64,000 nt of DNA, from contig JAOPJY010000001.1 in the NCBI GenBank assembly GCA_025517425.1, positions 978,217 through 1,042,216 on the forward strand, given 5' to 3'. Positions 1-64,000 of the stretch are shown one piece after another. The notes below the pieces were generated by a model that saw nothing but the letters and a program-made list of their open reading frames with translations, was not told the origin of the DNA and searched no databases. The stretch's first letter is position 1. Each line of letters begins with the position of its first letter. The position numbers were made by a program, and so were the translations under genes. The DNA comes from Halobacteria archaeon AArc-dxtr1 (GTDB lineage: Archaea > Halobacteriota > Halobacteria > Halobacteriales > Natrialbaceae).

Positions 1-2
1 TG

Positions 3-113
3 GCTGGCGAGGCATCGGCTGGCTTCCAGACGCCGGCGAGCGCGTTCGGCCCCGACTTCGTACTGGACCTCGCGCGGACGGAACGAACGGGAGTCGAATT
101 ACTGCCCGCCTGA
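3..113 (+). CDS. C-terminal end of a saccharopine dehydrogenase / enoyl reductase-like protein (partial)
   Basis: The first 111 bases hold an open frame that enters from outside the window and stops with TGA. The 36 visible residues contain GFQTPASAFGPDFV, which resembles the conserved C-terminal 'GG..TPA.A.G..LV..L...GV' segment of saccharopine-dehydrogenase-like NAD(P)-binding proteins (trans-acting enoyl reductase family). The Rossmann domain would lie upstream of the window. It converges on the DUF6069 gene, with 15 bases between the two stops. The call rests on a short tail only. Confidence 0.5.
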   Translation, partial: AGEASAGFQTPASAFGPDFVLDLARTERTGVELLPA

Positions 114-128
114 GACGGCGCTCGAAGG

Positions 129-545
129 TTACCTCGCCACGTTCGTCAGGACTGCCACGCAGCTCACCGCGACGACGACGTGCATCAGCATGAGAACGAC
201 GACCGCGGGCACCGTCGCGTTCGGGTCGAGTTCCAGCAACGCGACATCCGGGAGAAACGAGAGGACGAGGACGACCGCCGCGAGGCGAGTAAACGTCCGA
301 TCCGGCGTCTCCGAGACGCGGGTGAGCACACCGTAGACGAGCGTCGCACCCAGCGCACCGAGGACCGTCAGCAGCGTCACTGGCGGGACCGAAAGCGGGT
401 CGAACGGCTCGACGGTGTCGACCGCGAGCGCCGCCCAGAGGACGATCCAGTTCGCGACGACCGAGAGGACAGTCGCGAGCGCCCCCCGTGTGAGGAGCGT
501 TCGACCGTCGAGGCTCTGCGCGTCGGACGTATCGATCGCAGCCAT
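129..545 (-). CDS. DUF6069 family four-helix membrane protein
   Basis: A 138-residue protein with a short hydrophilic N-terminus and about four hydrophobic segments (near residues 15-40, 52-72, 84-100 and 110-135). The order and motifs (VANWIVLWAALAV, PLSVPPVTLLTVLGALGATLVYG, ...PDVALLELDP..., ALMLMHVVVAV-like end) fit the DUF6069 family of haloarchaeal and actinobacterial membrane proteins, whose function is unknown. I chose the internal Met at 545 (MAAIDTSD) over the upstream Mets because the preceding residues are Cys-rich and unlike the family. It stands alone between two converging or unrelated genes. Confidence 0.75.
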   Translation of the reverse strand: MAAIDTSDAQSLDGRTLLTRGALATVLSVVANWIVLWAALAVDTVEPFDPLSVPPVTLLTVLGALGATLVYGVLTRVSETPDRTFTRLAAVVLVLSFLPDVALLELDPNATVPAVVVLMLMHVVVAVSCVAVLTNVAR

Positions 546-699
546 GCATGTCATCTCGACACACGCACAGATCAGTGTACCGATGGGTGGGGAACTCACC
601 GGCGTCGCGAACGGGAGTTCGGCGATTCGGTGTGGCGGAATGGAAGCCGGCGTTGACTCGATGTTGCGGAACGCGAGCTAGCGTGGATCCGCCGTCGTC

Positions 700-1596
700 T
701 CAGTAACAGCGCTTTTCGACGCGCTCTCGGTACAACTGCGCGAGACGGTCGGTTATCGGCCCGGTGTCGACCGCATCGCCGCCTACAGCCTCGCCGCCTA
801 CAGCCTCGCCGTCGACGCTCGCGATCGGTCGGATCTCCCAGGTCGTGTTCGTCAGAAACGCCTCGGAGGCGTCCGCCAATCGCGCAGGCTCGTACCGGCC
901 CTCGGCGATGGGAACCTCGGCGTCCCGGGCGAGTTCGATGACGACTCGGCGGGTGATTCCCGGGAGTACCGGTCCCTCGGTCGTCGGGGTGTGAAGAGCC
1001 CCGTCGTCGACGAAGAAGAGGTTGCTCGTCGCGCCCTCCGCGAGGAAGCCGTCCGTGTCACACAGGAGCGCCTCGTCGCCGTCCTCGAGCTCCCGCCTGG
1101 CGAGGATACCGTTCAGGTAGTTGTGCGTCTTCGCCGCCGACGGAACTGCCGCATCCGGAATCCGGCGGGTCTCTACGCGCTCGACCCGGGCGGGCGCGTC
1201 CCAGACCGGATCGCCAGCCGTACCGCCCCTGGGAAGCGAGGCGACGTAGACGACGACCGTCGGGTCGACCTCGGGATCGGGCGTGAGTTTGCCGGGCTGG
1301 ACCCCGCGAGTAATCGAGAGCCGGACGTAAGCGTTGTCGAGCCCGTTCGCCCGCAGAGTCTCGTCGATTCGGCCCCGCAGGCCGGTTCGGGAGAGTCCGT
1401 GATCGATTCCGAGCGCCCGTGCGGAACGCTCGAGGCGGTCGGCGTGGGCGTGCCACTCGAAGAGCTTCCCGCCGTAGGCCCGGAGTGTCTCGAAGACGCC
1501 GTCGCCGTAGCGAAAGCCGCGGTCGTCGACGCGAACGGTCGCCTCGCTCGCGGGCACGAGGTCGCCGTCGACGTGGTACAGCAGGTCGTCGGTCAT
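700..1596 (-). CDS. pabC: Class IV PLP aminotransferase, probable aminodeoxychorismate lyase (PabC)
   Basis: 298 residues with the fold-type IV pattern: N-terminal VDDRGFRYGDGVFETLRAYGG, the PLP-lysine segment SAAKTHNYLNGILARRE near residue 155, and an EGATSNLFFV substrate/phosphate-binding stretch. The family includes branched-chain aminotransferases, D-amino acid aminotransferases and aminodeoxychorismate lyase. The nearby glutaminase and synthase genes on the same strand (2727-5085) make PabC the best guess: release of pyruvate from aminodeoxychorismate to give p-aminobenzoate. The C-terminal part carries two copies of a 5-residue GGEAV-type tandem repeat (15-nt repeat near 780-810). An inserted lipoprotein gene on the other strand separates it from the pab genes. 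Confidence 0.75.
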   Translation of the reverse strand: MTDDLLYHVDGDLVPASEATVRVDDRGFRYGDGVFETLRAYGGKLFEWHAHADRLERSARALGIDHGLSRTGLRGRIDETLRANGLDNAYVRLSITRGVQPGKLTPDPEVDPTVVVYVASLPRGGTAGDPVWDAPARVERVETRRIPDAAVPSAAKTHNYLNGILARRELEDGDEALLCDTDGFLAEGATSNLFFVDDGALHTPTTEGPVLPGITRRVVIELARDAEVPIAEGRYEPARLADASEAFLTNTTWEIRPIASVDGEAVGGEAVGGDAVDTGPITDRLAQLYRERVEKRCY

Positions 1597-1858
1597 GGTG
1601 CGAATCGGCGTCGCGTCTACCCGTTCGTCGCCGCCAGAGCACTATGAACCCACTGCTCGTCCTGTTGGAGGAGAGTTGAGGTGCAGATATGGGAAGGGGT
1701 GACTCACAGCAGTTGCACCGAAGACGGGTTATTCGGGGGTCTGTTCAGGAAGATCGGGTGTGGATCATCCGACAAGTACGTTTGCGAGTTGATCGATAAC
1801 TACAATCCGTATTTGAGCTTGGAGAACGTATTTATGTACACTTGTGGAATCGAAATAT

Positions 1859-2593
1859 ATGAATCGTCGGAACCTTCTCAAAATGGGTAGTTCTGGTGCA
1901 CTCATCAGTGTTTGTGGGTGCCTCGATCAGTTCGGAGACGTGCAAGGAACTGACGATAATTCGAATACCAATGCAGGCAACGGAGAGTTGAACGGCAACG
2001 AGTCGAAGGGTGAGCCATCCGGAGAGTTGACCGAGTATGGAGATAGCGCAGATCCGCTTGCGTTCGAGACACTACGACTCGGAGATTGCTACTTGGAACA
2101 GGAAGTGATCCCAAACGGAGTCTGTTCAGAGAACCCAACCTCACTCCACCGGACCGAAACAGTTGGCGACTTCCCGGCTGGCTCCACGGAGCTATACGGT
2201 TTCATACTTAATTCTCACGAAGATGCCGAACAACTTGACGAAACAGCTCTGAATGACCTCGGTATTGAAGGCGGATCACAGGCGGACACGTACGAACGAC
2301 CGAGCGTATTTGTCGATGACACGGATTTTGAGACCAACTCACTTATCGTGCTTCAAGGGGGTTTCTCATCTTCTCCCGGAACAGTTACCGTCAGCTCCGT
2401 CGGTGGACTCTCCAAGAATGAAATATACATTGGAGCAGAGACTTCACAAGAGGGTAATGATGAACCGGCGAGTCTGACAACCCTCATCCAAGTGGAGCAA
2501 TCCACAGTAGTTGATGGCCTTCGTGTCCGCCAAGCACACGAATTGGTAGAAACGGGCGAGATGCATTACGCAATATACGCTACTGAAAAATAG
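1859..2593 (+). CDS. Tat-exported lipoprotein of unknown function, AT-rich
   Basis: 244 residues starting MNRRNLLKMGSSG with a twin-Arg motif, a short hydrophobic stretch and a lipobox ending CGC at about residue 21, followed by an Asn/Glu/Asp/Gly-rich linker. This is the usual architecture of haloarchaeal Tat lipoproteins anchored outside the membrane. The mature part (from about residue 60) is a compact globular region with no domain I recognise. ATG at 1859 is preferred over 1844 because it places RR directly at the N-terminus. Base composition is clearly lower in GC (about half) than the neighbouring pab genes, and so are the ~180 upstream bases, suggesting a later insertion between pabC and pabA. 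Confidence 0.8.
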   Translation: MNRRNLLKMGSSGALISVCGCLDQFGDVQGTDDNSNTNAGNGELNGNESKGEPSGELTEYGDSADPLAFETLRLGDCYLEQEVIPNGVCSENPTSLHRTETVGDFPAGSTELYGFILNSHEDAEQLDETALNDLGIEGGSQADTYERPSVFVDDTDFETNSLIVLQGGFSSSPGTVTVSSVGGLSKNEIYIGAETSQEGNDEPASLTTLIQVEQSTVVDGLRVRQAHELVETGEMHYAIYATEK

Positions 2594-2726
2594 GCTGCTA
2601 CGGGGAAGTGTGTTTCTTCCGTAAGTGGTGTCTGTTTCCCCTGTATTGATCGTTGGCCCTTGCTAGAAGATCACATCGCGCACTAGTTCCTGATTCGTAC
2701 AGAGAGTACACACTACGCCTGCCGAC

Positions 2727-3482
2727 TCACTCGTCAGCGTCGTACTCGGCGGCGAACGCACAGAAGTTCCGGATCATCCGTTTGCCGACCGCAAGCGAGA
2801 TCTCCCGGCCCGCACCGACGGATCCCGCGACCGTCGTCGCGTTCGGATCGGTGGCTGCCGGGTCGGGAGCGGCGGCGGGGTCGCCCGAGCCGGACGCAAT
2901 TGGCTCTGACTCGGCCGGCTCCGGCTCGCGGGTGAGGATGCTCTCGGGGTGAAACTGGACGCCCAGGTGGGGACGCTCGCGATGGCGCACCGCCATCAGC
3001 ACGCCCCGCTCGTCGGCGGTACGGGCTGTCTCGACAAGGCTATCCGGCAGATCCTCGCGCTCGACGGCCAGGGAGTGATACCGGCCGACCTGGAAGCGCT
3101 CGGGGAGGCCGTCGAACAGCCCCTCACCGTCGTGGGAGACGACCGAGGGCTTGCCGTGGACGACCGAGGGAGCGTGGACGACGGGCGCGCCGTTGGCCGC
3201 ACAGAGCGCCTGGTGGCCCAGACAGACACCGAGGATCGGATACTCGGTCTCCCGGAAGAGGGGAATCGAGATCCCCGCCTCCGCGGGTGTGCCGGGCCCG
3301 GGCGAAACGACGATCCCCGTCGGGTCGAGTTCGCCCACGCCCGCGAGGTCGATCTCGTCGTTGCGCCGGACCACGACCTCGTCGGCTACCTCCCCAACGT
3401 ACTGGACGAGGTTGTACGCGAAGGAGTCGTAGTTGTCGACGACCAGCAACCGGTTGCTGCGATCGTCACTCACGTGGCTCAC
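2727..3482 (-). CDS. pabA: Glutamine amidotransferase subunit of aminodeoxychorismate/anthranilate synthase
   Basis: 251 residues, class I glutaminase. N-terminus [19 protein letters not shown], oxyanion segment SPGPGTP, nucleophile elbow GVCLGHQAL (Cys about residue 81) and HPESIL near the end are all visible. It supplies ammonia from glutamine to the partner encoded just upstream on the same strand; the two genes overlap by 17 bases. A low-complexity insertion rich in Pro, Ala, Glu and Asp (about residues 183-220) separates HPESIL from the final helix [11 protein letters not shown], which is unusual for the family. TrpG is an alternative assignment; the pabC-like neighbour favours PabA. Confidence 0.85.
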
Positions 3483-5085
3483 CCCCGTCGGCCGAAAGCG
3501 CCATCTCGACGCGCTCGCCGAGGGCCTCGTCGATCGCGGTGATCAGCGCCCGGGCCTTGTCGAGGGTCTCGTCGTACTCCCGACCGGGCTCGGAGTCGTG
3601 GACGATGCCGGCGCCGACCCGGAGGTGGTACTCCTCGGCGTGGCAGACGAGCGTCCGGATCACGATGTTGAGCGTCGCCCGCCCGTCGAAGCCGAAGAGG
3701 CCGACGCTGCCGGTGTAGGGGCCCCGACGGGTCGTCTCGACCTCGTCGATGATCTCCATCGTCCGGGGCTTCGGCGCGCCTGTGATCGTCCCGCCGGGGA
3801 AGACCGCCGCGATCGCGTCCGCGAGCGTGGCGTCGGCCCGCAGGCGGCCGGTCACGTCTGAGACGAGGTGCATCACCTCGGAGTAGCGGTCGACCCGGCG
3901 GTACTCGGCGACGTCGACCGAGCCGTACTGACAGACCTTCCCGAGGTCGTTCCGTTCCAGATCGACCAACATCGCGTGCTCGGCGCGCTCTTTCTCGTCG
4001 GTCAGCAGATCGACCTCGAGTTCGCGGTCCGCCTCCGGGGTCTCGCCGCGGGGGCGGGTGCCGGCGATGGGTTCCGTACGGACGAAGTCACCGTTGCGTT
4101 CTAACAGGAGTTCGGGACTCGCGCTGACCAGATCGGCGGCGCGAAGTTCGAGCAGGCAGGAGTAGGGGGCCGGATTCACCCGGCGGAGGGCGTCGTAGGC
4201 GGCGACGGGGTGGACCGCCGCGGGGGCGGCGAGTCGCTGGGAGATGTTCGCCTGGAAGGTGTCGCCGTCGCGGATGTACGCCTTGACCCGGCGGACGCGC
4301 TCAGCGAACGCCTCGCGGTCGCAGTCGCTCTCGAAAGTTGCCTCGGTCGCGGCGACGGGCGGACCACCATGGCTCGGGTCGCCCGAGAGGGCTGCCTCCG
4401 CGAGTTCGAGTGCGCGCTCGCGGCCACGCTCGTAGGCCGCCTCGACGGCGGCGTCGCCGTCCAGCTCGACGCGCGGACAGGCCGTCACCCGCAGCGTGAC
4501 CGGTTCGTCGTCGGCGTCGGAATCCGTCGCGGAGGTCGTGACACCGTCGCCTCCCTGGATTTCCCAGGCCGCGAGCCGGTCGTAGACGCGGCCCTCGAAC
4601 CGGGGCAGTCCCCGATCGTCGTCGGCGTCGGTCGGGAGCTCCTCGAGCTCCCGAGCCACGTCGTAGGATAGCCAGCCGATCACACCGCAGGGGTAGGGGA
4701 CATCACAGTCGCCACGAACGAGATCCTCGAGCGCCAGCCGACTCTCGAGAGCGTCTAGCGTGGGGGAGCCGTCGCCGCCTCGCGAGACCGCGTCCGCGCC
4801 GACAGTGAGCCGGTCGGTCGGGTCGACACCGAAGTAGCCCCATCCGGCCTGTCCGCCGGTCGTTTCGAGGAAGGAACCGTCGGATGTGCCGGGCTCGCGA
4901 GCCCGACGATACGCTAAAAACGGGTCCTCGACCTGAACGCGAACCTCGACGGGAACCCGGAGTTCGGTGGAGCCGGGGCGGTCGTCTTCGGCGCGAGAAG
5001 CGACGCTCGCATCTCGGCCGTCTGGAGCGCTGGAAACGGCCTCCCGGAAGGACGCGAGCGTGGTGACGACCTGCGGCTCCGTCAT
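3466..5085 (-). CDS. pabB: Chorismate-utilising synthase, PabB/TrpE family
   Basis: 539 residues. The C-terminal half has the chorismate-binding signature: [78 protein letters not shown] and [12 protein letters not shown]. It adds ammonia from the PabA-like subunit to chorismate. The residue in PI-x-GT is Ala, as in anthranilate synthase TrpE, where E. coli PabB has Lys, so ADC synthase versus anthranilate synthase is not settled. The start at 5085 ([10 protein letters not shown]) was chosen because upstream codons are Arg/Ser-rich and non-family. The stop overlaps the start of the glutaminase gene, giving translational coupling. Confidence 0.85.
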
Positions 5086-5164
5086 AGGCACAGAGAGGAC
5101 TCGGCGGGGTAATCGTCTTGCGGTTCTCGGCGACGTTCGCCGCGGATCGCGACCGATGGACCGG

Positions 5165-5896
5165 TCAGCGGACTTCTGCCCGATTGATCCAGCCCTGGAG
5201 TCGCTTCTCGGAGATTTCAGTCTGCTCGGCGAGGTCGCCCGCGTCGGCAGCTGCCAGCTCAGTGACGGTCTCGACGCCCGCATCGGCCAGGCGGTCGGCG
5301 TAGGCCGGCCCGATTCCCTTGATCACGTCGACGGGTTCGCCCGCTTCCGCCTCGTCTGCAGCGTCGGAATCGTCGTCGCTCGAGGCAGCGTCGTCGACCT
5401 CGTCTGCAGTCTCTTCAGCAACCGCGTCTGCGGCGTCGCCTCCCTCATCCTCCTCGGCGGTCGCCTGGTCCGCAGCGGGGTCGGACTCCTCGACGCCCGA
5501 ATCGGCTTCTTCGTCGCCGTCGGCCTCGTCGGCCGTGTCGTCGATTTCGGGTTCCGGCTCGTCCTCAGATGCCATCTCTTCGGGTTCGTCATCCGATTCG
5601 TCGACATCGGAGGTCGGTCTGTCGTCGGCCGTTTTCTCCGTCGAGGGCGCCGCGTCGGCGTCGGTCGGCCCTGCCGCTTCGCCAGGCTCGGCCGCCGACT
5701 CCGGCTCTGCCGGCGTCTGCGTCATCGAGTCAGTCGATCCGGCGGCCGAGGTGCCGGCTGCGGCGGCGTCGTCAGGTTCCTCGGTGCTCTCTATCGATCG
5801 CTCGCGTTCGACGGTTACGCTCACGTCGCGCGATCGCGCGGGTTCGTCGTCACCGCCGAGTCCGAGCAACGACTTTAGCTTCTGAATGAGTGCCAT
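5165..5896 (-). CDS. Acidic helix-hairpin-helix protein
   Basis: 243 residues in three parts: a short amphipathic start ([15 protein letters not shown]), about 160 residues of extremely acidic Asp/Glu/Ala-rich low-complexity sequence, and a C-terminal helix-hairpin-helix unit ([20 protein letters not shown] followed by [15 protein letters not shown] and a closing helix). The HhH resembles those in DNA-repair and topoisomerase proteins and in ribosomal L21-like modules, so nucleic-acid binding is likely. The acidic tract is probably disordered. It lies between pabB and aroE on the same strand; the 80-base gap to pabB does not itself suggest a shared function. Confidence 0.75.
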
Positions 5897-5938
5897 TTAG
5901 TGAATATTATCGACTCAGACACTTAAAGCCGTCCGGTT

Positions 5939-6739
5939 CTAGAGGTGTTCGCGGAGCGCCGCGTTCATCGGTTCGACCGGCGCGTCGACGTCGAGCCAGC
6001 GTTCGAAGGCGGCGACGCCCTGGTAGAGCAGCATCCAGGCGCCGTCGACCGTGGTGGCTCCCGCGGCCGCCGCGTCCCGGAGGAGGCGCGTCTCGAGCGG
6101 GCGGTAGACGGCGTCGAGGACTGCCAGCTCGCCGTGGAGGGCGTCGGCCGGAACCGGCGTCGCGTCTTCTTCCATGCCGACGCTCGTGGCGTTGACGAGG
6201 ACGTCGGCCTCGGCGAGTCTATCGGGAAGTGCGCCGAGTCCGTACCCCGTCGCTCCGGGAACCGCTTGGGCCAGCTCGTGGGCGGTCGACTCGGTCCGGT
6301 TGGCGATCTCAACGGTTGCGCCCGCGTCGGCGAGACCGAACGCGATCGCTCGTCCCGCACCGCCGGCGCCGACGACGACGGCGTGCGCGCCGTCGATCGC
6401 GACGTCGTGGTCGCGCAGCGCGCGGATCGCACCCGCGGCGTCCGTGTTGTGGCCGGTCGGCGCATCGCCCGAGAAGTCGATCGTGTTCACGGCGCCGATG
6501 CGCTGGGCCAACTCGTCCGGTTCGACGACGTCGAGGACGTCCTGTTTGAACGGGATCGTCACGTTCAGCCCGCGAACGTCGAGCGCCTGGGCGCCCCGGA
6601 CGGCGGCCTCGATCTCGTCGATCTCGGGTTCGAAGGTGACGTAGCGGGCGTCGATCCCGAGCGCCTCGTATCCCGCTTCGTGCATCGGCGGGGACAGCGA
6701 GTGGCCGACGGGGTTTCCGAGTAGTCCAAAGACGTGCAT
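5939..6739 (-). CDS. aroE: Shikimate dehydrogenase
   Basis: 266 residues. It reduces 3-dehydroshikimate with NADPH in the chorismate pathway. Visible: N-terminal [21 protein letters not shown] (shikimate-binding SxS), [10 protein letters not shown] with the catalytic Lys, NTDAAG, the Rossmann loop [19 protein letters not shown], the NADP-type ANRTES segment and [11 protein letters not shown] at 6739 gives the standard N-terminus; nine extra upstream codons are not family-like. A TATA-like ATAAT on the minus strand near 6764-6771 lies about 28 bases upstream, fitting a leaderless transcript. aroD lies 9 kb away in the same window. Confidence 0.95.
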
Positions 6740-6865
6740 ACCGGTCTCTGCTCGCGGAGGGATCATAATCAGTGCGGCTCGGCGCTGTTGTGGTTTCGGT
6801 CAAGGGCGGCCCACGGGGCAGGTCGGTCCGTTTATCCCCTGTTCACGAGTATCGCCGAACAGATC

Positions 6866-7816
6866 ATGGCGCTCGGTCCCGACCTAGTGGTTCCCGTCGT
6901 CTTGCTGGCGGCAGGGATCGTTGCGCTCTACGTCGGCGCGGAGCTGCTCGTCTCGGGCGCTGGCGGGCTCGCGTTCGGAATCGGCCTCCGGGCGGCCACT
7001 GTCGGCGTCACCGTCATCGCGTTCGCGACGACCGCTCCCGAACTGTTCGTCGCGACCATCGGCGCGCTCGACGTCTCGACCGACGTCGGCCTCGGAGCGA
7101 TCATCGGCTCGAACGTCGCCAACATCGGTCTCGTACTCGGGCTCGCAGCACTGATACGGCCGCTGTCGATCAGCACGGTCGCGATGACGCGCCACGTCCC
7201 GTTCATGGTGCTGTCGGCGTTCCTGCTGGTCGCGCTCGCGTGGAACGGGGAGCTGGGCCGACTCGACGGACTCGTGATGCTCGCCGCACTCGCGGGCTTT
7301 ACCGCGTACCTGCTGTACTACGTCAACGCAGATCCCGCGCCGATGGTCGACGATCCGGACGCTCGAAACGGCGTCCAAGCACGTGACGTTGCGCTGGTCC
7401 TCGGCGGTTTGCTCGCGCTCGTGGTCGGCTCGCGGTGGCTGATCTCCGGCAGCGTCGATCTCCTCTCGGCGTTCGGCTTCTCCGATCTGTTCATCGGGCT
7501 CACGGTGCTCGCGCTCGGCACCTCCCTGCCCGAGCTCGCAGCGTCGGTCGTGGGAGCGCTGCGCGGAGAGACCCAGTTCGCGATCGGAAACGTGGTGGGT
7601 TCGAACGTCTACAACATCCTCGCCGTGCTCGGGCTCGTAGCGGTGATCACGCCGATCCCCGTCTCGTCGGGAACCCTGCGGTTCGAACTCCCCGCGCTCG
7701 TCGCGTTCACCGTCGTCCTCGTCGCGATGATGGGGTACGGGCGACGACTCACGCGCCTGGACGGACTCGCACTGCTCGCGGGCTACGTCGGCTTTATCTA
7801 CCTGTTACTGCCCTGA
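6866..7816 (+). CDS. Sodium/calcium exchanger family membrane antiporter (YrbG-like)
   Basis: 316 residues with about ten hydrophobic segments in two inverted halves. Each half carries the alpha-repeat motifs of the CaCA superfamily: ATTAPELFVATIGAL then GSNVANIGLVLG in the first, and LGTSLPELAASVVGAL then GSNVYNILAVLG in the second. It should exchange Ca2+ (or another cation) for Na+ across the cytoplasmic membrane. The start at 6866 is supported by a TTTATC box at 6830-6836, about 30 bases upstream. It is divergent from aroE and followed by dtdA with an 81-base gap. Confidence 0.92.
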   Translation: MALGPDLVVPVVLLAAGIVALYVGAELLVSGAGGLAFGIGLRAATVGVTVIAFATTAPELFVATIGALDVSTDVGLGAIIGSNVANIGLVLGLAALIRPLSISTVAMTRHVPFMVLSAFLLVALAWNGELGRLDGLVMLAALAGFTAYLLYYVNADPAPMVDDPDARNGVQARDVALVLGGLLALVVGSRWLISGSVDLLSAFGFSDLFIGLTVLALGTSLPELAASVVGALRGETQFAIGNVVGSNVYNILAVLGLVAVITPIPVSSGTLRFELPALVAFTVVLVAMMGYGRRLTRLDGLALLAGYVGFIYLLLP

Positions 7817-7897
7817 TCGGCTCCCCTGCTGTCGGCGGAACCCGACTTAGCTGGTGGGAACCGTCACGTATTCGGCCGCCCGCGAGCAACTGCGGAC

Positions 7898-9283
7898 GTG
7901 ATCGCGATCGTCGAGAGCCGAGCCGATCGGGCCTCAGAGCACATCTGCGAGCGCCTGCGAGAGCTCGCCGACTGGGAGCGGCGGGAAGACCCGAGCCAGC
8001 CGGACGCCAAGGGCGGGGGCACCTACGACCGCACCGACGCCTTCGAACTGCGGTCGTTCGAGCAGCGCCACCTCGAGATGGAGCATCCGGCGGCGGCGTT
8101 CTCCGGCGATCCAGACCTGCTGGTGTTCGCCTCCCGACACGCCGGCGAGACGGGGCCGTTGCTAACCGGTCACTTCACGGGAAACTTCGGCCCGGCAGAG
8201 TACGGCGGAGAAGACCGCGCGCTCGCCGCGGCGTGTCCGAACGCGCTCGTCCGATTCCGCGAGGCCGCCGCCGAGTACGCCCCCGAGGGCTACGACATCG
8301 GCCTCGAATGTACCCACCACGGCCCGACCGACGTCGGCTGCCCCTCGTTGTTCGCCGAACTCGGCAGTTCCGACGAGCAGTGGGACGACCCGGAGGGAGC
8401 GACGGCCGTCGCCCGCGCCATCCTCGCGCTGGCAGGCGTCTCCCCCCACCGCGAGCGCACCGTCGTCGGCTTCGGCGGCGGCCACTACGTCCCCCGATTC
8501 GAGCGTATCGTCCGGGAGACGCCGTGGGCTGTCGGCCACGTCGCCGCCGACTGGGCGCTCTCCGCGATGGGGGACCCCGCCGAGAACGAGGCGGTGATCG
8601 AGCGGGCATTCGTCGAAAGCGGGGCGGAGCTCGCGGTCGTCGACGACGACCGACCGGAGCTCGAAGGCGTGATCGAGAACCTCGGCTACCGAACCGTGAG
8701 CGAGGCGTGGCTCCGCGAGGTTGGCGACCGACCTCTCGAGCTCGTCGCGCGTGTCGAGGACGCGCTCGGCCCAGTTGCAGACGGCGTGCAGTTTGGCGAG
8801 CGCATCCCCGAGGCCCCCGCGGACGGCGATACCGGTGGTTTCGCCGTCGTCGACCTGCCTGCGGAGCTGGCCGCCGAAGCGGAGGGGATCGATCCCGACC
8901 GCGTTCGGCGGACGGTCGCCACCCACAGCGTCGCCTTCGAGACCGAAAACGGCGGCAGCCGCGTCGGCGAACGAGCGGCGCTCCCCTCGGACACGACTCT
9001 CGAACCCGTCGTCGAGGCGCTGGCGGAGATCCTCGAAGAATCCTACGAGACGGTTCGCGTAGAGTCGGACGCGGTCGTCGCCGAGGGGTTGGCGTTCGAC
9101 CCATCGCTGGCCAGCGAGGCCGGCGTCCCGGAAGGGCCGAAGTTCGGCGCGCTAGCCAGCGGCTCGCCGGTCACCGTCGACGGGAAAACTGTCGAGCCGG
9201 GGGACGTTCGAGTCCGCCGAACCAGTCGCTTTCCGATTCCGTCAGGGACCTCGTCAGGTGATCGCGGATCTCCCACCCAGTAG
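7898..9283 (+). CDS. dtdA: D-aminoacyl-tRNA deacylase (archaeal/plant GEK1 type)
   Basis: 461 residues beginning at a GTG codon, the only plausible start before the conserved IAIVESRADRASEHI. Family landmarks are TGHFTGNFGPAEYGG, the metal/catalytic-looking ECTHHGPTDVGCPSLF and VVGFGGGHYVPRFE. It hydrolyses mischarged D-aminoacyl-tRNAs (and Gly-tRNA-Ala) for translation quality control. The conserved catalytic domain covers roughly residues 1-260; the C-terminal ~190 residues, acidic and less conserved, are the usual haloarchaeal extension. It stands immediately upstream of ftsZ1 on the same strand. Confidence 0.93.
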   Translation: MIAIVESRADRASEHICERLRELADWERREDPSQPDAKGGGTYDRTDAFELRSFEQRHLEMEHPAAAFSGDPDLLVFASRHAGETGPLLTGHFTGNFGPAEYGGEDRALAAACPNALVRFREAAAEYAPEGYDIGLECTHHGPTDVGCPSLFAELGSSDEQWDDPEGATAVARAILALAGVSPHRERTVVGFGGGHYVPRFERIVRETPWAVGHVAADWALSAMGDPAENEAVIERAFVESGAELAVVDDDRPELEGVIENLGYRTVSEAWLREVGDRPLELVARVEDALGPVADGVQFGERIPEAPADGDTGGFAVVDLPAELAAEAEGIDPDRVRRTVATHSVAFETENGGSRVGERAALPSDTTLEPVVEALAEILEESYETVRVESDAVVAEGLAFDPSLASEAGVPEGPKFGALASGSPVTVDGKTVEPGDVRVRRTSRFPIPSGTSSGDRGSPTQ

Positions 9284-9302
9284 GCGCTCCATTCACTCGA
9301 GT

Positions 9303-9381
9303 GACGCGATAGTAATATCGTATTACCGCGTCTGACGTTCGTCTGACGCCGAGGGGGAAAGGATATGATGCTTCATCATAT
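9303..9381. promoter_or_regulatory. Two palindromic elements upstream of ftsZ1
   Basis: Two separate dyads lie in the 111-base gap before ftsZ1. The first spans 9303-9332: GACGCG and CGCGTC arms enclosing a perfect GTAATA-TCG-TATTAC (a 3-base bulge on one side). The second, 9363-9381, is ATATGATG-CTT-CATCATAT, perfect over 8 bp, ending 13 bases before the ATG. Between them GTCTGACG occurs twice in tandem (near 9330-9348). The AT-rich cores could include the TATA element or bind a dimeric regulator; the second could also fold as an RNA hairpin next to the start codon. Confidence 0.6.
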
Positions 9382-9394
9382 AGAACGGCACAAG

Positions 9395-10537
9395 ATGGAC
9401 TCAATTATCGACGACGCCATCGACGAGGCCGAAGCCGACGTCGAGGGCGATTCGGAGGCGGTCGGCTACGAGGAGGATACCGGGACCGATGCCGACCCAT
9501 CGGGAACGATGACCGACGACGAACTGCTCGACGTTCTCGACGACCTCCAGACAGACATCACGGTCGTGGGGTGTGGCGGCGCCGGGGGCAACACCGTAAA
9601 CCGGATGGACGAGGAAGGGATCCACGGTGCAAAGCTCGTCGCCGCGAACACGGACGTCCAGCACTTAGTCGAGATCGATGCCGACACCAAGATCCTGATG
9701 GGAGAGCAAAAGACCGGCGGCCGCGGGGCCGGTTCGCTGCCCCAGGTCGGCGAGGAGGCTGCCCTCGAGAGCCAGCAGGACATCTACGACGCCATCGACG
9801 GCTCCGATATGGTCTTCGTTACGGCGGGTCTCGGCGGCGGTACCGGCACTGGCTCTGCGCCCGTCGTCGCCAAGGCGGCCCGCGAGGCCGGTGCACTCAC
9901 CATCTCGATCGTCACGACGCCGTTTACCGCAGAGGGGGAGGTTCGCCGGACGAACGCCGAGGCCGGTCTCGAACGGCTGCGTGACGTCTCCGACACCGTC
10001 ATCGTCGTGCCGAACGACCGGCTGCTCGACTCCGTCGGCAAACTGCCGGTCAAGCAGGCCTTTAAAGTCTCCGACGAGGTGTTGATGCGCTCGGTGAAGG
10101 GCATCACCGAACTGATCACCAAGCCGGGCCTCGTCAACCTGGACTTCGCCGACGTCCGCACCGTGATGGAACGCGGCGGCGTCGCGATGATCGGCCTCGG
10201 CGAGGCTGACTCCGAGGCGAAAGCCGAAGACTCTGTCAAGACCGCGCTCCGATCGCCGCTGCTCGACGTCGATATCTCCGGTGCGAGTTCTGCGCTGGTC
10301 AACGTCACCGGCGGCAACGACATGTCTATCGAGGAAGCCGAGGGCGTCGTCGAGGAGATCTACGACCGGATCGACCCCGACGCACGGATCATCTGGGGGA
10401 CGTCGATCGACGAGAGTCTGGAGGGATCGATGCGAACCATGATCGTCGTCACGGGCGTCGAGTCACCCCAGATCTACGGTCGGCCGGAGGGCGAGGCCGT
10501 CCAGCCAGAGACCGAAGACGTCGACTTCGTCGACTGA
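9395..10537 (+). CDS. ftsZ1: Cell division tubulin homologue FtsZ1
   Basis: 380 residues. The GTP-binding tubulin core shows [41 protein letters not shown], the tubulin signature [13 protein letters not shown] and the T7-loop [11 protein letters not shown] that completes the neighbour's GTPase site. It polymerises into the division ring; in haloarchaea FtsZ1 works with a second paralogue, FtsZ2, and recruits it. The N-terminal [16 protein letters not shown] and ~50-residue acidic leader match the FtsZ1 type. ATG at 9395 was chosen over 9365 because MDSI is the conserved start and the upstream codons overlap the palindrome. The C-terminal tail is short and acidic. Confidence 0.95.
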
Positions 10538-10623
10538 GCGGACGATTGGCTGTTTTATCGGAGAGTTGCGCTTCGAACGAAGAGTTCGGAAGTGTCGAGC
10601 GTGAAGTGGATTCAGTTCGGCTG

Positions 10624-10953
10624 TCAGTCGTCGGCAGGTGCGGCGTCGCCCGCCGCTTCGACATCGGCCTCGATGCTCGGCGGATAGACACCGCGCTCGA
10701 GTTTGAGATCTGATTGGGGGCGAGCCATACAGGTCAGCGCGTAGCGTTCGGCTTCGGCCTCCGTGAGGCCGCGGGCGGCAGGCTGGGTGACCTCACCGTC
10801 GAGAATTTCGGCAGAGCAGGCCAGACACATCCCGACCCGGCAGGAGTACTCCTGGGCGATCCCTTCCTCGAGACACCGACTGAGGATTGTCTCTTTGTCC
10901 GAGCAGGTGATCGTCTCGCCGGTCCCGACGAATTCGACGGTGTACTCTGTCAT
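10624..10953 (-). CDS. [2Fe-2S] ferredoxin
   Basis: 109 residues with the plant-type cluster motif YSCRVGMCLACSAEILDG (Cys-x5-Cys-x2-Cys) and the fourth Cys in ALTCMARP about 30 residues later. It carries single electrons in the cytoplasm. It lacks the long N-terminal insertion of the main haloarchaeal ferredoxin, so it is a second, shorter paralogue; the tail is acidic. A minus-strand TATA-like AATAAAG at 10986-10992 lies about 35 bases before the ATG. It is divergent from a flavoprotein reductase that could use it, which is only an inference from position. Confidence 0.9.
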   Translation of the reverse strand: MTEYTVEFVGTGETITCSDKETILSRCLEEGIAQEYSCRVGMCLACSAEILDGEVTQPAARGLTEAEAERYALTCMARPQSDLKLERGVYPPSIEADVEAAGDAAPADD

Positions 10954-10985
10954 ACCCGCCGATACGAAAGACCTCCCTAAAACTC

Positions 10986-11067
10986 TTTATTCGCACCCCG
11001 CCAGATTGTGCCGACTAGCGGGTCGGAGGCGAGTTTTGCGCCGGCAGGCGGCGAAGTGCACATAAAA
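10986..11067. promoter_or_regulatory. Divergent promoters of the ferredoxin and geranylgeranyl reductase genes
   Basis: The 145-base divergent gap has an A/T box for each gene in an otherwise GC-rich stretch: AATAAAG (minus strand, 10986-10992), 33-39 bases before the ferredoxin ATG, and ATAAAACG (plus strand, 11061-11068), about 35 bases before the reductase ATG. The spacings fit haloarchaeal TATA boxes with leaderless or very short-leader transcripts. Confidence 0.5.
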
Positions 11068-11098
11068 CGTTTTCTTACCCGGGTGAGGACACACGACT

Positions 11099-12505
11099 AT
11101 GAGTACGCAGGAGCAGTCAACCAACGCGACGACGACCGCAGCGGGTGCGCCGGACGTGGTCGTCGTCGGAGCCGGAACCGCCGGCTGTTACGCCGCGGCG
11201 ACCGTCGCCCAGGCCGGATACGACGTCGTCGTCCTGGAGCGCAAGTCGGCCGAAGAGGCGGGCCACATCGCCTGTGGCGACGCCCTGAAGGGAGCCGACG
11301 CCTTCCCGGACGCCATCCCGAAATCCCAGCTGGAGCCCGCCTTTACGAACACGGGCGTTGACCATGGCCGATTCGAGATCCCCCAGGAGGACACCGTCCT
11401 CGAGATTCCGGTGCCGGGCGAACTCGCGGTGATCGACCGCTGGGAGTACGGCCGACTGATCATCGAGGGCGCAGAGCAGGCAGGCGTGCGCTTCGAGTAT
11501 GACACCGTCGTCCAGGACGTCCTCCAGAACGACGACGGCCGCGTCGTCGGCGTCCAGGCGACAAAAAAGGGAACGCCCCAAACCTACGAGGCCGAGATCG
11601 TCGTCGACGGCGCCGGCTCGCTGTCGGTCCTGCAAGACACGGTCGACTTCTCTACGTCCACGTTCGACACCAACGTCACCTACTCGCAGTTCTGCTCGGC
11701 CTACCGAGAGATCGTCCACGTCGACGAGCCCGTCGAGTGGTCGGACGCACTCGTGTTCAAGCCGACCGAACGAGCCGCGGGCTACCTCTGGTACTTCCCG
11801 CGCACCGAAACCGAGATCAACGCCGGTCTGGGCTTCCAGATGACCGAAGAGCCGATGAAACTCGTCGAGGATCTAAAACGGGACCTCCGGGACCGACCCG
11901 AGTTCGCGGGCGCCCGCGTCGAGGATAAACTCGGCGCCGCCCTCCCGACCCGTCGGCCCTACGACTCGGCGGTCCACCCCGGGTTCGTCGCGGTCGGCGA
12001 CGCCGCCGGCCACGTCAACCCCACGACAGGCGGCGGTATCGCCGGCGCGGCGTACGCTGGCAAGTACGCCGCGGACCAGGCGATCGAGGCCCTCGAAACC
12101 GGCCAGTACGGCGAGGACGTCCTCTGGAAGTACAACGAGCGCGTGATGGACCACTTCGGCGCCCGTTACGCCGCCTTAGACGTCTACAATATCCTCTCGA
12201 CAGCGGTCGACGTCGACGACCTGATGGGACTGCTGGCGGCGATGCCTGGCGACAAGCTCGCCGACGCGCTGTACTCCGGCAGCACGGATATCGGCCTCAA
12301 GCTCAAACTCGAGGCGTTGGTGAAGAGCCGCGGCCACTGGGGCACCATCTGGAACCTCTACCAGACGAAACGGCGCGCAGACGAGTTGCTTTCCCACTAC
12401 GAGACGTATCCGTCGAGCCCTGATGGCTTCGACGCCTGGCAGCGCCGCCGGGACGAGCTGATGGAGGACGTCTACGAGACGACAGGCGCCGATCCGAAAT
12501 ACTAG
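11099..12505 (+). CDS. Geranylgeranyl reductase family FAD-dependent oxidoreductase
   Basis: 468 residues. N-terminal FAD motif VVVVGAGTAGCYAAATVAQAG then VLERK, the family CGDALKG segment (Cys/Gly/Asp near residue 60), VDGAGSLSVL, and the second FAD contact GDAAGHVNPTTGGGI. These proteins saturate isoprenoid chains of archaeal lipids (digeranylgeranylglycerophospholipid reductase) or of quinones. The C-terminal ~130 residues are helical and match the length of haloarchaeal members. The substrate cannot be read from sequence. It ends just before the hairpin array at 12.5 kb. Confidence 0.88.
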   Translation: MSTQEQSTNATTTAAGAPDVVVVGAGTAGCYAAATVAQAGYDVVVLERKSAEEAGHIACGDALKGADAFPDAIPKSQLEPAFTNTGVDHGRFEIPQEDTVLEIPVPGELAVIDRWEYGRLIIEGAEQAGVRFEYDTVVQDVLQNDDGRVVGVQATKKGTPQTYEAEIVVDGAGSLSVLQDTVDFSTSTFDTNVTYSQFCSAYREIVHVDEPVEWSDALVFKPTERAAGYLWYFPRTETEINAGLGFQMTEEPMKLVEDLKRDLRDRPEFAGARVEDKLGAALPTRRPYDSAVHPGFVAVGDAAGHVNPTTGGGIAGAAYAGKYAADQAIEALETGQYGEDVLWKYNERVMDHFGARYAALDVYNILSTAVDVDDLMGLLAAMPGDKLADALYSGSTDIGLKLKLEALVKSRGHWGTIWNLYQTKRRADELLSHYETYPSSPDGFDAWQRRRDELMEDVYETTGADPKY

Positions 12506-12510
12506 ACACC

Positions 12511-12774
12511 GAAATTTTGTTCTGCGGTCTGCGACGGCGACGGCAGCTGCGCTGCCGCACGCCGTCGCGTCCCTCGACAAAATCATCAAAAGAGCGCGGA
12601 GCGCTCTTTTGGACAGCGAGGGACCGTAGGTCCCTCGGGCAGTCGACGCTTTGCGCCGACGACCTCGCGGGATCTTCGATCCCGCTCAGTTTCGATCAAA
12701 AGCACTCCTCCTTCTGTTCCGGGCCGCTTCGCGGTTCTTCACATCAGTCGTCGGCCCGCTCGGGCCTGCGGCCC
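12511..12774. repeat. Array of perfect hairpins, each with a 3-5 nt loop
   Basis: The 297-base gap between two converging genes is filled with palindromes. A nested stem at 12514-12583 has arms ATTTTGT/ACAAAAT, GCGACGGCG/CGCCGTCGC and CGGCAG/CTGCCG. Then follow 12588-12610 (AAAAGAGCGC-GGA-GCGCTCTTTT), 12617-12637 (CGAGGGACC-GTA-GGTCCCTCG), 12642-12660 (GTCGACGC-TTT-GCGCCGAC, one mismatch), 12667-12685 (GCGGGATC-TTC-GATCCCGC), 12722-12736 (GGCCGC-TTC-GCGGTT) and 12762-12774 (GGGCC-TGC-GGCCC). Arms differ in sequence while the architecture repeats. No protein frame is credible here. At least 12588-12610 could end transcription in both directions. Confidence 0.85.
12588..12610. terminator. Bidirectional hairpin terminator candidate
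   Basis: A perfect 10-bp stem with a GGA loop starts with AAAA and ends with TTTT, so either strand would read as a stem followed by a U run. It lies 83 bases after the reductase stop (plus strand) and 193 bases after the M20 hydrolase stop (minus strand), between converging genes. Confidence 0.5.
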
Positions 12775-12802
12775 TCGCGGTGAATGTTAGTGAATCTACA
12801 CT

Positions 12803-14071
12803 CTACGACCGCCCCGCCCCAACCCGCTCGATCGCTCCCGAGAGGACCTCCACGCCGTGGCGGATGCTCTCTTCGTCGACGTCGAACGTCGCGGTGTGGT
12901 GCCCACCTGGGTGATCCGTGCCGATGCCGACGTAACAGGCGTTGCCGCCGTTTTGCTGTACCTCGCGCATGAGGAATGTTGCGTCCTCGCTGCCACCGAG
13001 TTCGGAGCGCTCGAGAACGCTGTCGACGCCGTCGACGTCGCTTGCGACGTCAGCGACGGTCCGGGCGAGGTCGTCGTCGCTCGTCGCACTCGGCGCCTCC
13101 GCGCCAGTTTCGATTTCGACCTCGCAGTCGTGCATTTCGGCGGCCGATCGGATGATCCGGCGGGCGTGGCGCTCGACGTGGTCTTTGAGAGCTGTCGTTT
13201 CGCCGCGTACCTCCGCGACGAGTCGGGCCTCCTCGGCGATCACGTTGGGGGCCGAGCCGCCCTCGACGACGCCGACGTTGATCCGGGTGGCGCCGTCGGC
13301 ATGGCGCGGGATGCCATGAAGGTTCGTCACCGCCGTGGCGAGTGCCTGGTTGGCGTTGCGCCCCTGCTCGGGATGGCCGCCGGCGTGAGCGGACTCGCCC
13401 GTGAACGTCGCCTCGAGGTGGGCGACGGCGAGGAAGCCGTCGATGCCAGCGACGACCTCGCCGGTTGGGTGGTCGAGGCCGACGTGGACCGCGAACAGGT
13501 GGTCGACGTCGGTCAAGTGCTCGCTTTTCGCCATCGCCTTGCCGCCGCCGATAACCTCCTCTGCGGGCTGGAAGAACACTGTGAACGTCCCCGAAAAGTC
13601 ACTCTCGACAATCTCACGGAGTACACCGACACCGATAGTCGCGTGGGCGTCGTGCCCACAGGCATGCATCGCGCCCTCGTGTTCGGACCGGAACCCCTCA
13701 GCCGCCGGACGGTGGTCGGAATCGGCTGACTCCGGGCGTGGGAGGGCGTCGATGTCGACGCGTAGTCCGATCGTTGGTCCCTCACCGCGTTCGATACCGG
13801 CGATAGCACCCGTGTACCCTCCCTCGAGCCGGGTGAGTACGTCCCTGTCGACGTCGTATCTACTCGCCTGCTCGTACCACGCGTCCAGCTCCGACTCGTC
13901 GGGAACGGCGAGCCGATGATCGGTTGCGAGCGCGTCCGGGCCAACGAAGAGTCCGTCCACGTCGAGTCGCTCGAGTTCGGCGACGATCCGCGCCGTCGTG
14001 TAGAACTCACACCAGGCGGGTTCGGGCCGCCGGTGGAGGTCGCGTCGCAGCGAAATGAGCGTCTCGTCCAT
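12803..14071 (-). CDS. M20 family amidohydrolase (AbgB / IAA-amino acid hydrolase-like)
   Basis: 422 residues. Zinc-hydrolase landmarks: LRRDLHRRPEPAWCEF at the start, LRVDIDALP, EGAMHACGHDAHATIGVG (metal-binding Cys/His and Asp), FQPAEEVIGGGKAM with the catalytic Glu pair, HVGLDHPTGEV and a late GIGTDHPGGHHTATFDVDEE. The family removes acyl groups from N-acyl amino acids or cleaves p-aminobenzoyl-glutamate. ATG at 14071 gives the standard N-terminus; 16 upstream codons are dropped. The substrate is unknown; the presence of pab genes in the window makes aminobenzoyl-glutamate a speculation only. Confidence 0.85.
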   Translation of the reverse strand: MDETLISLRRDLHRRPEPAWCEFYTTARIVAELERLDVDGLFVGPDALATDHRLAVPDESELDAWYEQASRYDVDRDVLTRLEGGYTGAIAGIERGEGPTIGLRVDIDALPRPESADSDHRPAAEGFRSEHEGAMHACGHDAHATIGVGVLREIVESDFSGTFTVFFQPAEEVIGGGKAMAKSEHLTDVDHLFAVHVGLDHPTGEVVAGIDGFLAVAHLEATFTGESAHAGGHPEQGRNANQALATAVTNLHGIPRHADGATRINVGVVEGGSAPNVIAEEARLVAEVRGETTALKDHVERHARRIIRSAAEMHDCEVEIETGAEAPSATSDDDLARTVADVASDVDGVDSVLERSELGGSEDATFLMREVQQNGGNACYVGIGTDHPGGHHTATFDVDEESIRHGVEVLSGAIERVGAGRS

Positions 14072-14179
14072 ACGTACGGATCGATAAGCGAAATGAAAAG
14101 CGTGCCGGGTGGTCAACAAATAGTGAATTTACAGCGATACGTTCAGCGAGAGTGGTTCCTCAGTACCTCGAAAGTGAAC

Positions 14180-14518
14180 TTAGTTCCGACCACGCCCAAC
14201 CCCGTGGACCTGTTCGACCTCGGCTTCGATGTGGACCGAATCGGGGAAGTTCTGTTTGGCGATGTTCCGCGCGAGGTTGTCGTGTCCGTGGATCTCGAGT
14301 TCTCGTTTGAAGACGGTGTACTGCCAGGAGGCAAACCGCCGGTCGTCGTCGGCGTGCAGTCGAGAGTGTTGGGGTACCGAGATCGTCTCTGGTGGATAGG
14401 AGTGAGGGCCCTTCAGAGCCGCACCCTTTCGCTCTGCAGTTTCTTTGATGTCCGAGACGATCCCATCGAGGGCGGCCCGGTCCCCGCTTTGGAGGGTCAG
14501 ACGAGTGACGAAGGTCAT
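14180..14518 (-). CDS. uS10/mL48-like ribosomal protein family member
   Basis: 112 residues. MTFVTRLTLQSGDRAALDGIV, KGPHSYPPETISVP and the final YTVFKRELEIHGHDNLARNI follow the S10 fold, including the loop where uS10 has its conserved 'GP..LP' turn. It is shorter and more diverged than the main archaeal uS10, which sits with EF-1A elsewhere, so it is a paralogue (often named uS10/mL48 family). It may act in translation or RNA binding, but this is inference. ATG at 14518 is chosen by the clean conserved start. It is divergent from the Nudix gene. Confidence 0.75.
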   Translation of the reverse strand: MTFVTRLTLQSGDRAALDGIVSDIKETAERKGAALKGPHSYPPETISVPQHSRLHADDDRRFASWQYTVFKRELEIHGHDNLARNIAKQNFPDSVHIEAEVEQVHGVGRGRN

Positions 14519-14624
14519 AGCTGGTATCCTTGTCCACGGCGATAGCGTAAAAATCTCCCGAGATAGGCCGCGAGTGGACGACCAGTCCGATATTCTCTTA
14601 ACGTCGTAACTGTTATTCCTGTTA

Positions 14625-15062
14625 ATGGCAGTCGAAGCTACGAGCGCAGGCGCGATCCTCTTCCGCGACACGCGGGGCCGGCGCGAGTATCTTCTACTCA
14701 AGAGCCGCCCGGGCGACTGGGAGTTTCCAAAGGGCGGTGTCGAAGGAGAGGAAGAACTACAGCAGACGGCGATCCGCGAAGTAAAGGAAGAGGCAGGTAT
14801 CGATCAGTTTAGACTTCTCGACGGCTTTCGCGAGGACTACAGTTACGTCTTCGAGGCAAACGGCACGACGATCCACAAGACCGTCCACCTCTTTATCGCG
14901 AAATCGTTCGAGGCCAGCGCCGAGATCTCGAACGAGCACAGAGACCTCCAGTGGCGCGACTACGAGCAGGCGGTAAACACCGTCACGCAGGACGGGCCGC
15001 GAGACATCTTGGAGGAGGCCCACGAGTACCTAGACGATCTCGAAGCCGCAGACGAGATCTAA
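14625..15062 (+). CDS. Nudix hydrolase, Ap4A pyrophosphatase type
   Basis: 145 residues with a complete Nudix box GGVEGEEELQQTAIREVKEE followed by AGI (about residues 38-60). The preceding LLLKSRPGDWEFPKGG and the overall length match bis(5'-nucleosyl)-tetraphosphatases that clear Ap4A. The start at 14625 follows a TTAACGTCG...TGTTATTCC AT-rich stretch typical of a haloarchaeal promoter. Divergent from the uS10-like gene, sharing a 106-base gap. Confidence 0.88.
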   Translation: MAVEATSAGAILFRDTRGRREYLLLKSRPGDWEFPKGGVEGEEELQQTAIREVKEEAGIDQFRLLDGFREDYSYVFEANGTTIHKTVHLFIAKSFEASAEISNEHRDLQWRDYEQAVNTVTQDGPRDILEEAHEYLDDLEAADEI

Positions 15063-15182
15063 CTGGTAGAAGTGGACCGTCTCCGACCCGCGGGAGCGGC
15101 GGCTACGGCTATTTCAGTCTGTGACGCCTCGAAATATGTCGGACAAAGTTATTTTGCGGCGGATGCCGTGGGGCTGAGACGA

Positions 15183-16013
15183 ATGAGACGCAGACGGGTG
15201 CTCGCTGCGAGCGGGTTGGTCGGGCTTGGTGGGGTGAGCGGCTGTCTCGATCGGCTGGATACGAGCGGGGGCGAATTGGAGACCGACGACGAGTCCGACG
15301 ATACCGGCGGAGACGGCAAGCGCGAGAGCGGGTTCGAAAGGCGGGAGTATCCGGAGCCACCAAACGACCTGGATCCTGACGCCGTTCGGAGCCACGTAAC
15401 AGCCTACGAGGAGGCCTACCAGTACAACACCACGCCACGGGCAGACAGTGTCTCTTTTTCCACGAGTTGCGACACGGTGATCGACCGCGAGGTCGACGAA
15501 GGCGTCGTTGCGAGTACGTACTGCGGACACAACTTCTCGAGTGAAGATGCGTCGGGGATGGGGTTTTCCGATCCCACCCTGTACCTCGTCACGACAGAGG
15601 AGACGAACCGCGTCGCGCCAGTGGAGCGAACGCACGACGACCCCTACGAGGGTGAGGAGACGTTCTCCGAGGAGACATCGCGGACCCCCGGCTGGCACGG
15701 CATCTGGATCACGAACTTCGACGCGCGCGAGCACGACCTCTACGTGCGAGCCACTCATCGGAGCGGTGACGACCCGGTGACGGTGTTCGAGCAAACGTTC
15801 GACATCCGAAGCGAGTTTGCCCGCCACATCACTCAAATCACCGCGGCGGAAGGAACGTACGAACTACACGCCGAGCTCGCTGACGGTGCCAGTACAACCG
15901 AGACGTTCGACCTTCCGAACACCAGCGTGCCGATCGTCCGTGGCTGGCTACTCGGCGCAGTCGTCGTCACGCCGGGAGGCGGTCTCGACGTGCGCGACCT
16001 GAGACTACCCTAA
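15183..16013 (+). CDS. Tat-exported lipoprotein, haloarchaeal family (paralogue of the 45.6 kb gene)
   Basis: 276 residues. MRRRRVLAASGLVGLGGVSGC gives a twin-Arg Tat signal and lipobox Cys at residue 21, then an acidic Asp/Glu/Gly linker and a globular domain. The segment REYPEPPNDLDPDAVRSHV then TAYEEAYQYN matches RRYPDPLTTFDEETITSFV then AEYEQAYAHN of the protein at 45559-46284, so the two belong to one family of unknown function. The 37 codons upstream of 15183 in the same frame are not signal-like and are left out. The 3' end is partly duplicated past the stop (see findings). Confidence 0.8.
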   Translation: MRRRRVLAASGLVGLGGVSGCLDRLDTSGGELETDDESDDTGGDGKRESGFERREYPEPPNDLDPDAVRSHVTAYEEAYQYNTTPRADSVSFSTSCDTVIDREVDEGVVASTYCGHNFSSEDASGMGFSDPTLYLVTTEETNRVAPVERTHDDPYEGEETFSEETSRTPGWHGIWITNFDAREHDLYVRATHRSGDDPVTVFEQTFDIRSEFARHITQITAAEGTYELHAELADGASTTETFDLPNTSVPIVRGWLLGAVVVTPGGGLDVRDLRLP

Positions 16014-16032
16014 CCGTCTCGACGTGCGCGAC
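15982..16032 (+). repeat. Imperfect 34-nt tandem duplication at the end of the lipoprotein gene
   Basis: The 17-base string GTCTCGACGTGCGCGAC occurs at 15982-15998, inside the last codons, and again at 16016-16032, after the TAA stop. The following 17 bases are also related, so the unit is about 34 nt with roughly 27 matches. The duplication lies in the 36-base gap before the converging aroD stop. Confidence 0.75.
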
Positions 16033-16049
16033 GTGGGGCTGCCCAAGGG

Positions 16050-16724
16050 TCACTCAAGCGCGTCGACTAGCGTTGCGAGCGTCTCTAGATCGTACTGCCC
16101 GGGTGCGGTTGCGGCGTCGGGATCGACCGGCGCGTAGCCGATTTTCGAGCCGTAGACGGGTGCTACCGCCCGCGTGTGGCTGCCTGGGGCTCCCATCGCC
16201 ATCGTCGCGACCGTCAGTCCCTCGGTGGCGGCCTCGTGAGTCGCAGTAAGCACCGCGAGAGCGTCCGCGCGCGAGGTGGCCGTCACCGCGAGTTTGCCGA
16301 CGTCCGCACGTTCCGCGCCCGCCTCGAGCGTTCGAACCAGTGACTCGCGGCCGGGTGTCCCCTCGAAGTCGTGAGCCGAGGCGACGACCGAGACGCTCCG
16401 GTCGCGGGCGGTCTCGAGAACCGCATCAGCCGAGCCATCCTGCACCGCAGCGAGTTCGACGTCGATCGCTGTGACGGCTCCGTGGGCAGTCGCCTCCGAG
16501 AGCGCCGCGAGGCGCTCGGCGTCGTCGCCCTCCCACTCGCCGCCCTCCCAAGACGCGCGGTTGGTCGCGAGGATCGGCAACTCGCCGTCGTAGCTCGCGA
16601 GCTGAGCGAGGGGCTCGTCGGCCAGGTCCATACGAAATTCGATGGCGTCTGCGTGCTCGCGGGCAGCCGGCTCCTCGGTCAGATCTGCGGTCGCCGCTGC
16701 CAGCACGAACGAGTCGAAGTCCAT
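16050..16724 (-). CDS. aroD: 3-Dehydroquinate dehydratase, type I
   Basis: 224 residues. It converts 3-dehydroquinate to 3-dehydroshikimate through a Schiff-base lysine. EFRMDLADEP near residue 28, ILATNRASWEGGEW, ASAHDFEGTP with the catalytic His and VGKLAVTAT with the Schiff-base Lys match the type I barrel; MAMGAPGSHTRAVAPVYGSKIGYAPV carries the late conserved Arg and the substrate loop. The start at 16724 (MDFDSFVLAA) drops nine Arg/Pro-rich codons. It shares a strand with the downstream-placed TFB gene but has its own short gap; aroE is in the same window. Confidence 0.93.
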   Translation of the reverse strand: MDFDSFVLAAATADLTEEPAAREHADAIEFRMDLADEPLAQLASYDGELPILATNRASWEGGEWEGDDAERLAALSEATAHGAVTAIDVELAAVQDGSADAVLETARDRSVSVVASAHDFEGTPGRESLVRTLEAGAERADVGKLAVTATSRADALAVLTATHEAATEGLTVATMAMGAPGSHTRAVAPVYGSKIGYAPVDPDAATAPGQYDLETLATLVDALE

Positions 16725-16785
16725 GCGCTCACGAGGTTGCGACCGTGGCAAAAAGGTTGCTTTCGGGTCTGACGACTCGGACTGC

Positions 16786-17766
16786 TCAGGCGACGCCGAG
16801 GGACTCTTCGGCCTCTAACAGCTCGTGGTAGCGGTTGCGGATCGTGACCTCGGAGATGTCGGCGACGTCGCTGACCGCGGCCTGGGTGGTCTTCTCGTTG
16901 GTGAGCAAGGCGGCAGCGTAGACCGCGGCGGCAGCGAGGCCGACCGGCGACTTGCCGGAGTGAACGCCCTTCTCCTTGGCGTTGCGAAGGAGGCTGCGGG
17001 CGCGGTGTTCTGCCTCGTCGGAGAGTTCGAGACCGGAGGCAAAGCGGGGGACGTAGCTCTCGGGGTCGGCAGGCTGGACTTCGAGGCCGAGTTCGCGTAC
17101 CACGTAGCGGTAGGTGCGAGCGATCTCGTTTTTCTCGACGCGGCTGACGTCGGCGATCTCGTCGAGCGAGCGGGGGACGCCAGCCTGACGGGCAGCGGCG
17201 TAGACGCAGGCCGTCGAGACGCCCTCGATCGAGCGCCCGGGAAGGAGGTCCTCGTTCAGCGCGCGGCGGTAGATCACACTCGCGGTCTCGCGGACGTTCG
17301 TCGGCAGTCCAAGCGCGGAGGCCATCCGGTCAATCTCGCCGAGGGCCTGCTTCAGATTACGCTCTTTCGAGTCGCGGGTACGGAAGCGCTCGTTCCACTT
17401 GCGCAGGCGCTGCATCTTCTCGCGCTGACGCGAGCCCAGTGAGTTGCCGTAGGCGTCTTTGTTGCGCCAGTCGATGTTGGTCGACAGCCCCTTGTCGTGC
17501 ATCGTGTTCGTCGTCGGGGCGCCGACGCGGCTCTTCTTGTTCTTCTCGGCGGCGTCGAACGCGCGCCACTCGGGGCCGCGGTCGACGGAATCTTCCTCGA
17601 CGACGAGGCCGCAGTCTTCACAGACGGTCTCGCCGTGCTCGTCGTCGACGACGAGGTGGCCCGTACACTCGGGGCAGGCAAGGTCGCTTTCCTCGCTCTC
17701 TGCTTCCTCTTCGGTTGTTCGCTGTTCGCTACCTCGGACTCTGGTGTGTGGTGATGCGGGTGGCAT
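16786..17766 (-). CDS. tfb: Transcription initiation factor IIB (TFB)
   Basis: 326 residues. The N-terminal zinc ribbon is LACPECTGHLVVDDEHGETVCEDCGLVV, followed by the B-reader/linker (RGPEWRAFDAAEKNKKSRVGAP) and two cyclin-like repeats (about residues 130-225 and 226-320; the second includes HSGKSPVGLAAAAVYAAALL). It bridges TBP at the TATA/BRE and RNA polymerase. Haloarchaea carry several TFB paralogues; this one is full length with an intact ribbon. The AT-rich CATAAAGATTT near 17847 on the upstream side suggests a leader of about 50 bases. Confidence 0.96.
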   Translation of the reverse strand: MPPASPHTRVRGSEQRTTEEEAESEESDLACPECTGHLVVDDEHGETVCEDCGLVVEEDSVDRGPEWRAFDAAEKNKKSRVGAPTTNTMHDKGLSTNIDWRNKDAYGNSLGSRQREKMQRLRKWNERFRTRDSKERNLKQALGEIDRMASALGLPTNVRETASVIYRRALNEDLLPGRSIEGVSTACVYAAARQAGVPRSLDEIADVSRVEKNEIARTYRYVVRELGLEVQPADPESYVPRFASGLELSDEAEHRARSLLRNAKEKGVHSGKSPVGLAAAAVYAAALLTNEKTTQAAVSDVADISEVTIRNRYHELLEAEESLGVA

Positions 17767-17979
17767 ACGATGGCTCCTGCTGCCCGGCCGAACGGCGGAA
17801 AAAGCCGGACTGGTTCGTTACCACCCTCGTTCAGCTACGCGCTTCATAAAGATTTCGGAATTAGATAGAAACGACCCGTCAAACCGGGTAATTCGCGGGA
17901 AGTGGCATTAAAGATCAAAACATTAAAGTAGAGAATGGCGAACCGAATCGCCCAAATCGCGGTAGGGCGAGACGAGAAT

Positions 17980-18501
17980 ATGCACGTCGCAGTCGGGAGT
18001 ACGAACCCCGTGAAAGTCACAGCCGTCGCCGACGCCCTCGAGTCGTCCGATCCGACGACTGTACCGGTCGCGGTCGATTCGGGTGTCTCCGAACAACCGA
18101 CGTCGGTCGCGGAAACGGTCAGGGGGGCACGGACGCGCGCCAAACGAGCCCTCGAGAGCGTCGCGGACGCGAACTTCGGCGTCGGGCTCGAGGGTGGGGT
18201 CGCAGAGTACGAGGGCGCCGATGGCCTCTTTTTGATCATGTGGGCGAGTGCGACCGATGGAGACCGCGTCGAAGTTGGCGGGGGACCGTCACTTCGACTT
18301 CCAGAACCCGTCGTCCGCCGCCTCGAAGCGGGGGCAGAACTCGGGCCTGTCATGGACGCACTGCTCGGTACGGAGGGGATCGCCGAGCGCGAGGGTGCCG
18401 CAGGTGTCCTGACCGGCGGTCGCGTAGACCGGGCCGGCGCCCTCGAGACCGCAGTCACATGTGCGTTCGGACCCTTCCTGACCGACCACTACCGTCAGTG
18501 A
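17980..18501 (+). CDS. Inosine/xanthosine triphosphatase (YjjX family)
   Basis: 173 residues. MHVAVGSTNPVKVTAVADAL is the phosphate-binding start of the non-canonical NTPase family, followed by VDSGVSEQPTSVAETVRGARTRAKRAL and ANFGVGLEGGV. It hydrolyses ITP/XTP to clean the nucleotide pool. ATG at 17980 is chosen for the family-like N-terminus. An in-frame ATG at 17935 is possible: CATTAAAG at 17906-17913 sits about 25 bases before it, and a second CATTAAAG is at 17921-17928, so transcription starts nearby in either case. Confidence 0.85.
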   Translation: MHVAVGSTNPVKVTAVADALESSDPTTVPVAVDSGVSEQPTSVAETVRGARTRAKRALESVADANFGVGLEGGVAEYEGADGLFLIMWASATDGDRVEVGGGPSLRLPEPVVRRLEAGAELGPVMDALLGTEGIAEREGAAGVLTGGRVDRAGALETAVTCAFGPFLTDHYRQ

Positions 18502-18559
18502 GCATCCCGAAAACAGTGTATTACCCGTCGTTGCCGACGAGAGTCATCAATACGTGTCG

Positions 18560-18659
18560 ATTAACCGGCTGTACCAACGACTCGTTTCCACCCGGTTATT
18601 CGTCTGTTACCCTCGCCGAAAACCGCACGACTGCGCCGCATTAACCGGACGTACCAAAC
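18560..18659. promoter_or_regulatory. Repeated ATTAACCGGnnGTACCAA motif upstream of the DUF7123 gene
   Basis: ATTAACCGGCTGTACCAAC begins at 18560 and ATTAACCGGACGTACCAAAC at 18640, exactly 80 bases apart. An inverted partial copy, CCGGTTATT, is at 18592-18600. The second copy ends just upstream of CCCTAAGG (18661-18668), which sits where a TATA box for ATG 18692 would be expected. This is an operator or activator-site layout; no protein is known to me for it. Confidence 0.45.
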
Positions 18660-18691
18660 CCCCTAAGGCGAACGCTATCGTTCCGACGAGT

Positions 18692-18925
18692 ATGAGTTCC
18701 GCAATGGCCCCCGACCTCACGAGCAAACAGCTGCAGATTCTCCAGTACCTCCGGGAGAACGGCGCGACCAAGACCTATTTCAAATCGCGGCTGATCGGAC
18801 GGGAGCTCGGCATGACCGCCAAGGAAGTCGGCTCGAACATCACAGCCCTCCAGGACGGCGACTACGACGTCGAGATCGAAAAGTGGGGCTACTCCTCGAG
18901 TACCACCTGGAAGGTCAACGTCTAA
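18692..18925 (+). CDS. DUF7123 family small helix-turn-helix-like protein
   Basis: 77 residues, conserved in haloarchaea as far as I recognise it. The sequence TSKQLQILQYLRENGATKTYFKSRLIGRELGMTAKEVGSNITALQ has the helix pattern of a winged helix (recognition helix around TAKEVGSNITAL), followed by a short beta wing (VEIEKWGYSSSTTWKV). A DNA-binding role is likely but unproven. ATG at 18692 was chosen because the upstream in-frame stretch contains the repeated motif and reads as non-coding. Confidence 0.8.
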   Translation: MSSAMAPDLTSKQLQILQYLRENGATKTYFKSRLIGRELGMTAKEVGSNITALQDGDYDVEIEKWGYSSSTTWKVNV

Positions 18926-18950
18926 CCGGACACACTCGGCCACCTGAGTG

Positions 18951-18963
18951 GACGGCTTTTTTT
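18951..18963 (+). terminator. T-run terminator after the DUF7123 gene
   Basis: Seven consecutive T residues (18957-18963) follow a GC-rich stretch 32 bases after the stop, the usual archaeal U-tract termination signal. No strong stem precedes it. Confidence 0.5.
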
Positions 18964-19104
18964 GCGTGTCAAACAATGTGATAGCGGATAGCCATAGACC
19001 AACCACTGGGAGTCGGCAAAGACACCGTCCCAGAAATACACTCTCTGTCAAAACTGAATTGACCTACTCGTCGTAGATGGAGACGGCACGCCGTAGCTGG
19101 TGAC

Positions 19105-19722
19105 CTACCCGTCGTAGGTGAGCAGTTCGTTCGCCTCCCGGGCGAACGTCCGGGCGTGGCTACCGAACGAGTCGGCATGTCGGACGAGCAAGAGGAGAAC
19201 GGTCTCCGGCCGCTCGACGGCGTACCCGTCTTCCCGGGAGAGTAAGCCCGCCTCCTCGAGTTCGCCAGCGTACTTGCTCACCGTGGGCGGCGAGACGTCG
19301 AGTGCGTCAGCCAGGTCGCCGGCGCTGGCGTCGGGATCCCGAAGGAGTTCGATCACCATTCCGCGTGGCGTTGCTCGGCGGAGGTATCCAAGCGCGTTCT
19401 TCTCGAAGTTATCGAAGCGGTTCGCGAGGACAAAGCGCTTGTAATCACCGTCGCTGTAGGCCTCGATGGTACCCTGTTCTTCGAGACGTCGAAGATGGTG
19501 TTGAGTCTCACCGGTCCCCAGCTGGAGATCGTCTCTGACCTTCGAGAAGTGTGCGCCGGGAGTCGTCGAAAGGTAGCCCGTGATCGCGTCTCGGGCGTTA
19601 CTCTCGCCGGATTCCGCCACAGCAGAATCTGAAAAGTTCGCCAGCGGCGCGGCGGCGCCAACGGCGGCGAACCTTCGTAGGGTCGATCGTTTCCGCTCGT
19701 CGACCCTCTCGGACGGTGCCAT
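19105..19722 (-). CDS. Two-domain winged-helix transcriptional regulator with a Tat-like N-terminus
   Basis: 205 residues. Two winged-helix units are visible: residues 45-95 (AITGYLSTTPGAHFSKVRDDL then GTGETQHHLRRLEEQGTIEA) and 118-165 (VIELLRDPDASAGDLADALDVSPPTVSKYAGELEEAGLLSRE). This is the ArsR/MarR-like arrangement common in haloarchaeal regulators. The N-terminal RSTLRRFAAVGAAAPLANF looks like a Tat signal or a single hydrophobic anchor, which is odd for a regulator. It is followed on the minus strand by a decayed copy of its own last codons (19060-19078). Target unknown. Confidence 0.75.
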   Translation of the reverse strand: MAPSERVDERKRSTLRRFAAVGAAAPLANFSDSAVAESGESNARDAITGYLSTTPGAHFSKVRDDLQLGTGETQHHLRRLEEQGTIEAYSDGDYKRFVLANRFDNFEKNALGYLRRATPRGMVIELLRDPDASAGDLADALDVSPPTVSKYAGELEEAGLLSREDGYAVERPETVLLLLVRHADSFGSHARTFAREANELLTYDG

Positions 19723-19791
19723 TCATCCCACTAGATGAGACGGGCGGTAAAACGCGTTTCGCTCCGCCTCGTTCACCGAATGCTAGACGTT

Positions 19792-20919
19792 TCAGTCCCT
19801 GCCGCCTTCGAACTCCTGATCCATCTCCTCGATAACGGCGTCCGGATTGGAGATCGTCGAGGCATCTTTACCCTCTTTGATCGCCTGCGCCTGTTGCTCG
19901 AGCTCTTCTAAGTCCATCTCGGCTTCTTCGTCGATCTCGCCGATGATCTCGGCGATGTCATCGAGACCGATCAGCTCACGCGTTTCATCGTCGAAGTCGA
20001 GACTCTCTAACTGGCTTTCGCCCTCGCTGACGTCACTGCCAGTGAGGTGCTTGCCGTACCGGCCGAGCATCGAGGAGAGCTCCTGTGGGAGGACGAACGT
20101 CGTCGACTCGCTCTGACCGATCTCTTTGAGCGTGTCCATCCCCATATCGATCACCGCTCGCTCGCCCATCGATTCTGCAGACCGCGCACGAAGGACGGTC
20201 GAGATGGCGTCACCCTGTGCTTCGAGAATCTGGCTCTGTTTCTCACCCTGGGCGCGGATGATGTCACTCTGTTTGTCACCCTCTGCCTTCTCGACGGCAC
20301 TGCGCCGTTCACCCTGGGCCTCGAGAATCATGGCACGGCGCTTTCGCTCTGCGGAGGTCTGTTGCTCCATCGCGCGCTGGACGTCCTTCGAGGGGTTGAC
20401 CTCGCGGACCTCGACGGACTCGACGCGGATCCCCCACTCGTCGGTGGGCTCGTCTAACTCCTGGCGGATGCGTGCGTTGATCTCTTCGCGCTTCGAGAGC
20501 GTGTCGTCGAGTTCCATATCACCCAGCACCGCTCGGAGCGTCGTCTGGGCCAGATTCGAAACTGCCTTCTTGTAGTTGTCGACCTCTAAGAACGCCTTCT
20601 TCGCGTCCATCACTTTGATGTAGACGACGGCGTCGGCGGTCACCGGCGAGTTGTCTCGGGTGATCGCCTCCTGGCGCGGAACGTCTAAGGTCTGGGTTCG
20701 CATGTCGAACCGATAGGTTCGAGAGACGAACGGCGGAATGATGTTGATACCGGGTTCGAGGAGCTTTCGGTACTCCCCGAACACTGTAAGTGCTCGTTTC
20801 TCGTAGGCGTCGACGATCTCGACGGCGCTTAACAGTGCCGCGATGACGACCACGAGCACCAGCGCACCGACTAGCAGTCCGACTTCGGCGACTTGCAGCG
20901 GGAGTAACTCCGGAACCAT
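19792..20919 (-). CDS. SPFH/band 7 (stomatin-like) membrane protein
   Basis: 375 residues. One N-terminal transmembrane helix (about residues 10-32), the SPFH domain (VDAYEKRALTVFGEYRKLLEPGINIIPPFVSRTYRFDMRTQTLDV through ...VREVNPSKDVQRAM), then a long charged coiled coil (ERKRRAMILEAQGERRSAVEKAEGDKQ) and an acidic tail. Such slipins form oligomeric membrane scaffolds and pair with NfeD proteins; the next gene upstream (21011-21610, same strand) is an NfeD protein, so the two likely form one complex. The tail beyond the coiled coil is longer than in bacterial members and very acidic. Confidence 0.93.
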   Translation of the reverse strand: MVPELLPLQVAEVGLLVGALVLVVVIAALLSAVEIVDAYEKRALTVFGEYRKLLEPGINIIPPFVSRTYRFDMRTQTLDVPRQEAITRDNSPVTADAVVYIKVMDAKKAFLEVDNYKKAVSNLAQTTLRAVLGDMELDDTLSKREEINARIRQELDEPTDEWGIRVESVEVREVNPSKDVQRAMEQQTSAERKRRAMILEAQGERRSAVEKAEGDKQSDIIRAQGEKQSQILEAQGDAISTVLRARSAESMGERAVIDMGMDTLKEIGQSESTTFVLPQELSSMLGRYGKHLTGSDVSEGESQLESLDFDDETRELIGLDDIAEIIGEIDEEAEMDLEELEQQAQAIKEGKDASTISNPDAVIEEMDQEFEGGRD

Positions 20920-21010
20920 ATCGGAACTTGTTACGGTACCCTCAAAAGCGTTCCCTTACTCGATCAACATGATTCGGGCGCAAGAGGAGACGAAGCCATC
21001 GACCGGCGTA

Positions 21011-21610
21011 CTATCGGTCGGTTTCGAGTTCCTCGTCAGTCTCGGGTTCGTCGTCGGTATCTGTGGTCGTCTCGTCCTGATCAGCCTCTGTCGCACCCCG
21101 GGCTAGCGCGCGGTCGATCTCGTCGGACTCGATGGCGCCGAGTGCCTCGACGGTCAGGACGTTCCCCCCACCGGGGTCGAGTACGATGATCTCCTCGCCG
21201 GCTTCGATCTCGCCGCTGGTCGTCCGCGCCGTGTAGTACGGTGAGAACCCACCGGCGTCGAGTTTGACCTCGCCGCCGCGAGCGGTCACAGTCTTTGTCA
21301 CATATCCGGTCGCACCGGCCAGCGAATTCGAATCTGAGGTCTGTGCCGTCCCCTTCCCGCCGTAGAAGTCGAACTCGCGGTAGACCCACGACGCCGCGCC
21401 GCCAATGACCAGCGTCATCGCCGCGAGGGCGAGAATCAGCGCCGTCCCGCCGAGGATGGGACCGAGCAACAGCCCGAAGAGGCCAGCGCCCGCCAGTGCC
21501 ACGCCGATCACGATGAGGTGGGCACCCGGAGAGACGGCTTCCATCGCCATCAGCACGAGCCCCGCTGCGAGCAACAGCAGCGGCACGTTCGCCAAGAGAG
21601 ATTCGACCAT
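21011..21610 (-). CDS. NfeD family membrane protein
   Basis: 199 residues. Four hydrophobic helices in the first 80 residues (LLLLAAGLVLMAMEAVSPG, HLIVIGVALAGAGLFGLLLG, ILALAAMTLVIGGAASWVY), then an OB-fold NfeD C-terminal domain (LAGATGYVTKTVTARGGEVKLDAGGF ... IEAGEEIIVLDPGGGNVLTVEAL), and an acidic tail. NfeD partners slipin/stomatin proteins, and its gene sits next to one here. It lacks the N-terminal serine protease part of long NfeD proteins, so it is a short-form NfeD. Confidence 0.9.
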   Translation of the reverse strand: MVESLLANVPLLLLAAGLVLMAMEAVSPGAHLIVIGVALAGAGLFGLLLGPILGGTALILALAAMTLVIGGAASWVYREFDFYGGKGTAQTSDSNSLAGATGYVTKTVTARGGEVKLDAGGFSPYYTARTTSGEIEAGEEIIVLDPGGGNVLTVEALGAIESDEIDRALARGATEADQDETTTDTDDEPETDEELETDR

Positions 21611-21659
21611 AGGCGGCGGTAAGGTCTCGGCCCGATTAAATGTTTAGTGCCGACACCGC

Positions 21660-22013
21660 TCAGCCGAGCGCGACGGTGAACAGCCGAGACATGATCAATA
21701 GCATGACCAGCGCGCCGAGGGCGACGAACAGCGCGTTCTCGAACGTCGGCGTTCCGGGTTCGACGGGCGCGGAACTGGGTTCCGGTGCGTACGACTCCGT
21801 CTCGGCTCCGTCTGAAGAGATCACGTTAGCCGGTTCGTCGCCCTCGTTCCCGTCGTTTGCCGCCGAGAGATCGATCGGCACTCGCCCCCAGTCCTCCTCG
21901 GCCGGTGTCGTCTCGCGGCCACTCACCGGGCCCGGGTCGGTACCCGAATCGGACCGGTCATCCGAGAGCCCCGCATCCGCCCGCCGGTCGTCCGCGCGGT
22001 GATCGTCGGTCAT
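21660..22013 (-). CDS. Haloarchaeal tail-anchored protein (DUF7312-like)
   Basis: 117 residues: a long acidic, Asp/Ser/Pro-rich disordered part containing EEDWGRVPIDLSAAN, and a single C-terminal hydrophobic helix (FENALFVALGALVMLLIMSRLF). This looks like a tail-anchored membrane protein with a cytoplasmic disordered arm. It lies 49 bases from the NfeD gene on the same strand, so it may belong to the SPFH/NfeD transcription unit. ATG at 22013 is preferred over 22103 because the extra 30 residues look non-native. The DUF name is a tentative recollection. Confidence 0.65.
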   Translation of the reverse strand: MTDDHRADDRRADAGLSDDRSDSGTDPGPVSGRETTPAEEDWGRVPIDLSAANDGNEGDEPANVISSDGAETESYAPEPSSAPVEPGTPTFENALFVALGALVMLLIMSRLFTVALG

Positions 22014-22127
22014 AGGGAGTTCTAGCGGACGGGCGATGAAAAACCCGCGGTCGTCAAACGCGATAGCGGGGATCGATTCATACGATAGAGGTGGCCGATC
22101 CACGCGAGTAGAGGGGGTCGGTGGCGC

Positions 22128-22613
22128 TTACGTCCCGGCGGGAGCGCCCTCGCGAACCCAGACGGCCATTCCGGTGTCGAAGGCATCGATGGCGTCGGCG
22201 CTTAGCTCTGCGCGACCTACTGCGAGCAGTCCGCCATCCTCGTGGACGACGAGAACCTCATCGCCCGGCCGGATCGCCCCGTCGACGTCGCAGACGAACT
22301 TCGCGAAGACGTTCTTTTCGTCGCGGACGAACGGCTCACTCTCGTCGTCAACGACGACCCGGTAGCCGGGCTCGGGGAGTGCAGCGTCGAGGCGGCGACC
22401 GCCGGCCAGTCCGAGCGTGAACCGGCCGTCGGTGCCAAAGGAGACGAGTCGGCCGTCGTCGCCGTGGACCTGCTGTGGTCGACCGGAGGTAGTCCGCCTG
22501 ATCGTCAGCGGTTCCGCGGGTGGAAAGAGGGCACGCCCGGCGCCGGCACCGAACTGGTAGTCCGCAATCGTCCGGAGCGTGTCGGCGTCGTGGCTCCCGG
22601 GAGAGTCGCTCAT
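22128..22613 (-). CDS. PUA domain protein (archaeosine transglycosylase-like)
   Basis: 161 residues. The first half (TLRTIADYQFGAGAGRALFPP then LTIRRTTSGRPQQVHGDDGRLVSF) matches the pre-PUA segment of archaeal tRNA-guanine transglycosylase-type proteins, and the second half (VFAKFVCDVDGAIRPGDEVLVVHEDGGLLAVGRAELSADA) is a PUA RNA-binding fold. No catalytic transglycosylase domain is present, so it is a stand-alone RNA-binding module that may modify or chaperone tRNA. The biological role is unassigned. Confidence 0.8.
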   Translation of the reverse strand: MSDSPGSHDADTLRTIADYQFGAGAGRALFPPAEPLTIRRTTSGRPQQVHGDDGRLVSFGTDGRFTLGLAGGRRLDAALPEPGYRVVVDDESEPFVRDEKNVFAKFVCDVDGAIRPGDEVLVVHEDGGLLAVGRAELSADAIDAFDTGMAVWVREGAPAGT

Positions 22614-22696
22614 CGGTCGGGGTTAGCGGGGGGACGCCGAAAGGCTGTCGACGTGGATCGGCCAACCGTGGGACGTTCCATACGCGATCCGAAGCG

Positions 22697-23194
22697 TTAC
22701 AGGAGGAAGGTGTCGGGATCCTCGCCGAGATCGGTAAACGCGTCGGCGGCCTCGATCAACTCCTCGGCGGTCGAGGACTCGAAGGCCATCACCTCGACGC
22801 GGACGCCTTCGTGGCGCAGGTGCGAACAGAGCCGCGAGAAGTCGCCGTCGCCGGTACAGAGCACGAGCGTGTCGATATGGTTCGCAAGCGTCACCGCGTC
22901 TAAGCTCATCCCGACGTCCCAGTCGGCCTTCTTCGAGCCGTCGGCGAACGTCTTGATGTCCTTGATCTTCGTCTCGAAGCCGATATCGATCAGCGCGTCG
23001 AAGAAGCTCTCCTCGTCGGTGGCGTCGGCTCGGATGACGTAGGCGATCGCACGGGTGAGTTGGCGCCCGTCGACGGCCTCCGAGAGGAGATCTGAGTAAT
23101 CGATATTTCGGCTATAGATGCTTTGGGCGGTATGATAGAGATTCTGGGAGTCCGCAAGAACCGCCACGCGCTGATTCGGATGAATGTCGGTCAT
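22697..23194 (-). CDS. NYN domain protein (LabA/PIN-like)
   Basis: 165 residues. VAVLADSQNLYHTAQSIY has the first acidic residue, KKADWDVGMSLDAV the central Asp, and DTLVLCTGDGDFSRLCSHLRHEGVRVEV the late acidic pair of the NYN/LabA fold, a metal-dependent ribonuclease-like group. The LabA name comes from a cyanobacterial clock protein; in archaea an RNA-related role is inferred only. It has its own 5' gap and lies between the PUA and HtpX genes on the same strand. Confidence 0.88.
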   Translation of the reverse strand: MTDIHPNQRVAVLADSQNLYHTAQSIYSRNIDYSDLLSEAVDGRQLTRAIAYVIRADATDEESFFDALIDIGFETKIKDIKTFADGSKKADWDVGMSLDAVTLANHIDTLVLCTGDGDFSRLCSHLRHEGVRVEVMAFESSTAEELIEAADAFTDLGEDPDTFLL

Positions 23195-23310
23195 ATGCTA
23201 GTGTGTGCAGGGCACACGTAAAAAATCCGCGTCAGCGGTCGTGAGCGCGGTGGTTCGAATCGGGTCCGTTCACGGGGCGCAGATGGCCCCGTCACGGCGA
23301 CCGGCGACAC

Positions 23311-24135
23311 TCAGTAGCGCAGTTTCTCGATACGCTTCTCCGTTGGCGGGTGGGTGGCGAACAGCGTCGCCATGAGTCCGCGCTCGGAGTTGAAGATACA
23401 GAGGGCAGCCTGGCCCTCGTCGACGGTCGACTCGCGGTTCTCGGCGCCCTTCGAAATCTTCTCTAAGGCGCGTGCAAGCGGCTCGCCGCTGCCGATGTAC
23501 TGACGGGCATCATCGTCGGCGACGTACTCGCGGTACCGCGAGATTGCCATCACCAGCACCGTGACCAGCATCTGGGCGAAGATCGAGAGGATCCAGCCAA
23601 CGATGAAGCCGCCGGGGTTGTCCTCGCCTGCGAACACGTAGACGAAGTAGACGGCGTAGCCGACCATCATCCCGATGGAGCTGCCGACCGTCATCATCAG
23701 CACGTCGCGGTTCTTGATGTGTGCGAGTTCGTGGGCGATGACGCCCTCAAGTTCGTCGCGGTCGAGCAGCCGGATGAGTTCCTCACTGACGACGACGACA
23801 CCGTCGCCTTTGCGGCCGGTCGCGAAGGCGTTGGGGACGCCCATCTGCTGGACCATCAGTTTGGGCTTTTTGATCCCCATGTCGCGGGAGAGCGACTCAG
23901 TCATGTGGTGAATATCGGCGTACTGGCCGTCTTCGGGCATCTCTTCGGCCTTTCTGGTCGCGGCCCAGGTTCCGATCTTGTACTGGATGAACGGGAAGGT
24001 GATCAGGAGCAGGAGGACGATCGGCCAGGCTCCGGTGCCGAGAAACGCCAGTCCGACGGCCCCGACGAACAGATACAGTGCCGCCAGCATCGAGCCGACG
24101 ACGAACATCCGAAGCTTCAGTCCGAAGTCTGTCAT
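23311..24135 (-). CDS. htpX: HtpX zinc metalloprotease (M48)
   Basis: 274 residues. Two N-terminal hydrophobic segments (LRMFVVGSMLAALYLFVGAVG and TGAWPIVLLLLITFPF), the HExxH motif HELAHIKNRD near residue 144, two further hydrophobic segments (VGSSIGMMVGYAVYFVYVF, IVGWILSIFAQMLVTVLVM) and the third zinc ligand region SRYREYVADDDAR. It degrades damaged membrane proteins on the cytoplasmic face. ATG at 24135 gives MTDFGLKLR; two extra codons at 24141 are possible. It follows the SPFH/NfeD genes, which also act in membrane quality control. Confidence 0.94.
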   Translation of the reverse strand: MTDFGLKLRMFVVGSMLAALYLFVGAVGLAFLGTGAWPIVLLLLITFPFIQYKIGTWAATRKAEEMPEDGQYADIHHMTESLSRDMGIKKPKLMVQQMGVPNAFATGRKGDGVVVVSEELIRLLDRDELEGVIAHELAHIKNRDVLMMTVGSSIGMMVGYAVYFVYVFAGEDNPGGFIVGWILSIFAQMLVTVLVMAISRYREYVADDDARQYIGSGEPLARALEKISKGAENRESTVDEGQAALCIFNSERGLMATLFATHPPTEKRIEKLRY

Positions 24136-24280
24136 GGGCAAACCTTGGGAGGCAATCGGGATAAGTTTCGCGGAATATCAGTCCCGAGAGTCTGTCGGCG
24201 ACGCTCGGATCGGTGGGGTGGACACGACGGGCCGGAGAAAAGTCACAACCGATAAGTTCGTCCGCACTCGTTGTTCGAGC

Positions 24281-24358
24281 ATGTCCCGAACCGCTCGTAT
24301 CGCCGTCGGCACCACAGCGAGCGGTCCGGTCTCTCGTCTTCTGAAAAAGCCCGTCTGA
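24281..24358 (+). CDS. Possible 25-residue leader peptide upstream of dapA
   Basis: ATG at 24281 opens a 25-codon frame reading MSRTARIAVGTTASG through VSRLLKKPV and then TGA. The last residues hold two adjacent Lys codons (AAA AAG), the amino acid made by the operon that follows. A GATAAG box at 24251-24256, about 27 bases before the ATG, would fit a leaderless transcript. The 102 bases between its stop and dapA contain inverted repeats (for example CACT-GCGGG-AGTG at 24368-24380). The remainder of the 325-base gap shows nothing else. Attenuation by such peptides is not established in haloarchaea; this is inference. Confidence 0.35.
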   Translation: MSRTARIAVGTTASGPVSRLLKKPV

Positions 24359-24460
24359 GAGCGCTCACTGCGGGAGTGGCGATCCCGTCGCGGGCGCGAT
24401 CCGACGCAACTCACACGGCGATCAGATTCACTGACCAGGCAGCTACCACCCACCCAACGC

Positions 24461-25384
24461 ATGACGAACAATATCGACTTCACGGGCGTCTTTCCGGCGA
24501 TGTGTACGCCCTTCGACGCGGACGAGCGAATCGACTTCGAAACACTCCAGGCCGACGCACAGCGACTCGAGTCCGCCGGCGTCGACGGGCTCGTTCCCGT
24601 CGGCTCGACCGGCGAGTCGGCGACGCTGACCCACGACGAGCACGTCCGGGTCGTCGAGGCGGTCATCGAGGCCGTTGACGACGTTCCGGTCATCGCGGGC
24701 ACAGGCTCGAACAACACCCGCGAGGCGATCGAGCTCTCAGAGCGCGCTGCCGACGCCGGCGCCGACGGACTCCTGCTCATCTCGCCGTACTACAACAAGC
24801 CCGAACAGCGCGGCCTCGTCGAACACTACCAAACGGTCGCCGATGCGGTCGACGTTCCCCAGATCGTCTACAACGTCCCCTCGCGGACGGGTCGAACGCT
24901 CGAGCCCGACACGGTCGTCGAGCTGGCCAACCACTCCAACATCGCGGGCTACAAGGCCGCCGAGGGCGATCTCGGCGCGATCGGCGAGATCGTCGAGCGT
25001 ACGCAGGAGGCCGAGTTCGAAGTGCTCTCGGGCGACGATCCGCTCACGCTCCCGATCCTCTCGATCGGCGGCACAGGGGCGATCAGCGTCGCCGCCAACG
25101 TCGAGCCCGAGCGGACCGTCGCGATGGTCGGGGCAGCTCTGGAGGGCGACTACGACCGTGCGAGAGCGCTCCACCACGAGCTCGGCCCGCTATTCCGGGC
25201 GCTGTTCGTCGAGACGAACCCGATTCCCGTCACCGAGGCGATGGCGATCCGCGGTCACGGACCAGCCCGGCTTCGCCCGCCACTGACCCGCCTCGCAGAG
25301 GAGTACCGCGAGGAGCTCGAAGCCGTCCTCGCCGACCTCGAGACTGAGCAGACGACGGTCGCCGACGCGGAGGAGGACCGATGA
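24461..25384 (+). CDS. dapA: 4-Hydroxy-tetrahydrodipicolinate synthase
   Basis: 307 residues. It condenses pyruvate with aspartate semialdehyde, the first committed step of lysine/DAP synthesis. DFTGVFPAMCTPFD, PVGSTGESATLTHDEH, the catalytic-Tyr segment ISPYYNKPEQRGLVEHY, YNVPSRTGRTL and the Schiff-base lysine in NIAGYKAAEGD are all visible. The ATG is 102 bases after the candidate leader peptide. The stop overlaps dapB by 4 bases (ATGA). The C-terminal part is acidic, as usual in haloarchaea. Confidence 0.95.
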   Translation: MTNNIDFTGVFPAMCTPFDADERIDFETLQADAQRLESAGVDGLVPVGSTGESATLTHDEHVRVVEAVIEAVDDVPVIAGTGSNNTREAIELSERAADAGADGLLLISPYYNKPEQRGLVEHYQTVADAVDVPQIVYNVPSRTGRTLEPDTVVELANHSNIAGYKAAEGDLGAIGEIVERTQEAEFEVLSGDDPLTLPILSIGGTGAISVAANVEPERTVAMVGAALEGDYDRARALHHELGPLFRALFVETNPIPVTEAMAIRGHGPARLRPPLTRLAEEYREELEAVLADLETEQTTVADAEEDR

Positions 25385-26148
25385 CGGTCGGCATCGGCGT
25401 CACCGGCGCGACGGGTCGGATGGGACGTGAGGTGATCGCCGCGGTCGAGGATCACCCCGACTGCGAAATCGCGCTGGCGGTCAATCGCGACCCCGACGGC
25501 GAGACGGTCGACGGAGTGGAGATCGAGCCGGCGGCGGAACTCGCCGATCATCTCGATCGGGGCGAGGTGGACGTCGTGATCGACTTCACTGGTCCCGAGT
25601 CGGCGCTCGCGTACGCCGAGGCCTGTTCGGACGCCGGCGTCGCGTTCGTCACCGGGACGACCGGCTTCACGGATGCCCAGTTCCAGGAGCTGCGGGCGAC
25701 GGGAAAAGCGATCCCCGTCTTGCACGCGCCGAACTTCTCTCGAGGCGTCCAGGCGCTCGTCAACGTCGTCGGACGGGCGGTGTCGGACCTGCCGGGCTAC
25801 GACGTCGAGGTCGTCGAGGCCCACCACAACGGGAAGCGCGACGCGCCCAGCGGAACCGCAAACAGGCTCGTCGAGGAGATCGAAACTAACGGCGACTTCT
25901 CCGGGCGCACCCACGGCCGCGAGGGCGAACAGCCTCGGGAAGCCGGCGAGATCGGAATCCACGCGCTTCGGGCGGGAGACGTCTCCGGCGAGCACGAGGT
26001 CATCCTCGCGGGCAACCACGAGGTGCTTCGGCTGGGCCACCGCGCCGAGGACCGCAGCGTCTTCGCCGTCGGGGCGGTCGACGCCGCCGTCTGGATCGCC
26101 GACCGGGACGCGGGCTGGTACGACTTTTCGGACGCGATCGCCGAATAG
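25381..26148 (+). CDS. dapB: 4-Hydroxy-tetrahydrodipicolinate reductase
   Basis: 255 residues. NAD(P)-binding GVTGATGRMGREVIAA at the start, FTGPESALAY, FVTGTTGF, LHAPNFSRGVQALVNV, the catalytic VEAHHNGKRDAPSGTA (His-His and Lys), and GEHEVILAGNHEVL match the family. It reduces the DapA product to tetrahydrodipicolinate. Start overlaps the dapA stop (ATGA), a clear sign of translational coupling. Confidence 0.95.
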   Translation: MTVGIGVTGATGRMGREVIAAVEDHPDCEIALAVNRDPDGETVDGVEIEPAAELADHLDRGEVDVVIDFTGPESALAYAEACSDAGVAFVTGTTGFTDAQFQELRATGKAIPVLHAPNFSRGVQALVNVVGRAVSDLPGYDVEVVEAHHNGKRDAPSGTANRLVEEIETNGDFSGRTHGREGEQPREAGEIGIHALRAGDVSGEHEVILAGNHEVLRLGHRAEDRSVFAVGAVDAAVWIADRDAGWYDFSDAIAE

Positions 26149-26220
26149 GGGGACGAAACCCCGGAAACGCGAGCCGAATGAGTGGAATTTTAGCCCTGCA
26201 CGCGCCAGTTCCGGGTAGCC

Positions 26221-27057
26221 ATGAGTGCACTCGAATCGGATATCGTCGAGTTGTGGGAACGCAAGGAAGCTGGTGAAATTGACGCGGTCTCGGCGGGCGA
26301 GGACGCCCTCGCGACCGTAGACGAGTTCCTCGCGGCGCTCGAAGCCGGCGACGTTCGCGCGGCCGAACCGGTGGACGGAACCTGGGAGGCAAACGAGTGG
26401 GTCAAGCAGGGCATCCTGCTGAACTTCGGGCTGCGGGAGACCGTCCCGCGCGAGTACGGCGGCGTCACCTACCACGACGTGCTGCCCCTCGCCGACACCA
26501 GCGGGTACGGCGACCGCGGGAGCCGGAACACGCCCGACGGGACGGTCGTCCGACAGGGCGCCCACATCGGCTCGGACTGCATCCTGATGAGCCCGGCGTT
26601 CGTCAACATCGGCGCCCACGTCGGCGACGGGACCCTCGTCGACTCCTGTGACACCGTCGGCTCGTGCGCCCAGATCGGCGAGAACGTCAAACTCGGTGCG
26701 AACACCCTGATCGGCGGCGTCTTGGAACCGGTCGAGGACGCGCCCGTGATCGTCGAGGACAACGTCTCGCTGGGTGCGGGCTGTCGCGTCACCTCCGGCT
26801 TCGTCGTCGGCGAGAACTCGGTCGTCGGCGAGAACACCCTGTTGACGCCTCGAATTCCGGTCTACGACCTGGTCGAAGAGGAGGTCGTCTACGGCGAGCT
26901 GCCCGCAAACCGGCGCGCGTTCACCCGGTTCGTCGAGTCCTCGGTCGGCGATCACGACCTCTTCGAGGGCGGCGCCTACAAGCCCGCCGTCGTCGCGACG
27001 GATCTCGAGGACCGCACCCTCGAGGCGACCGAGCGCGAAGACGCGCTTCGCGAGTAG
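26221..27057 (+). CDS. dapD: Tetrahydrodipicolinate N-succinyltransferase
   Basis: 278 residues. The hexapeptide-repeat left-handed helix is visible from VVRQGAHIGSDCILMSP through VNIGAHVGDGTLVDSCDTVGSCAQIGENV, GANTLIGGVLEPVEDAPVIVEDNVSLGAGC and VVGENSVVGENTLL. It adds succinyl from succinyl-CoA, marking the succinylase branch, consistent with dapE four genes downstream. The N-terminal helices (residues 1-65) are typical of DapD. It starts 72 bases after dapB. Confidence 0.94.
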   Translation: MSALESDIVELWERKEAGEIDAVSAGEDALATVDEFLAALEAGDVRAAEPVDGTWEANEWVKQGILLNFGLRETVPREYGGVTYHDVLPLADTSGYGDRGSRNTPDGTVVRQGAHIGSDCILMSPAFVNIGAHVGDGTLVDSCDTVGSCAQIGENVKLGANTLIGGVLEPVEDAPVIVEDNVSLGAGCRVTSGFVVGENSVVGENTLLTPRIPVYDLVEEEVVYGELPANRRAFTRFVESSVGDHDLFEGGAYKPAVVATDLEDRTLEATEREDALRE

Positions 27058-27290
27058 GATCGGACGTCTCGTTTTCGAACTCGGCTACAGGTAGTGAACA
27101 GCGGTCGGTCTCGACAGCGTCGCTGCACCATGCACTCGATACCTGCTACGAGACGCCAGTGGATCCACCGCAGCGCCAGCCCGGCCGCTCGGTCAGGTTC
27201 GAGTGTACCCGAACTCGTGTCTCGGCTCGCTGAGCGGAATATCTTTGCAATCTACACACAATTCGTCCTACGTCACAGACCATCAATCAC

Positions 27291-27329
27291 GAATTTCAAA
27301 TAGAAATTCTGCATTCCAAAACATATTTT
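27291..27329 (+). promoter_or_regulatory. Dyad and TATA element ahead of the TPMVG-repeat gene
   Basis: The 299-base gap after dapD is GC-rich up to about 27240 and then turns AT-rich. GAATTTC-AAATA-GAAATTC (27291-27309) is a perfect 7-bp dyad, and ACATATTTT (27321-27329) follows, 28-36 bases before the ATG at 27357. This is the spacing of a haloarchaeal TATA box with a leaderless transcript, so the small gene downstream and lysA probably have their own promoter. Nothing else was recognised in the gap. Confidence 0.55.
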
Positions 27330-27356
27330 CCCATTCAGGGCAGCTATCGGTTACAG

Positions 27357-27563
27357 ATGATCTTTGAGTACAACGCAGCGGGACGAACGATGCCGAGCAC
27401 GCCGATGGTCGGCGTGAGTAGCGATGACCGACGAATGCAGACGCCGATGGTCGGTGCGAACACCGGCGCTCAGCTACCGCAGACGCCGATGGTCGGAAGC
27501 GGACAAACCACGACCGCACCCCGGCCGCCGATGCGTTCAACTGCCCCTGACCGATCCGACTGA
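27357..27563 (+). CDS. TPMVG-repeat microprotein in the lysine gene cluster
   Basis: 68 residues with three exact TPMVG pentapeptides at residues 15-19, 29-33 and 43-47, i.e. a strict 14-residue (42-nt) period. The spacers (VSSDDRRMQ, ANTGAQLPQ) are not conserved between units. The tail is Pro/Thr/Ser/Arg-rich and probably disordered. A TATA element sits the right distance upstream, and the gene lies on the operon strand, 89 bases before lysA. I do not recognise the family. It has no signal peptide, Cys pairs or membrane segment. An internal start at Met12 (27390) would still keep all repeats. Confidence 0.6.
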   Translation: MIFEYNAAGRTMPSTPMVGVSSDDRRMQTPMVGANTGAQLPQTPMVGSGQTTTAPRPPMRSTAPDRSD

Positions 27564-27652
27564 ACGACGAACAACGGTCGGGTCGGATCGCATCCCACTT
27601 TCGCCGTCTCAAACCCAAACGCTTGAATTCGCGGGGTCGCTTGAGATAGTCA

Positions 27653-28888
27653 ATGACCGACCTCGTGGACTCGCCGGCAGTCCGCCGGCTTGCAGACTGG
27701 GACGGGGAGCGGCTCGAATCGCTCGCCGCAGAGTACGACACGCCGCTGTACGTGACAGACGTAGACCGGGTGAAAGAGAACTACGCCCGATTTTCCGCTG
27801 CGTTCCCCGACGCGCACGTGATGTACGCAGCGAAGGCCCACACCGGAAAGGCGGTTCTCAACGCCGTCCTCGAGGCCGGCGGCGACATCGAGTGTGCCGC
27901 CTGGGGTGAGCTCCAGCGCTCGATCGACGCGGGCGCGGATCCGAACACGCTCCAGTACACCGCGGTCAATCCGCCGGCGCACGACCTGGACTACGCCGTC
28001 GATCTCGCAGACGGCGCGCCTGGACTGACGATCACGATCGGTGCGACCGATACGCTCGACCGCCTCGCCGAGCGCGGCTACGACGGCCGAATCGCGATCC
28101 GGATCAACCCCGGGATTGGAACGGGCCACCACGAGAAGGTCGCGACCGGCGCCGACGCGAAGTTCGGCATCCCCTACGAGCAGGTTCCCGAGGTCGCAGA
28201 CCGCGTGCGAGAGGAGTTCGAACTCGTCGGGCTCCACGCCCACGCCGGCAGTGGCGTGCTGACCGCCGATCTCGAGGACCACTGCCGAGCAATCGAACGC
28301 GTCGGCGAGATGGCCCGCCGTGTCGACGACGCTGATCTGGAGTTCGTCGACGTCGGCGGCGGCTACGGCGTTCCCTACCGCGAGGAGGAGCCGCCGCTCG
28401 ACCTCGAGAAGACGGCCGAAATGGTCCGCGACGCGGTTGGCGACCTCGACGCCCAACTGAAACTCGAGCCGGGACGCTATATCGTCGCCGACGCCGGACT
28501 CATCCTGACCGAAGTCAACACGATCAAAGAGACGCCGGACACGACCGTCGTCGGGGTCGACGCCAGCCTCTCGACGCTGATTCGACCCGCGATGTTCGGC
28601 TCGTACCACCCGATGCTGAACGTCACGGCGCCCGACCGAGAGCCCCACGAGGTGACCGTCGGCGGCCCGGTCTGTACGAGTGCGGACGTCTTCGCCCACG
28701 ACCGACCGATCGCCCGTCCGGAGCGCGGTGACGTGCTCGCAATCGGCAATGCGGGCTCCTACGGCTACGAGCTGGCCAACCAGTTCCACTCACAGCCAAA
28801 GCCGGCCGAGGTCGCCCTTGAGGGCGGTGAGGCGCGAATAGCTCGGCGCCGAGAGACGCTCGACGATGTGACGCGCCTGGAGCAGTAA
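27653..28888 (+). CDS. lysA: Diaminopimelate decarboxylase
   Basis: 411 residues, fold-type III PLP enzyme. YAAKAHTGKAVLNAV carries the PLP Lys, GLHAHAGSGV the stacking His, FVDVGGGYGVPYR the Gly-rich phosphate loop, LEPGRYIVADAG the substrate Arg region, and VGGPVCTSADVFA the C-terminal-domain Cys. It makes lysine from meso-DAP. It is followed 6 bases later by dapE, so the two are cotranscribed. Confidence 0.95.
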   Translation: MTDLVDSPAVRRLADWDGERLESLAAEYDTPLYVTDVDRVKENYARFSAAFPDAHVMYAAKAHTGKAVLNAVLEAGGDIECAAWGELQRSIDAGADPNTLQYTAVNPPAHDLDYAVDLADGAPGLTITIGATDTLDRLAERGYDGRIAIRINPGIGTGHHEKVATGADAKFGIPYEQVPEVADRVREEFELVGLHAHAGSGVLTADLEDHCRAIERVGEMARRVDDADLEFVDVGGGYGVPYREEEPPLDLEKTAEMVRDAVGDLDAQLKLEPGRYIVADAGLILTEVNTIKETPDTTVVGVDASLSTLIRPAMFGSYHPMLNVTAPDREPHEVTVGGPVCTSADVFAHDRPIARPERGDVLAIGNAGSYGYELANQFHSQPKPAEVALEGGEARIARRRETLDDVTRLEQ

Positions 28889-28894
28889 CGACAC

Positions 28895-30010
28895 ATGAGC
28901 TTCGACATCGAGGCGTTCCACGCCGACGCGGTCCGGACACCCTCCCACGAGGACGTCTCCGAGATGCGTGAGCTGCTGTGCGAGACGCTTCGAGAGGCGG
29001 GTATCGAGCCGGAGGTAGACGAGCTCGGCAACGTGATCGCGAGTCGAGGCCCCGGAGCGTCGGGAGCCGACGAGGCGAACGAGAACGGCGAAACAGAGGG
29101 GCCACACGTCGTCCTGAACACCCACATCGACACCGTCGCACCTCACGTCCCCTACGAACGCGACGGCGACGTCGCCCGGGGACGCGGCGCCTGCGACGCG
29201 AAGGGCCCGCTCGCGGCCCTGCTCGCAGCGTTCCTGCGGGTCGAACCGGAGGCGGGAACGATCACGCTCGCGATTACACCCGACGAGGAGACCCTGATGA
29301 CGGGTGCCGAGGGGCTCGCGGGTCGGCTCTCGGCAGATTGCTACATCGTCGGCGAGCCGACTGACCTCAACGTCTGCGTCGCCGCCCGCGGGCAGTGCGA
29401 GGCGACGATCACGGTGACGGGCGAGGAGGGCCACGCCGCCAGCGTCCCCGCCGAACGAAACCCCGCGTTCGGTGTCTCGAACGTGCTCGCCGCGCTTCGG
29501 ACGTTCGACGAAGAGACGGGAACGGACGAGGATCCCGTCCTCGGCGAGCCGAAGCTGACGCCCACCGTTCTCTCCGGCGGCGAAGCGCCCAACCGGGTTC
29601 CACAGCGGTGTCAAGTCACGGTCGACCGCCGGAGCGTCCCCCCGGAGACGAGCGAGGAGTTCGAGGCGGCGCTGGCCGAGTACCTGGCGGAGCGCGTCCC
29701 CACCGAGCTGTCGATCTCGGTCGATCTCATCCGGCCGGACACGCCGTTTCCGAAGGCGTTCGCGACCGACGAGAGTGAAGCCGTGGTGCGGGCACTACAG
29801 GCAGAAAGCGGCGGCGACGTGCGCCCGTTCGGCGCGGCGACCGAGGCCGGCTTCTTCGCCGCCAACGCGCCGACGGTCGTCTTCGGGCCCGGCGTCCTCG
29901 CCGACGAGGAGGGCGCGGTCGCACACGCGGAACGCGAGTACGTTCGCGTCGCGGAGATCCACCGGGCGGCCGACGCGATCGAGGGCGCTGTCCGGCGCCT
30001 GCTAGAGTGA
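28895..30010 (+). CDS. dapE: Succinyl-diaminopimelate desuccinylase (M20)
   Basis: 371 residues. VVLNTHIDTVAPH, RGRGACDAKGPLAALLAAFL, ITPDEETLMTGAEGL, YIVGEPTDLNVCVAARGQCE and the dimerisation-domain GEEGHAASVPAERNP are the M20 metal ligands and lid. It removes succinate from N-succinyl-LL-DAP. Deacylases of ornithine/lysine pathways look similar, but position next to lysA and dapD supports DapE. No dapF epimerase lies between lysA and dapE. Confidence 0.88.
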   Translation: MSFDIEAFHADAVRTPSHEDVSEMRELLCETLREAGIEPEVDELGNVIASRGPGASGADEANENGETEGPHVVLNTHIDTVAPHVPYERDGDVARGRGACDAKGPLAALLAAFLRVEPEAGTITLAITPDEETLMTGAEGLAGRLSADCYIVGEPTDLNVCVAARGQCEATITVTGEEGHAASVPAERNPAFGVSNVLAALRTFDEETGTDEDPVLGEPKLTPTVLSGGEAPNRVPQRCQVTVDRRSVPPETSEEFEAALAEYLAERVPTELSISVDLIRPDTPFPKAFATDESEAVVRALQAESGGDVRPFGAATEAGFFAANAPTVVFGPGVLADEEGAVAHAEREYVRVAEIHRAADAIEGAVRRLLE

Positions 30011-30038
30011 CGGCAAAGCAGAGGAACGAAGGAGGACG

Positions 30039-31427
30039 TTATTGTGAGAGGTCGTCGACGAGGTCGTCGGCAACGCCCGTGTAGGTCGCCGGGGAGAGCG
30101 CGCGCAGCTCCTCGCGAACGTCCTCGTCGACGTCGAGTTCGTCGAAGAGAGTCTGAAAGTCCGCTAGGGTGACGTTCTTCCCGCGGGTGAGTTCCTTGAC
30201 TTGCTCGTAGGCGTCGTCTTGTCCTTCCCGGCGGAGGATCGTCTGGACCGCCTCGCCGATGATTTCGGGGGTGTTCTCGAGCTCCTCGCGCATGACGTGC
30301 TCGTTGGGGACGACCTTTCCGAGTCCGGCGGCGGTCTTCTGGTAGCCGATGAGACAGTGAGCGAAGGCGGCGCCGATATTTCGCTTGACCGTCGAGTCCG
30401 AGAGGTCGCGCTGGAGCCGGGAGGTCGTCACGTAGTCGCCGAGGAAGGCGAGGTCGGAGTTGGCCTTCGAGAGGTTGCCCTCGCTGTTCTCGAAGTCGAT
30501 CGGGTTGACCTTGTGGGGCATCGTCGACGACCCGGTCTCGCCGGCGACGGTCTCCTGACCGAGGTAGCGATCCGAGACGTAGAGCCACATGTCCCGGTCG
30601 AGGTCGAGGAGGACGGTGTTCGCGCGCTCGAAGGCGTCGAACAGCGCCGCGATGTCGTCACAGGGGTTGACCTGCGTCGTAATGGGGATGAACTCGAGGC
30701 CCAGCCCCTCGACGAAGTCGCGGGCGAACGCCCGCCAGTCGACGTCGGGGTAGGCCGCGACGTGGGCGGCGTACGTTCCCGAGGCGCCACCGAGCTTGCC
30801 GGCGAGTGCGTCGGTCGCCTCGCGGATGGTTGCGGTCGCTCGACCGAGGCGGGCGGCGTAGACGGCCATCTCCTTGCCGAACGTCGTCGGCGTCGCGGGC
30901 TGGCCGTGCGTCCGGGCGAGCATCGGCAGGTCGCGGTACTCTCGAGCCATCCTGGCGAGAGCGTCCTGAACGTCGTAGAGTTGGGGCAAGAGCACCTCGT
31001 CGACGGCGTCCCGGATCAGCAGTCGGTGGGCGAGGTTGTTGACGTCCTCGCTGGTGAGGCCGAAGTGGATCCACGCGGAGGCGTCGCTCTCGTCGGAGAG
31101 GCGGTGGCGAATGAAGTATTCGACGGCCTTGACGTCGTGGTTGGTCGCGTCGAACTCCTCGTGACCGTCCGTCTCGAGCTTCTTCACCAGCTGAGCGTCC
31201 TCTTCGGCGAAGTGGCGGTAGAGGCTGCGGAGTTCCTGACGAGCGGCGGTGTCGAGTTGGAGTGGCGTCACCTCGGCGTCTGCGAGCGCGATCAGGTACT
31301 CGGCCTCGACGCGGACGCGGGCCCGCATCAGTGCGGCCTCGCTGGCGTACGGCGAGAGAGGGGCCGTTCGACCGTCGTACCGGCCGTCTATCGGCGAGAC
31401 GGCGTACAGCGCGTTCGTGTCGGTCAT
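30039..31427 (-). CDS. purB: Adenylosuccinate lyase
   Basis: 462 residues. YAVSPIDGRYDGRTAPLSPYASEAAL at the start, TSEDVNNLAHRLLI, ARTHGQPATPTTFGKEM with the catalytic His, and the fumarase-superfamily signature GSSTMPHKVNPIDFENSEGNL near residue 290. It acts twice in purine synthesis, splitting SAICAR and adenylosuccinate. ATG at 31427 was chosen for MTDTNALYAV. It converges on dapE and is divergent from purNH, sharing the purine pathway. Confidence 0.95.
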   Translation of the reverse strand: MTDTNALYAVSPIDGRYDGRTAPLSPYASEAALMRARVRVEAEYLIALADAEVTPLQLDTAARQELRSLYRHFAEEDAQLVKKLETDGHEEFDATNHDVKAVEYFIRHRLSDESDASAWIHFGLTSEDVNNLAHRLLIRDAVDEVLLPQLYDVQDALARMAREYRDLPMLARTHGQPATPTTFGKEMAVYAARLGRATATIREATDALAGKLGGASGTYAAHVAAYPDVDWRAFARDFVEGLGLEFIPITTQVNPCDDIAALFDAFERANTVLLDLDRDMWLYVSDRYLGQETVAGETGSSTMPHKVNPIDFENSEGNLSKANSDLAFLGDYVTTSRLQRDLSDSTVKRNIGAAFAHCLIGYQKTAAGLGKVVPNEHVMREELENTPEIIGEAVQTILRREGQDDAYEQVKELTRGKNVTLADFQTLFDELDVDEDVREELRALSPATYTGVADDLVDDLSQ

Positions 31428-31605
31428 GTGAGAGCGTGTTGTACCGCAGCGCAAAAGCGTGTCGAAGCGCGTCCGATGCAGAGGTCGTTCCTGTACATAC
31501 TCTCGTACGAACCACCGTACTGTTTAGGCAAAGTAATGCACAGGTGTGGATACAATTCGACCCGAGACCGCAACCACTTTCTCGCTCGCGAGCGCCACAT
31601 CGGGT

Positions 31606-33282
31606 ATGACGCGCATCGCCGGGATGGCCGGCAACCGAGGGCGTAACCTGTTGAACATCGCCGACCGAGCGCCGGGCGGCGCCGAACTCGCCGTGGTGCT
31701 TACGAACAGTCCGGACGCGCCGGTGCTCGAGGCCGCCGCCGAGCGCGGGATTCCGACCGAAGTCGTCCCGCGCGAGGGGGCGAGCCGCCGGGAGCACGAG
31801 GCCGCCGTCAACGAGGCGCTCGCCGACTACGAGTTCGACCTCGTCTGTCTGGACGGCTATATGCGCATCCTCTCGGAGACCTTCCTCGAGGCCCAGCCGA
31901 CGACTATAAACGTCCACCCCTCGCTGCTACCCGCCTTCCCCGGGACGGACGCCTGGGGCGACGCGCTCGACGCGGGCGTCTCGGTGACGGGCTGTACGGT
32001 CCACGTCGTCACGGACGCCACCGACGACGAGGGCGACGTGATCGAGTCAGAAGTCGACGCCGGCCCGATCGTCACCCAGGAGCCGGTCCCGATCTACGAG
32101 GGAGACGACGCCGAGGCGCTCAAAGAGCGCGTCCTCTACGAGGGCGAGTTCCGCGCGTACCCCCGCGCCGTGAAGTGGTTCGCCGAGGGCGCGGTTTCAG
32201 TAGATGAGGGCGCCGGTGAGGTGACCGTCGACGCCGACACCGCCGACGCCGAGGACGGCGACGAACTCCCCTCACGCCGGCTGACTTCGAGCGACCGCGT
32301 CGACACCCTCCGATACGGGGAGAACCCCCATCAGAACGCCGCGGTCTACGCCGACTACACCTGCGAGGAGGCGAGCGTCGTCCACGCAGACCAGCTAAAC
32401 GAGGGCGCCAAAGCGCTCTCGTACAACAACTACAACGACGCCGACGGCGCGCTCAATCTGATCAAGGAGTTCGACGAGCCCGCCGCGGCCGTCATCAAGC
32501 ACACTAACCCAGCGGGCTGTGCCACGGCCGATTCGCTGGCCGAGGCCTACGAGAAGGCCCTCTCGACGGACCCGATGAGCGCCTTCGGCGGCATCGTCGC
32601 CCTGAATCGCGAGTGCGACGCCGCCACTGCAGAACAGATTACGGACTCGTTCAAGGAGGTCGTCGTCGCACCCGGCTACACCGATGAGGCCCTGGAGGTG
32701 CTCTTCGAGAAGGATAATCTGCGCGTGCTGGATGTTGGTGGCGAGGCGCATAGCGCCTCGGATGCGAGCGGCGACGAGCCGCGAGCGCTCGGAGAGGGCG
32801 AGACCGAGCGTTTCACAGAAAAACCGATCGTCGGCGGCCGACTCGTCCAGGAGCGCGACGACCAGTCGGTTTCGATCGACGACCTGGAGGTCGTCACCGA
32901 GCGCGAGCCGACCGACGAGGAACTCGAGTCGATGGTGTTCGCCTGGCAGACGCTCAAACACGTCAAGTCCAACGGCATCCTCCTGACGAAGGGAACCGAG
33001 ACAGTCGGCGTTGGCATGGGCCAAGTTTCGCGCGTCGACGCAGTCCGGCTGGCCGCGATGAAAGCCGACGAGCACGCCGAGGGGAAAGACGCCGAGGGCG
33101 CCGTGATGGCCTCGGACGCGTTCTTCCCGTTCCCGGACGGCATTGAGGAGGCCGCCGACGCCGGAATCGAGGCGGTCGTCCAGCCCGGCGGCTCGGTCAA
33201 CGACGAAGACGTAATCGCAGCTGCCGACGAACACGACATTGCGATGGCGTTTACCGGCCAGCGGAGTTTTAGACACGACTGA
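31606..33282 (+). CDS. purNH: PurN-PurH fusion (GAR formyltransferase-like plus AICAR formyltransferase)
   Basis: 558 residues. Residues 1-190 are a PurN-type formyltransferase domain (IAGMAGNRGRNLL, LVCLDGYMRILS, INVHPSLLPAFPG and VTGCTVHVVTD). From about residue 225 the AICAR transformylase part begins (LRYGENPHQNAAVYAD, VIKHTNPAGCATADSL, SAFGGIVALNRE, KSNGILLT, DAFFPFPDGIEEA, QPGGSVNDEDVI, FTGQRSFRH). The IMP cyclohydrolase half of bacterial PurH is replaced by the PurN-like domain, an arrangement known in haloarchaea, where PurO closes the ring. Between LRVLDVGGE and TEKPIVGG is a 25-residue insertion made from palindromic DNA at 32742-32760. Confidence 0.93.
   Translation: MTRIAGMAGNRGRNLLNIADRAPGGAELAVVLTNSPDAPVLEAAAERGIPTEVVPREGASRREHEAAVNEALADYEFDLVCLDGYMRILSETFLEAQPTTINVHPSLLPAFPGTDAWGDALDAGVSVTGCTVHVVTDATDDEGDVIESEVDAGPIVTQEPVPIYEGDDAEALKERVLYEGEFRAYPRAVKWFAEGAVSVDEGAGEVTVDADTADAEDGDELPSRRLTSSDRVDTLRYGENPHQNAAVYADYTCEEASVVHADQLNEGAKALSYNNYNDADGALNLIKEFDEPAAAVIKHTNPAGCATADSLAEAYEKALSTDPMSAFGGIVALNRECDAATAEQITDSFKEVVVAPGYTDEALEVLFEKDNLRVLDVGGEAHSASDASGDEPRALGEGETERFTEKPIVGGRLVQERDDQSVSIDDLEVVTEREPTDEELESMVFAWQTLKHVKSNGILLTKGTETVGVGMGQVSRVDAVRLAAMKADEHAEGKDAEGAVMASDAFFPFPDGIEEAADAGIEAVVQPGGSVNDEDVIAAADEHDIAMAFTGQRSFRHD
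32742..32760. repeat. Perfect 8-bp palindrome with 3-nt loop inside purNH
   Basis: CGAGGCGC-ATA-GCGCCTCG is a perfect 8-bp stem with an ATA loop, immediately followed by further symmetric DNA (GCGGC-GACGA-GCCGC, then CGAGCGCTCG). It encodes the low-complexity insertion of the fusion protein and has the same stem-3nt-stem architecture as the array at 12.5 kb. Confidence 0.75.
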
Positions 33283-33350
33283 GTCGCGCGAAGGAGTATC
33301 TACAGCTCGAATTGTCACGCAGAGACGAGTTCGGAACGCCAACCGATGGC

Positions 33351-33358
33351 AACTATAA
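33351..33358 (+). promoter_or_regulatory. TATA box of the flavin-reductase-like gene
   Basis: ACTATAAAG at about 33351-33359 is a near-ideal TATA box 35-43 bases before ATG 33394, giving a leader of roughly 10-15 bases. It supports 33394 rather than 33346 as the start, since 33346 lies upstream of the box. Confidence 0.65.
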
Positions 33359-33393
33359 AGGTCGGGTTGTGCGTGTTCGAAGCTAGTGGGACG

Positions 33394-33846
33394 ATGGCGA
33401 TCAAACAGGAAGTCGAAATGAGCGCCGCGGAGGTAGACGAGTTCCTCGGTCGACACGAGACCGGAGTCCTCTCGCTCGCGCGGGCGGACGAGCCCTACGC
33501 GATCCCGATCTCGTATGGGTACGACGACGGCGAGCGCCAGGTGTACCTGCGTCTCGTTTCGGTCCCCGACAGCGAGAAACGGCGGTTTTTAGACGCCGAT
33601 CCGGACACACGGCTGGTCGTCTACGACGAGTCGGATGCTGTCTATCGGAGCGTCATCGTGACCGGCACACTCGAGAACGTCTCTCCAGCGGCACTGACGC
33701 CCGAAGAGATCGTCCAGTACGGACAAGCAAAGCGGCCGCTGTTCGAAATCTGGGCTGACGGGAAAGCCGACCTCGATATCGAACTGTACCGGATCGACGC
33801 GGCGGAGATCGCGGGCCGACGAACCGTTCTCGATCGAGAAGAGTAA
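33394..33846 (+). CDS. Pyridoxamine 5'-phosphate oxidase-like flavin-binding protein
   Basis: 150 residues. EFLGRHETGVLSLARADEPYAIPISYGYDDGERQVYLRL is the beta-barrel start of the PNPOx-like split barrel, and KRRFLDADPDTRLVVYDESDAVYRSVIVTGTLENV the FMN-contacting region. Such single-domain haloarchaeal proteins bind FMN or F420; the substrate is unknown. The TATA box position fixes the ATG at 33394. It converges on the zinc-ribbon gene with a 1-base gap. Confidence 0.8.
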   Translation: MAIKQEVEMSAAEVDEFLGRHETGVLSLARADEPYAIPISYGYDDGERQVYLRLVSVPDSEKRRFLDADPDTRLVVYDESDAVYRSVIVTGTLENVSPAALTPEEIVQYGQAKRPLFEIWADGKADLDIELYRIDAAEIAGRRTVLDREE

Positions 33847-33847
33847 G

Positions 33848-33994
33848 CTAGTTCTGCGATGTCGAGGCGAACGTCGTCTCCGACACTGTCGCGCTACAGA
33901 CCGGACACCCGTGGGAGAGAATCGCCGCTCGCATCGACTCGTTGACCTCGATCTCCTGCCCACAGTCGGGGCACGTGAACTCGTATCTACTCAT
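33848..33994 (-). CDS. Small zinc-ribbon protein (DUF7560-like)
   Basis: 48 residues: MSRYEFTCPDCGQEIEV and HGCPVCSATVSE form two Cys-x2-Cys knuckles separated by 18 residues. Such small CPxCG proteins are abundant in haloarchaea and mostly uncharacterised. An in-frame ATG at 34030 would add 12 residues (MSVATSPTDPPD); I chose 33994 because the conserved part begins there, but the longer form is possible. Confidence 0.7.
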   Translation of the reverse strand: MSRYEFTCPDCGQEIEVNESMRAAILSHGCPVCSATVSETTFASTSQN

Positions 33995-34099
33995 GTCGGG
34001 TGGGTCTGTCGGAGACGTTGCCACGCTCATAGCTGTGCGTGGGACGCATATAGGAATAGGGTTCGTTGCCGGGGCGGAGTAGGTCTCGAAGCATTTTTA

Positions 34100-34762
34100 T
34101 TAGGGCTGGTTGTCCAGGATCGCGTCGAAGAGTTTCGTCTGTGCAGCAGCGAGATGTTCGGCGACCGTCGAGCCGGAGATATCGAGCGCGTCGGCTACCT
34201 CCCCAGCGTTGGCTCGTTTCGGGCGTTCGAAGTAGCCCATTCGGTGGGCCGTCTGGAGTACCTCCCGCTGGCGGTCCGTAAGTTGGCTCCGGTCGACAAA
34301 GACACCGGTTTCGCCGCCGTGCTCTTGTTGGGAGTGCAGCAGCCGTTCGACGTCGAAAGACGTGTACCGATCGGCGAGCTCGCCGAGAATCGAGCGGAGT
34401 CGCTCCATGTTCGGGGCGTGAAACGTCAGGTGGAGCGTCGACCCCTCCGCCCGAACGTCGGTAATAGGACAATCAAAGCGTTCGATGGCCTCGCAGGGAC
34501 AGCCCGAGTCGAGTTGACGTTCGAACCGAATGGCGGTACTCGAGCCGTAGGCGAACACCGGCGAAAGCGCTGGATCGAGGTCGAGTTCCTCGAATGGCGT
34601 GTCGGTTTCGAGGAGAAACTCCGCGGTGACGCGCTCGGGCGTGTCTGGGTTAACGCTCGTTGCGACCGACCGAGCCCGGCCGCCGGCCGCAGCGGCGGCG
34701 TCTACGACGGGACAGTCGGGCGGATCGGCAATTCTGACTTCTGCGCGGATCCCGGCCGGCAT
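34100..34762 (-). CDS. Bacterio-opsin activator-type HTH regulator
   Basis: 220 residues. The C-terminal LTDRQREVLQTAHRMGYFERPKRANAGEVADALDISGSTVAEHLAAAQ is the HTH_10 domain typical of Bat-like haloarchaeal regulators; the N-terminal 150 residues form the accompanying ligand/sensor-like beta domain (AEFLLETDTPFEELDLDPALSPVFAYGSS). It contains the CPCEAI segment but no PAS or GAF domain. It is divergent from an HTH gene at 34880, sharing a 117-base AT-rich gap (TTAAAAAC and CATATTTAG boxes), so cross-regulation is likely. Target unknown. Confidence 0.82.
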   Translation of the reverse strand: MPAGIRAEVRIADPPDCPVVDAAAAAGGRARSVATSVNPDTPERVTAEFLLETDTPFEELDLDPALSPVFAYGSSTAIRFERQLDSGCPCEAIERFDCPITDVRAEGSTLHLTFHAPNMERLRSILGELADRYTSFDVERLLHSQQEHGGETGVFVDRSQLTDRQREVLQTAHRMGYFERPKRANAGEVADALDISGSTVAEHLAAAQTKLFDAILDNQP

Positions 34763-34879
34763 CGGTAGACGGTGGTGGTCGTGGACACCTAAACCCACCG
34801 CCACAGATGTGGTGCTTAAAAACCCCCATATTTAGTGGGAGCGATTTCGTACCCGTGGGGGCGCTACCATCAGGTATCG

Positions 34880-35218
34880 ATGTCTATTTCGAACCTGCAG
34901 GCGAGCCACGACCGGCAGACGACGACCCAGGAGACAGACGCCCAGACCGTCCTCGACGCGCTCCAGGACGACGGTTGCCGAGCGATCCTCGAGGAAGCGG
35001 CCACGGAGGCACGGACTGCGACCGAACTTTCGAACTGCTGTGACATTCCGATGTCGACCGCGTACCGAAAAGTGGAGTCGCTGGCCGACGCCGGACTGCT
35101 CGAGGCGGCGGTCCGTATCAACACTTCGGGCAAACACCCGACGGAGTACCGAACCTGTTTCGACGACGTCGTCATCTCTATCGTCGACGAGGGACAGGTG
35201 TCCGTTTCGATGGCCTAA
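34880..35218 (+). CDS. ArsR-like winged-helix regulator
   Basis: 112 residues. AQTVLDALQDDGCRAILEEAATEARTATELSNCCDIPMSTAYRKVESLADAGLLEAAVRI is a winged helix with recognition helix PMSTAYRKVESL, followed by a short dimer strand set (YRTCFDDVVISIVDEGQVSVSM). This form is common in haloarchaea. ATG at 34880 drops 15 codons which overlap the divergent promoter. Effector and target unknown. Confidence 0.82.
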   Translation: MSISNLQASHDRQTTTQETDAQTVLDALQDDGCRAILEEAATEARTATELSNCCDIPMSTAYRKVESLADAGLLEAAVRINTSGKHPTEYRTCFDDVVISIVDEGQVSVSMA

Positions 35219-35322
35219 GGCTGCGGTGGCGAGCCAGCGTCGGCCGCCTAACGCTGGAGGGACAGCGCCGCGGTTGCGAGTGCCAGGGATCGTCTTTTGC
35301 ACCCGGTTCTGAAATCGACCGT

Positions 35323-36105
35323 ATGGAGCGACGCCAGGTTCTCGGCGTAGCGAGCCTCGGGATCGCAGCGGGGCTCGCCGGCTGTGCCGGGGCAGTTCCC
35401 GACGCCGAAACGGACGGACGAGATACAACGACGTCGACCGAGACGGAGCCGGACGACGCAACGACAGAGCGTGGTTCCGAGGCAGAACCCACGCTCTCGA
35501 TCGCCGTTGACGCCCGCGGCGAGGTCGAAGCCGAGCCCGACGAGGCGACCGCAAGCATCGGGGTACAGGCGACCGGCGACACCGCCGAGGAGGTAAACGA
35601 GGAACTCGCCGAGCGCTCTGAGACGCTCCGAGAGACGTTCGACGAACTCGAGATCCCCGACGAAAACGTCGAGACCGGACGGTACGACATCCGAGAGGAT
35701 CGCGACGAAGCGGGCTACGAGGGAACCTACGCGTTTACCGTCACCATCGACGACGTCGACCGTGTCGGGGAGGTAGTCGACGCCGCCGTCGACGCTGGCG
35801 CAGACGACGTTGGCCGGATCCGTTTCGGGCTAAGCGACGATCGGCGGGTCGAGATGCGCGAAGCGGCGGTCGACCACGCCCTTGAGAACGCCGACGCGGA
35901 GGCAGCCCACATCGCCGAGAACCGCGGCGTCGAGGACGTGACGACGCGTTCGGTCTCGACGAGCGTGGTCGACGTGGTCCCGGCCGCGCACGAGCCGACG
36001 GCAGACGTCGCAGAAGACGACGCGGTGGCGGCGGAGACGGAGTTCGACACCGGACCAGTCAGCGTGAGCGCGACCGTCGCCGTCGAGTACGACGCCAATA
36101 CGTGA
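35323..36105 (+). CDS. SIMPL-domain (DUF541) lipoprotein
   Basis: 260 residues. MERRQVLGVASLGIAAGLAGC is a Tat signal with lipobox Cys, then a Thr/Glu-rich linker and a DUF541/SIMPL domain (LSIAVDARGEVEAEPDEATASIGVQATGDTAEEVNEEL ... VTIDDVDRVGEVVDAAVDAGADDVGRIRFGLSDDRR ... and a last strand VSVSATVAVEY). The family forms oligomeric shells at the cell surface in bacteria; the role in archaea is unknown. The AT-free 104-base gap upstream holds no other gene. Confidence 0.85.
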   Translation: MERRQVLGVASLGIAAGLAGCAGAVPDAETDGRDTTTSTETEPDDATTERGSEAEPTLSIAVDARGEVEAEPDEATASIGVQATGDTAEEVNEELAERSETLRETFDELEIPDENVETGRYDIREDRDEAGYEGTYAFTVTIDDVDRVGEVVDAAVDAGADDVGRIRFGLSDDRRVEMREAAVDHALENADAEAAHIAENRGVEDVTTRSVSTSVVDVVPAAHEPTADVAEDDAVAAETEFDTGPVSVSATVAVEYDANT

Positions 36106-36242
36106 CGCCGCTGCTCGAGAATACGGGTGCGTCTCTGCGTGATTCAAAATGCGTCAGAGACTTCTAGACAGTCGGGGACGAAGGGGAGCGAACGCGGTCG
36201 ATCGGGGGAGAGCAGGGCCGAGTACTGCCGAACGCGGTCGCG

Positions 36243-37319
36243 TCAGTCGTCGGCCGGAGCGGCGGTCGCCGCCTGCGACTCGGTCATCGCGAGGACGTCG
36301 TCGAAGAAGTTGAGGGTGTCCTGTGGACCGGGGTTGGCCTCGGGGTGGTACTGGCGGGTGATGACGTCGTACTCGACGCCGTCGATTCCCTCCGGCGTGT
36401 CGTCGTTGACGTTGATCTGGGTCACTTCGAGGTGCTCGCCGGGGTCGTCGACCGTGTAGCCGTGGTTCTGGGTCGTCATGACGACCTGCCCCGATTCGAG
36501 GTCGAGGACGGGCTGGTTGACGCCGCGGTGGCCGAACGCCATCTTCTCGGTCGTGCCGCCGAGCGCTTCGGCGACGATCTGCTGACCGAGACAGATTCCG
36601 GCGACGGGAGTATCCTCGACGAACGCCTCCACGAGCGAGATCGCTTCCTCGTAGTTGGCCGGATCGCCGGGTCCGTTCGAGATGAACAGCACGTCGGGAT
36701 CGATCGCTTCGACGTCGGCAGGAGTCGCGTCGTGGGGCAGGATGTGGACCGTCGCATCACGTTCGAGCAGCGAGGTGACGATCGATCCCTTTGCGCCACA
36801 GTCGACGAGCGCGACATCCGAGCCGGCGTTGTCGGCACCGCGGACGACCGGCTCGTCGACGCTGACCTGGGCGCCGATCTCAGTGTGGTCGCTCATCGGT
36901 TTCGAGGCCTCGAGTTCGGCGATCGCATCCTCGGGAGTGACGTCCTCACCGACGGCGATCCCACACTGCATCGCACCGCCATCGCGAATGTCGGTGACGA
37001 CCTCGCGGGTGTCGAGATGGTCGACCGACGGCACACCCTCGCTCTCGAGCCAGGCGGCGACGTCGTCAGTCAGTTCGCGTGCGAGAACGGCTCGCGGGTG
37101 AACGCGACCGGATTCGAAGCGCTCCTCGCGGACGCCGTAGTTTCCGATCAGGGGGTACGAAAAGGTGAGCACCTGTTCCTCGTAGGAGGGATCGGTGAGG
37201 CTCTCTTCGTATCCGGTATAGGCCGTCGTGAACACCAATTCCCCACGAGCAGTCCCCGGCGAACGGCCACGGCCCTCGAGTACGTGACCGCCCCCCAGCG
37301 CTACGTAGGCATCTGTCAT
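36243..37319 (-). CDS. carA: Carbamoyl-phosphate synthase small (glutaminase) subunit
   Basis: 358 residues. N-terminal CarA domain (YVALGGGHVLEGRGRSPGTARGELVFTTAYTGYEESLTDPSY) and C-terminal class I amidotransferase (VALVDCGAKGSIV, ISNGPGDPANYEEAI, PVAGICLGQQIVAEALGG with the nucleophile Cys, MTTQNHGYTVD and YHPEANPGP with the His-Glu). It feeds ammonia to CarB for arginine and pyrimidine synthesis; carB is not in the window. It is divergent from an Lrp gene with a palindrome between them. Confidence 0.95.
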   Translation of the reverse strand: MTDAYVALGGGHVLEGRGRSPGTARGELVFTTAYTGYEESLTDPSYEEQVLTFSYPLIGNYGVREERFESGRVHPRAVLARELTDDVAAWLESEGVPSVDHLDTREVVTDIRDGGAMQCGIAVGEDVTPEDAIAELEASKPMSDHTEIGAQVSVDEPVVRGADNAGSDVALVDCGAKGSIVTSLLERDATVHILPHDATPADVEAIDPDVLFISNGPGDPANYEEAISLVEAFVEDTPVAGICLGQQIVAEALGGTTEKMAFGHRGVNQPVLDLESGQVVMTTQNHGYTVDDPGEHLEVTQINVNDDTPEGIDGVEYDVITRQYHPEANPGPQDTLNFFDDVLAMTESQAATAAPADD

Positions 37320-37370
37320 TACGAAGTACGTACTGATCCTACCCCCATAAGCGTTTTCTTCGAAGGTGAG

Positions 37371-37385
37371 TTACGAATTTCGTAA
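37371..37385. promoter_or_regulatory. 15-bp palindromic operator between carA and lrp
   Basis: TTACGAA-T-TTCGTAA is a perfect dyad of 15 bp, the size of a typical Lrp/AsnC site, placed 37-51 bases before the lrp ATG and 52 bases from the carA ATG. Two weaker dyads flank it: GTACGTAC at 37327-37334 and ATCGGT/ACCGAT at 37385-37404. CTTATG on the minus strand near 37346-37351 is a candidate carA TATA element. Autoregulation by the adjacent Lrp is a natural guess. Confidence 0.5.
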
Positions 37386-37421
37386 TCGGTAAGTCCCCAC
37401 CGATCGAAGCATCGATCCTCC

Positions 37422-37835
37422 ATGGACGAGCTGGACCGGCAGATACTCAACGTCCTGCGTCGCGATGCCCGCACACCCTACACCGAAATCGCCGACGAGG
37501 TCGGCACGAGCGAGGGAACCGTCCGTAATCGCGTCGAGCGCATGACCGAAGAGGAGACGATCGAACGGTTTACCGTCTCGACGCGAACGGGGAACGTGAA
37601 GGCGATGATCGAGGTCAGCGTGGCCGTCGACGTCGATACGGCCAGCGTCGCAAACCGGATGGCCGAGTGGGAGGAGGTCGACTTCGTCTGGCAGGTTTCC
37701 GGCGAGCAAGACGTCGTCCTCGTGGTCGACGCCGCCGACACGCGCGGCGTCAACGAACTCATCACGGACGCACGCGAACAAGACGAGGTCGTCAGCACGA
37801 AGACGCGACTCATTCTCGACGAGGAGCTGGGATAG
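37422..37835 (+). CDS. lrp: Lrp/AsnC family transcriptional regulator
   Basis: 137 residues. MDELDRQILNVLRRDARTPYTEIADEVGTSEGTVRNRVERMTEEETI is the AsnC-type helix-turn-helix; the second half (IEVSVAVDVDTASVANRMAEWEEVDFVWQVSGEQDVVLVV) is the RAM ligand-binding domain. It is a single-domain-length Lrp that forms dimers/octamers and senses amino acids. Position opposite carA suggests a link to arginine or pyrimidine supply, but ligand and targets are inferred only. Confidence 0.92.
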   Translation: MDELDRQILNVLRRDARTPYTEIADEVGTSEGTVRNRVERMTEEETIERFTVSTRTGNVKAMIEVSVAVDVDTASVANRMAEWEEVDFVWQVSGEQDVVLVVDAADTRGVNELITDAREQDEVVSTKTRLILDEELG

Positions 37836-37861
37836 CGTCGACACGATCGCCGTCTGAACCG

Positions 37862-38962
37862 TCAGTCGGTGTGCTTCCGGTAGAGCGAGCGTCCCGCCTT
37901 GACCGCTGGCCAGACTGGGTTCGTTCCCCGCTCCCAGTAGAGGTTCGGGACGAGATCGCCGCCAAACTCCTCTTTGAACTGGAAGAAGCCATCCTGGAAG
38001 TCAGAGCCGGCACCGCCGAAGTCGTACGTCTCGTAACCGTTTTCGATCGCCCACTGGAAGACGTAGTCGTAGAGCAGTTCCGAACTGTGGTACTCAAAGT
38101 ACTCGGCGGGGACGCCGGCGAAGAAGCCGTGGACAGTCGACCGCTGCTCGTCGAGCAGTTCCAAGAAGCCCCCCGCGTACTCCCCCTCGACGCGGAGGGT
38201 GACGAGCAGAACGTGTTCGTCCATCGCGGCCAGATGTTCGAAAAACGACCGTGGGTAGACGATTCCGTCGATATTTCTCATGCGCCGCGCGTATCGCTGG
38301 TGGAAGCGGGCGATGGCGTCGAGTGTCAGTTCGCTCTCGACGATCTCGTGGTCGGTCTCTCGGCCGCGTCTGATTGCACGGCGTTTCGAACTATCCATCT
38401 CCTCAAACACCTCGTCGTATCCTCTCGCGAGATTCAACAGGAACCGACCCTCCACACGGTTGCACTGGTATCCACGGGATCGGAAGAAGTCGCCGTACCG
38501 GAGGACGTTCGGATTGCAGGCTCGCACCTCGTGGAGGACCGTAGCGCTATCGTCCAGGCGGGCCAGCGCATCGTGAGCCAGCGAAAGCGCGTCCGCGACG
38601 TCGGTCGTCGCCAGCGGCCCCCCGAAGCCAGGGTAGATCGAGGTCAGTCGCGAAAACGGCGTCTTCGGCAGTGAGACGACGAAGTTCGGGAACAACCCGA
38701 TCAGATTCGTATCCTTCTCGACGAGGACGTGTCTGGCAGGGTAGCCGAGTCCTCGTTCGATCGCTTCGAGCCACTCGTATCGGTGAAAGATCGTTCCCGC
38801 GACCGCTCGCTCGACGACATCGTTCCATTGAGCGCGGTCGACGGTTCGAATCGAATCAACGACAGTTGCAGACAGTTCCGATGAGGACGCTGTCACTCGG
38901 AGGACTGGCTCTCCGTCGTCGTCAACCTCCCGTGGGAACTGTGCGGTTCGGGGGAGCATCAC
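37862..38962 (-). CDS. FemAB/GNAT-type acyl-transferase family protein
   Basis: 366 residues with two GNAT-like halves. IRTVDRAQWNDVVERAVAGTIFHRYEWLEAIERGLGYPARHVLV opens the first, and KRRAIRRGRETDHEIVESELTLDAIARFHQRY with YAGGFLELLDEQRSTVHGFFAGVPAEYFEYHSSELLYDYVFQWAIENGYETYDFGGAGSD the second, matching the lipid II:glycine glycyltransferase (FemX-like) fold found in archaea that lack peptidoglycan. Its substrate may be a surface glycan or protein. It converges on lrp with a 26-base gap. Confidence 0.78.
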   Translation of the reverse strand: MMLPRTAQFPREVDDDGEPVLRVTASSSELSATVVDSIRTVDRAQWNDVVERAVAGTIFHRYEWLEAIERGLGYPARHVLVEKDTNLIGLFPNFVVSLPKTPFSRLTSIYPGFGGPLATTDVADALSLAHDALARLDDSATVLHEVRACNPNVLRYGDFFRSRGYQCNRVEGRFLLNLARGYDEVFEEMDSSKRRAIRRGRETDHEIVESELTLDAIARFHQRYARRMRNIDGIVYPRSFFEHLAAMDEHVLLVTLRVEGEYAGGFLELLDEQRSTVHGFFAGVPAEYFEYHSSELLYDYVFQWAIENGYETYDFGGAGSDFQDGFFQFKEEFGGDLVPNLYWERGTNPVWPAVKAGRSLYRKHTD

Positions 38963-39082
38963 GTGACGATCCGCGTGTCGTGGTCTCCCGAATTAACTCA
39001 TCGTCGGGTACACTGATTTGTCGGGTTCAGACGACGGTGTAAGAGTCCCATACAGCCGATCGGTTTACTATGCCCAAGAGAG

Positions 39083-39811
39083 TCAGCGCTGGCCGGCGGC
39101 GTAGCGTTCGGCAATCCGGGATACGGCCGTTGACGACTTTGCCAGCACGTCTTCTGGGTGCTTGCGGCGGTGGACGTGATAGTAGCCACGCCGGAAGAGG
39201 CGATCCAGCGGCGCGTCCGCGACACGAGCCTCGACCCGTCCGTCGCGAATTGCCGCGGCCACCGCCCCGGGCGTGAGCCGGTCGGCGTCGATCAGGGTGT
39301 AGGCCCGTCCCACTTCTATCGGGAGGTGTGCATCGCTCCCGGCGACGATGGGACAGTCGAGTTCGGCGGCGTGGTGCTCGACCAGCGGGCGCGTCCGTGG
39401 GTGTTTGCCGTTTATTTCGATCGCGTCGAAGGGCACGTCCGTCCACTCGAGCAGATCGCTATCGCGGTAGGGGTGAGCGATAATGGCTGCACAGCCGCGA
39501 TCGTGGGCGCGTGCGACGATCTCGGCGGGCGTATACTCGAGCGGTGTCGTCTCCCGGGGCGGGTCCGGGCCAACGACGAGGACGTGACCGTGGGTCGTCG
39601 AAACCTCGATACCGGGGATCGCAGTGACGGCTGCGCTGCTGGTCGGGAGCGAAGGCGTGTAGTAGTCATGGTTCGTCGTAGCGACGCCGTCGAGGTCGCG
39701 CCGGGCGGCTGCGGCCGCAAGGAGTCGAAGACCGTAGGGATCGAATCGGTCGCCCAGACGGCGCCGTCCATGAAAGAATCGCGTGTGCGCGTGGAGGTCG
39801 ACCGCGAACAT
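39083..39811 (-). CDS. PHP-domain phosphoesterase
   Basis: 242 residues. FAVDLHAHTRFFHG (first metal His pair), GVATTNHDYYTP, IPGIEVSTTHGHVLVVG, IIAHPYRD and IVAGSDAHLPIEVGRAYT are the PHP metal-site motifs in order. PHP proteins are metal-dependent phosphoesterases (histidinol phosphatase-like or polymerase-linked). ATG at 39811 was chosen since 47 upstream codons are non-family. It shares a 108-base divergent gap with idi. Confidence 0.85.
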   Translation of the reverse strand: MFAVDLHAHTRFFHGRRRLGDRFDPYGLRLLAAAAARRDLDGVATTNHDYYTPSLPTSSAAVTAIPGIEVSTTHGHVLVVGPDPPRETTPLEYTPAEIVARAHDRGCAAIIAHPYRDSDLLEWTDVPFDAIEINGKHPRTRPLVEHHAAELDCPIVAGSDAHLPIEVGRAYTLIDADRLTPGAVAAAIRDGRVEARVADAPLDRLFRRGYYHVHRRKHPEDVLAKSSTAVSRIAERYAAGQR

Positions 39812-39919
39812 ACCCCTCCGTTCGATCGGCCCCGATATCCATCTTCGGCCTTCGAGTCGGTCGCTGACACGGCAGACACAGTCGATACTGCTTTCACCGA
39901 CCTGGCCAATGCTCTGACT

Positions 39920-40486
39920 ATGAGCGCCCAGCAGGACGCCGAGTTGCCACACAAAAACGCCGCACAGGACGTCATCGCGGTCGACGGCGACGACACCGAA
40001 CTCGAGTTAGTCAACCGACTCGAGGCCCACACAGGCGAGGGTATCCGGCATCGAGCCTTTACCTCGCTTGTCTTCGACGAGGACGACAACATCCTGCTCG
40101 CCCAGCGAGCGCCCGACAAGCGCCTCTGGGGGACCTACTGGGACGGCACCGTCGCTTCTCATCCGGTCGAGGGACAGAGCCAGGAGGAAGCGACCCGAAA
40201 GCGACTCGAAGAGGAGCTGGGTGTCACGCCCGATCAGTACGACGATCTACGACTGACCGATCGCTTCGAGTACAAACGCTACTTCGAGAACGCAGGCGTC
40301 GAACACGAGGTCTGTGCCGTTCTCAAGCTGACGCTAACCGACCGGACACTCGACCCCGACGAGGAGGAGGTCGCCGGGCTGATGTGGGTACCCTACGAGC
40401 GCCTCCACCAGAATCCAGCGTGGTACCGCCAGCTCCGACTCTGTCCGTGGTTCGAGATCGCGATGCGACGCGACGTGTCCGAATAG
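39920..40486 (+). CDS. idi: Isopentenyl-diphosphate isomerase, type I
   Basis: 188 residues. GEGIRHRAFTSLVFDEDDNILLAQRAPDKRLWGTYWDGTVASHPVEGQSQEEATRKRLEEELGVTP is the IDI-1 Nudix-like core with His/Glu metal ligands and RAPDKR..W contact; VEHEVCAVLKL holds the EHE.C motif. It interconverts IPP and DMAPP for isoprenoid lipids. The N-terminus MSAQQDAELPHKNAAQDVIAVD is short and family-like. A geranylgeranyl reductase in the window works on the end products. Confidence 0.93.
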   Translation: MSAQQDAELPHKNAAQDVIAVDGDDTELELVNRLEAHTGEGIRHRAFTSLVFDEDDNILLAQRAPDKRLWGTYWDGTVASHPVEGQSQEEATRKRLEEELGVTPDQYDDLRLTDRFEYKRYFENAGVEHEVCAVLKLTLTDRTLDPDEEEVAGLMWVPYERLHQNPAWYRQLRLCPWFEIAMRRDVSE

Positions 40487-40489
40487 CGC

Positions 40490-40496
40490 TTTTTTA
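40490..40496 (+). terminator. T-run at the end of idi, shared with the converging stop
   Basis: Six T residues begin 4 bases after the idi stop and overlap the TAA of the converging small membrane-protein gene, a compact converging-gene terminator for idi. Confidence 0.45.
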
Positions 40497-40742
40497 GGGT
40501 CTCGTCGTCGCCCAGACGGCCGTGAGCGCGAGTAAAACCGCCGGGACGAGCGGAACGATGAGCAGCGCGAATCGGTACCCCTCGACTCCGGGCGGGATGA
40601 GGAGGATGACCAGCGGCGCGATCACGAACGCGAGGACGATGGCGCAGACGAGCACCCATCCACGCCAGTCGAACGTCCGTTCTACTGCGTCCGGGTGGAC
40701 GCCCCCCGACTGCCCCTGAGACGAGGTCTCATTCTCTGTCAC
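40494..40742 (-). CDS. Small two-helix membrane protein
   Basis: 82 residues from a GTG start (VTENETSSQGQ); an upstream in-frame ATG at 40778 would add 12 residues. After a ~30-residue polar region (FDWRGWVLVC begins the first helix) there are two hydrophobic helices, ILVFVIAPLVILLIPPG-like and FALLIVPLVPAVLLALTAVWA. The second is cut by the C-terminus ATTRP. No family recognised. It converges on idi. Confidence 0.6.
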   Translation of the reverse strand: MTENETSSQGQSGGVHPDAVERTFDWRGWVLVCAIVLAFVIAPLVILLIPPGVEGYRFALLIVPLVPAVLLALTAVWATTRP

Positions 40743-40874
40743 GCACAGGTGTTTCGAGCGGACGAGCATAGCGCTCACGGTTCCGTCGGACGGGCGAAAT
40801 CACAGCGGTCGCTTGTAGGCAGTCTGTCGACATCGCCCAGAACGGTTTTAGACCGGCGACAACCACATCGAGTA

Positions 40875-41573
40875 ATGACAGATGCCGATTCGCCGGAGGC
40901 AGAGGCCGATCGAGACGACCCGGAAAAATACCCACCAGTGGACTCGAAACCGACTGAAGCTGACGCCAACGAGACAGCAGAATCGCCAGATTCAGACGAC
41001 ACAGCGGAATCAACAGCGCCGGAAGAGCCACCCGATGCAGAAGAGCCAGATGACACGACGACGTCGGACGGCACAGCAACGTCGGACGATAGCGCCGGCA
41101 TCGCCGTCGTGACGATCTCCGATCGGGAGTCGATCGAGGGCGACGAGGTCGGAGCTGCAGTCCTGACGGAGTTCAAAAAGGCAGGTCACGACGTCACTGC
41201 CAGAGCGTTGGTCGAAAAGGATCTCGACGAGGTCCAGTCGAGGGTCTCGGCGCTGGTCGATCGGGACGATGTCGATCTGATCGTCACCGTTGGGTCCACC
41301 GGCATCGAACCAAGCGACGTAGCGATCGAAGCCGTCGAACCGCTCTTGGACAAGAAGTTGCCGGCGTTTCGAGATCTGTTCCACCAGCTCTCCTACGCCG
41401 AGATGGAGGCGGCCGTGATCACGAGTCGGGCGATCGGCGGTGTCGTCGAGGGAACGCCGGTGTTCTGCCTCCCGAACAATGAGATCGCGGTTCGCCTGGC
41501 AGTCGAGAGGCTCATCGCTCCCCAAGTCGAACGGCTACTGTCGCTGGCGAACGCGGGAAGCGGCGGTAGTTGA
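40875..41573 (+). CDS. moaB: MogA/MoaB family molybdenum cofactor protein with acidic N-terminal arm
   Basis: 232 residues. The fold starts only at about residue 75: GIAVVTISDRESIEGDEVGAAV, DLIVTVGSTGIEPSDVAIEAVEPLLDKKLPAFRDLFHQLSYAEMEAAVITSRAIGG and FCLPNNEIAVRLAVE are the MoaB/MogA core. Its role would be adenylation of molybdopterin. The first ~75 residues are Asp/Glu/Pro/Thr-rich and disordered, extra to the usual length. TGG is replaced by VGS in the GTG-type motif, so activity should be checked. ATG at 40875 gives MTDADSPEAE. Confidence 0.82.
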   Translation: MTDADSPEAEADRDDPEKYPPVDSKPTEADANETAESPDSDDTAESTAPEEPPDAEEPDDTTTSDGTATSDDSAGIAVVTISDRESIEGDEVGAAVLTEFKKAGHDVTARALVEKDLDEVQSRVSALVDRDDVDLIVTVGSTGIEPSDVAIEAVEPLLDKKLPAFRDLFHQLSYAEMEAAVITSRAIGGVVEGTPVFCLPNNEIAVRLAVERLIAPQVERLLSLANAGSGGS

Positions 41574-42021
41574 AACTGCACGAACTGGGAGCTCAAGGAT
41601 GAAAAGTCCACGTCGGGATCCCGAAGGATCCCGACTGCCATGCCCGCAGGATTGGCGATGGCCTGGTGCAAGCCCCGCCGACGAACGCAAAGGTCTGGCG
41701 ATGGTGGGGAAGGGTGCTGTGGTGGGATTGCTGGAAGTCGCGGGTGCAAGGCAGACGGTGGGTGCCTGTCGTGTGGGTGATGGTGTGCCCGCCGACCTCC
41801 GTCGTACACTCACGCCGGAAGCCACTTGAACGGCAGCGACGGTATATCGTTCTTACGTCGGATTCCGCCCCAGTTAACCACAGTTCAATCGGTCGAAAGC
41901 GGCCGCGAGAGCGTTCATTGACCGAGTATCCGACTCCTTCTGTTCGATGGAAGATAGAACGTAATTGTACAGACACGATACAGCCGACACGTATATACCG
42001 CAGCGACAGGCAAGTAATTCC
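41574..42021. other. 448-base gap with a strong hairpin and a strand-skewed G-rich tract
   Basis: No protein frame is convincing. A perfect 10-bp stem with CGAA loop, GTCGGGATCC-CGAA-GGATCCCGAC, spans 41612-41635. From about 41640 to 41810 the plus strand is G/T-rich with repeated TGGCGATGG (twice) and GGTGCAAG (twice). The rest (41830-42021) is AT-richer with no signal seen except the converging DUF7126 stop. A structured non-coding RNA is possible; I compared it with RNase P and SRP RNA motifs and did not find them. Confidence 0.4.
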
Positions 42022-42342
42022 TTACTTGATAAGTTCGCTCGCGACGACGTCGGGTGCCAGCAATGCCGGGTCAAGCGCCAAGTCCAGTTGTCCGCGAATA
42101 AACTCCGGGATCGTATCGTCAACGTAGACGACCGTCCGAACGTCGTCGGTGAGGTCACAGACGATCGGTATCGTCGTCGCCTGACCGACATCGGTCAGCA
42201 CGTACAGGTCGGCGTCGACGACGCCGGCCTCTTCGAGCTGGGGCCGCGAGATGACGCCGTTCAACCGAGTTACGGTCACACCTGCGGCCGAAAGCGCCTC
42301 GCTGATGCCGGCCTCGTCGGGGCCAGCGACGATTGCCTTCAT
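42022..42342 (-). CDS. DUF7126 small protein next to GMP synthetase
   Basis: 106 residues. MKAIVAGPDEAGISEALSAAGVTVTRLNGVISRPQLEEAGVVDADLYVLTDVGQATTIPIVCDLTDD resembles a small Rossmann-like family often found with guaA/pyrG in haloarchaea and sometimes misnamed CTP synthetase. It has no catalytic residues I can identify. The ATG at 42342 follows the guaA stop by 2 bases; an ATG at 42348 would overlap it. Same operon as guaAb and pyrG. Confidence 0.75.
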   Translation of the reverse strand: MKAIVAGPDEAGISEALSAAGVTVTRLNGVISRPQLEEAGVVDADLYVLTDVGQATTIPIVCDLTDDVRTVVYVDDTIPEFIRGQLDLALDPALLAPDVVASELIK

Positions 42343-42344
42343 CG

Positions 42345-43262
42345 TCACTCGTACTCGATCGTCGCGGGCGGTTTGTGTGTGACGTCGTAGACGACACGGG
42401 CGACGGTCTCGTTCTCACCGGTGATCCGTGACTGAATGCGCTGGAGTGTCTCCCAGTCGATCTCCTGGGCGCGGGCAGTCATCCCGTCACGAGAGTCGAC
42501 CGAGCGGACGGAGACGACCCAGCCGTGGACGCGGTTGTCACCCTTGACGCCCGTCGCTTTCCCGATGACAGCCGCGAGGGCCTGCCAGGGCTCGTACTCT
42601 TCGAGTTCCTCCTCGACGACGTGACAGGACTCGCGAGCGACCTCGAGTTTCTCCTCGGTGACCTCGCCGATGACGCGAACGGCGAGTCCGGGGCCAGGGA
42701 ACGGCATGCGCTCGGCGACAAGTTCGTCCAGATCGAGCGCGCGCGCGACCTCGCGGACCTCATCTTTGTAGAGGTCGCGGACGGGTTCGACGATGCCCTC
42801 GAAGTCGACGACGTCGGGGAGTCCGCCGACGTTGTGGTGGGACTTGATTCCACCTTCGGACTCAATCCGGTCGGGGTAGATCGTCCCCTGAACGAGGTAG
42901 TCGGCGTCTGCATCTGTGGCCTCGCGCTCGAACTCGCGGATGAACTGCTCGCCGATGACGGCGCGCTTCTCTTCAGGATCGGTGACGCCAGAAAGGGCGT
43001 CGAGGAACCGATCCTTGGCGTCGACGACTCGCAGGGAGTCCATATACGAAAACGTCTCGCGGATCTGGGCGGTCTCGCCCTTTCGCATCAGGCCGGTGTC
43101 GACGTAGACCGGGGTGAGCTTGTCGCCGATGGCCTCGTAGGCCAGGGCAGCGGCGACAGAGGAGTCGACGCCGCCCGAAAGGGCGATGACGGCGTTTTGC
43201 CCGTCGATTTCGTCTTCGATCTCTGCGACTGCGTCTGGGATGAACGTCTCAGTGTCTACCAT
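42345..43262 (-). CDS. guaAb: GMP synthetase, ATP pyrophosphatase subunit
   Basis: 305 residues. [22 protein letters not shown] is the PP-loop; [56 protein letters not shown] and the C-terminal dimer part with [16 protein letters not shown] complete the domain. It converts XMP to GMP using ammonia from a separate glutaminase (guaAa), not seen in this window. The start overlaps the pyrG stop by one base (TAATG), so the two are translated together. Confidence 0.95.
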
Positions 43263-44935
43263 TAGTGGGTTACCTCGTGTTCGCTTCGCGAATCAGTTTC
43301 GTCGCCGCCCACCTCGGTCGTCTCGAGGATCGCCTCGAGTAAGCCGACGAACGGCGGGCTCGGCTTCCCGGGTCGCGAGCTGTACTCGGGGTGGTACTGC
43401 GTGCCGAGGAAATAGGGGTGGTCCTCGAGTTCTAAGATCTCCATCCGGTTGCCCGCCGTTCCGGAGAAGACGAGCGGTTCGTCGGCGAAGTCCTCGAAGT
43501 ACTCGGGGTTGACCTCGTAGCGGTGGCGGTGGCGCTCCGTACAGCTGGTGTCGCCGTAGAGCTCGTGGGCGAGCGTGCCGGATTCGATCTGGGTTTCGTG
43601 CTCGCCGAGGCGCATCGTTCCGCCCATATCCTCGACCTCGTACTGCTCGGGCAGGATGTCGATGACTGGGTGGGGCGTCTCGGCGTCCATCTCCGCGGAG
43701 TGGGCGCCCTCGAAGCCCAGTACGTTCCGGGCGTACTCCACGACGGCCATCTGGAAGCCAAGACAGAGTCCGAGGAAGGGAACGTCATTCTCGCGGGCGT
43801 ACTGGGCCGCCCGGATCTTGCCTTCGGTGCCCCGCATGCCGAAGCCGCCGGGGACGATGATACCGTCGACGTCGTCGAGCTGGCCGTCGTAGCCGTCTGC
43901 CAGCCCGTCGGCGTGGACCCAGCGAACGTTCGCGTCGACGCCGAGCTCGAAGCCGGCGTGTTTGAGCGACTCGCGGATCGACATGTAGGCGTCTTCGAGA
44001 TCGTACTTGCCGACGAGTGCAATCTCGACCGCGCCGTCTTTCTCCGTGGTGACGACCTCTCGCCACCCGTTGGCGCGCTCGCCCTCCGGGAGGGCCTCGT
44101 CGGCCAGGCCAAACCGTTCGAGAACGAACTGGTCTAACCCCTCGTCTTCGACCATCAGCGGGACGTGGTAGACGTCCTCGACGTCCGGGTTCGAGAAGAC
44201 GGCCTCCGTCGGGATGTCACAGAACAGCGCGATCTTCTCTTTGGTCTCGGGGTCGAGTTTGTCCTCACAGCGACCCACGATCACGTCCGGCTGGAGCCCG
44301 ATCGAACGGACCTCCTTGACGCTGTGCTGGGTCGGCTTCGTCTTTTGCTCGCCGTTTTTCGAGTACGGGACGAGCGTGACATGGGCGAAGAGAATATCCT
44401 CGTCGTCTTCCTCGTGGGCGAACTGTCGCAGCGCCTCGAGGTAGGGCATCCCCTCGATGTCGCCGACCGTGCCACCGACTTCGATGAGACAGACGTCGGT
44501 TCCCTCGGCGGCCTCGCGGATGCGACGCTTGATGTCGTCCGTAATGTGGGGGATGATCTGGACCGTCTTTCCGAGATAGTCTCCCGCACGCTCTTTCTCG
44601 ATGACGTGCTGGTAGGTCTTTCCGGTGGTGATGTTGTGATCCGAGGTCATATCGATATCGAGGAACCGCTCGTAGTTCCCCAGATCGAGGTCGACCTCCC
44701 CGCCGTCTTCTAAGACGTACACTTCGCCGTGCTGGTAGGGATTCATCGTCCCCGCGTCGACATTCAGGTAGGGATCGATCTTCACCGCGGTGACGTCGAA
44801 GCCGGCGTTTTTCAGGAGTCGGCCGGTGCTCGCGGCCGTGATTCCCTTGCCGAGTCCCGACATCACGCCGCCGGTGACGAAGATGAACTTGTTCCCCAGG
44901 GAGGGGTCATAATGAGTGTCCGATTCCGTCGGCAT
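43262..44935 (-). CDS. pyrG: CTP synthase
   Basis: 557 residues. Synthetase domain: [77 protein letters not shown] and [20 protein letters not shown]. Glutaminase domain: [33 protein letters not shown] with the Cys, and [15 protein letters not shown]. It makes CTP from UTP. ATG at 44935 gives [10 protein letters not shown]; 19 upstream codons are dropped. First gene of a pyrG-guaAb-DUF7126 unit. Confidence 0.96.
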
Positions 44936-45058
44936 ACCGAGTGTGCGCGCGACCGGTTGAAAACGATTTCGGGACTCCCACGCCACCGCCAACGGCTGTC
45001 ACGCGCCGGACTGACAGGATCGCAACAGTGACTTCGGCGCAGTCGAGTACGTTCGGGC

Positions 45059-45433
45059 ATGACCGACCTTCGCGTTCGCGTGGCCGACCGCGAGCTGTCT
45101 GCGAACTGGACCGACGACGCCCCCAAGACCCGCGAAGCGTTCGAAGCAGCGCTGCCCCTCGCCGGAGACGCCGTCCGCTGGGGCGACGAACTCTACTTCG
45201 GCGTTCCGGTCGACGTCCCGCCAGAGAACGCGTGCGAAGCGGTTCCGGTAGGGGCAATCGCCTACTGGCCGCCTGGGAACAAGCTCTGTCTGTTCTGGGG
45301 TGAGACGCCGGCGAGCGTCGACAGCGAGCCCCGCGCCGCCTCGCCGGTAACTGTGGTCGCACAACTCGAGGACATCGGGGCGCTTTCGCACGTCGAGGGC
45401 GGGGTGCAGGTGCAGATCGAAGCGGTCGAGTAG
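45059..45433 (+). CDS. Cyclophilin-like fold protein (DUF3830-like)
   Basis: 124 residues. LRVRVADRELSANWTDDAPKTREAFEAALPLAGDAVRWGDELYFGVP and VPVGAIAYWPPGNKLCLFWGETPAS match the small cyclophilin-like family that lacks the prolyl-isomerase active-site residues. Biological role unknown. Short divergent gap to pyrG (123 bases). Confidence 0.75.
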   Translation: MTDLRVRVADRELSANWTDDAPKTREAFEAALPLAGDAVRWGDELYFGVPVDVPPENACEAVPVGAIAYWPPGNKLCLFWGETPASVDSEPRAASPVTVVAQLEDIGALSHVEGGVQVQIEAVE

Positions 45434-45558
45434 TCTAACAGGTCTATTGGAAGCCGAAACGCCCAGTCCAGGTGATGTAGGTACGGACGGTGATAGCTCA
45501 AATCGGTCTTTGACTCTGCAGTGCGTATTTGTGTGTCGTCCGAGTGCCACTATGCACG

Positions 45559-46284
45559 ATGAACCGTCGAGAGCTTCTCGCTATGAGTAGTGCAGGGGCT
45601 GGTATCGCAATAAGTGGCTGCCTCGACGAATTCGACTCACAAAACGAGGATGACGAGAATGACGGGGATGACGATACGGATCGCGTCGTCGTCCGAGAGG
45701 GGGCAGACGGATGTCTCGAAAAAGACGACTGGAGTGACGATGCCACCACCGGGTCGGCGGATCCCGAACCAGGGTCCATCGCTGACCAACTCGACTGCTC
45801 GAACGCGACTCGTCCGGAACCGACGGGAGACCTGTGTGCGACCTTCGAGGTCACAACCGCGGATGACGAGCGGACGTATGAGAGCGCTGGGATTCGGCGA
45901 TATCCGGACCCACTGACGACGTTCGACGAAGAGACAATCACGTCGTTCGTCGCCGAATACGAACAGGCCTACGCGCACAATTCGTCCGTTGAAGAGTCCG
46001 GAAAAAACCTTACTGGGTTCGGAATTAATATTGACGACGACCTCACTCGAGCCTTCGACACTGACACTGAACGTACCCTCCTCCGCATCCAGTACCATAC
46101 CAGTGAAAGTATCGTCACCGACAACGGGCACTCATCTGGCGGTGGCCCGGGAGCCGCAGTGTACGCTGTTGATGAGACGGCCATCGCTCGTTCGGAGGAC
46201 GAGTCTCGAGACGATGTCGAGGAACTGGATTCCGAAGAGATACCCGATCCAGTCGAAGATGGCGACCTCCTCCAGTGCTTTTGA
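45559..46284 (+). CDS. Tat-exported lipoprotein, paralogue of the 15.2 kb gene
   Basis: 241 residues. MNRRELLAMSSAGAGIAISGC: Tat motif and lipobox Cys at 21, then a very acidic Asp/Glu linker and the domain RRYPDPLTTFDEETITSFV, AEYEQAYAHN shared with 15183-16013. Slightly lower GC than its neighbours, which fits an accessory gene. Ten upstream in-frame codons (from 45529) are discarded because the RR motif would be internal. Function unknown; the shared domain suggests a surface-associated role. Confidence 0.78.
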   Translation: MNRRELLAMSSAGAGIAISGCLDEFDSQNEDDENDGDDDTDRVVVREGADGCLEKDDWSDDATTGSADPEPGSIADQLDCSNATRPEPTGDLCATFEVTTADDERTYESAGIRRYPDPLTTFDEETITSFVAEYEQAYAHNSSVEESGKNLTGFGINIDDDLTRAFDTDTERTLLRIQYHTSESIVTDNGHSSGGGPGAAVYAVDETAIARSEDESRDDVEELDSEEIPDPVEDGDLLQCF

Positions 46285-46364
46285 CCAGTTCGCGCCAGTA
46301 GCGAACGCGCATTTCACAGCAATATGGGGCTGAAAAGCGACGTTCACCAGCAGCTAAAAACCGC

Positions 46365-48176
46365 CTACTTGCCCCAGAAGGGGTCGCGCTTGCGGTGTTT
46401 CTCGAGAAACATGTTGAGCGCCTCGAGTTCGTCGCCGGGAATCTCGTCGGTGAGTTCCTGCTCTAGGATCTTCGCGTGTTTCTCGGGCACCTCGATCCAG
46501 AGCTCGTCGTCCTCTTCGATCTGGCGGCCGACCGTCGGCCCGTCGATGGCGACGGAGACGCGGTTGCCGGCGCGGGCCTCGCTCACGTCGTCGCCTTGCT
46601 CTTGAATCCCCTTGACCTGGCCGACGCGGGTGGACTCGTTGCCCTCCCATTTGAGGACGTGCGCGTTGGTCTGGATCGTCCCCGAGTTGACCTCGACGCC
46701 GACGACGGCGGGATCGTTCTGCCGGAAGACGTGATCCGGGAGGATCCGGAACCGGGCGGGTCGGATGATGTTCTCCAAGATCGTATCCTGCTGGGAGCGC
46801 TCGAGTTCGTCGACAAAATCGGTGTACTCCTCGACCAGCTGGTAGATGACCTGGTCGGTAAAGATCCGGACGTCGTCGAGTTCGGCGCGCTGCTCGGCGT
46901 CTGCGAGGACGTCGACATTGAATCCGAGAATCACTTGCTGTTTGGTGTCGTCGGCCGTGGAGGCGATCGAGACGTCTCGCGGGGCGATATCGCCGACCTC
47001 CGCGCGGACGATCGGGATCTCGGCCTCGCCCAGCGCGTCGGCCATCGCCTCCAGGCTGCCGAGCGTGTCGGCTTTGACCACGACACCCTCCTCGTCGGTG
47101 TCGACCGCGATGTCGGCGAGTTCGCTCTCGACTTCTCGGATGACGTCGGCTAGGTCCCGGTTGCGGACGACCCGAACCGGCGCGCCGGCCATCGCGTCCT
47201 CGAGGTCGGGTGCGGCGACCTTGATCCCGGCCGCAGCGCTGACTTCCTCGACCTGTTCGAACCGGCTCTCAGTGCGGATTTCGGCGAGCGGGCGGGGCTG
47301 GAGCAACGCCCGGACCTCGGTGACGATCGGCTCGTTCTGGCCGCCGACGACGAGGTGGTCGTCGGCTCGGATCGTCCCGTCGTAGAGGACGATGTCGACC
47401 GTCGCCCCGAAGCCCTTCTCCTCTTTGACTTCGAGGACGGTGCCGACGCCGGGGCCACCGATGTCGATCTCCATCTCCTCTTTCATATAGCGCTGGGAGA
47501 GGCCCATCATGACCGCGAGCAGGTCCGGAACGCCCTCGCCGGTCATCGCCGAAACGGGGACGACGCCGACGTTGCGCTGGAAGTTCTGGACCCGCCAGTA
47601 GAGGTCCGCGGAAAAGCCCTCGTCTGAAAGCTGGCCGATAATCTCGTAGAGACTCTCGTCGAGTCGGGAGCGTGCCCGGTCGGACTGGGCCTCGTAGGTT
47701 TCGGTGACCGGGGCGTCCTCGTTGGGGTTCCAGCCGGGGACGGTGTCGATCTTGTTGGCGGCGACGATAAACGGCGTCTCCGAGCGCTTCAAGATGTCGA
47801 GCGCCTCGACGGTCTGGGGCTGGAAGCCGTCGTTGACGTCGACGACGAGGACGGCGATATCCGCGAGGGCGCCCCCGCGCGAGCGAAGCGTCGTAAATGA
47901 GTGATGCCCGGGCGTGTCGATAAAGAGCAGGCCGGGAAGGTCGAAGTCGTCCGGGTTGACGAGGTCGCCGGCGATCTCGGAGACGACGTCTAGGGGGACG
48001 GCCGTCGCGCCGATGTGCTGGGTGATCGCGCCCGCTTCGCCCTCGATGACCGCCGAGCCGCGGACGGTGTCGAGGAGGCTCGTCTTGCCGTGATCGACGT
48101 GGCCGAGAACGGCGACGATCGGCGTCCGCAAAGAGCCGGGGTCGTGCGTGTCCGAATGGGAATCAGTGTCCGACAT
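46365..48176 (-). CDS. infB: Translation initiation factor aIF5B (IF2)
   Basis: 603 residues. GTPase: VAVLGHVDHGKTSLLDTVRG (P-loop), GAITQHIGATAVP (switch I), FIDTPGHHSFTTLR (G3), IVAANKIDTVPGWN (G4) and a PVSAMTGEGV G5, followed by domains II-IV (VGTVLEVKEEKGFGATVDIVLYDGTIRADDHLVVGG; VIYQLVEEYTDFVDELERSQQDT). It joins subunits and places initiator tRNA. The C-terminal tail is helical. Stop is followed on the minus strand by a U5 run (46356-46360). It is divergent from PRC-barrel/nob1. Confidence 0.96.
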   Translation of the reverse strand: MSDTDSHSDTHDPGSLRTPIVAVLGHVDHGKTSLLDTVRGSAVIEGEAGAITQHIGATAVPLDVVSEIAGDLVNPDDFDLPGLLFIDTPGHHSFTTLRSRGGALADIAVLVVDVNDGFQPQTVEALDILKRSETPFIVAANKIDTVPGWNPNEDAPVTETYEAQSDRARSRLDESLYEIIGQLSDEGFSADLYWRVQNFQRNVGVVPVSAMTGEGVPDLLAVMMGLSQRYMKEEMEIDIGGPGVGTVLEVKEEKGFGATVDIVLYDGTIRADDHLVVGGQNEPIVTEVRALLQPRPLAEIRTESRFEQVEEVSAAAGIKVAAPDLEDAMAGAPVRVVRNRDLADVIREVESELADIAVDTDEEGVVVKADTLGSLEAMADALGEAEIPIVRAEVGDIAPRDVSIASTADDTKQQVILGFNVDVLADAEQRAELDDVRIFTDQVIYQLVEEYTDFVDELERSQQDTILENIIRPARFRILPDHVFRQNDPAVVGVEVNSGTIQTNAHVLKWEGNESTRVGQVKGIQEQGDDVSEARAGNRVSVAIDGPTVGRQIEEDDELWIEVPEKHAKILEQELTDEIPGDELEALNMFLEKHRKRDPFWGK

Positions 48177-48380
48177 GGTAATCCACCCGAGAAGGTCTTG
48201 CCTAGATCGACCGGAGGGCCATAGTTAAACCCATCGTCACGCCTCAGAGCGGAGCGGACGGGCTCACGCACCGAATCGGGACAGAAAACGCCACGCACCG
48301 AACGAAGATGGGGAACACCCGGTCGGGAAGGCGCTCGCCGATCGGTCGGCGACACGACAGCTAATTGACCGCCTCCATGG

Positions 48381-48390
48381 TATTTATTAG
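48381..48390 (+). promoter_or_regulatory. TATA box of the PRC-barrel/nob1 pair
   Basis: TATTTATTAG centred 27 bases before ATG 48413 is a textbook haloarchaeal TATA box and implies a leaderless transcript for the two-gene unit. The rest of the 236-base divergent gap with infB shows no other gene; CACGCACCGAA occurs twice in it (about 48268 and 48292). Confidence 0.65.
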
Positions 48391-48412
48391 CGACTAGTCT
48401 GAACGGGTATGC

Positions 48413-48658
48413 ATGAGCGACATACTCGCCGAAAACCTCTCGGGGAAGGCCGTCATGGGCTCGGACGGAACCGAACTGGGGTTGCTCTACAACATCACGA
48501 TGGACCTGAAATCCGGCCGCCTTCACGACCTCGTCATCGATCCCGACGAGGAACTCAGAGACCAAGCTATCGAGATCGAACACGACGACAACGGCCGATT
48601 TCGTGTTCCCGTCAGTAACGTTCAAGCGGTAAAAGACTACATCGTCGTCCAGCGCTAA
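48413..48658 (+). CDS. PRC-barrel domain protein
   Basis: 81 residues. MSDILAENLSGKAVMGSDGTELGLLYNITMDLKSGRLHDLVIDP is the PRC-barrel beta fold shared with the RimM C-terminal domain. Widespread in archaea, near nob1, and plausibly an RNA- or ribosome-associated adaptor. It precedes nob1 by 4 bases and has its own TATA box. Confidence 0.85.
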   Translation: MSDILAENLSGKAVMGSDGTELGLLYNITMDLKSGRLHDLVIDPDEELRDQAIEIEHDDNGRFRVPVSNVQAVKDYIVVQR

Positions 48659-48662
48659 CGGT

Positions 48663-49121
48663 ATGTACATTCTCGATTCGTCGGCGTTTATTCACGACTT
48701 TCACACGACAGAACGGACGGCGACGATCCCGCTCGTCCGCGAGGAACTGCAAGACGAGAGCGCCTACCGGTACGACGCGATGGAGGGCTCGGGGATGCAC
48801 GTCCACATCCCGAACGAGGACACGACCGAGAAGGTCGAGCGGGCCGCCCGGGAGTCGGGCGACCTGGAGGTCCTCTCAGAGACCGACGTGCGCCTGATCG
48901 CGGCGAGTTTCGAACTCGACGGGACGCTCGTTACGGACGACTACGCGATGCAAAACGTCGCCGAGAAGCTGAACGTGGCGGTCGAAGTGATCGCCCGGGA
49001 CGGCATCGACGAACAGTTCGACTGGCACTACCAGTGTCAGGGCTGCGGTCGGGAGTTCGACGAGGAAAAAGAGCGCTGCCCGATCTGTGGCTCCGGACTC
49101 GCACGGAAGAATCCGAACTGA
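48663..49121 (+). CDS. nob1: rRNA-maturation endonuclease Nob1
   Basis: 152 residues. N-terminal PIN domain: YILDSSAFIHDF and DVRLIAASFELDGTLVTDDYAMQNVAEKL with the acidic metal ligands; C-terminal zinc ribbon YQCQGCGREFDEEKERCPICGS. It cuts the 3' end of pre-16S rRNA during late 30S maturation. It is cotranscribed with the PRC-barrel gene, 4 bases apart, and divergent from aIF5B. Confidence 0.95.
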   Translation: MYILDSSAFIHDFHTTERTATIPLVREELQDESAYRYDAMEGSGMHVHIPNEDTTEKVERAARESGDLEVLSETDVRLIAASFELDGTLVTDDYAMQNVAEKLNVAVEVIARDGIDEQFDWHYQCQGCGREFDEEKERCPICGSGLARKNPN

Positions 49122-49148
49122 GACTCTCGGCGCGAGACGTTCCGGCGG

Positions 49149-50375
49149 TTATCCCAGGAGTACAACGACCAACAAAGCGTTGTACCCGCCGTGGGCCAGC
49201 GCCGGAACCAGTAGATTCTCCGTTCGTGCGTAGATCGCACCGAGGAGAATCGAGAGCACGAAGACGCCGAGGAGACTCGCGAGGAGTTCGCTGGCTCCCG
49301 CGGTCGCGTAGGCACCGACGTGGACGATGGCGAACGGGACGCTCGTGACGACGATCGCACCGGCGGTCGAGAAGGTGTCGTACAGCGATTTCTGGATGAC
49401 GTTTCGGAACAGCAGCTCCTCAGCGGGGCCGACGATCAACAGCATCGCCGGAACGATGACCAACAGTAGGTCCGGGTTCTCTTCGGCGGCATCCATCGTG
49501 GTGTGGCCCGCGGTTTCGGCCCCAATAACGGACAGCAGAGAGCCGATTCCGATGTTCGCGACGAACAGGACGGCAACGCCCGCGGCGATCCAGAGCAGCG
49601 TCCAGACGGTTGGCGCCCGCAGATCGAGGTAGGAGCGGTCGTATCCCTTCAAGACGAGGTAGCCGATCGCGACCGCGCCGAATCCCAGCCCGAACGACAG
49701 GTAGCTAACGGTTTGGAGCTGGACTGGCGTAAGATCGCCGACGAGCAGGAAAAGCGGCGCCGCGAGAAGTAGCTGGGCGACGGGAATCGCGAGCTGGCCG
49801 AGCAGGCCTACCGCTGAGAGCTCGACGCCACTGACGACGCGCTGACCGAATCCGTACCGAGAGACCCCACCGTAGTCGGCGACACTCGTTCCGGCGGCTC
49901 CGCCAGCGGCCAGAAACGCTGTGAACGTGCCCGACAGTGTCCAGTCCACGCCCGGGACGGCGACGGATCCGGTCACGCCAGTCAGTGCGGCGTAGCCGGC
50001 CAGCACGACGGTAAGCGCGCTCGCAACTGCACCGATCCCGGCAATCCGTCGGCCGAGAAGCCCGTGGCGCCGTGCGAAACAGATCACGAGTGCGAGAGAG
50101 CCAGTGCCGACGCCGAGCCAGATTGCCACGATAGTGGCGTCCTGGCGCGCTGTCGCAAGGAGACCGACCAGCGCGACTGCAGCGAAGAGGAAGCCGACCA
50201 GCGTGACGGTGCGGTCGGGCTCCGGGCCGCCGGCTGGGGCGGGGTTCCCATCCGGATCGGTGGCGTCGACGTCAGCCGCCGTTGCACTGCCATCGGGCAC
50301 AGCGGCAGCGTCGCGTCCGTCGGGAGGCTCCGCAGGCGCGTCGCCGGGGGACGAGTCGTCGGCTGCCCGGTTCAT
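49149..50375 (-). CDS. CPBP family intramembrane glutamic endopeptidase
   Basis: 408 residues. A disordered acidic N-terminus (~55 residues, GDAPAEPPDGRDAAA...), then about ten hydrophobic segments. The C-terminal CPBP motifs are GPAEELLFRNVIQKSL (Glu-Glu-x3-Arg), VPFAIVHVGAY (His) and LAHGGYNALLV (His). It cleaves within the membrane; roles include protein maturation. ATG at 50375 drops 49 upstream codons. The N-terminal membrane half (residues 55-250) is haloarchaeal and unclassified. Confidence 0.85.
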   Translation of the reverse strand: MNRAADDSSPGDAPAEPPDGRDAAAVPDGSATAADVDATDPDGNPAPAGGPEPDRTVTLVGFLFAAVALVGLLATARQDATIVAIWLGVGTGSLALVICFARRHGLLGRRIAGIGAVASALTVVLAGYAALTGVTGSVAVPGVDWTLSGTFTAFLAAGGAAGTSVADYGGVSRYGFGQRVVSGVELSAVGLLGQLAIPVAQLLLAAPLFLLVGDLTPVQLQTVSYLSFGLGFGAVAIGYLVLKGYDRSYLDLRAPTVWTLLWIAAGVAVLFVANIGIGSLLSVIGAETAGHTTMDAAEENPDLLLVIVPAMLLIVGPAEELLFRNVIQKSLYDTFSTAGAIVVTSVPFAIVHVGAYATAGASELLASLLGVFVLSILLGAIYARTENLLVPALAHGGYNALLVVVLLG

Positions 50376-50440
50376 GCCAGTCTCTTCGAGCGAGCACCTA
50401 TAGGGACACCGCAATAGCTGTCGGCATCTCTCGACGGAAC

Positions 50441-51730
50441 CTAGCGTTCGACGCGGAGAGAGTGGCGATCGTCGAGAGGTTGCTCGCCACGGAGAAGGTC
50501 CCGGGTTGCGGTCTTGGCCCACTCCACGGCGGGCTGGTCGAACGTATTCACGCCGGCAAGTTCGCCCGCGAGGATACAGGCGGCTTCCATCCCGTAGAGA
50601 AGCGACCCGAGTTCGAAGGCGTCGATGCGCTCGAGTTCGATCCGGACGCTCGGCCGGGAGGCGGCCGCGAGGCTCGCTTCGGTTGCGTCCAGTTCAGCGT
50701 CCATCAGTTCCCCGAGCGTGGCCCCCTGGAGGTGAGAGAGCGCCGACGCGTCCGGCTGTGGTATCGCCCGGTCGGGTCGCTCCTGGGGAGTGACGAACGT
50801 GACGAGTTTGTCCCGCGGTCCGGCTCGATAGAGCTGGAGCTGGGAGTGCTGGTCGGTAACGCCCAGCGCCCGTGCCGGCGTCTGCCCGCGCTCATCCTTC
50901 CCCAAACTTTCGGCCCAGAGCTGGGCGAACCACTCGGCGAAGGTCTCGAGGGATTCAGCGTACGGCATCATCGCGTTGATCCGGGCCCTTCGCTCTTCGA
51001 GCGCGTACGCCGTAGCCCCGTAGGCGTAGGCGGGACACTCGAACAGCGATCCGGTAAGCGTTTCGGCCTCGGCTCGCGCGCCCGCAAGCAGTGCCTCGAT
51101 ATCGTGGCCAGAGATGGCTGGGGCGACCAGACCGACAGGCGAGAGCGCCGCGAACCGGCCCGGGACGCCGTCGGGAACGGGCAGTGTCGGCAGATCGTGT
51201 CGCCGCGCCAGCTCACGAAGCGGTCCCGACTCGCCGGTGGTCACGATGGTTTGGTCGGTCCACTCGACGCCGGCTGCCTCGAAGGCCTCTCGGACGACGA
51301 GGAAGTTCGCCAGCGTCTCGACGGTCGTCCCCGACTTCGAAACCACGTTGATCGCCGTCCGTGAGAGCGGGAGTGAGTCGAGTGTTCGCTCGATCCAGGC
51401 GGGGTCGACGTTGTCGAGAAAGATCGTCTCGGTCCCATCGCCCTGTCCCGCTAGTGTATCCACAATCGTCGCAGCGCCCAATGCGCTGCCGCCGATCCCG
51501 ATCGTGACCAGTGCGTCGACGTCGGCGACGGGTGCGACCGCCTGGCGAATCCGATCGGGATCGGTTCGGTCGGGAAGCGCCAGCGCCGCGTAGCCGTGAT
51601 CGCCGTCGACACGGCCCGCCTCGATCGTCTCGTGAGCGTCTGCGACGCGCTCGTCGAGACGATCGAGTGCCTCCCGAGAGAGTCCCGACGACGCCGTCGA
51701 ATCGAGGGCGTTGCCGATGTCAACGTCCAT
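50441..51730 (-). CDS. pgi: Glucose-6-phosphate isomerase
   Basis: 429 residues. VTIGIGGSALGAATIVDTL, VVSKSGTTVETLANFLVVREAF, LGVTDQHSQLQLYRAGPRDKL with the catalytic His region and EWAKTATRDLL with the catalytic Lys follow PGI. It interconverts glucose-6-P and fructose-6-P. ATG at 51730 gives MDVDIGNALD. Slightly shorter than bacterial PGI, like the other archaeal PGI-superfamily members. Confidence 0.94.
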   Translation of the reverse strand: MDVDIGNALDSTASSGLSREALDRLDERVADAHETIEAGRVDGDHGYAALALPDRTDPDRIRQAVAPVADVDALVTIGIGGSALGAATIVDTLAGQGDGTETIFLDNVDPAWIERTLDSLPLSRTAINVVSKSGTTVETLANFLVVREAFEAAGVEWTDQTIVTTGESGPLRELARRHDLPTLPVPDGVPGRFAALSPVGLVAPAISGHDIEALLAGARAEAETLTGSLFECPAYAYGATAYALEERRARINAMMPYAESLETFAEWFAQLWAESLGKDERGQTPARALGVTDQHSQLQLYRAGPRDKLVTFVTPQERPDRAIPQPDASALSHLQGATLGELMDAELDATEASLAAASRPSVRIELERIDAFELGSLLYGMEAACILAGELAGVNTFDQPAVEWAKTATRDLLRGEQPLDDRHSLRVER

Positions 51731-51879
51731 GCACGAGAGATGCCACGGAGCGAGCCAAAGGCGTTCCGGCTCGTTGCGGGCAATGAGTGCCCGCAGAAGG
51801 CAGAGGGAGAAGGACAATTCACTGCGACGGAGCAACGAAACACGAAAGCCCAAAATTGCTCGACCGCTTCCGGTCGGGT

Positions 51880-52353
51880 ATGAGCGAGAAGACCGCGACG
51901 TTCGTCGTCACCCACGCGGAGCCCGACTCGGCGGTCGTCCGGGATGTCGAGACGGCCCAGATCCACACCCTCTCTGGGAATCCTGATCTCGAGGTTCACG
52001 ACGTCCTCGAGGCGACGATCGCACCCGAGCCACCGTTGGAGGTGACCTGGGAGTTGCGCGAGGAGGTCGACCGTCGCAGCGTCGACCTGGTCGACAGCGA
52101 CCTCGAGCCGACGGGTCAGTCGATCGAGCTGGCTACCGCGGCCGACGCCGGCGAAGTAGTACGAGAAGAACGTGCCGGGGCGGGCGAGGTACACGCGATG
52201 CGGTTACCTGAGACTGATCTCGAGTCGGCGGCCGCGGACGTACTCGCAGACGAGGAAACCGTCGCGCGGGCAGCCAGACTCGACGCCGTCCGGGTCGAGG
52301 TTCGGCGAGCGCCGGAGACGGACGTGTTGAGTGTCCGTTATCTACCGAACTGA
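51880..52353 (+). CDS. DUF5812 haloarchaeal protein
   Basis: 157 residues. TATFVVTHAEPDSAVVRDVETAQIHTLSGNP and the beta/acidic pattern that follows match a haloarchaeal family located upstream of secF (DUF5812 as I recall). No catalytic motif. ATG at 51880 was picked after dropping 31 codons read through the pgi promoter. It is divergent from pgi. Confidence 0.72.
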   Translation: MSEKTATFVVTHAEPDSAVVRDVETAQIHTLSGNPDLEVHDVLEATIAPEPPLEVTWELREEVDRRSVDLVDSDLEPTGQSIELATAADAGEVVREERAGAGEVHAMRLPETDLESAAADVLADEETVARAARLDAVRVEVRRAPETDVLSVRYLPN

Positions 52354-52442
52354 GCCTCGGCGATTCCGGCGGTTCCGACAGTACGGGGTGTGTTTCACGA
52401 ATTGCGAAGGCTTACTTGACGTGACTGCTACAGACCTGATAT

Positions 52443-53330
52443 ATGTGGTCTTTCGACGTACCGGCGTTCGATTACACCCGGTACAGCGACCGGCAGCTTG
52501 CGGCGGTGCCGCTTGCGTTGCTCGCGGTCGCGCTGCTCATTTTGGGCGGTGCGTACGTCGTGTCAGGAACGCCGGTCGCGCTCGGCACGGATTTTGCAGG
52601 TGGATCGGAGCTGACCGTCGAGACGTCGACACCAGAAGAAGAGATTCCAGAGGCGTTCGACGCTGAGCCAGAGTCCATCCAGTCGGTCACCGGCGTGGAG
52701 AATCAGTACATCCTGCAGTTCACCGAAACTGATGAGGCCGCGCTGAGCGATCAGGCCGAAGCGAATCTGGAGCCGATCGACGGTGCCAGCGAAGACGACA
52801 TCGTCCAGGCAGCGTCGAGTACGTCTGCGAGCTTCGGCGCGGAGGCCCAGGAGACGGCACTGGTCGGTATCGCCGCCGCCTTCCTCGGGATGAGCGTCCT
52901 CGCATTCTTGCTGTTTCGGACGTTCGTGCCGTCGATCGCGATCGTCGCCTCGGCGTTTTCCGATCTCGTGATTCCCCTCGCATTTATGAGCTTGATGGAC
53001 ATTCCGCTCACCCTTGGAACTGTCGCCGGACTGTTGATGTTGATCGGGTACTCCGTCGACTCGGACATCCTGTTGAATAACCAGATCCTGCGGCGAAGCG
53101 GCAGCTTCTACGAGAGCGCGAACCGGGCGATCCGAACCGGGGTCACCATGACGGTGACGTCGATGACCGCGATGCTCGTGATGGCGATCGCAGCGTGGCT
53201 GCTCGGTGTCGAACTACTCGCCTCGATCGGGCTCATCCTGTTCGTCGGGCTGTCCGCGGACCTGATGAACACATACCTACTCAACTTCAGCCTGCTTCGC
53301 TGGTACAAATTCAAGGGGGTAACACGATGA
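52443..53330 (+). CDS. secF: Protein-export membrane protein SecF
   Basis: 295 residues, six transmembrane helices. The first helix is LAAVPLALLAVALLILGGAYVVSG, then the periplasmic/extracellular P1 region (TDFAGGSELTVET ... SFGAEAQE), then LVGIAAAFLGMSVLAFLLF, VIPLAFMSLMDIPLTLGTVAGLLMLIGYSVDSDILLNNQ (SecF/RND signature), with TSMTAMLVMAIAAWLLG and ASIGLILFVGLSADLMNTYLLN. Partners SecD to drive late translocation. ATGA overlap with secD. Confidence 0.95.
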   Translation: MWSFDVPAFDYTRYSDRQLAAVPLALLAVALLILGGAYVVSGTPVALGTDFAGGSELTVETSTPEEEIPEAFDAEPESIQSVTGVENQYILQFTETDEAALSDQAEANLEPIDGASEDDIVQAASSTSASFGAEAQETALVGIAAAFLGMSVLAFLLFRTFVPSIAIVASAFSDLVIPLAFMSLMDIPLTLGTVAGLLMLIGYSVDSDILLNNQILRRSGSFYESANRAIRTGVTMTVTSMTAMLVMAIAAWLLGVELLASIGLILFVGLSADLMNTYLLNFSLLRWYKFKGVTR

Positions 53331-54952
53331 GCCTCCTCGACCCCATCAAGGCGAACTGGCGGCTGTTGTTGCTCGTCGTCTTCGTCGGGGTTTCCCTGCT
53401 GGCGCTGTTCATCCCCGGCGGGCTGATGGCCGACGACAGTCCCGTCGAGGGCGAGGAGGAGTCCGCCTGGACCGATGATCCGCTGAATCTCGAGTACGGG
53501 CTCGGTCTGGAAGGCGGAACGCAGATCCGGGCACCGGTAATCGGGATGCACGCCGAGAACATCGAACCGGACGCCGTCGACCGCGAAACCGGTGAGGTCG
53601 ACTGGGATCGGCTCGATGAGATCGAAGACACGCTCGATGAAGAACTTGGTCTCGAGACCGGGGACGCGAGCGTCGACTTCAACGAAGACTCGGGGACGGT
53701 CACGGCGGAGGTGTTCACCGACGAGGTGACCGCAGCCGAGTTCGCGGCGGCGTTACAGGCGGCTGGCGTCGACGTCGACGAGGACGATATCGAGGACGGC
53801 GTCACACAGGAGACCCGCGACCAGATTATCTCAACGATCGATCTGAAGGTCAACCAAGCCGGGCTCGGCGGCGGGCAGGTGACGCAGGCGTCGATGGCCG
53901 GGCAGTACTACATCGTCACCGAGGTGCCCGACATGGAGCCCGACGAACTGCGCGAGTTGCTCTCAGAGCGTGGCGTCGTCGAGGTCGTCGCCTACTATCC
54001 CGACGAGGAGGGCAATCAAACGAACGAGACGGTCCTCGAAACTGACGATATCGCCGACGTCGATCCGCCGACGTACACCGAAGGCCAGGGCTACCAGGTG
54101 CCGGTACAGGTGACCGCAGAGGCGGCGCCGGAGTTCCAGGACGATATGAACGAGATGGGCTTTACCAACGAGGGTCGAGGCATGTGTTCGCTCACCGGTG
54201 ACGGCGAGCAGATCGACTTCGATCACACCGGGGAGGAGTACTGTCTGCTAACCGTCGTCGACGGCGAGGTCGTCGACGCCCACTCGATGGGAGACCTGGC
54301 AGACGGGATGGCCGCCGAGACCTGGGCCGACAATCCGTCGTTCTTCATGGGCGCACAGAACCAACAGCAGGCCCAGTCGCTCTCGATCAACCTCCAGGCC
54401 GGCGAACTGCGCGCCCCCCTCGACTTCGACGAAGGCGATACGATGACCTTAGAGCCGGCGCTGGCTGACCAGTTCAAGCTCTACTCGCTGCTGATCGGTG
54501 GCCTGGCTGTGCTGACGGTCAGCGGAATGGTCTTCATTCGCTACCGCGATCCTCGCGTGGCGCTGCCGATGATCGTGACGGCGATGGCAGAGGTCCTCAT
54601 CTTGCTCGGCTTTGTCGCGCTGATACGAATGCCCCTCGATCTCTCCCACGTCGCCGGATTCATCGCGGTCGTCGGGACGGGGGTGGACGACCTGATCATC
54701 ATCGCCGACGAGGTGATGTCGGAAGGCGACGTCAACTCCGAACGCGTCTTCGAATCGCGGTTCCGGAAGGCGTTCTGGATCATCGGCGCGGCGGCCGCGA
54801 CGACGATCATCGCGATGTCGCCACTGGCGGTGATGCAACTTGGCGATCTGACCGGCTTCGCGATCATCACGATCCTCGGAATTCTGGTCGGAGTGCTCGT
54901 AACCCGGCCGGCCTACGGGGATATCCTTCGACGACTGCTCACAGACAAGTAA
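53327..54952 (+). CDS. secD: Protein-export membrane protein SecD
   Basis: 541 residues. First helix LLLLVVFVGVSLLALFIPGG, SecD motif region LEYGLGLEGGTQIRAPVIGM (D1), a large extracellular P1 domain, then the membrane domain from LKLYSLLIGGLAVLTVSG-like residues through LILLGFVALIRMPLDLSHVAGFIAVVGTGVDDLIIIADE. It uses the ion gradient to pull exported chains. ATG at 53327 overlaps the secF stop. Confidence 0.95.
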   Translation: MSLLDPIKANWRLLLLVVFVGVSLLALFIPGGLMADDSPVEGEEESAWTDDPLNLEYGLGLEGGTQIRAPVIGMHAENIEPDAVDRETGEVDWDRLDEIEDTLDEELGLETGDASVDFNEDSGTVTAEVFTDEVTAAEFAAALQAAGVDVDEDDIEDGVTQETRDQIISTIDLKVNQAGLGGGQVTQASMAGQYYIVTEVPDMEPDELRELLSERGVVEVVAYYPDEEGNQTNETVLETDDIADVDPPTYTEGQGYQVPVQVTAEAAPEFQDDMNEMGFTNEGRGMCSLTGDGEQIDFDHTGEEYCLLTVVDGEVVDAHSMGDLADGMAAETWADNPSFFMGAQNQQQAQSLSINLQAGELRAPLDFDEGDTMTLEPALADQFKLYSLLIGGLAVLTVSGMVFIRYRDPRVALPMIVTAMAEVLILLGFVALIRMPLDLSHVAGFIAVVGTGVDDLIIIADEVMSEGDVNSERVFESRFRKAFWIIGAAAATTIIAMSPLAVMQLGDLTGFAIITILGILVGVLVTRPAYGDILRRLLTDK

Positions 54953-54993
54953 GCCCCACGCGTCTACGTCAGGGCGCAAACCGGCTGGTTCGG

Positions 54994-56082
54994 TCAACAC
55001 CCTCGCGGAGTGCACGACAGGTCGCCGTCGCCCGACGCGAGTTCGTCGGCCGCGGCGTCGATCGCCTCGGAGAGTGCATCCTCGAACTCGCTCTCGGTGA
55101 CGAACTCGAGGGCAGCCGTCTCGACGTCGAGAAACTGCTCACCGGTGACGCGCTCCCAGTCACCGTCGTGGATGGCGCTTGCGACCTCGGCGGTCGCGAC
55201 GGCGGGCGTCCAGGTGGAGGTACCGACGACGGCATCTTCGTACACCGCGTCGACGGCGGAGCCGTCGGGACCCGTCGCGATCGCGAACCGGCCGTGTTCG
55301 GCGGCGGCCTCGACGATCTGCGTGGCCCCCGGCTCGGAATCGGCGTAGACGAGATCGGCGCCATCATCGTACTGTTCGGTGGCCGTCTCGCGGTATCCCC
55401 ACGAGAAGCCGTCGTCGTATCCGGTGAGAACGTCGACGTCCGCGTTCGCCCACGCGACGCCCTCGACGTACGATTCCTGGATCGCGAGTGTCGCATCGTT
55501 CTCGCTGGCCCCGACGAAGCCAACGGTCGACTCGTCGGGGTCAGTAGCACTGTCCCCGTGCTCGACGGACCCTGTCGTCAGTGTGCCAGCGGCGACGCCG
55601 GCCAGAAACGCCATCTCGGTTCGGGCGGGGATCCAGCTGGAGACGGTTTCGCGGTCGACCGGCGTGCCGGAAACGAGCAGCCACCGCTGCTCCGGATAGT
55701 CGTCTGCAACCGCCCCGAGAGAGTCGGCGTGGCCATCGCCGACGAGTACGACGAGGTCGGGGTCGTCGGCCGCGAGGTCCTCCTGTGTGCGTCGGTAGCC
55801 GTCGTCCTCGGCGTCGTCGACTGTGACGATTTCGGGGTCGAATCCGCGGTCGTCACCGGCGTCGGCCAATCCGTCGCGGGCCGCCTCGCGGAGGTGATCG
55901 TCCGGACTGGCCGGGTCGACTGCGATAGACACAGAGAGCGTCGACCCGTCGGAACTCGAGAGGCAGCCGGCAGTGATCGCACAACCGAGACCGGCGCCCG
56001 CCGCGAGAACCGAGCGCCGGGACGCAGTTTCGCCACCAGTCTCTCGACCAGTGAACTGGTCGCATCGATGTGTTCCACCCAT
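54994..56082 (-). CDS. BMP-family (basic membrane lipoprotein) solute-binding lipoprotein
   Basis: 362 residues. N-terminus GGETASRRSVLAAGAGLGCAITAGC is a Tat signal with lipobox Cys. The mature part (SVSIAVDPASPDDHLREAARDGL, DDGYRRTQEDLAADDPDLVVLVGDGH, STVGFVGASENDATLAIQESYVEGV) has the periplasmic-binding-like fold of BMP/PnrA proteins, which bind nucleosides for ABC import. No ABC permease or ATPase gene is adjacent. It converges on secD and is followed by rnhB. ATG at 56082 drops nine codons. Confidence 0.8.
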   Translation of the reverse strand: MGGTHRCDQFTGRETGGETASRRSVLAAGAGLGCAITAGCLSSSDGSTLSVSIAVDPASPDDHLREAARDGLADAGDDRGFDPEIVTVDDAEDDGYRRTQEDLAADDPDLVVLVGDGHADSLGAVADDYPEQRWLLVSGTPVDRETVSSWIPARTEMAFLAGVAAGTLTTGSVEHGDSATDPDESTVGFVGASENDATLAIQESYVEGVAWANADVDVLTGYDDGFSWGYRETATEQYDDGADLVYADSEPGATQIVEAAAEHGRFAIATGPDGSAVDAVYEDAVVGTSTWTPAVATAEVASAIHDGDWERVTGEQFLDVETAALEFVTESEFEDALSEAIDAAADELASGDGDLSCTPRGC

Positions 56083-56152
56083 TGTAAAAAAATCAACACA
56101 TGAACGCACATAACTGTTCCGCAGCCATCAGATTCGACAGTACACGAGTCAG

Positions 56153-56848
56153 TTAAAACTGGTCGAGTCCCACTTGCTGGGCCGCCGCCAGCGCATCTGC
56201 ACATGTCGACCACGATTCGCGGGCGAACGGCGGTAGGTCGCCGCGGTCGGCAACGTATGCGGCGAGAAACGCCCGAGTCGCAGGATCGCTGGGATAGCCG
56301 CTGCCGATCTCGTCGTAGCCCTCGCAGGCCGCGGCGAGCGCGTCGACGTGGGCGTCCCGAGCGACTTTCGCGATCACGCTCGCGGCGCCGACCAGCGCCG
56401 AATCGTCGTCGGCACCGTGGCGGGCGTCGACGTCGCAGGCGTCGCCGGCGATGGAACAGGCCTCGGCGACTCGACGGGCGAACCGCTCCGCGTCGATGTC
56501 GCAGGCGTCACAGAGGACGGTGGTGCCGTCTGGCGTCGACGCGGCAGATTCCCCGCCGTCGACCCCCGCAGCGTCCTCGATTGCCCGGGCGTGGGCCTCG
56601 ACGGTGAGCGTGTTCATGTCGGTCGTGGGGTCGTCGATTCGTGCGGGGGTGATCTCGGCGACACCGACGTCGATCCGGTCGTCCTCGCGGAGCGCGGCGG
56701 CGAGTTCCTCCCGCCGAGCCGGCGAGAGACGCTTCGAATCCGCGATCCCCTCCGGCAGCATTGCGGGCTCTGGAACCCGGACGGCAGCCGCGAACATCGA
56801 TCCGAGGGCCGGCCCCTTCCCGGCCTCGTCGACCCCGAACTGGTACAT
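56153..56848 (-). CDS. rnhB: Ribonuclease HII
   Basis: 231 residues. FGVDEAGKGPALGSM carries the DEG active-site pair, GIADSKRLSPARREEL, ARHGADDDSALVGAASVIAKVARDAHVD and DEIGSGYPSDPATRAFL the later catalytic acids and substrate loop. It cuts RNA-DNA hybrids, such as Okazaki primers. Slightly acidic insertions (residues 95-105) are haloarchaeal. Confidence 0.94.
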   Translation of the reverse strand: MYQFGVDEAGKGPALGSMFAAAVRVPEPAMLPEGIADSKRLSPARREELAAALREDDRIDVGVAEITPARIDDPTTDMNTLTVEAHARAIEDAAGVDGGESAASTPDGTTVLCDACDIDAERFARRVAEACSIAGDACDVDARHGADDDSALVGAASVIAKVARDAHVDALAAACEGYDEIGSGYPSDPATRAFLAAYVADRGDLPPFARESWSTCADALAAAQQVGLDQF

Positions 56849-56884
56849 GGGTGGGCGTCTGCCGGGAACAGATTAGGTGTTTTG

Positions 56885-57274
56885 CTACGACTGGCGATCG
56901 CGCTCGATTTCGGCGGCTTGCTCTTGGATCTCCTCGAGCGCTTGCTCCTGCTCGCCGCGGGCGAGGCCACCAGATTCGACGTGTCGGCCCCCGTACTGCC
57001 AGGACGGAATCGCGTCCCAGACCGAGGTATCGTCGGCATCGGGATCATCGGCGGTCGCCCTATCCTGGTCGCGGTCGGTTGCTGGTTCGGGCTGTGTTGA
57101 TTCCCCGTTGCGAGAAATCCGTACAATCAGGGCGACGAGTGTGAGCACCGCGAACACAGCAAAGGCGAGGACGAGCGTGGCCCTCACGCCGAGCAGGGAG
57201 CCGACGGCGGCGCCGAGAAGTGAAAAAGCGGCCCCCGTCGCGAGCGCACCGTTCAGCCGTGACGGGTGTCCCAT
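56885..57274 (-). CDS. Small membrane protein (DUF7322-like)
   Basis: 129 residues. Two hydrophobic segments (LATGAAFSLLGAAVGSLLG and ATLVLAFAVFAVLTLVALIV) are followed by an acidic arm and a conserved-looking tail WDAIPSWQYGGRHVESGGLARGEQEQALEEIQEQAAEI with a helix. The DUF assignment is from memory of the tail and is uncertain. ATG 57274 (MGHPSRL) drops three residues of the alternative start. It is 36 bases downstream of the rnhB start. Confidence 0.6.
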   Translation of the reverse strand: MGHPSRLNGALATGAAFSLLGAAVGSLLGVRATLVLAFAVFAVLTLVALIVRISRNGESTQPEPATDRDQDRATADDPDADDTSVWDAIPSWQYGGRHVESGGLARGEQEQALEEIQEQAAEIERDRQS

Positions 57275-57366
57275 ACGACGCACAACGGATCGATCCCCGT
57301 AATATGTTGTGATAGTGCCACCTATGCGTCACGGGTGCCGTTGATTTTAGGCGCGGGAGGAGGTCA

Positions 57367-57459
57367 ATGTCTGTATCGCTCCTTCGGTTCGTCGCCCGTT
57401 TCATGCCGGTTGTAGGCAGCAGGAGGGTTAATGAACACTGCTGCCGAACATCAACCTGA
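57367..57459 (+). CDS. Candidate 30-residue upstream ORF coupled to the stress protein
   Basis: A strong Shine-Dalgarno string GGAGGAGGTC (57356-57365) stands just before ATG 57367, and the 30-codon frame (MSVSLLRFVARFMPVVGSRR then NEHCCRTST) ends in TGA at 57457-57459, overlapping the next ATG as TGATG. In a genome where most transcripts look leaderless, such an SD plus stop-start overlap is notable. The peptide is hydrophobic/basic and unrecognised; it may serve translation of the downstream gene rather than a product function. Confidence 0.35.
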   Translation: MSVSLLRFVARFMPVVGSRRVNEHCCRTST

Positions 57460-58295
57460 TGACCGATCCCGAAACCGAGGGGAGTCTACTCGTTCCCATC
57501 GCGAACCCGGAAACGGTCGACCGATTGCTTGATACCGCCATCGACATCGCTCGCGAACGGTCGGTTCCGATCGTCGCCGTTCACGTCGTGGAGGTCCCTC
57601 CCCAAATTCCGTTGAGCCAGGGCGACCAACTCGTTACGAACGAAACGAACCGCTTGCTCGAGTACGTTTCCGAGCGGGCGGAAGACGACGGCATCGAGAT
57701 CGAAACGCGAACGCGGTTCGCCCGCGATACGGCGACGGGGATCGTTGGCGCCGTCAACGTCTACGACGCGGCGGCACTTCTCATGGGATGGCGAGGTCGT
57801 CCCCGACGACGCGACGTGATTCTGGGAAGCTTTCTGGACCGCGTTCTCGGAGAAGCACCGTGTGACGTCTACGTCAAACGGATCAAGCTACCGACGTCGT
57901 CGATCGACTCGATCTTGGTTCCGATCGCAGGCGGCCCGCACGACGAACTCGCGACGAAGCTGGCGGGGACGATCGCCACGGCTCACGACGCCGAAATCGT
58001 CCTCTTGCACGTCGAACACCCCGACGTCAACGAGAAGGCACACGAGGATCACGCGAATCTCCTTCGGGAGCGACGCGAGAAGCTCTCCAGCGAGCACTCT
58101 GTGGACGAAACGATCATCGAGAGCGACAACGTCGCCGGTGCGATTACCGACGAAACCACCCATCACGACCTCACAATACTGGGCGCAACGCGAGATCCGT
58201 TTCTCAAACGAAAACTGGTCGGCTCCGTCGCACAGGGAGTTGGGCGTTCGGCGGGGAGTTCGGTCATCGTGACTCGGAGCGATCAAGAAGAGTAG
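57459..58295 (+). CDS. Tandem universal stress protein (two UspA domains)
   Basis: 278 residues, two UspA halves. First (residues 1-145): SLLVPIANPETVDRLLDTAIDIARERSVPIVAVHVVEVPP. Second (about 150-278): SILVPIAGGPHDELATKLAGTIATAHDAEIVLLHVEHPDV and LTILGATRDPFLKRKLVGSVAQG, whose Gly-rich end matches the ATP-binding G-2x-G-9x-G(S/T) pattern loosely. Stress-related nucleotide-binding protein. It follows the small SD-driven frame with TGATG overlap. Confidence 0.85.
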   Translation: MTDPETEGSLLVPIANPETVDRLLDTAIDIARERSVPIVAVHVVEVPPQIPLSQGDQLVTNETNRLLEYVSERAEDDGIEIETRTRFARDTATGIVGAVNVYDAAALLMGWRGRPRRRDVILGSFLDRVLGEAPCDVYVKRIKLPTSSIDSILVPIAGGPHDELATKLAGTIATAHDAEIVLLHVEHPDVNEKAHEDHANLLRERREKLSSEHSVDETIIESDNVAGAITDETTHHDLTILGATRDPFLKRKLVGSVAQGVGRSAGSSVIVTRSDQEE

Positions 58296-58395
58296 TGAAC
58301 CGACGGGCCACCGCTCGCCCCTGATCGGCACCGAACAGAACGACACGCGATGGCCACCACGATGTTGGCGCTGTTTCACCACCAAATGTGGATCG

Positions 58396-59787
58396 TCAGC
58401 GTGGCTCGTCCCGGAAGTAATCCTCGACCTCGAACGGCTCGGACTCGCCTTCGACGCCGGTCACGTCGAGCGCGGTCACCTCGGCGCCGACGCCGAGCAG
58501 CCCGGCGAGACTCGGCTCGGTACGGCCGCCGTCGCCGCTTATCAGCTCCTTCACGTAGAGACCGCCCTCGCCGTGGAGACTGACGACAGCCGTCGTCTCG
58601 CCGCTAAGTTCGCCGTCGATCTCGTAGACGGTGCGCTCGCGGGTGAGGCCGGCACGCCGGTGGTCGACGCGCTCGGGCGTGTACTGCTCGAGCGTAGTGC
58701 CGTCGAGTTCGGCGAGGGCTGCCTCGAAGTCGGCTTCCGAGATCGGTTCGTCGAAGGTAACGTCGGCCCGATAGCGCTTGCTCGCGTCGAGTTCCTTGAC
58801 GCGTTCGACCATCTCGTAGGTCGCGAGCCGCAGCCCTGAGACGTCGACGGCACCGCCGGCTGCCTCGTTGATCTCTCGTTCGAGCGTTTCGACGTCGGGA
58901 TCGCGGAATCGGGGGCGCTTCACTTCGAGGACGAACGGCCGCCCCTCCTCGAGCATCAGAGCGTCGACGTCCTCCCTGCCGGCGCCGTGGAAGGTTCCCT
59001 CGTCCCCGTCCATCGCCTCGACGACGTGCGGGCGGACGACCTGTTCGACGCTCGTGTCGTACATGTACCCCGAACCGCCACAGTAGTCACAGGGCTCCTC
59101 GCCGGAGTCGGCAAGCTGGACGCCGCTGCCGCCACACTCCCGGCAGGGCCACTCCGTCTGGGGGATGTCCCGCTCGAGTTTGCGGTAGCGTCCGTAGACG
59201 AACGCCGGGTTGACCTGGATGTCGACGGCGTGGCTCGTCACAGACGGCTGTGCGTCGTCTGACGCCTCGACGGTGGCGTCTTCGGCACCACCGGCGTCGA
59301 GCAGTTCGAACGGGTCGAATGCGTCGAGGTCGATGACCGCGAGCACGTCCGGGCGATCGAAATCAACCTCGGCGCCGGTTGCGGCGCCGACGCGGCGACC
59401 TACCTCGCGGTTCATCTCGCGGCTCATCGACTCGCCGGCGTCGGGATCGAGTGTGGCGTCTTCCCTGAGCAGTTCCTCGTTCTCCTCGATCAGGGGCGGG
59501 ACGCGAGTGCCGACCTGGTAGGTCGAAAAGGAGATCCCCTCGAGTTCGTCGACGACGGTGGCAGCGATCGCATCGAACGTCGCACAGTACCCCTCACAGA
59601 CCCAGCAGTCGGCCGGCGCGACCGTCTTGAAGTCGGCGTCGTCTTCAAGCGCGATGGTCGTCCGGAGCGCCCGACCGCGCTCGGCGTTTGTCAGCCCGAA
59701 GCTGCGGGCGGCAAAGGGGCGGCCCAGGCAGGAGTCGCAAACGGGGCCGGTAGCCGCCAGCCGGCGGGCGTCGTCCGTGATCGTCAT
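58396..59787 (-). CDS. pus10: tRNA pseudouridine synthase Pus10
   Basis: 463 residues. N-terminal zinc-binding part GPVCDSCLGRPFAARSFGLTN ... CWVCEGYC, a THUMP-like middle region, a zinc ribbon CRECGGSGVQLADSGEEPCDYCGGSGYM (residues 232-260) and the catalytic domain with FHGAGREDVDALMLEEGRPFVLEVKRPRF (catalytic Asp in GREDVD). Archaeal Pus10 makes pseudouridine-54 and -55 in the tRNA T loop. ATG at 59787 begins MTITDDARRL. TrmY, which methylates pseudouridine-54, is 3 kb away. Confidence 0.94.
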   Translation of the reverse strand: MTITDDARRLAATGPVCDSCLGRPFAARSFGLTNAERGRALRTTIALEDDADFKTVAPADCWVCEGYCATFDAIAATVVDELEGISFSTYQVGTRVPPLIEENEELLREDATLDPDAGESMSREMNREVGRRVGAATGAEVDFDRPDVLAVIDLDAFDPFELLDAGGAEDATVEASDDAQPSVTSHAVDIQVNPAFVYGRYRKLERDIPQTEWPCRECGGSGVQLADSGEEPCDYCGGSGYMYDTSVEQVVRPHVVEAMDGDEGTFHGAGREDVDALMLEEGRPFVLEVKRPRFRDPDVETLEREINEAAGGAVDVSGLRLATYEMVERVKELDASKRYRADVTFDEPISEADFEAALAELDGTTLEQYTPERVDHRRAGLTRERTVYEIDGELSGETTAVVSLHGEGGLYVKELISGDGGRTEPSLAGLLGVGAEVTALDVTGVEGESEPFEVEDYFRDEPR

Positions 59788-59923
59788 GTCCGGAACGTCG
59801 GAGGGAGACGGTAACACGCTTTCCCTTCGGCGCGGGTATCTGACGAACTGAGCTGTCCGAGTAGCAGCGGCCTGTACAGCCTTCCCACGGGTTAAAATAC
59901 GTTCCAGCCATATCCCGTTGTGT

Positions 59924-61057
59924 ATGGACGAGTCGCAGCTCGACCGCCGGCAGTTTCTGACACTTGCGACGGCCGGTGCAGCGGGCGCGATCGCGGGGTG
60001 TACTGAGCCGCGAGCAGATCGGTCTATCGGGGGCAGCTCCTCGACGAACCCCGATATCGATCCCGAAAACCTCGCCGACGGCTCCGCGTTTACCGACGTC
60101 TACGACGCCGTCATCGATTCGGTCGCTCAGCTTCGCGTCTTCGGTATCGACGATCCGATGACCGGTGAGGAAGGGCAGGGCCAGGGGTCGGGCTTCCTGC
60201 TGGGCGACCATCTGGTGACGAACGACCACGTCATCGCGGACGGGACGGACGTAGACGTCCAGTACACGACGGGCGACTGGACAGGAACGAGCCTGGTCGG
60301 CCGGGATTTCTACAGCGATCTGGCCGTGCTCGAAGTCGACGACGTTCCCGACGAAGCGGAGCCGCTCTCGCTGACGGAGACACAGCCCGTCCCCGGCCAG
60401 CAAGTGGTCGCCGTCGGCAACCCCTTCGGGCTCGAAGGATCGATCTCGACCGGCGTCGTCAGCGGCGTCAACCGCTCGGTGCCGATGCCCCAGCGAAACT
60501 TCTCGCTCCCGAACGCCGTCCAGACCGATGCCGCGTTGAATCCCGGCAACAGCGGCGGTCCGCTGGTCGATCTAGAGGGCGAGGTCGTCGGCGTGGTCAA
60601 CGCCGGTGGCGGCGTCAACATCGGCTTTGCAATCTCGGCGGCGCTGACGAGCCGTGTCGTCCCGGCACTCATCGAGGACGGCGAGTTCGAGCACTCTTAT
60701 CTGGGGATCGGACTCGACAGCGTCGATCGAGTGGTCGCCGCGGAGAACGATCTTCCCGAAGCAACCGGCGTCATCGTCGTCACCACCGAGCCCGATGGCC
60801 CGTCTGATGGGGTGCTCGAGGAAAGCGACGGGGTCACCAGCAGCAACGGCGAGGAGATTCCCGTCGGGGGGGACGTCATCGTTACCATCGACAACACACC
60901 GATCCCGGACCGCCACGCACTGGGAACCCACCTGGCGCTTGAGACGGATCCGGGCGATCAGATTGTGGTGACGGTGTTGCGAAACGGCTCGGAGACGGAC
61001 GTCGAACTGACGCTTGGCTCGCGGCCGCCACCGACGCAGTCGGGTTGGAGCCCATAG
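59924..61057 (+). CDS. Tat-exported HtrA/DegP-type serine protease
   Basis: 377 residues. MDESQLDRRQFLTLATAGAAGAIAGC gives a Tat signal and lipobox Cys. The trypsin-like core has GDHLVTNDHVIADGTDVDV (catalytic His), FYSDLAVLEVDDV (Asp) and ALNPGNSGGPLVDLEGEVVG (Ser); a PDZ-like end follows (VIVVTTEPDGPSDGVLEESDGVTSSNGEEIPVGGDVIV). It degrades or chaperones damaged exported proteins. ATG at 59924 begins the signal exactly. Confidence 0.9.
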   Translation: MDESQLDRRQFLTLATAGAAGAIAGCTEPRADRSIGGSSSTNPDIDPENLADGSAFTDVYDAVIDSVAQLRVFGIDDPMTGEEGQGQGSGFLLGDHLVTNDHVIADGTDVDVQYTTGDWTGTSLVGRDFYSDLAVLEVDDVPDEAEPLSLTETQPVPGQQVVAVGNPFGLEGSISTGVVSGVNRSVPMPQRNFSLPNAVQTDAALNPGNSGGPLVDLEGEVVGVVNAGGGVNIGFAISAALTSRVVPALIEDGEFEHSYLGIGLDSVDRVVAAENDLPEATGVIVVTTEPDGPSDGVLEESDGVTSSNGEEIPVGGDVIVTIDNTPIPDRHALGTHLALETDPGDQIVVTVLRNGSETDVELTLGSRPPPTQSGWSP

Positions 61058-61164
61058 CCAGCCAAGAATTGGGTTCGTCTGCGCAGTAATAACCGACTAC
61101 TGATCAATTGCGGTGAGATTCTCCAGCCAGGGACGGTCAGGATCGGACTATCGTCGTCTGCGTT

Positions 61165-61206
61165 CCATCTCGTAACTGCATCTGTCCACCTCGTAACTGC
61201 GTCTGT
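61165..61206. repeat. 21-nt tandem direct repeat upstream of the small gene pair
   Basis: Two adjacent 21-nt units, 61165-61185 and 61186-61206, share 19 of 21 bases around CTCGTAACTGC-TCTGT. A unit of two helical turns ahead of a promoter is the typical layout of an operator. It lies 70 bases before ATG 61276. The rest of the 218-base gap is plain. Confidence 0.5.
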
Positions 61207-61275
61207 GTAGGTCCTCGATAACAATAGTCGAATACGGTCTCGTACGGGTAGGCACCGGACCACGGCCACGTACCC

Positions 61276-61464
61276 ATGAACGACGACTCACCGACGCCCA
61301 ACGAGAGCAACGGTCGAAAACGACCCCTCGAACGCCGATCCGCGAGAGACGACGAACCGGACGAGTGGCTGGTGGTTCCAGCCAGCGCAACCGAGCACGA
61401 ACGGCAGACGAACTGGATCGCGGCCGACGAGTCCACGTTCGTCGACCTCGGGTCGGCACGATGA
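61276..61464 (+). CDS. DUF7511-like small protein
   Basis: 62 residues. EPDEWLVVPASATEHERQTNWIAADESTFVDLGSAR has the small haloarchaeal pattern 'x-D-x-W.vvP....E..t.Wi.Ad..sfv.L...R' that I recall as DUF7511. No catalytic site. It overlaps the next gene by 4 bases (ATGA). Confidence 0.65.
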   Translation: MNDDSPTPNESNGRKRPLERRSARDDEPDEWLVVPASATEHERQTNWIAADESTFVDLGSAR

Positions 61465-61655
61465 CGCTGACAAGGCTCATCACTGCGACGGGGTTCTGGG
61501 TGGGCGCACTCCTGCCGCTGGTCTACCTGCCGGTGTTCGTCGCGGGCATCGACTCGGCAACCCGGTTCTCGATGCTACTCGCACTATTGCTGGTCAACGT
61601 GCTCGCGCTGATCGTCGGCCACGAGTATCCCGAGACGCGGTCGGCGCGACAGTAG
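61461..61655 (+). CDS. Two-helix small membrane protein, partner of the DUF7511-like gene
   Basis: 64 residues with two hydrophobic stretches (LITATGFWVGALLPLVYLPVFVAG and FSMLLALLLVNVLALIVGHEYP). ATG at 61461 overlaps the preceding stop, so the two are translationally coupled. Family not recognised with certainty. Confidence 0.65.
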   Translation: MTLTRLITATGFWVGALLPLVYLPVFVAGIDSATRFSMLLALLLVNVLALIVGHEYPETRSARQ

Positions 61656-61706
61656 TGCAAAAGGGGTGGTCGCCGGTGTGGCGTCAGAACCACGACGCAC
61701 TGTCGG

Positions 61707-61982
61707 TCACGTCGGTGACGTGTCGTCGACGCGTCTGACGATGGTGTCGATATCGGAGTAGGCGATGCTCCCGGCGCCGAGTGGCCGCTCGTCGAGTTCG
61801 AGGTAATTGGGCCCCGACTCCTGGGTTCGCAGGCCCGTAACCTCTCCTTCGACGACGGTCCGGTCGTCAGCTGCAGTCGCCTCCGAACGGACTTTGACGA
61901 TATCGCCATACTCGACGAACTCCGCGATCAACTCGCCAGCTTCGGCCTCGTCGGCCTTCGGCGGAACGGTGAGTTCGGTCAC
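61707..61982 (-). CDS. Haloarchaeal small conserved protein
   Basis: 91 residues. An OB-like pattern: IVKVRSEATAADDRTVVEGEVTGLRTQESGPNYLELDERPLGAGSIAYSDIDTIVRRV; start at 61982 and stop overlap the zinc-finger gene by 4 bases. No family recognised with certainty. The acidic beta-rich composition fits haloarchaeal soluble proteins. Confidence 0.65.
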   Translation of the reverse strand: MTELTVPPKADEAEAGELIAEFVEYGDIVKVRSEATAADDRTVVEGEVTGLRTQESGPNYLELDERPLGAGSIAYSDIDTIVRRVDDTSPT

Positions 61983-62161
61983 GAGTCCCAGGTCTGTGCC
62001 CGCGGCGTCTCACAGGAGTCACAGAGGACCGCTCGATTCCCCTTGTACGTACCGCGTTCCAACTGGCCACCCTCACAGTCGGGACAGGGGCGACCCGCGA
62101 GTACGGTGAGGACGCTGGCCCCGTCGTGATCAATCTGGACAGCTGATTGGTGTGTCGCCAT
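61979..62161 (-). CDS. Small zinc-finger protein (HVO_A0556-like)
   Basis: 60 residues. VLTVLAGRPCPDCEGGQLERGTYKGNRAVLCDSCETPRAQTW has two Cys-x2-Cys knuckles and a TYK.N.A..C.sC.tP core typical of a haloarchaeal zinc-finger family. It precedes and overlaps the neighbouring gene, so the two are one unit. ATG at 62161 is chosen; an ATG at 62167 would add two residues. Confidence 0.7.
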   Translation of the reverse strand: MATHQSAVQIDHDGASVLTVLAGRPCPDCEGGQLERGTYKGNRAVLCDSCETPRAQTWDS

Positions 62162-62369
62162 ACCCATTCTGGCGCCCGTCCGCCGGGTAGGAGTTGGCCA
62201 TGCACCTGCAACCCCTCTGGGTCGGGGAGTCGATTGCGGCGACCGACCAGGCCGGTGCAGTCATGCGGTTCCAGCCGTGTGAGAGAGATGAGTATGACAA
62301 TACTAACCACGATCGTGCTCGCAAACGGAGTCGAAGCGGCTATCCTGCTCGGGCAAAAACCGGCGACCG

Positions 62370-62936
62370 ATGTGGCCCTGGGGACACCTCGGCGTAGCGT
62401 ACCTGCTGTACACCGCCTACACGCACCGCCAGTTCGGTCGGGCGCCGTTGGCGCTGCCGGCGCTCGCACTCGCGGTCGGTTCGCAGGCACCGGATCTGAT
62501 CGACAAGCCCCTCGCGTGGACGATCGGCGTCCTTCCCGGTGGGCGGACGCTCGGACACTCGCTGCTGTTCGCCGTCGTATTTCTCCCCGCGTGTTACGCG
62601 CTCGCAAAACGGTACGACCGTCCCGACGTCGGCGTCGCCTTCGCGATCGGACACCTCTCGCACCTCGCCGCTGACGTCCCGCCGTCGGCACTCACAGGAG
62701 ATCTCTCGGGCACCGAGTTCCTCCTCTGGCCGCTGCTCGAGGCGCCGTCGGAAGAGCCAGTGGATGGCCTCTTCGACGCGATCTTTACCTACTACGCGAT
62801 GGGGCCGTACGAGGTGGTCCAGCTGGGGCTGTTCGTCCTCGGCGCGCTCGTCTGGGTCCGCGACGGGATGCCCGGACTGGCGCTGGTGCGATCGCTTCCG
62901 GGCCGGATTCAAGAGGCGCGAGCGGAGAACCCGTAG
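62370..62936 (+). CDS. Membrane-bound metal-dependent hydrolase family protein
   Basis: 188 residues with four to five hydrophobic segments. WPWGHLGVAYLLYTAYTHRQFG, GSQAPDLIDKPLAWTIGVLPGGRTLGHSLLFAVVF and GHLSHLAADVPPSAL have the His/Asp pattern (GH..., PDLIDKP, R.LGHS, GHLSHLAAD) of the YdjM-like family. Metal-binding membrane hydrolase of unknown substrate. The 208-base gap upstream contains no convincing gene. Confidence 0.8.
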   Translation: MWPWGHLGVAYLLYTAYTHRQFGRAPLALPALALAVGSQAPDLIDKPLAWTIGVLPGGRTLGHSLLFAVVFLPACYALAKRYDRPDVGVAFAIGHLSHLAADVPPSALTGDLSGTEFLLWPLLEAPSEEPVDGLFDAIFTYYAMGPYEVVQLGLFVLGALVWVRDGMPGLALVRSLPGRIQEARAENP

Positions 62937-63001
62937 CTCGCGACTCGTCGCTCGACGTCACGGATCGTCGCCCCTATTTCCCCGCCGGCCGAACCGGCAG
63001 T

Positions 63002-63607
63002 ATGCGACAGTTCGTCCTCATTGCCCACGACGTCCCCACCGAACCGGACTTCTCGCTCGACGATCTCGCGGGTGGCGCCGGCCGCCTCGACGCCGTCTGC
63101 CGGTCGATCACCGCGGCGTTGCTGACCTCCCACGGAATCCGCGAGGACGTCCGGGTCCACCTCGTCGTCCAGGACGAGTTCACGATCACCATCGACGGCG
63201 ACTCGGTCCGCCGGCTCAACCCCGACGAGCGCTCGACGGCGGCGCTCGTCCGCAAGGCCCTCGACCATCGCGAGGAGGCGATCGGAGCGCTGCCGGCCGA
63301 ACCGAGCCCGGGCATCGCCCTCTACCGCCGTGGATTCGAGGCGACGATAGACGAACTCGAGGAGCGTGGCGGAACGATCGTCCAGCTTCACGAGGACGGG
63401 AAACCAATCGCGGAGGGAGACGTCGACGCGTGGCAGGAGCCGGCGTTCGTCCTCTCGGACCACCACGACTTCACCGACGACGAACGAGCGCTTCTCGATG
63501 AGCGCACGAGCCATCGCATCCGACTCGGTCCGACGCGGCTCCACGCAGACCAAGCGATCACCGTCGCCAACCACGCACTCGACACTCGCGGATATACGCA
63601 GTTGTGA
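63002..63607 (+). CDS. trmY: tRNA (pseudouridine-54-N1)-methyltransferase
   Basis: 201 residues. MRQFVLIAHDVPTEPDFSLDDLAGGAGRLDAVCRSITAALLTSHGI and LVVQDEFTITIDGDSVRRLNPDERSTAALVRKAL, then AFVLSDHHDFTDDERALLDE and HRIRLGPTRLHADQAITVANHALD match the SPOUT-fold TrmY. It methylates pseudouridine-54 in the T loop using SAM; the pseudouridine is made by Pus10 nearby. Confidence 0.93.
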   Translation: MRQFVLIAHDVPTEPDFSLDDLAGGAGRLDAVCRSITAALLTSHGIREDVRVHLVVQDEFTITIDGDSVRRLNPDERSTAALVRKALDHREEAIGALPAEPSPGIALYRRGFEATIDELEERGGTIVQLHEDGKPIAEGDVDAWQEPAFVLSDHHDFTDDERALLDERTSHRIRLGPTRLHADQAITVANHALDTRGYTQL

Positions 63608-63694
63608 GGGAGGCCTTATGCGAGTAAACCGCATCGTTCGGCCTCAAGGGGGGTCCGGAAGCGTTAAACGATCGGATCGACTCGATTCGACTGC

Positions 63695-63767
63695 GGGCCG
63701 GTGGGGTAGCTTGGTATCCTTCGGCCTTCGGGTGGCCGTAACCGCAGTTCGAATCTGCGCCGGCCCA
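63695..63767 (+). tRNA. tRNA-Pro (anticodon CGG)
   Basis: Acceptor arms GGGCCGG (63695-63701) and CCGGCCC (63760-63766) pair fully; the discriminator is A (63767) and CCA is not encoded. The anticodon stem CGGCC/GGCCG encloses the loop TTCGGGT, giving anticodon CGG for codon CCG. The T arm is CGCAG-TTCGAAT-CTGCG. The D arm is less regular (GGGG.. with TCC). A TTAAAC box at 63664-63669 precedes it. Confidence 0.93.
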
Positions 63768-63897
63768 TTTCTGCCCGCGAATTCTAACCGACGAGCGAAG
63801 CGAGTCGCGTTCGTGAGCGGGCAGAAATGCAGCCGCAAAGATTCGAATCAGGGAGGAGCGTCGCTCCGACCGTGGTTCGTAATCTGCGCCGGCCCAT
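63747..63897 (+). repeat. Duplicated tRNA 3' end (integration-scar type direct repeat)
   Basis: The tRNA end GTTCGAATCTGCGCCGGCCCAT (63747-63768) recurs with one inserted T at 63875-63897; AATCTGCGCCGGCCCAT is identical in both. Between them are TTTCTGCCCGC (63768-63778) and its inverse GCGGGCAGAAA (63819-63829), GATTCGAATC (63840-63849) and a GGAGC-GTC-GCTCC hairpin (63855-63867). This is the layout left by integration at a tRNA gene. No protein gene is seen from 63898 to the window end. Confidence 0.75.
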
Positions 63898-64000
63898 GTT
63901 TCCCGCAACCGCTCAACGTCTACAATACGGCAGCACACCGCTTACAAACACGGTCGTCCTGCGTGCCATAGAGTGTAACTGCAGTGCAAACGCACCCCTT

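What the first reader, a model, noticed from the sequence alone, without database searches (positions are those of the whole stretch)
12511..12774. Hairpin array: seven stem-loops with 3-5 nt loops in one intergenic gap
Almost every base of the gap between the geranylgeranyl reductase and M20 hydrolase genes belongs to a palindrome. Stem sequences differ (AT-rich, GC-rich), but the architecture (8-10 bp, 3-nt loop) is constant, so the shape, not the sequence, appears to be selected or generated. A nested 70-nt stem opens the array. It could be a cruciform/recombination site, a stack of terminators or a non-coding RNA.
Basis: seen in the sequence. Interest (0 to 1): 0.75.

Follow-up and report, generated by a model that had tools for sequence, protein, structure and literature searches.

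The report
Haloarchaea-wide hairpin module at gene ends
The hairpin-packed gap is one copy of an apparently undescribed DNA module that salt-loving archaea carry in several to dozens of copies just behind genes; its folded shape is preserved while its stem sequences change, and it most likely works as a two-way stop signal for transcription.

Summary
In detail: window 12506-12780 is almost entirely palindromic (fold z about -7 on either strand). It is not a local accident. It is one of 9 copies in this genome of a dispersed element found by a covariance model in 131 of 194 haloarchaeal genomes (47 of 65 genera sampled). Constant linkers alternate with hairpins whose stems are rewritten between copies but stay paired: in 19 aligned copies 94% of cells pair and 12 pairs change on both sides.

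The selected fold lies on the minus strand, opposite to the upstream gene. There the linkers form tandem G.A pairs, and the minus strand folds better in 129 of 139 copies. The element starts 3-9 nt behind the stop codon of core genes (geranylgeranyl reductase, TFS, thermosome, gyrB, uL16, purF), and also behind tRNAs. Neighbouring stop codons are TAA/TAG in 80 of 86 cases, against 50% TGA elsewhere. Convergent gene gaps are enriched threefold.

Conserved T4 tracts lie behind the gene (plus) and directly after hairpin P2 (minus). I therefore favour a bidirectional transcription terminator. A mobile ssDNA-hairpin element is the main rival. Rfam, the phage and viral collections and the searched literature hold no match. 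No transcript data were available, so function is inferred.

The parts
12503..12505 (+). TAG stop codon of the geranylgeranyl-reductase-family gene (11099-12505); element begins directly behind it
   Evidence: family TIGR02032 above cut-off
12510..12519 (+). P1 left arm CGAAATTTTG with the plus-strand T4 tract (12515-12518), 9 nt behind the stop codon
   Evidence: TTTT/TTTA in the left arm of 24 of 26 copies from other families
12531..12568 (-). hp1: variable hairpin (inner stem 12542-12556)
   Evidence: the same linkers with other stems
12578..12583 (+). P1 right arm CAAAAT (pairs with 12514-12519)
12587..12611 (.). optional extra hairpin, 11 bp, loop GGA
   Evidence: shared with L002, absent from most copies
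12617..12637 (.). optional extra hairpin, 9 bp, loop GTA
   Evidence: shared with L002
12642..12660 (.). optional extra hairpin with one mismatch, loop TTT
   Evidence: shared with L002
12667..12685 (.). optional extra hairpin, 8 bp, loop TTC, flanked on the minus strand by GA...GA
12696..12719 (-). constant block TCAAAAGCACTCCTCCTTCTGTTC = 3' arm of P2 plus the U4 tract (12698-12701) on the minus strand
   Evidence: exact core in 94 of 125 family genomes; AAA(A) abuts P2 in 25 of 26 copies from other families
12721..12737 (-). hp2: variable tip of P2
12738..12755 (-). constant block = 5' arm of P2 (minus: CCGACGACUGAUGUG, tandem G.A with the block at 12696-12719)
12756..12780 (-). hp3 (minus: CCGC-GA-GGGCC-GCA-GGCCC-GA-GCGG); right end of this copy
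   Evidence: model R1 match on minus at genome 990914-990996, E 5.3e-13
12803..14119 (-). convergent M20-family amidohydrolase gene; its transcript would run through hp3 and P2 to the minus-strand U4 tract

Best explanation
The array is a member of a dispersed haloarchaeal element that marks the 3' ends of transcription units. SHOWN: fixed linkers plus sequence-variable, base-paired hairpins; strand polarity (fold favoured on the minus strand through tandem G.A pairs); position directly behind stop codons and tRNA ends; T4 tracts in both directions; enrichment in convergent gaps. INFERRED: it is a bidirectional transcription terminator or insulator. The upstream gene's RNA ends at the T4 tract a few nt behind the stop codon. 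Transcripts from the opposite side (the M20 gene here, antisense transcripts elsewhere) first make hp3 and P2 as nascent RNA hairpins and then meet U4 directly after P2 (...GGAGGAGUGCUUUUG) and again in P1, the layout of a hairpin-plus-U-tract terminator. That would explain why the selected fold is on the strand opposite to the gene. Optional hairpins are spare modules gained and lost by recombination.
For: Family: 9 copies in this genome; 94 of 125 family genomes, reversed-pattern control 0 in every genome; 131 of 194 class genomes. Pairing: slide control 94% vs 25-53%, 53 double-change cells vs 12.4 shuffled; hp3 dinucleotide pairs GC/GC, GT/AC, GG/CC, AC/GT. Strand: minus folds better 129/139 (RNA) and 136/139 (DNA); TC/TC on plus (= GA/GA on minus) 111 times, GA/GA on plus not among the listed classes. 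Place: upstream gene co-oriented in 103 cases vs 22 opposed; T4 typically 5-9 nt behind the stop; tRNA-Arg and tRNA-Met just upstream in L269 and L281; directly behind purF in Natrinema thermotolerans. T tracts conserved in other families. Convergent vs tandem 29:37 against 28:111 background, p 7e-4. H. volcanii terminates at T stretches, and a tested hairpin stopped 59% of transcripts (PMC7237163).
Against: No transcript 3' ends were available. About half of the copies lie between co-directional genes, where no minus transcript is expected a priori. T4 is short for a strong terminator. Stems are nearly free of wobble pairs on either strand, and loops are mostly 3-nt with C-G closure, which resembles stable DNA hairpins (C-GNA-G, PMC4686876) more than RNA tetraloops. 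A simple terminator would not need about 250 nt. The stop-codon bias is not explained.
Confidence: 0.48

Rival explanations
1. A non-autonomous mobile element that moves as single-stranded DNA: the minus strand folds into hairpins recognised by shape by a transposase or recombinase, as in IS200/IS605-derived PATEs, REP/RAYT systems or integron attC sites, and it settles behind stop codons because that is harmless.
For: Dispersed copies; presence/absence at orthologous genes; mosaic modules shared between unrelated loci and across families; DNA-like C-NNN-G triloops (125 of 131) with GNA 135:43 on minus; the two-state link with the stop codon (TFS: 17 of 17 TAA/TAG with the element, 8 of 8 TGA without) suggests the unit arrives together with the stop codon.
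Against: No Y1 (HUH) TnpA in this genome, though the search finds it in H. volcanii. No terminal repeats or constant outer boundary on the right. Same genes carry it across genera and, for TFS, across families. Not found in phage records or viral contigs. No clean empty site recovered.
Confidence: 0.25
2. A structured antisense small RNA made from the minus strand that acts on or near the upstream gene's 3' end, or in trans through the constant loops and linkers.
For: Minus-strand covariation with tandem G.A motifs typical of RNA; C.A on plus (= G.U on minus) in 47 copies at one P2 pair.
Against: No conserved AT-rich promoter beyond the far end; no Rfam match; few wobble pairs in the hairpin stems; many copies per genome at unrelated genes.
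Confidence: 0.13
3. A DNA-level structure (cruciform or template-strand hairpins) at gene ends that takes up supercoiling or blocks polymerases, without an RNA role.
For: Near-perfect Watson-Crick stems, C-G-closed triloops, convergent gaps.
Against: A cruciform alone does not explain the conserved T4 tracts, the fixed distance to the stop codon or the strand preference.
Confidence: 0.09
4. Neutral by-product: palindromes made and kept perfect by template switching during replication, with no function.
For: Perfect arms, variable stems, loops in either orientation.
Against: Template switching would turn the conserved G.A mismatches into Watson-Crick pairs; linkers, T tracts and position are conserved across families.
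Confidence: 0.05

Closest known systems
Intrinsic (hairpin + U-tract) transcription terminators; T-stretch terminators of Haloferax volcanii (PMC7237163)
   Same: T tract a few nt behind genes and tRNAs; on the minus strand a stable hairpin directly followed by U4; enriched between convergent genes.
   Different: One conserved, dispersed ~250-nt family with constant linkers, tandem G.A pairs and several hairpins; the hairpins lie behind, not before, the T tract of the gene it follows.
REP/BIME elements of enterobacteria (bacterial interspersed mosaic elements)
   Same: Dispersed intergenic palindromes in 3' regions, mosaic of modules, tens of copies per genome.
   Different: REP stems are conserved in sequence; here linkers are conserved and stems vary. 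No GTAG-type motif was sought and no RAYT-like (Y1) gene is found in this genome. The distance to the stop codon is nearly fixed.
PATEs and SMRs of Haloquadratum walsbyi (PMC3119063)
   Same: Short non-coding palindrome-bearing repeats of a haloarchaeon without a transposase gene.
   Different: PATEs have near-terminal palindromes related to IS605-type transposons; here palindromes fill the unit, positions are tied to gene ends, and the genome has no Y1 transposase.
Integron attC sites (from general knowledge)
   Same: Strand-specific folding, structure conserved over sequence, position behind stop codons.
   Different: Upstream genes are fixed core genes, not cassettes; the attC boxes and an integrase were not sought.

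Membership tests
Intrinsic/hairpin terminator | stable RNA hairpin immediately upstream of a U tract | tested here: met
   Minus strand: P2 helix then U3-4 in 25 of 26 copies of other families; in the window hp2/hp3 then CUUUUGAUC
Intrinsic/hairpin terminator | RNA 3' ends map to the U tract | not testable with these tools
   no transcript data held
T-stretch terminator of haloarchaea | T run close behind the gene end | tested here: met
   T4 mostly 5-9 nt behind the stop; same layout behind tRNA genes
PATE / IS200-IS605 derived element | Y1 (HUH) transposase available in the genome | tested here: not met
   PF01797: none in own genome, control positive in H. volcanii
PATE / IS200-IS605 derived element | near-terminal palindromes with defined outer ends | tested here: not met
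   palindromes fill the unit; right ends differ between copies
REP/BIME | dispersed extragenic palindromes in mosaic arrays | tested here: met
REP/BIME | conserved palindrome sequence | tested here: not met
   stems vary, linkers are constant
Known Rfam RNA family | score at or above the gathering cut-off | tested here: not met
   10 loci at gathering; window copy at E <= 1 gave only chance-level hits
MITE | terminal inverted repeats and target duplications | tested here: inconclusive
   P1 is an internal inverted repeat; no terminal repeats or duplications seen, and no clean empty site found
Integron attC | R/L boxes and an IntI integrase | not tested
   considered by analogy only

The most novel reading that the evidence does not exclude
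A haloarchaea-wide class of genetic element in which evolution preserves a strand-specific folded form (hairpins stitched by tandem G.A pairs and C-G-closed triloops) while nearly all stem letters turn over. The unit, including the stop codon, behaves as an exchangeable 3'-end cassette of genes and tRNAs that insulates transcription units in both directions.
Probability: 0.33. Interest if true: 0.87.

Novelty: new variant of a known kind. Interest (0 to 1): 0.72.

Why it matters
How archaea end transcripts is still poorly understood, and hairpins are usually given a small role. A conserved, structured, strand-polar module behind core genes (TFS itself, gyrB, thermosome, uL16) in most sampled haloarchaea, unannotated in the one annotated record inspected and absent from Rfam and the searched literature, would give a defined class of 3' ends to test in Haloferax or Halobacterium. 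It is also a natural experiment in which shape is kept while stem sequence is free to change.

Tried and rejected
The repeat finder gave no repeats or inverted pairs for 12300-13000, so own scripts were used. Rfam: nothing. Plain plus-strand mRNA 3'-UTR structure: rejected as the main selected fold because plus has TC/TC mismatches where minus has tandem G.A. A general haloarchaeal tandem-G.A hairpin outside the elements: only about 4-fold over AG/AG and equal on both strands, so it is mainly an element feature. Minus-strand promoter beyond the far end: no AT peak in 27 full-length copies. Insertion-site reconstruction from filled and unfilled GGR and TFS orthologues: flanks too diverged, or another gene inserted. 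Viral carriage: the two viral hits are chance matches without the element's flanking blocks; none in phage records. A short literature search by the constant sequences found no haloarchaeal paper.

Full report
OBSERVATION. RNA folding of 12490-12800 gives -148.9 kcal/mol against -113.5 for shuffles, z -7.4. The minus strand of 12506-12790 gives -151.3, z -7.25, and DNA parameters give z near -6.4 to -6.5. The seven hairpins have the coordinates listed under parts.

IT IS A DISPERSED FAMILY. A search of the window's own genome with the 303-bp gap returned ten further matching places, among them a second extended copy (L002, 78% identity over 277 bases) and several partial ones. Reading them side by side shows fixed blocks and variable hairpins: stop codon - AACGAAATTTTGCTCTGCG - hp1 - CCTCGGCAAAATTTCGATCAAAAGCACTCCTCCTTCCG - hp2 - CACATCAGTCGTCGGCCCGCTCG - hp3 - TCGCGG, in 27 longer copies followed by CCTGCCCTCCCCCGGGTCG - hp4 - CTCCCGGCCA. 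Extra hairpins may stand between hp1 and GATCAAAAGC; the window copy and L002 have four. The core pattern AAGCACTCCTCN{15,45}GTCGGCCCG occurs in 94 of 125 genomes of the same family, while its backward control occurs in none. Named hits include Natrinema, Haloterrigena, Natronorubrum, Halovivax, Haladaptatus, Halobacterium, Halomarina and Haloferax denitrificans.

STRUCTURE IS CONSERVED, SEQUENCE IS NOT. Mutual information between the two sides of hp2 peaks at antiparallel positions. In 113 hp3 hairpins, the dinucleotides around conserved TC/TC positions vary as complementary pairs (GC/GC 72, GT/AC 10, GG/CC 6, AC/GT 6; inner: AC/GT 32, CC/GG 14, GG/CC 11, GC/GC 8, GT/AC 8). In an alignment of 19 minus-strand copies with the named structure, 94.0% of cells pair, against 25-53% when the partner is slid; 12 of 21 pairs change on both sides; the covariation score is 0.411 against 0.163 shuffled. 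The rows were chosen by an exact core pattern, so invariance of the core letters themselves is partly by construction; the variable pairs are not affected by this.

STRAND. On the plus strand the conserved non-Watson-Crick positions read TC/TC; on the minus strand they read GA/GA, that is, tandem G.A pairs: hp3 = CCGC-GA-GC-GA-AC-[GGA]-GT-GA-GC-GA-GCGG, and P2 = C-GA-C-GA-CC-GA-UGU-GAA-[hp2]-GGA-ACG-GA-GG-GA-G-GA-G. Minus folds better than plus in 129 of 139 copies with RNA parameters and 136 of 139 with DNA parameters. Within the elements TC/TC is by far the commonest mismatch class on plus (111); GA/GA on plus is not among the listed classes. Loops are mostly 3 nt (131 of 173 perfect hairpins of at least 7 bp, against 290 of 1244 outside) and C-G closed (125 of 131 against 155 of 290). 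GNA loops outnumber their complement 135 to 43 on minus over all hairpins; with pure Watson-Crick hairpins the bias is only 46 to 29. C-GNA-G is a known very stable DNA mini-hairpin (PMC4686876), so the fold could act as DNA or as RNA; few wobble pairs occur on either strand.

PLACE. Where gene calls allow, the gene upstream runs into the element (103 cases against 22; some of the 22 look like calling errors). The T4 tract lies mostly 5-9 nt behind the stop codon. Upstream genes confirmed by profile include acyl-CoA dehydrogenase, thermosome (Cpn60_TCP1), DNA polymerase DP2, uL16, EngB GTPase, gyrase B, TbsP and transcription factor S; purF in an annotated Natrinema replicon is followed directly by the element. 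In another haloarchaeal family two of five inspected copies follow tRNA-Arg and tRNA-Met. So the element marks ends of transcription units, not only of reading frames. Element-bearing gaps are convergent more often than other gaps of at least 120 nt (29 convergent: 37 tandem against 28: 111, p 7e-4).

STOP CODON LINK. Stop codons next to elements are TAA 54, TAG 26, TGA 6; background in the same DNA is TGA 237, TAG 122, TAA 115, p 2e-15. Among orthologues of transcription factor S, all 17 genes with the T4/P1 unit end in TAA or TAG and all 8 without it end in TGA. GGR orthologues behave almost the same, with L081 (TGA, element present) and L189 (TAG, none) as exceptions. This points to gain and loss of the 3' end as a unit, or to selection on the stop codon; I could not recover a clean empty site.

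SPREAD. A covariance model of hp3+P2 on the minus strand (R1) finds 9 copies in this genome at E below 1e-3, and matches in 131 of 194 genomes and 47 of 65 genera of the class; up to 30 copies per genome were found in selected genomes. In these distant copies AAA(A) abuts P2 in 25 of 26 and TTTT/TTTA stands in the P1 left arm in 24 of 26, although the letters around them differ.

MECHANISM. The conserved T tracts in both directions, the position behind genes and tRNAs and the excess in convergent gaps favour transcription termination. In the plus direction the T4 behind the gene would end its RNA, in line with the T-stretch terminators of Haloferax volcanii (PMC7237163). In the minus direction the hairpins come first and the U tract follows, which explains why selection acts on the minus-strand fold. 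In the window this would serve the M20 gene and shield GGR. This step is inferred; no transcript data were available.

ALTERNATIVES. Mobility is suggested by mosaic exchange (two inverted copies 1 kb apart share hp2 and hp3 but not hp1) and by presence/absence, but this genome has no Y1 transposase, no viral or phage copy was found, and no constant right end was found. An antisense RNA lacks a visible promoter. A neutral template-switch origin does not explain conserved G.A mismatches.

KNOWN OR NEW. Rfam has no match; papers on haloarchaeal repeats in the searched library describe PATEs, SMRs and MITEs (PMC3119063) but not this. The absence of a description is limited to the open-access library and to a few searches. 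I file it as a new variant between dispersed extragenic palindromes and terminators.

Noticed in passing
L178-L207 and L287-L316 (GGR and TFS orthologues): Stop codon identity (TAA/TAG versus TGA) follows presence or absence of the element almost perfectly; cause unknown.
   Followed up: partly
L013/L014 (G000:C1:1064907 and 1065933): Two inverted copies 1 kb apart with the same hp2 and hp3 but different hp1, suggesting module exchange.
   Followed up: no
L030, L042, L152, L086, L133: An optional module ATGACGA-hairpin-CGAACCACG recurs in Natrialbaceae and Halobacterium copies.
   Followed up: no
L003, L060, L169 (behind hp3): Another recurrent block GGTGAACGGCGTC..TCGGGTTCTTCGAACCGCTCACTCGCCGA follows hp3 in thermosome and other copies instead of the hp4 block.
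   Followed up: no
L003, end of contig G000:C1 (1746851): One element copy lies within about 330 bases of a contig end, possibly an assembly break at repeats.
   Followed up: no
L269, L281 (genome G159): Copies sit directly behind tRNA-Arg and tRNA-Met genes.
   Followed up: partly
window 63791-63805: An isolated tandem-G.A hairpin ACGAGCGAAGCGAGT outside the element.
   Followed up: no
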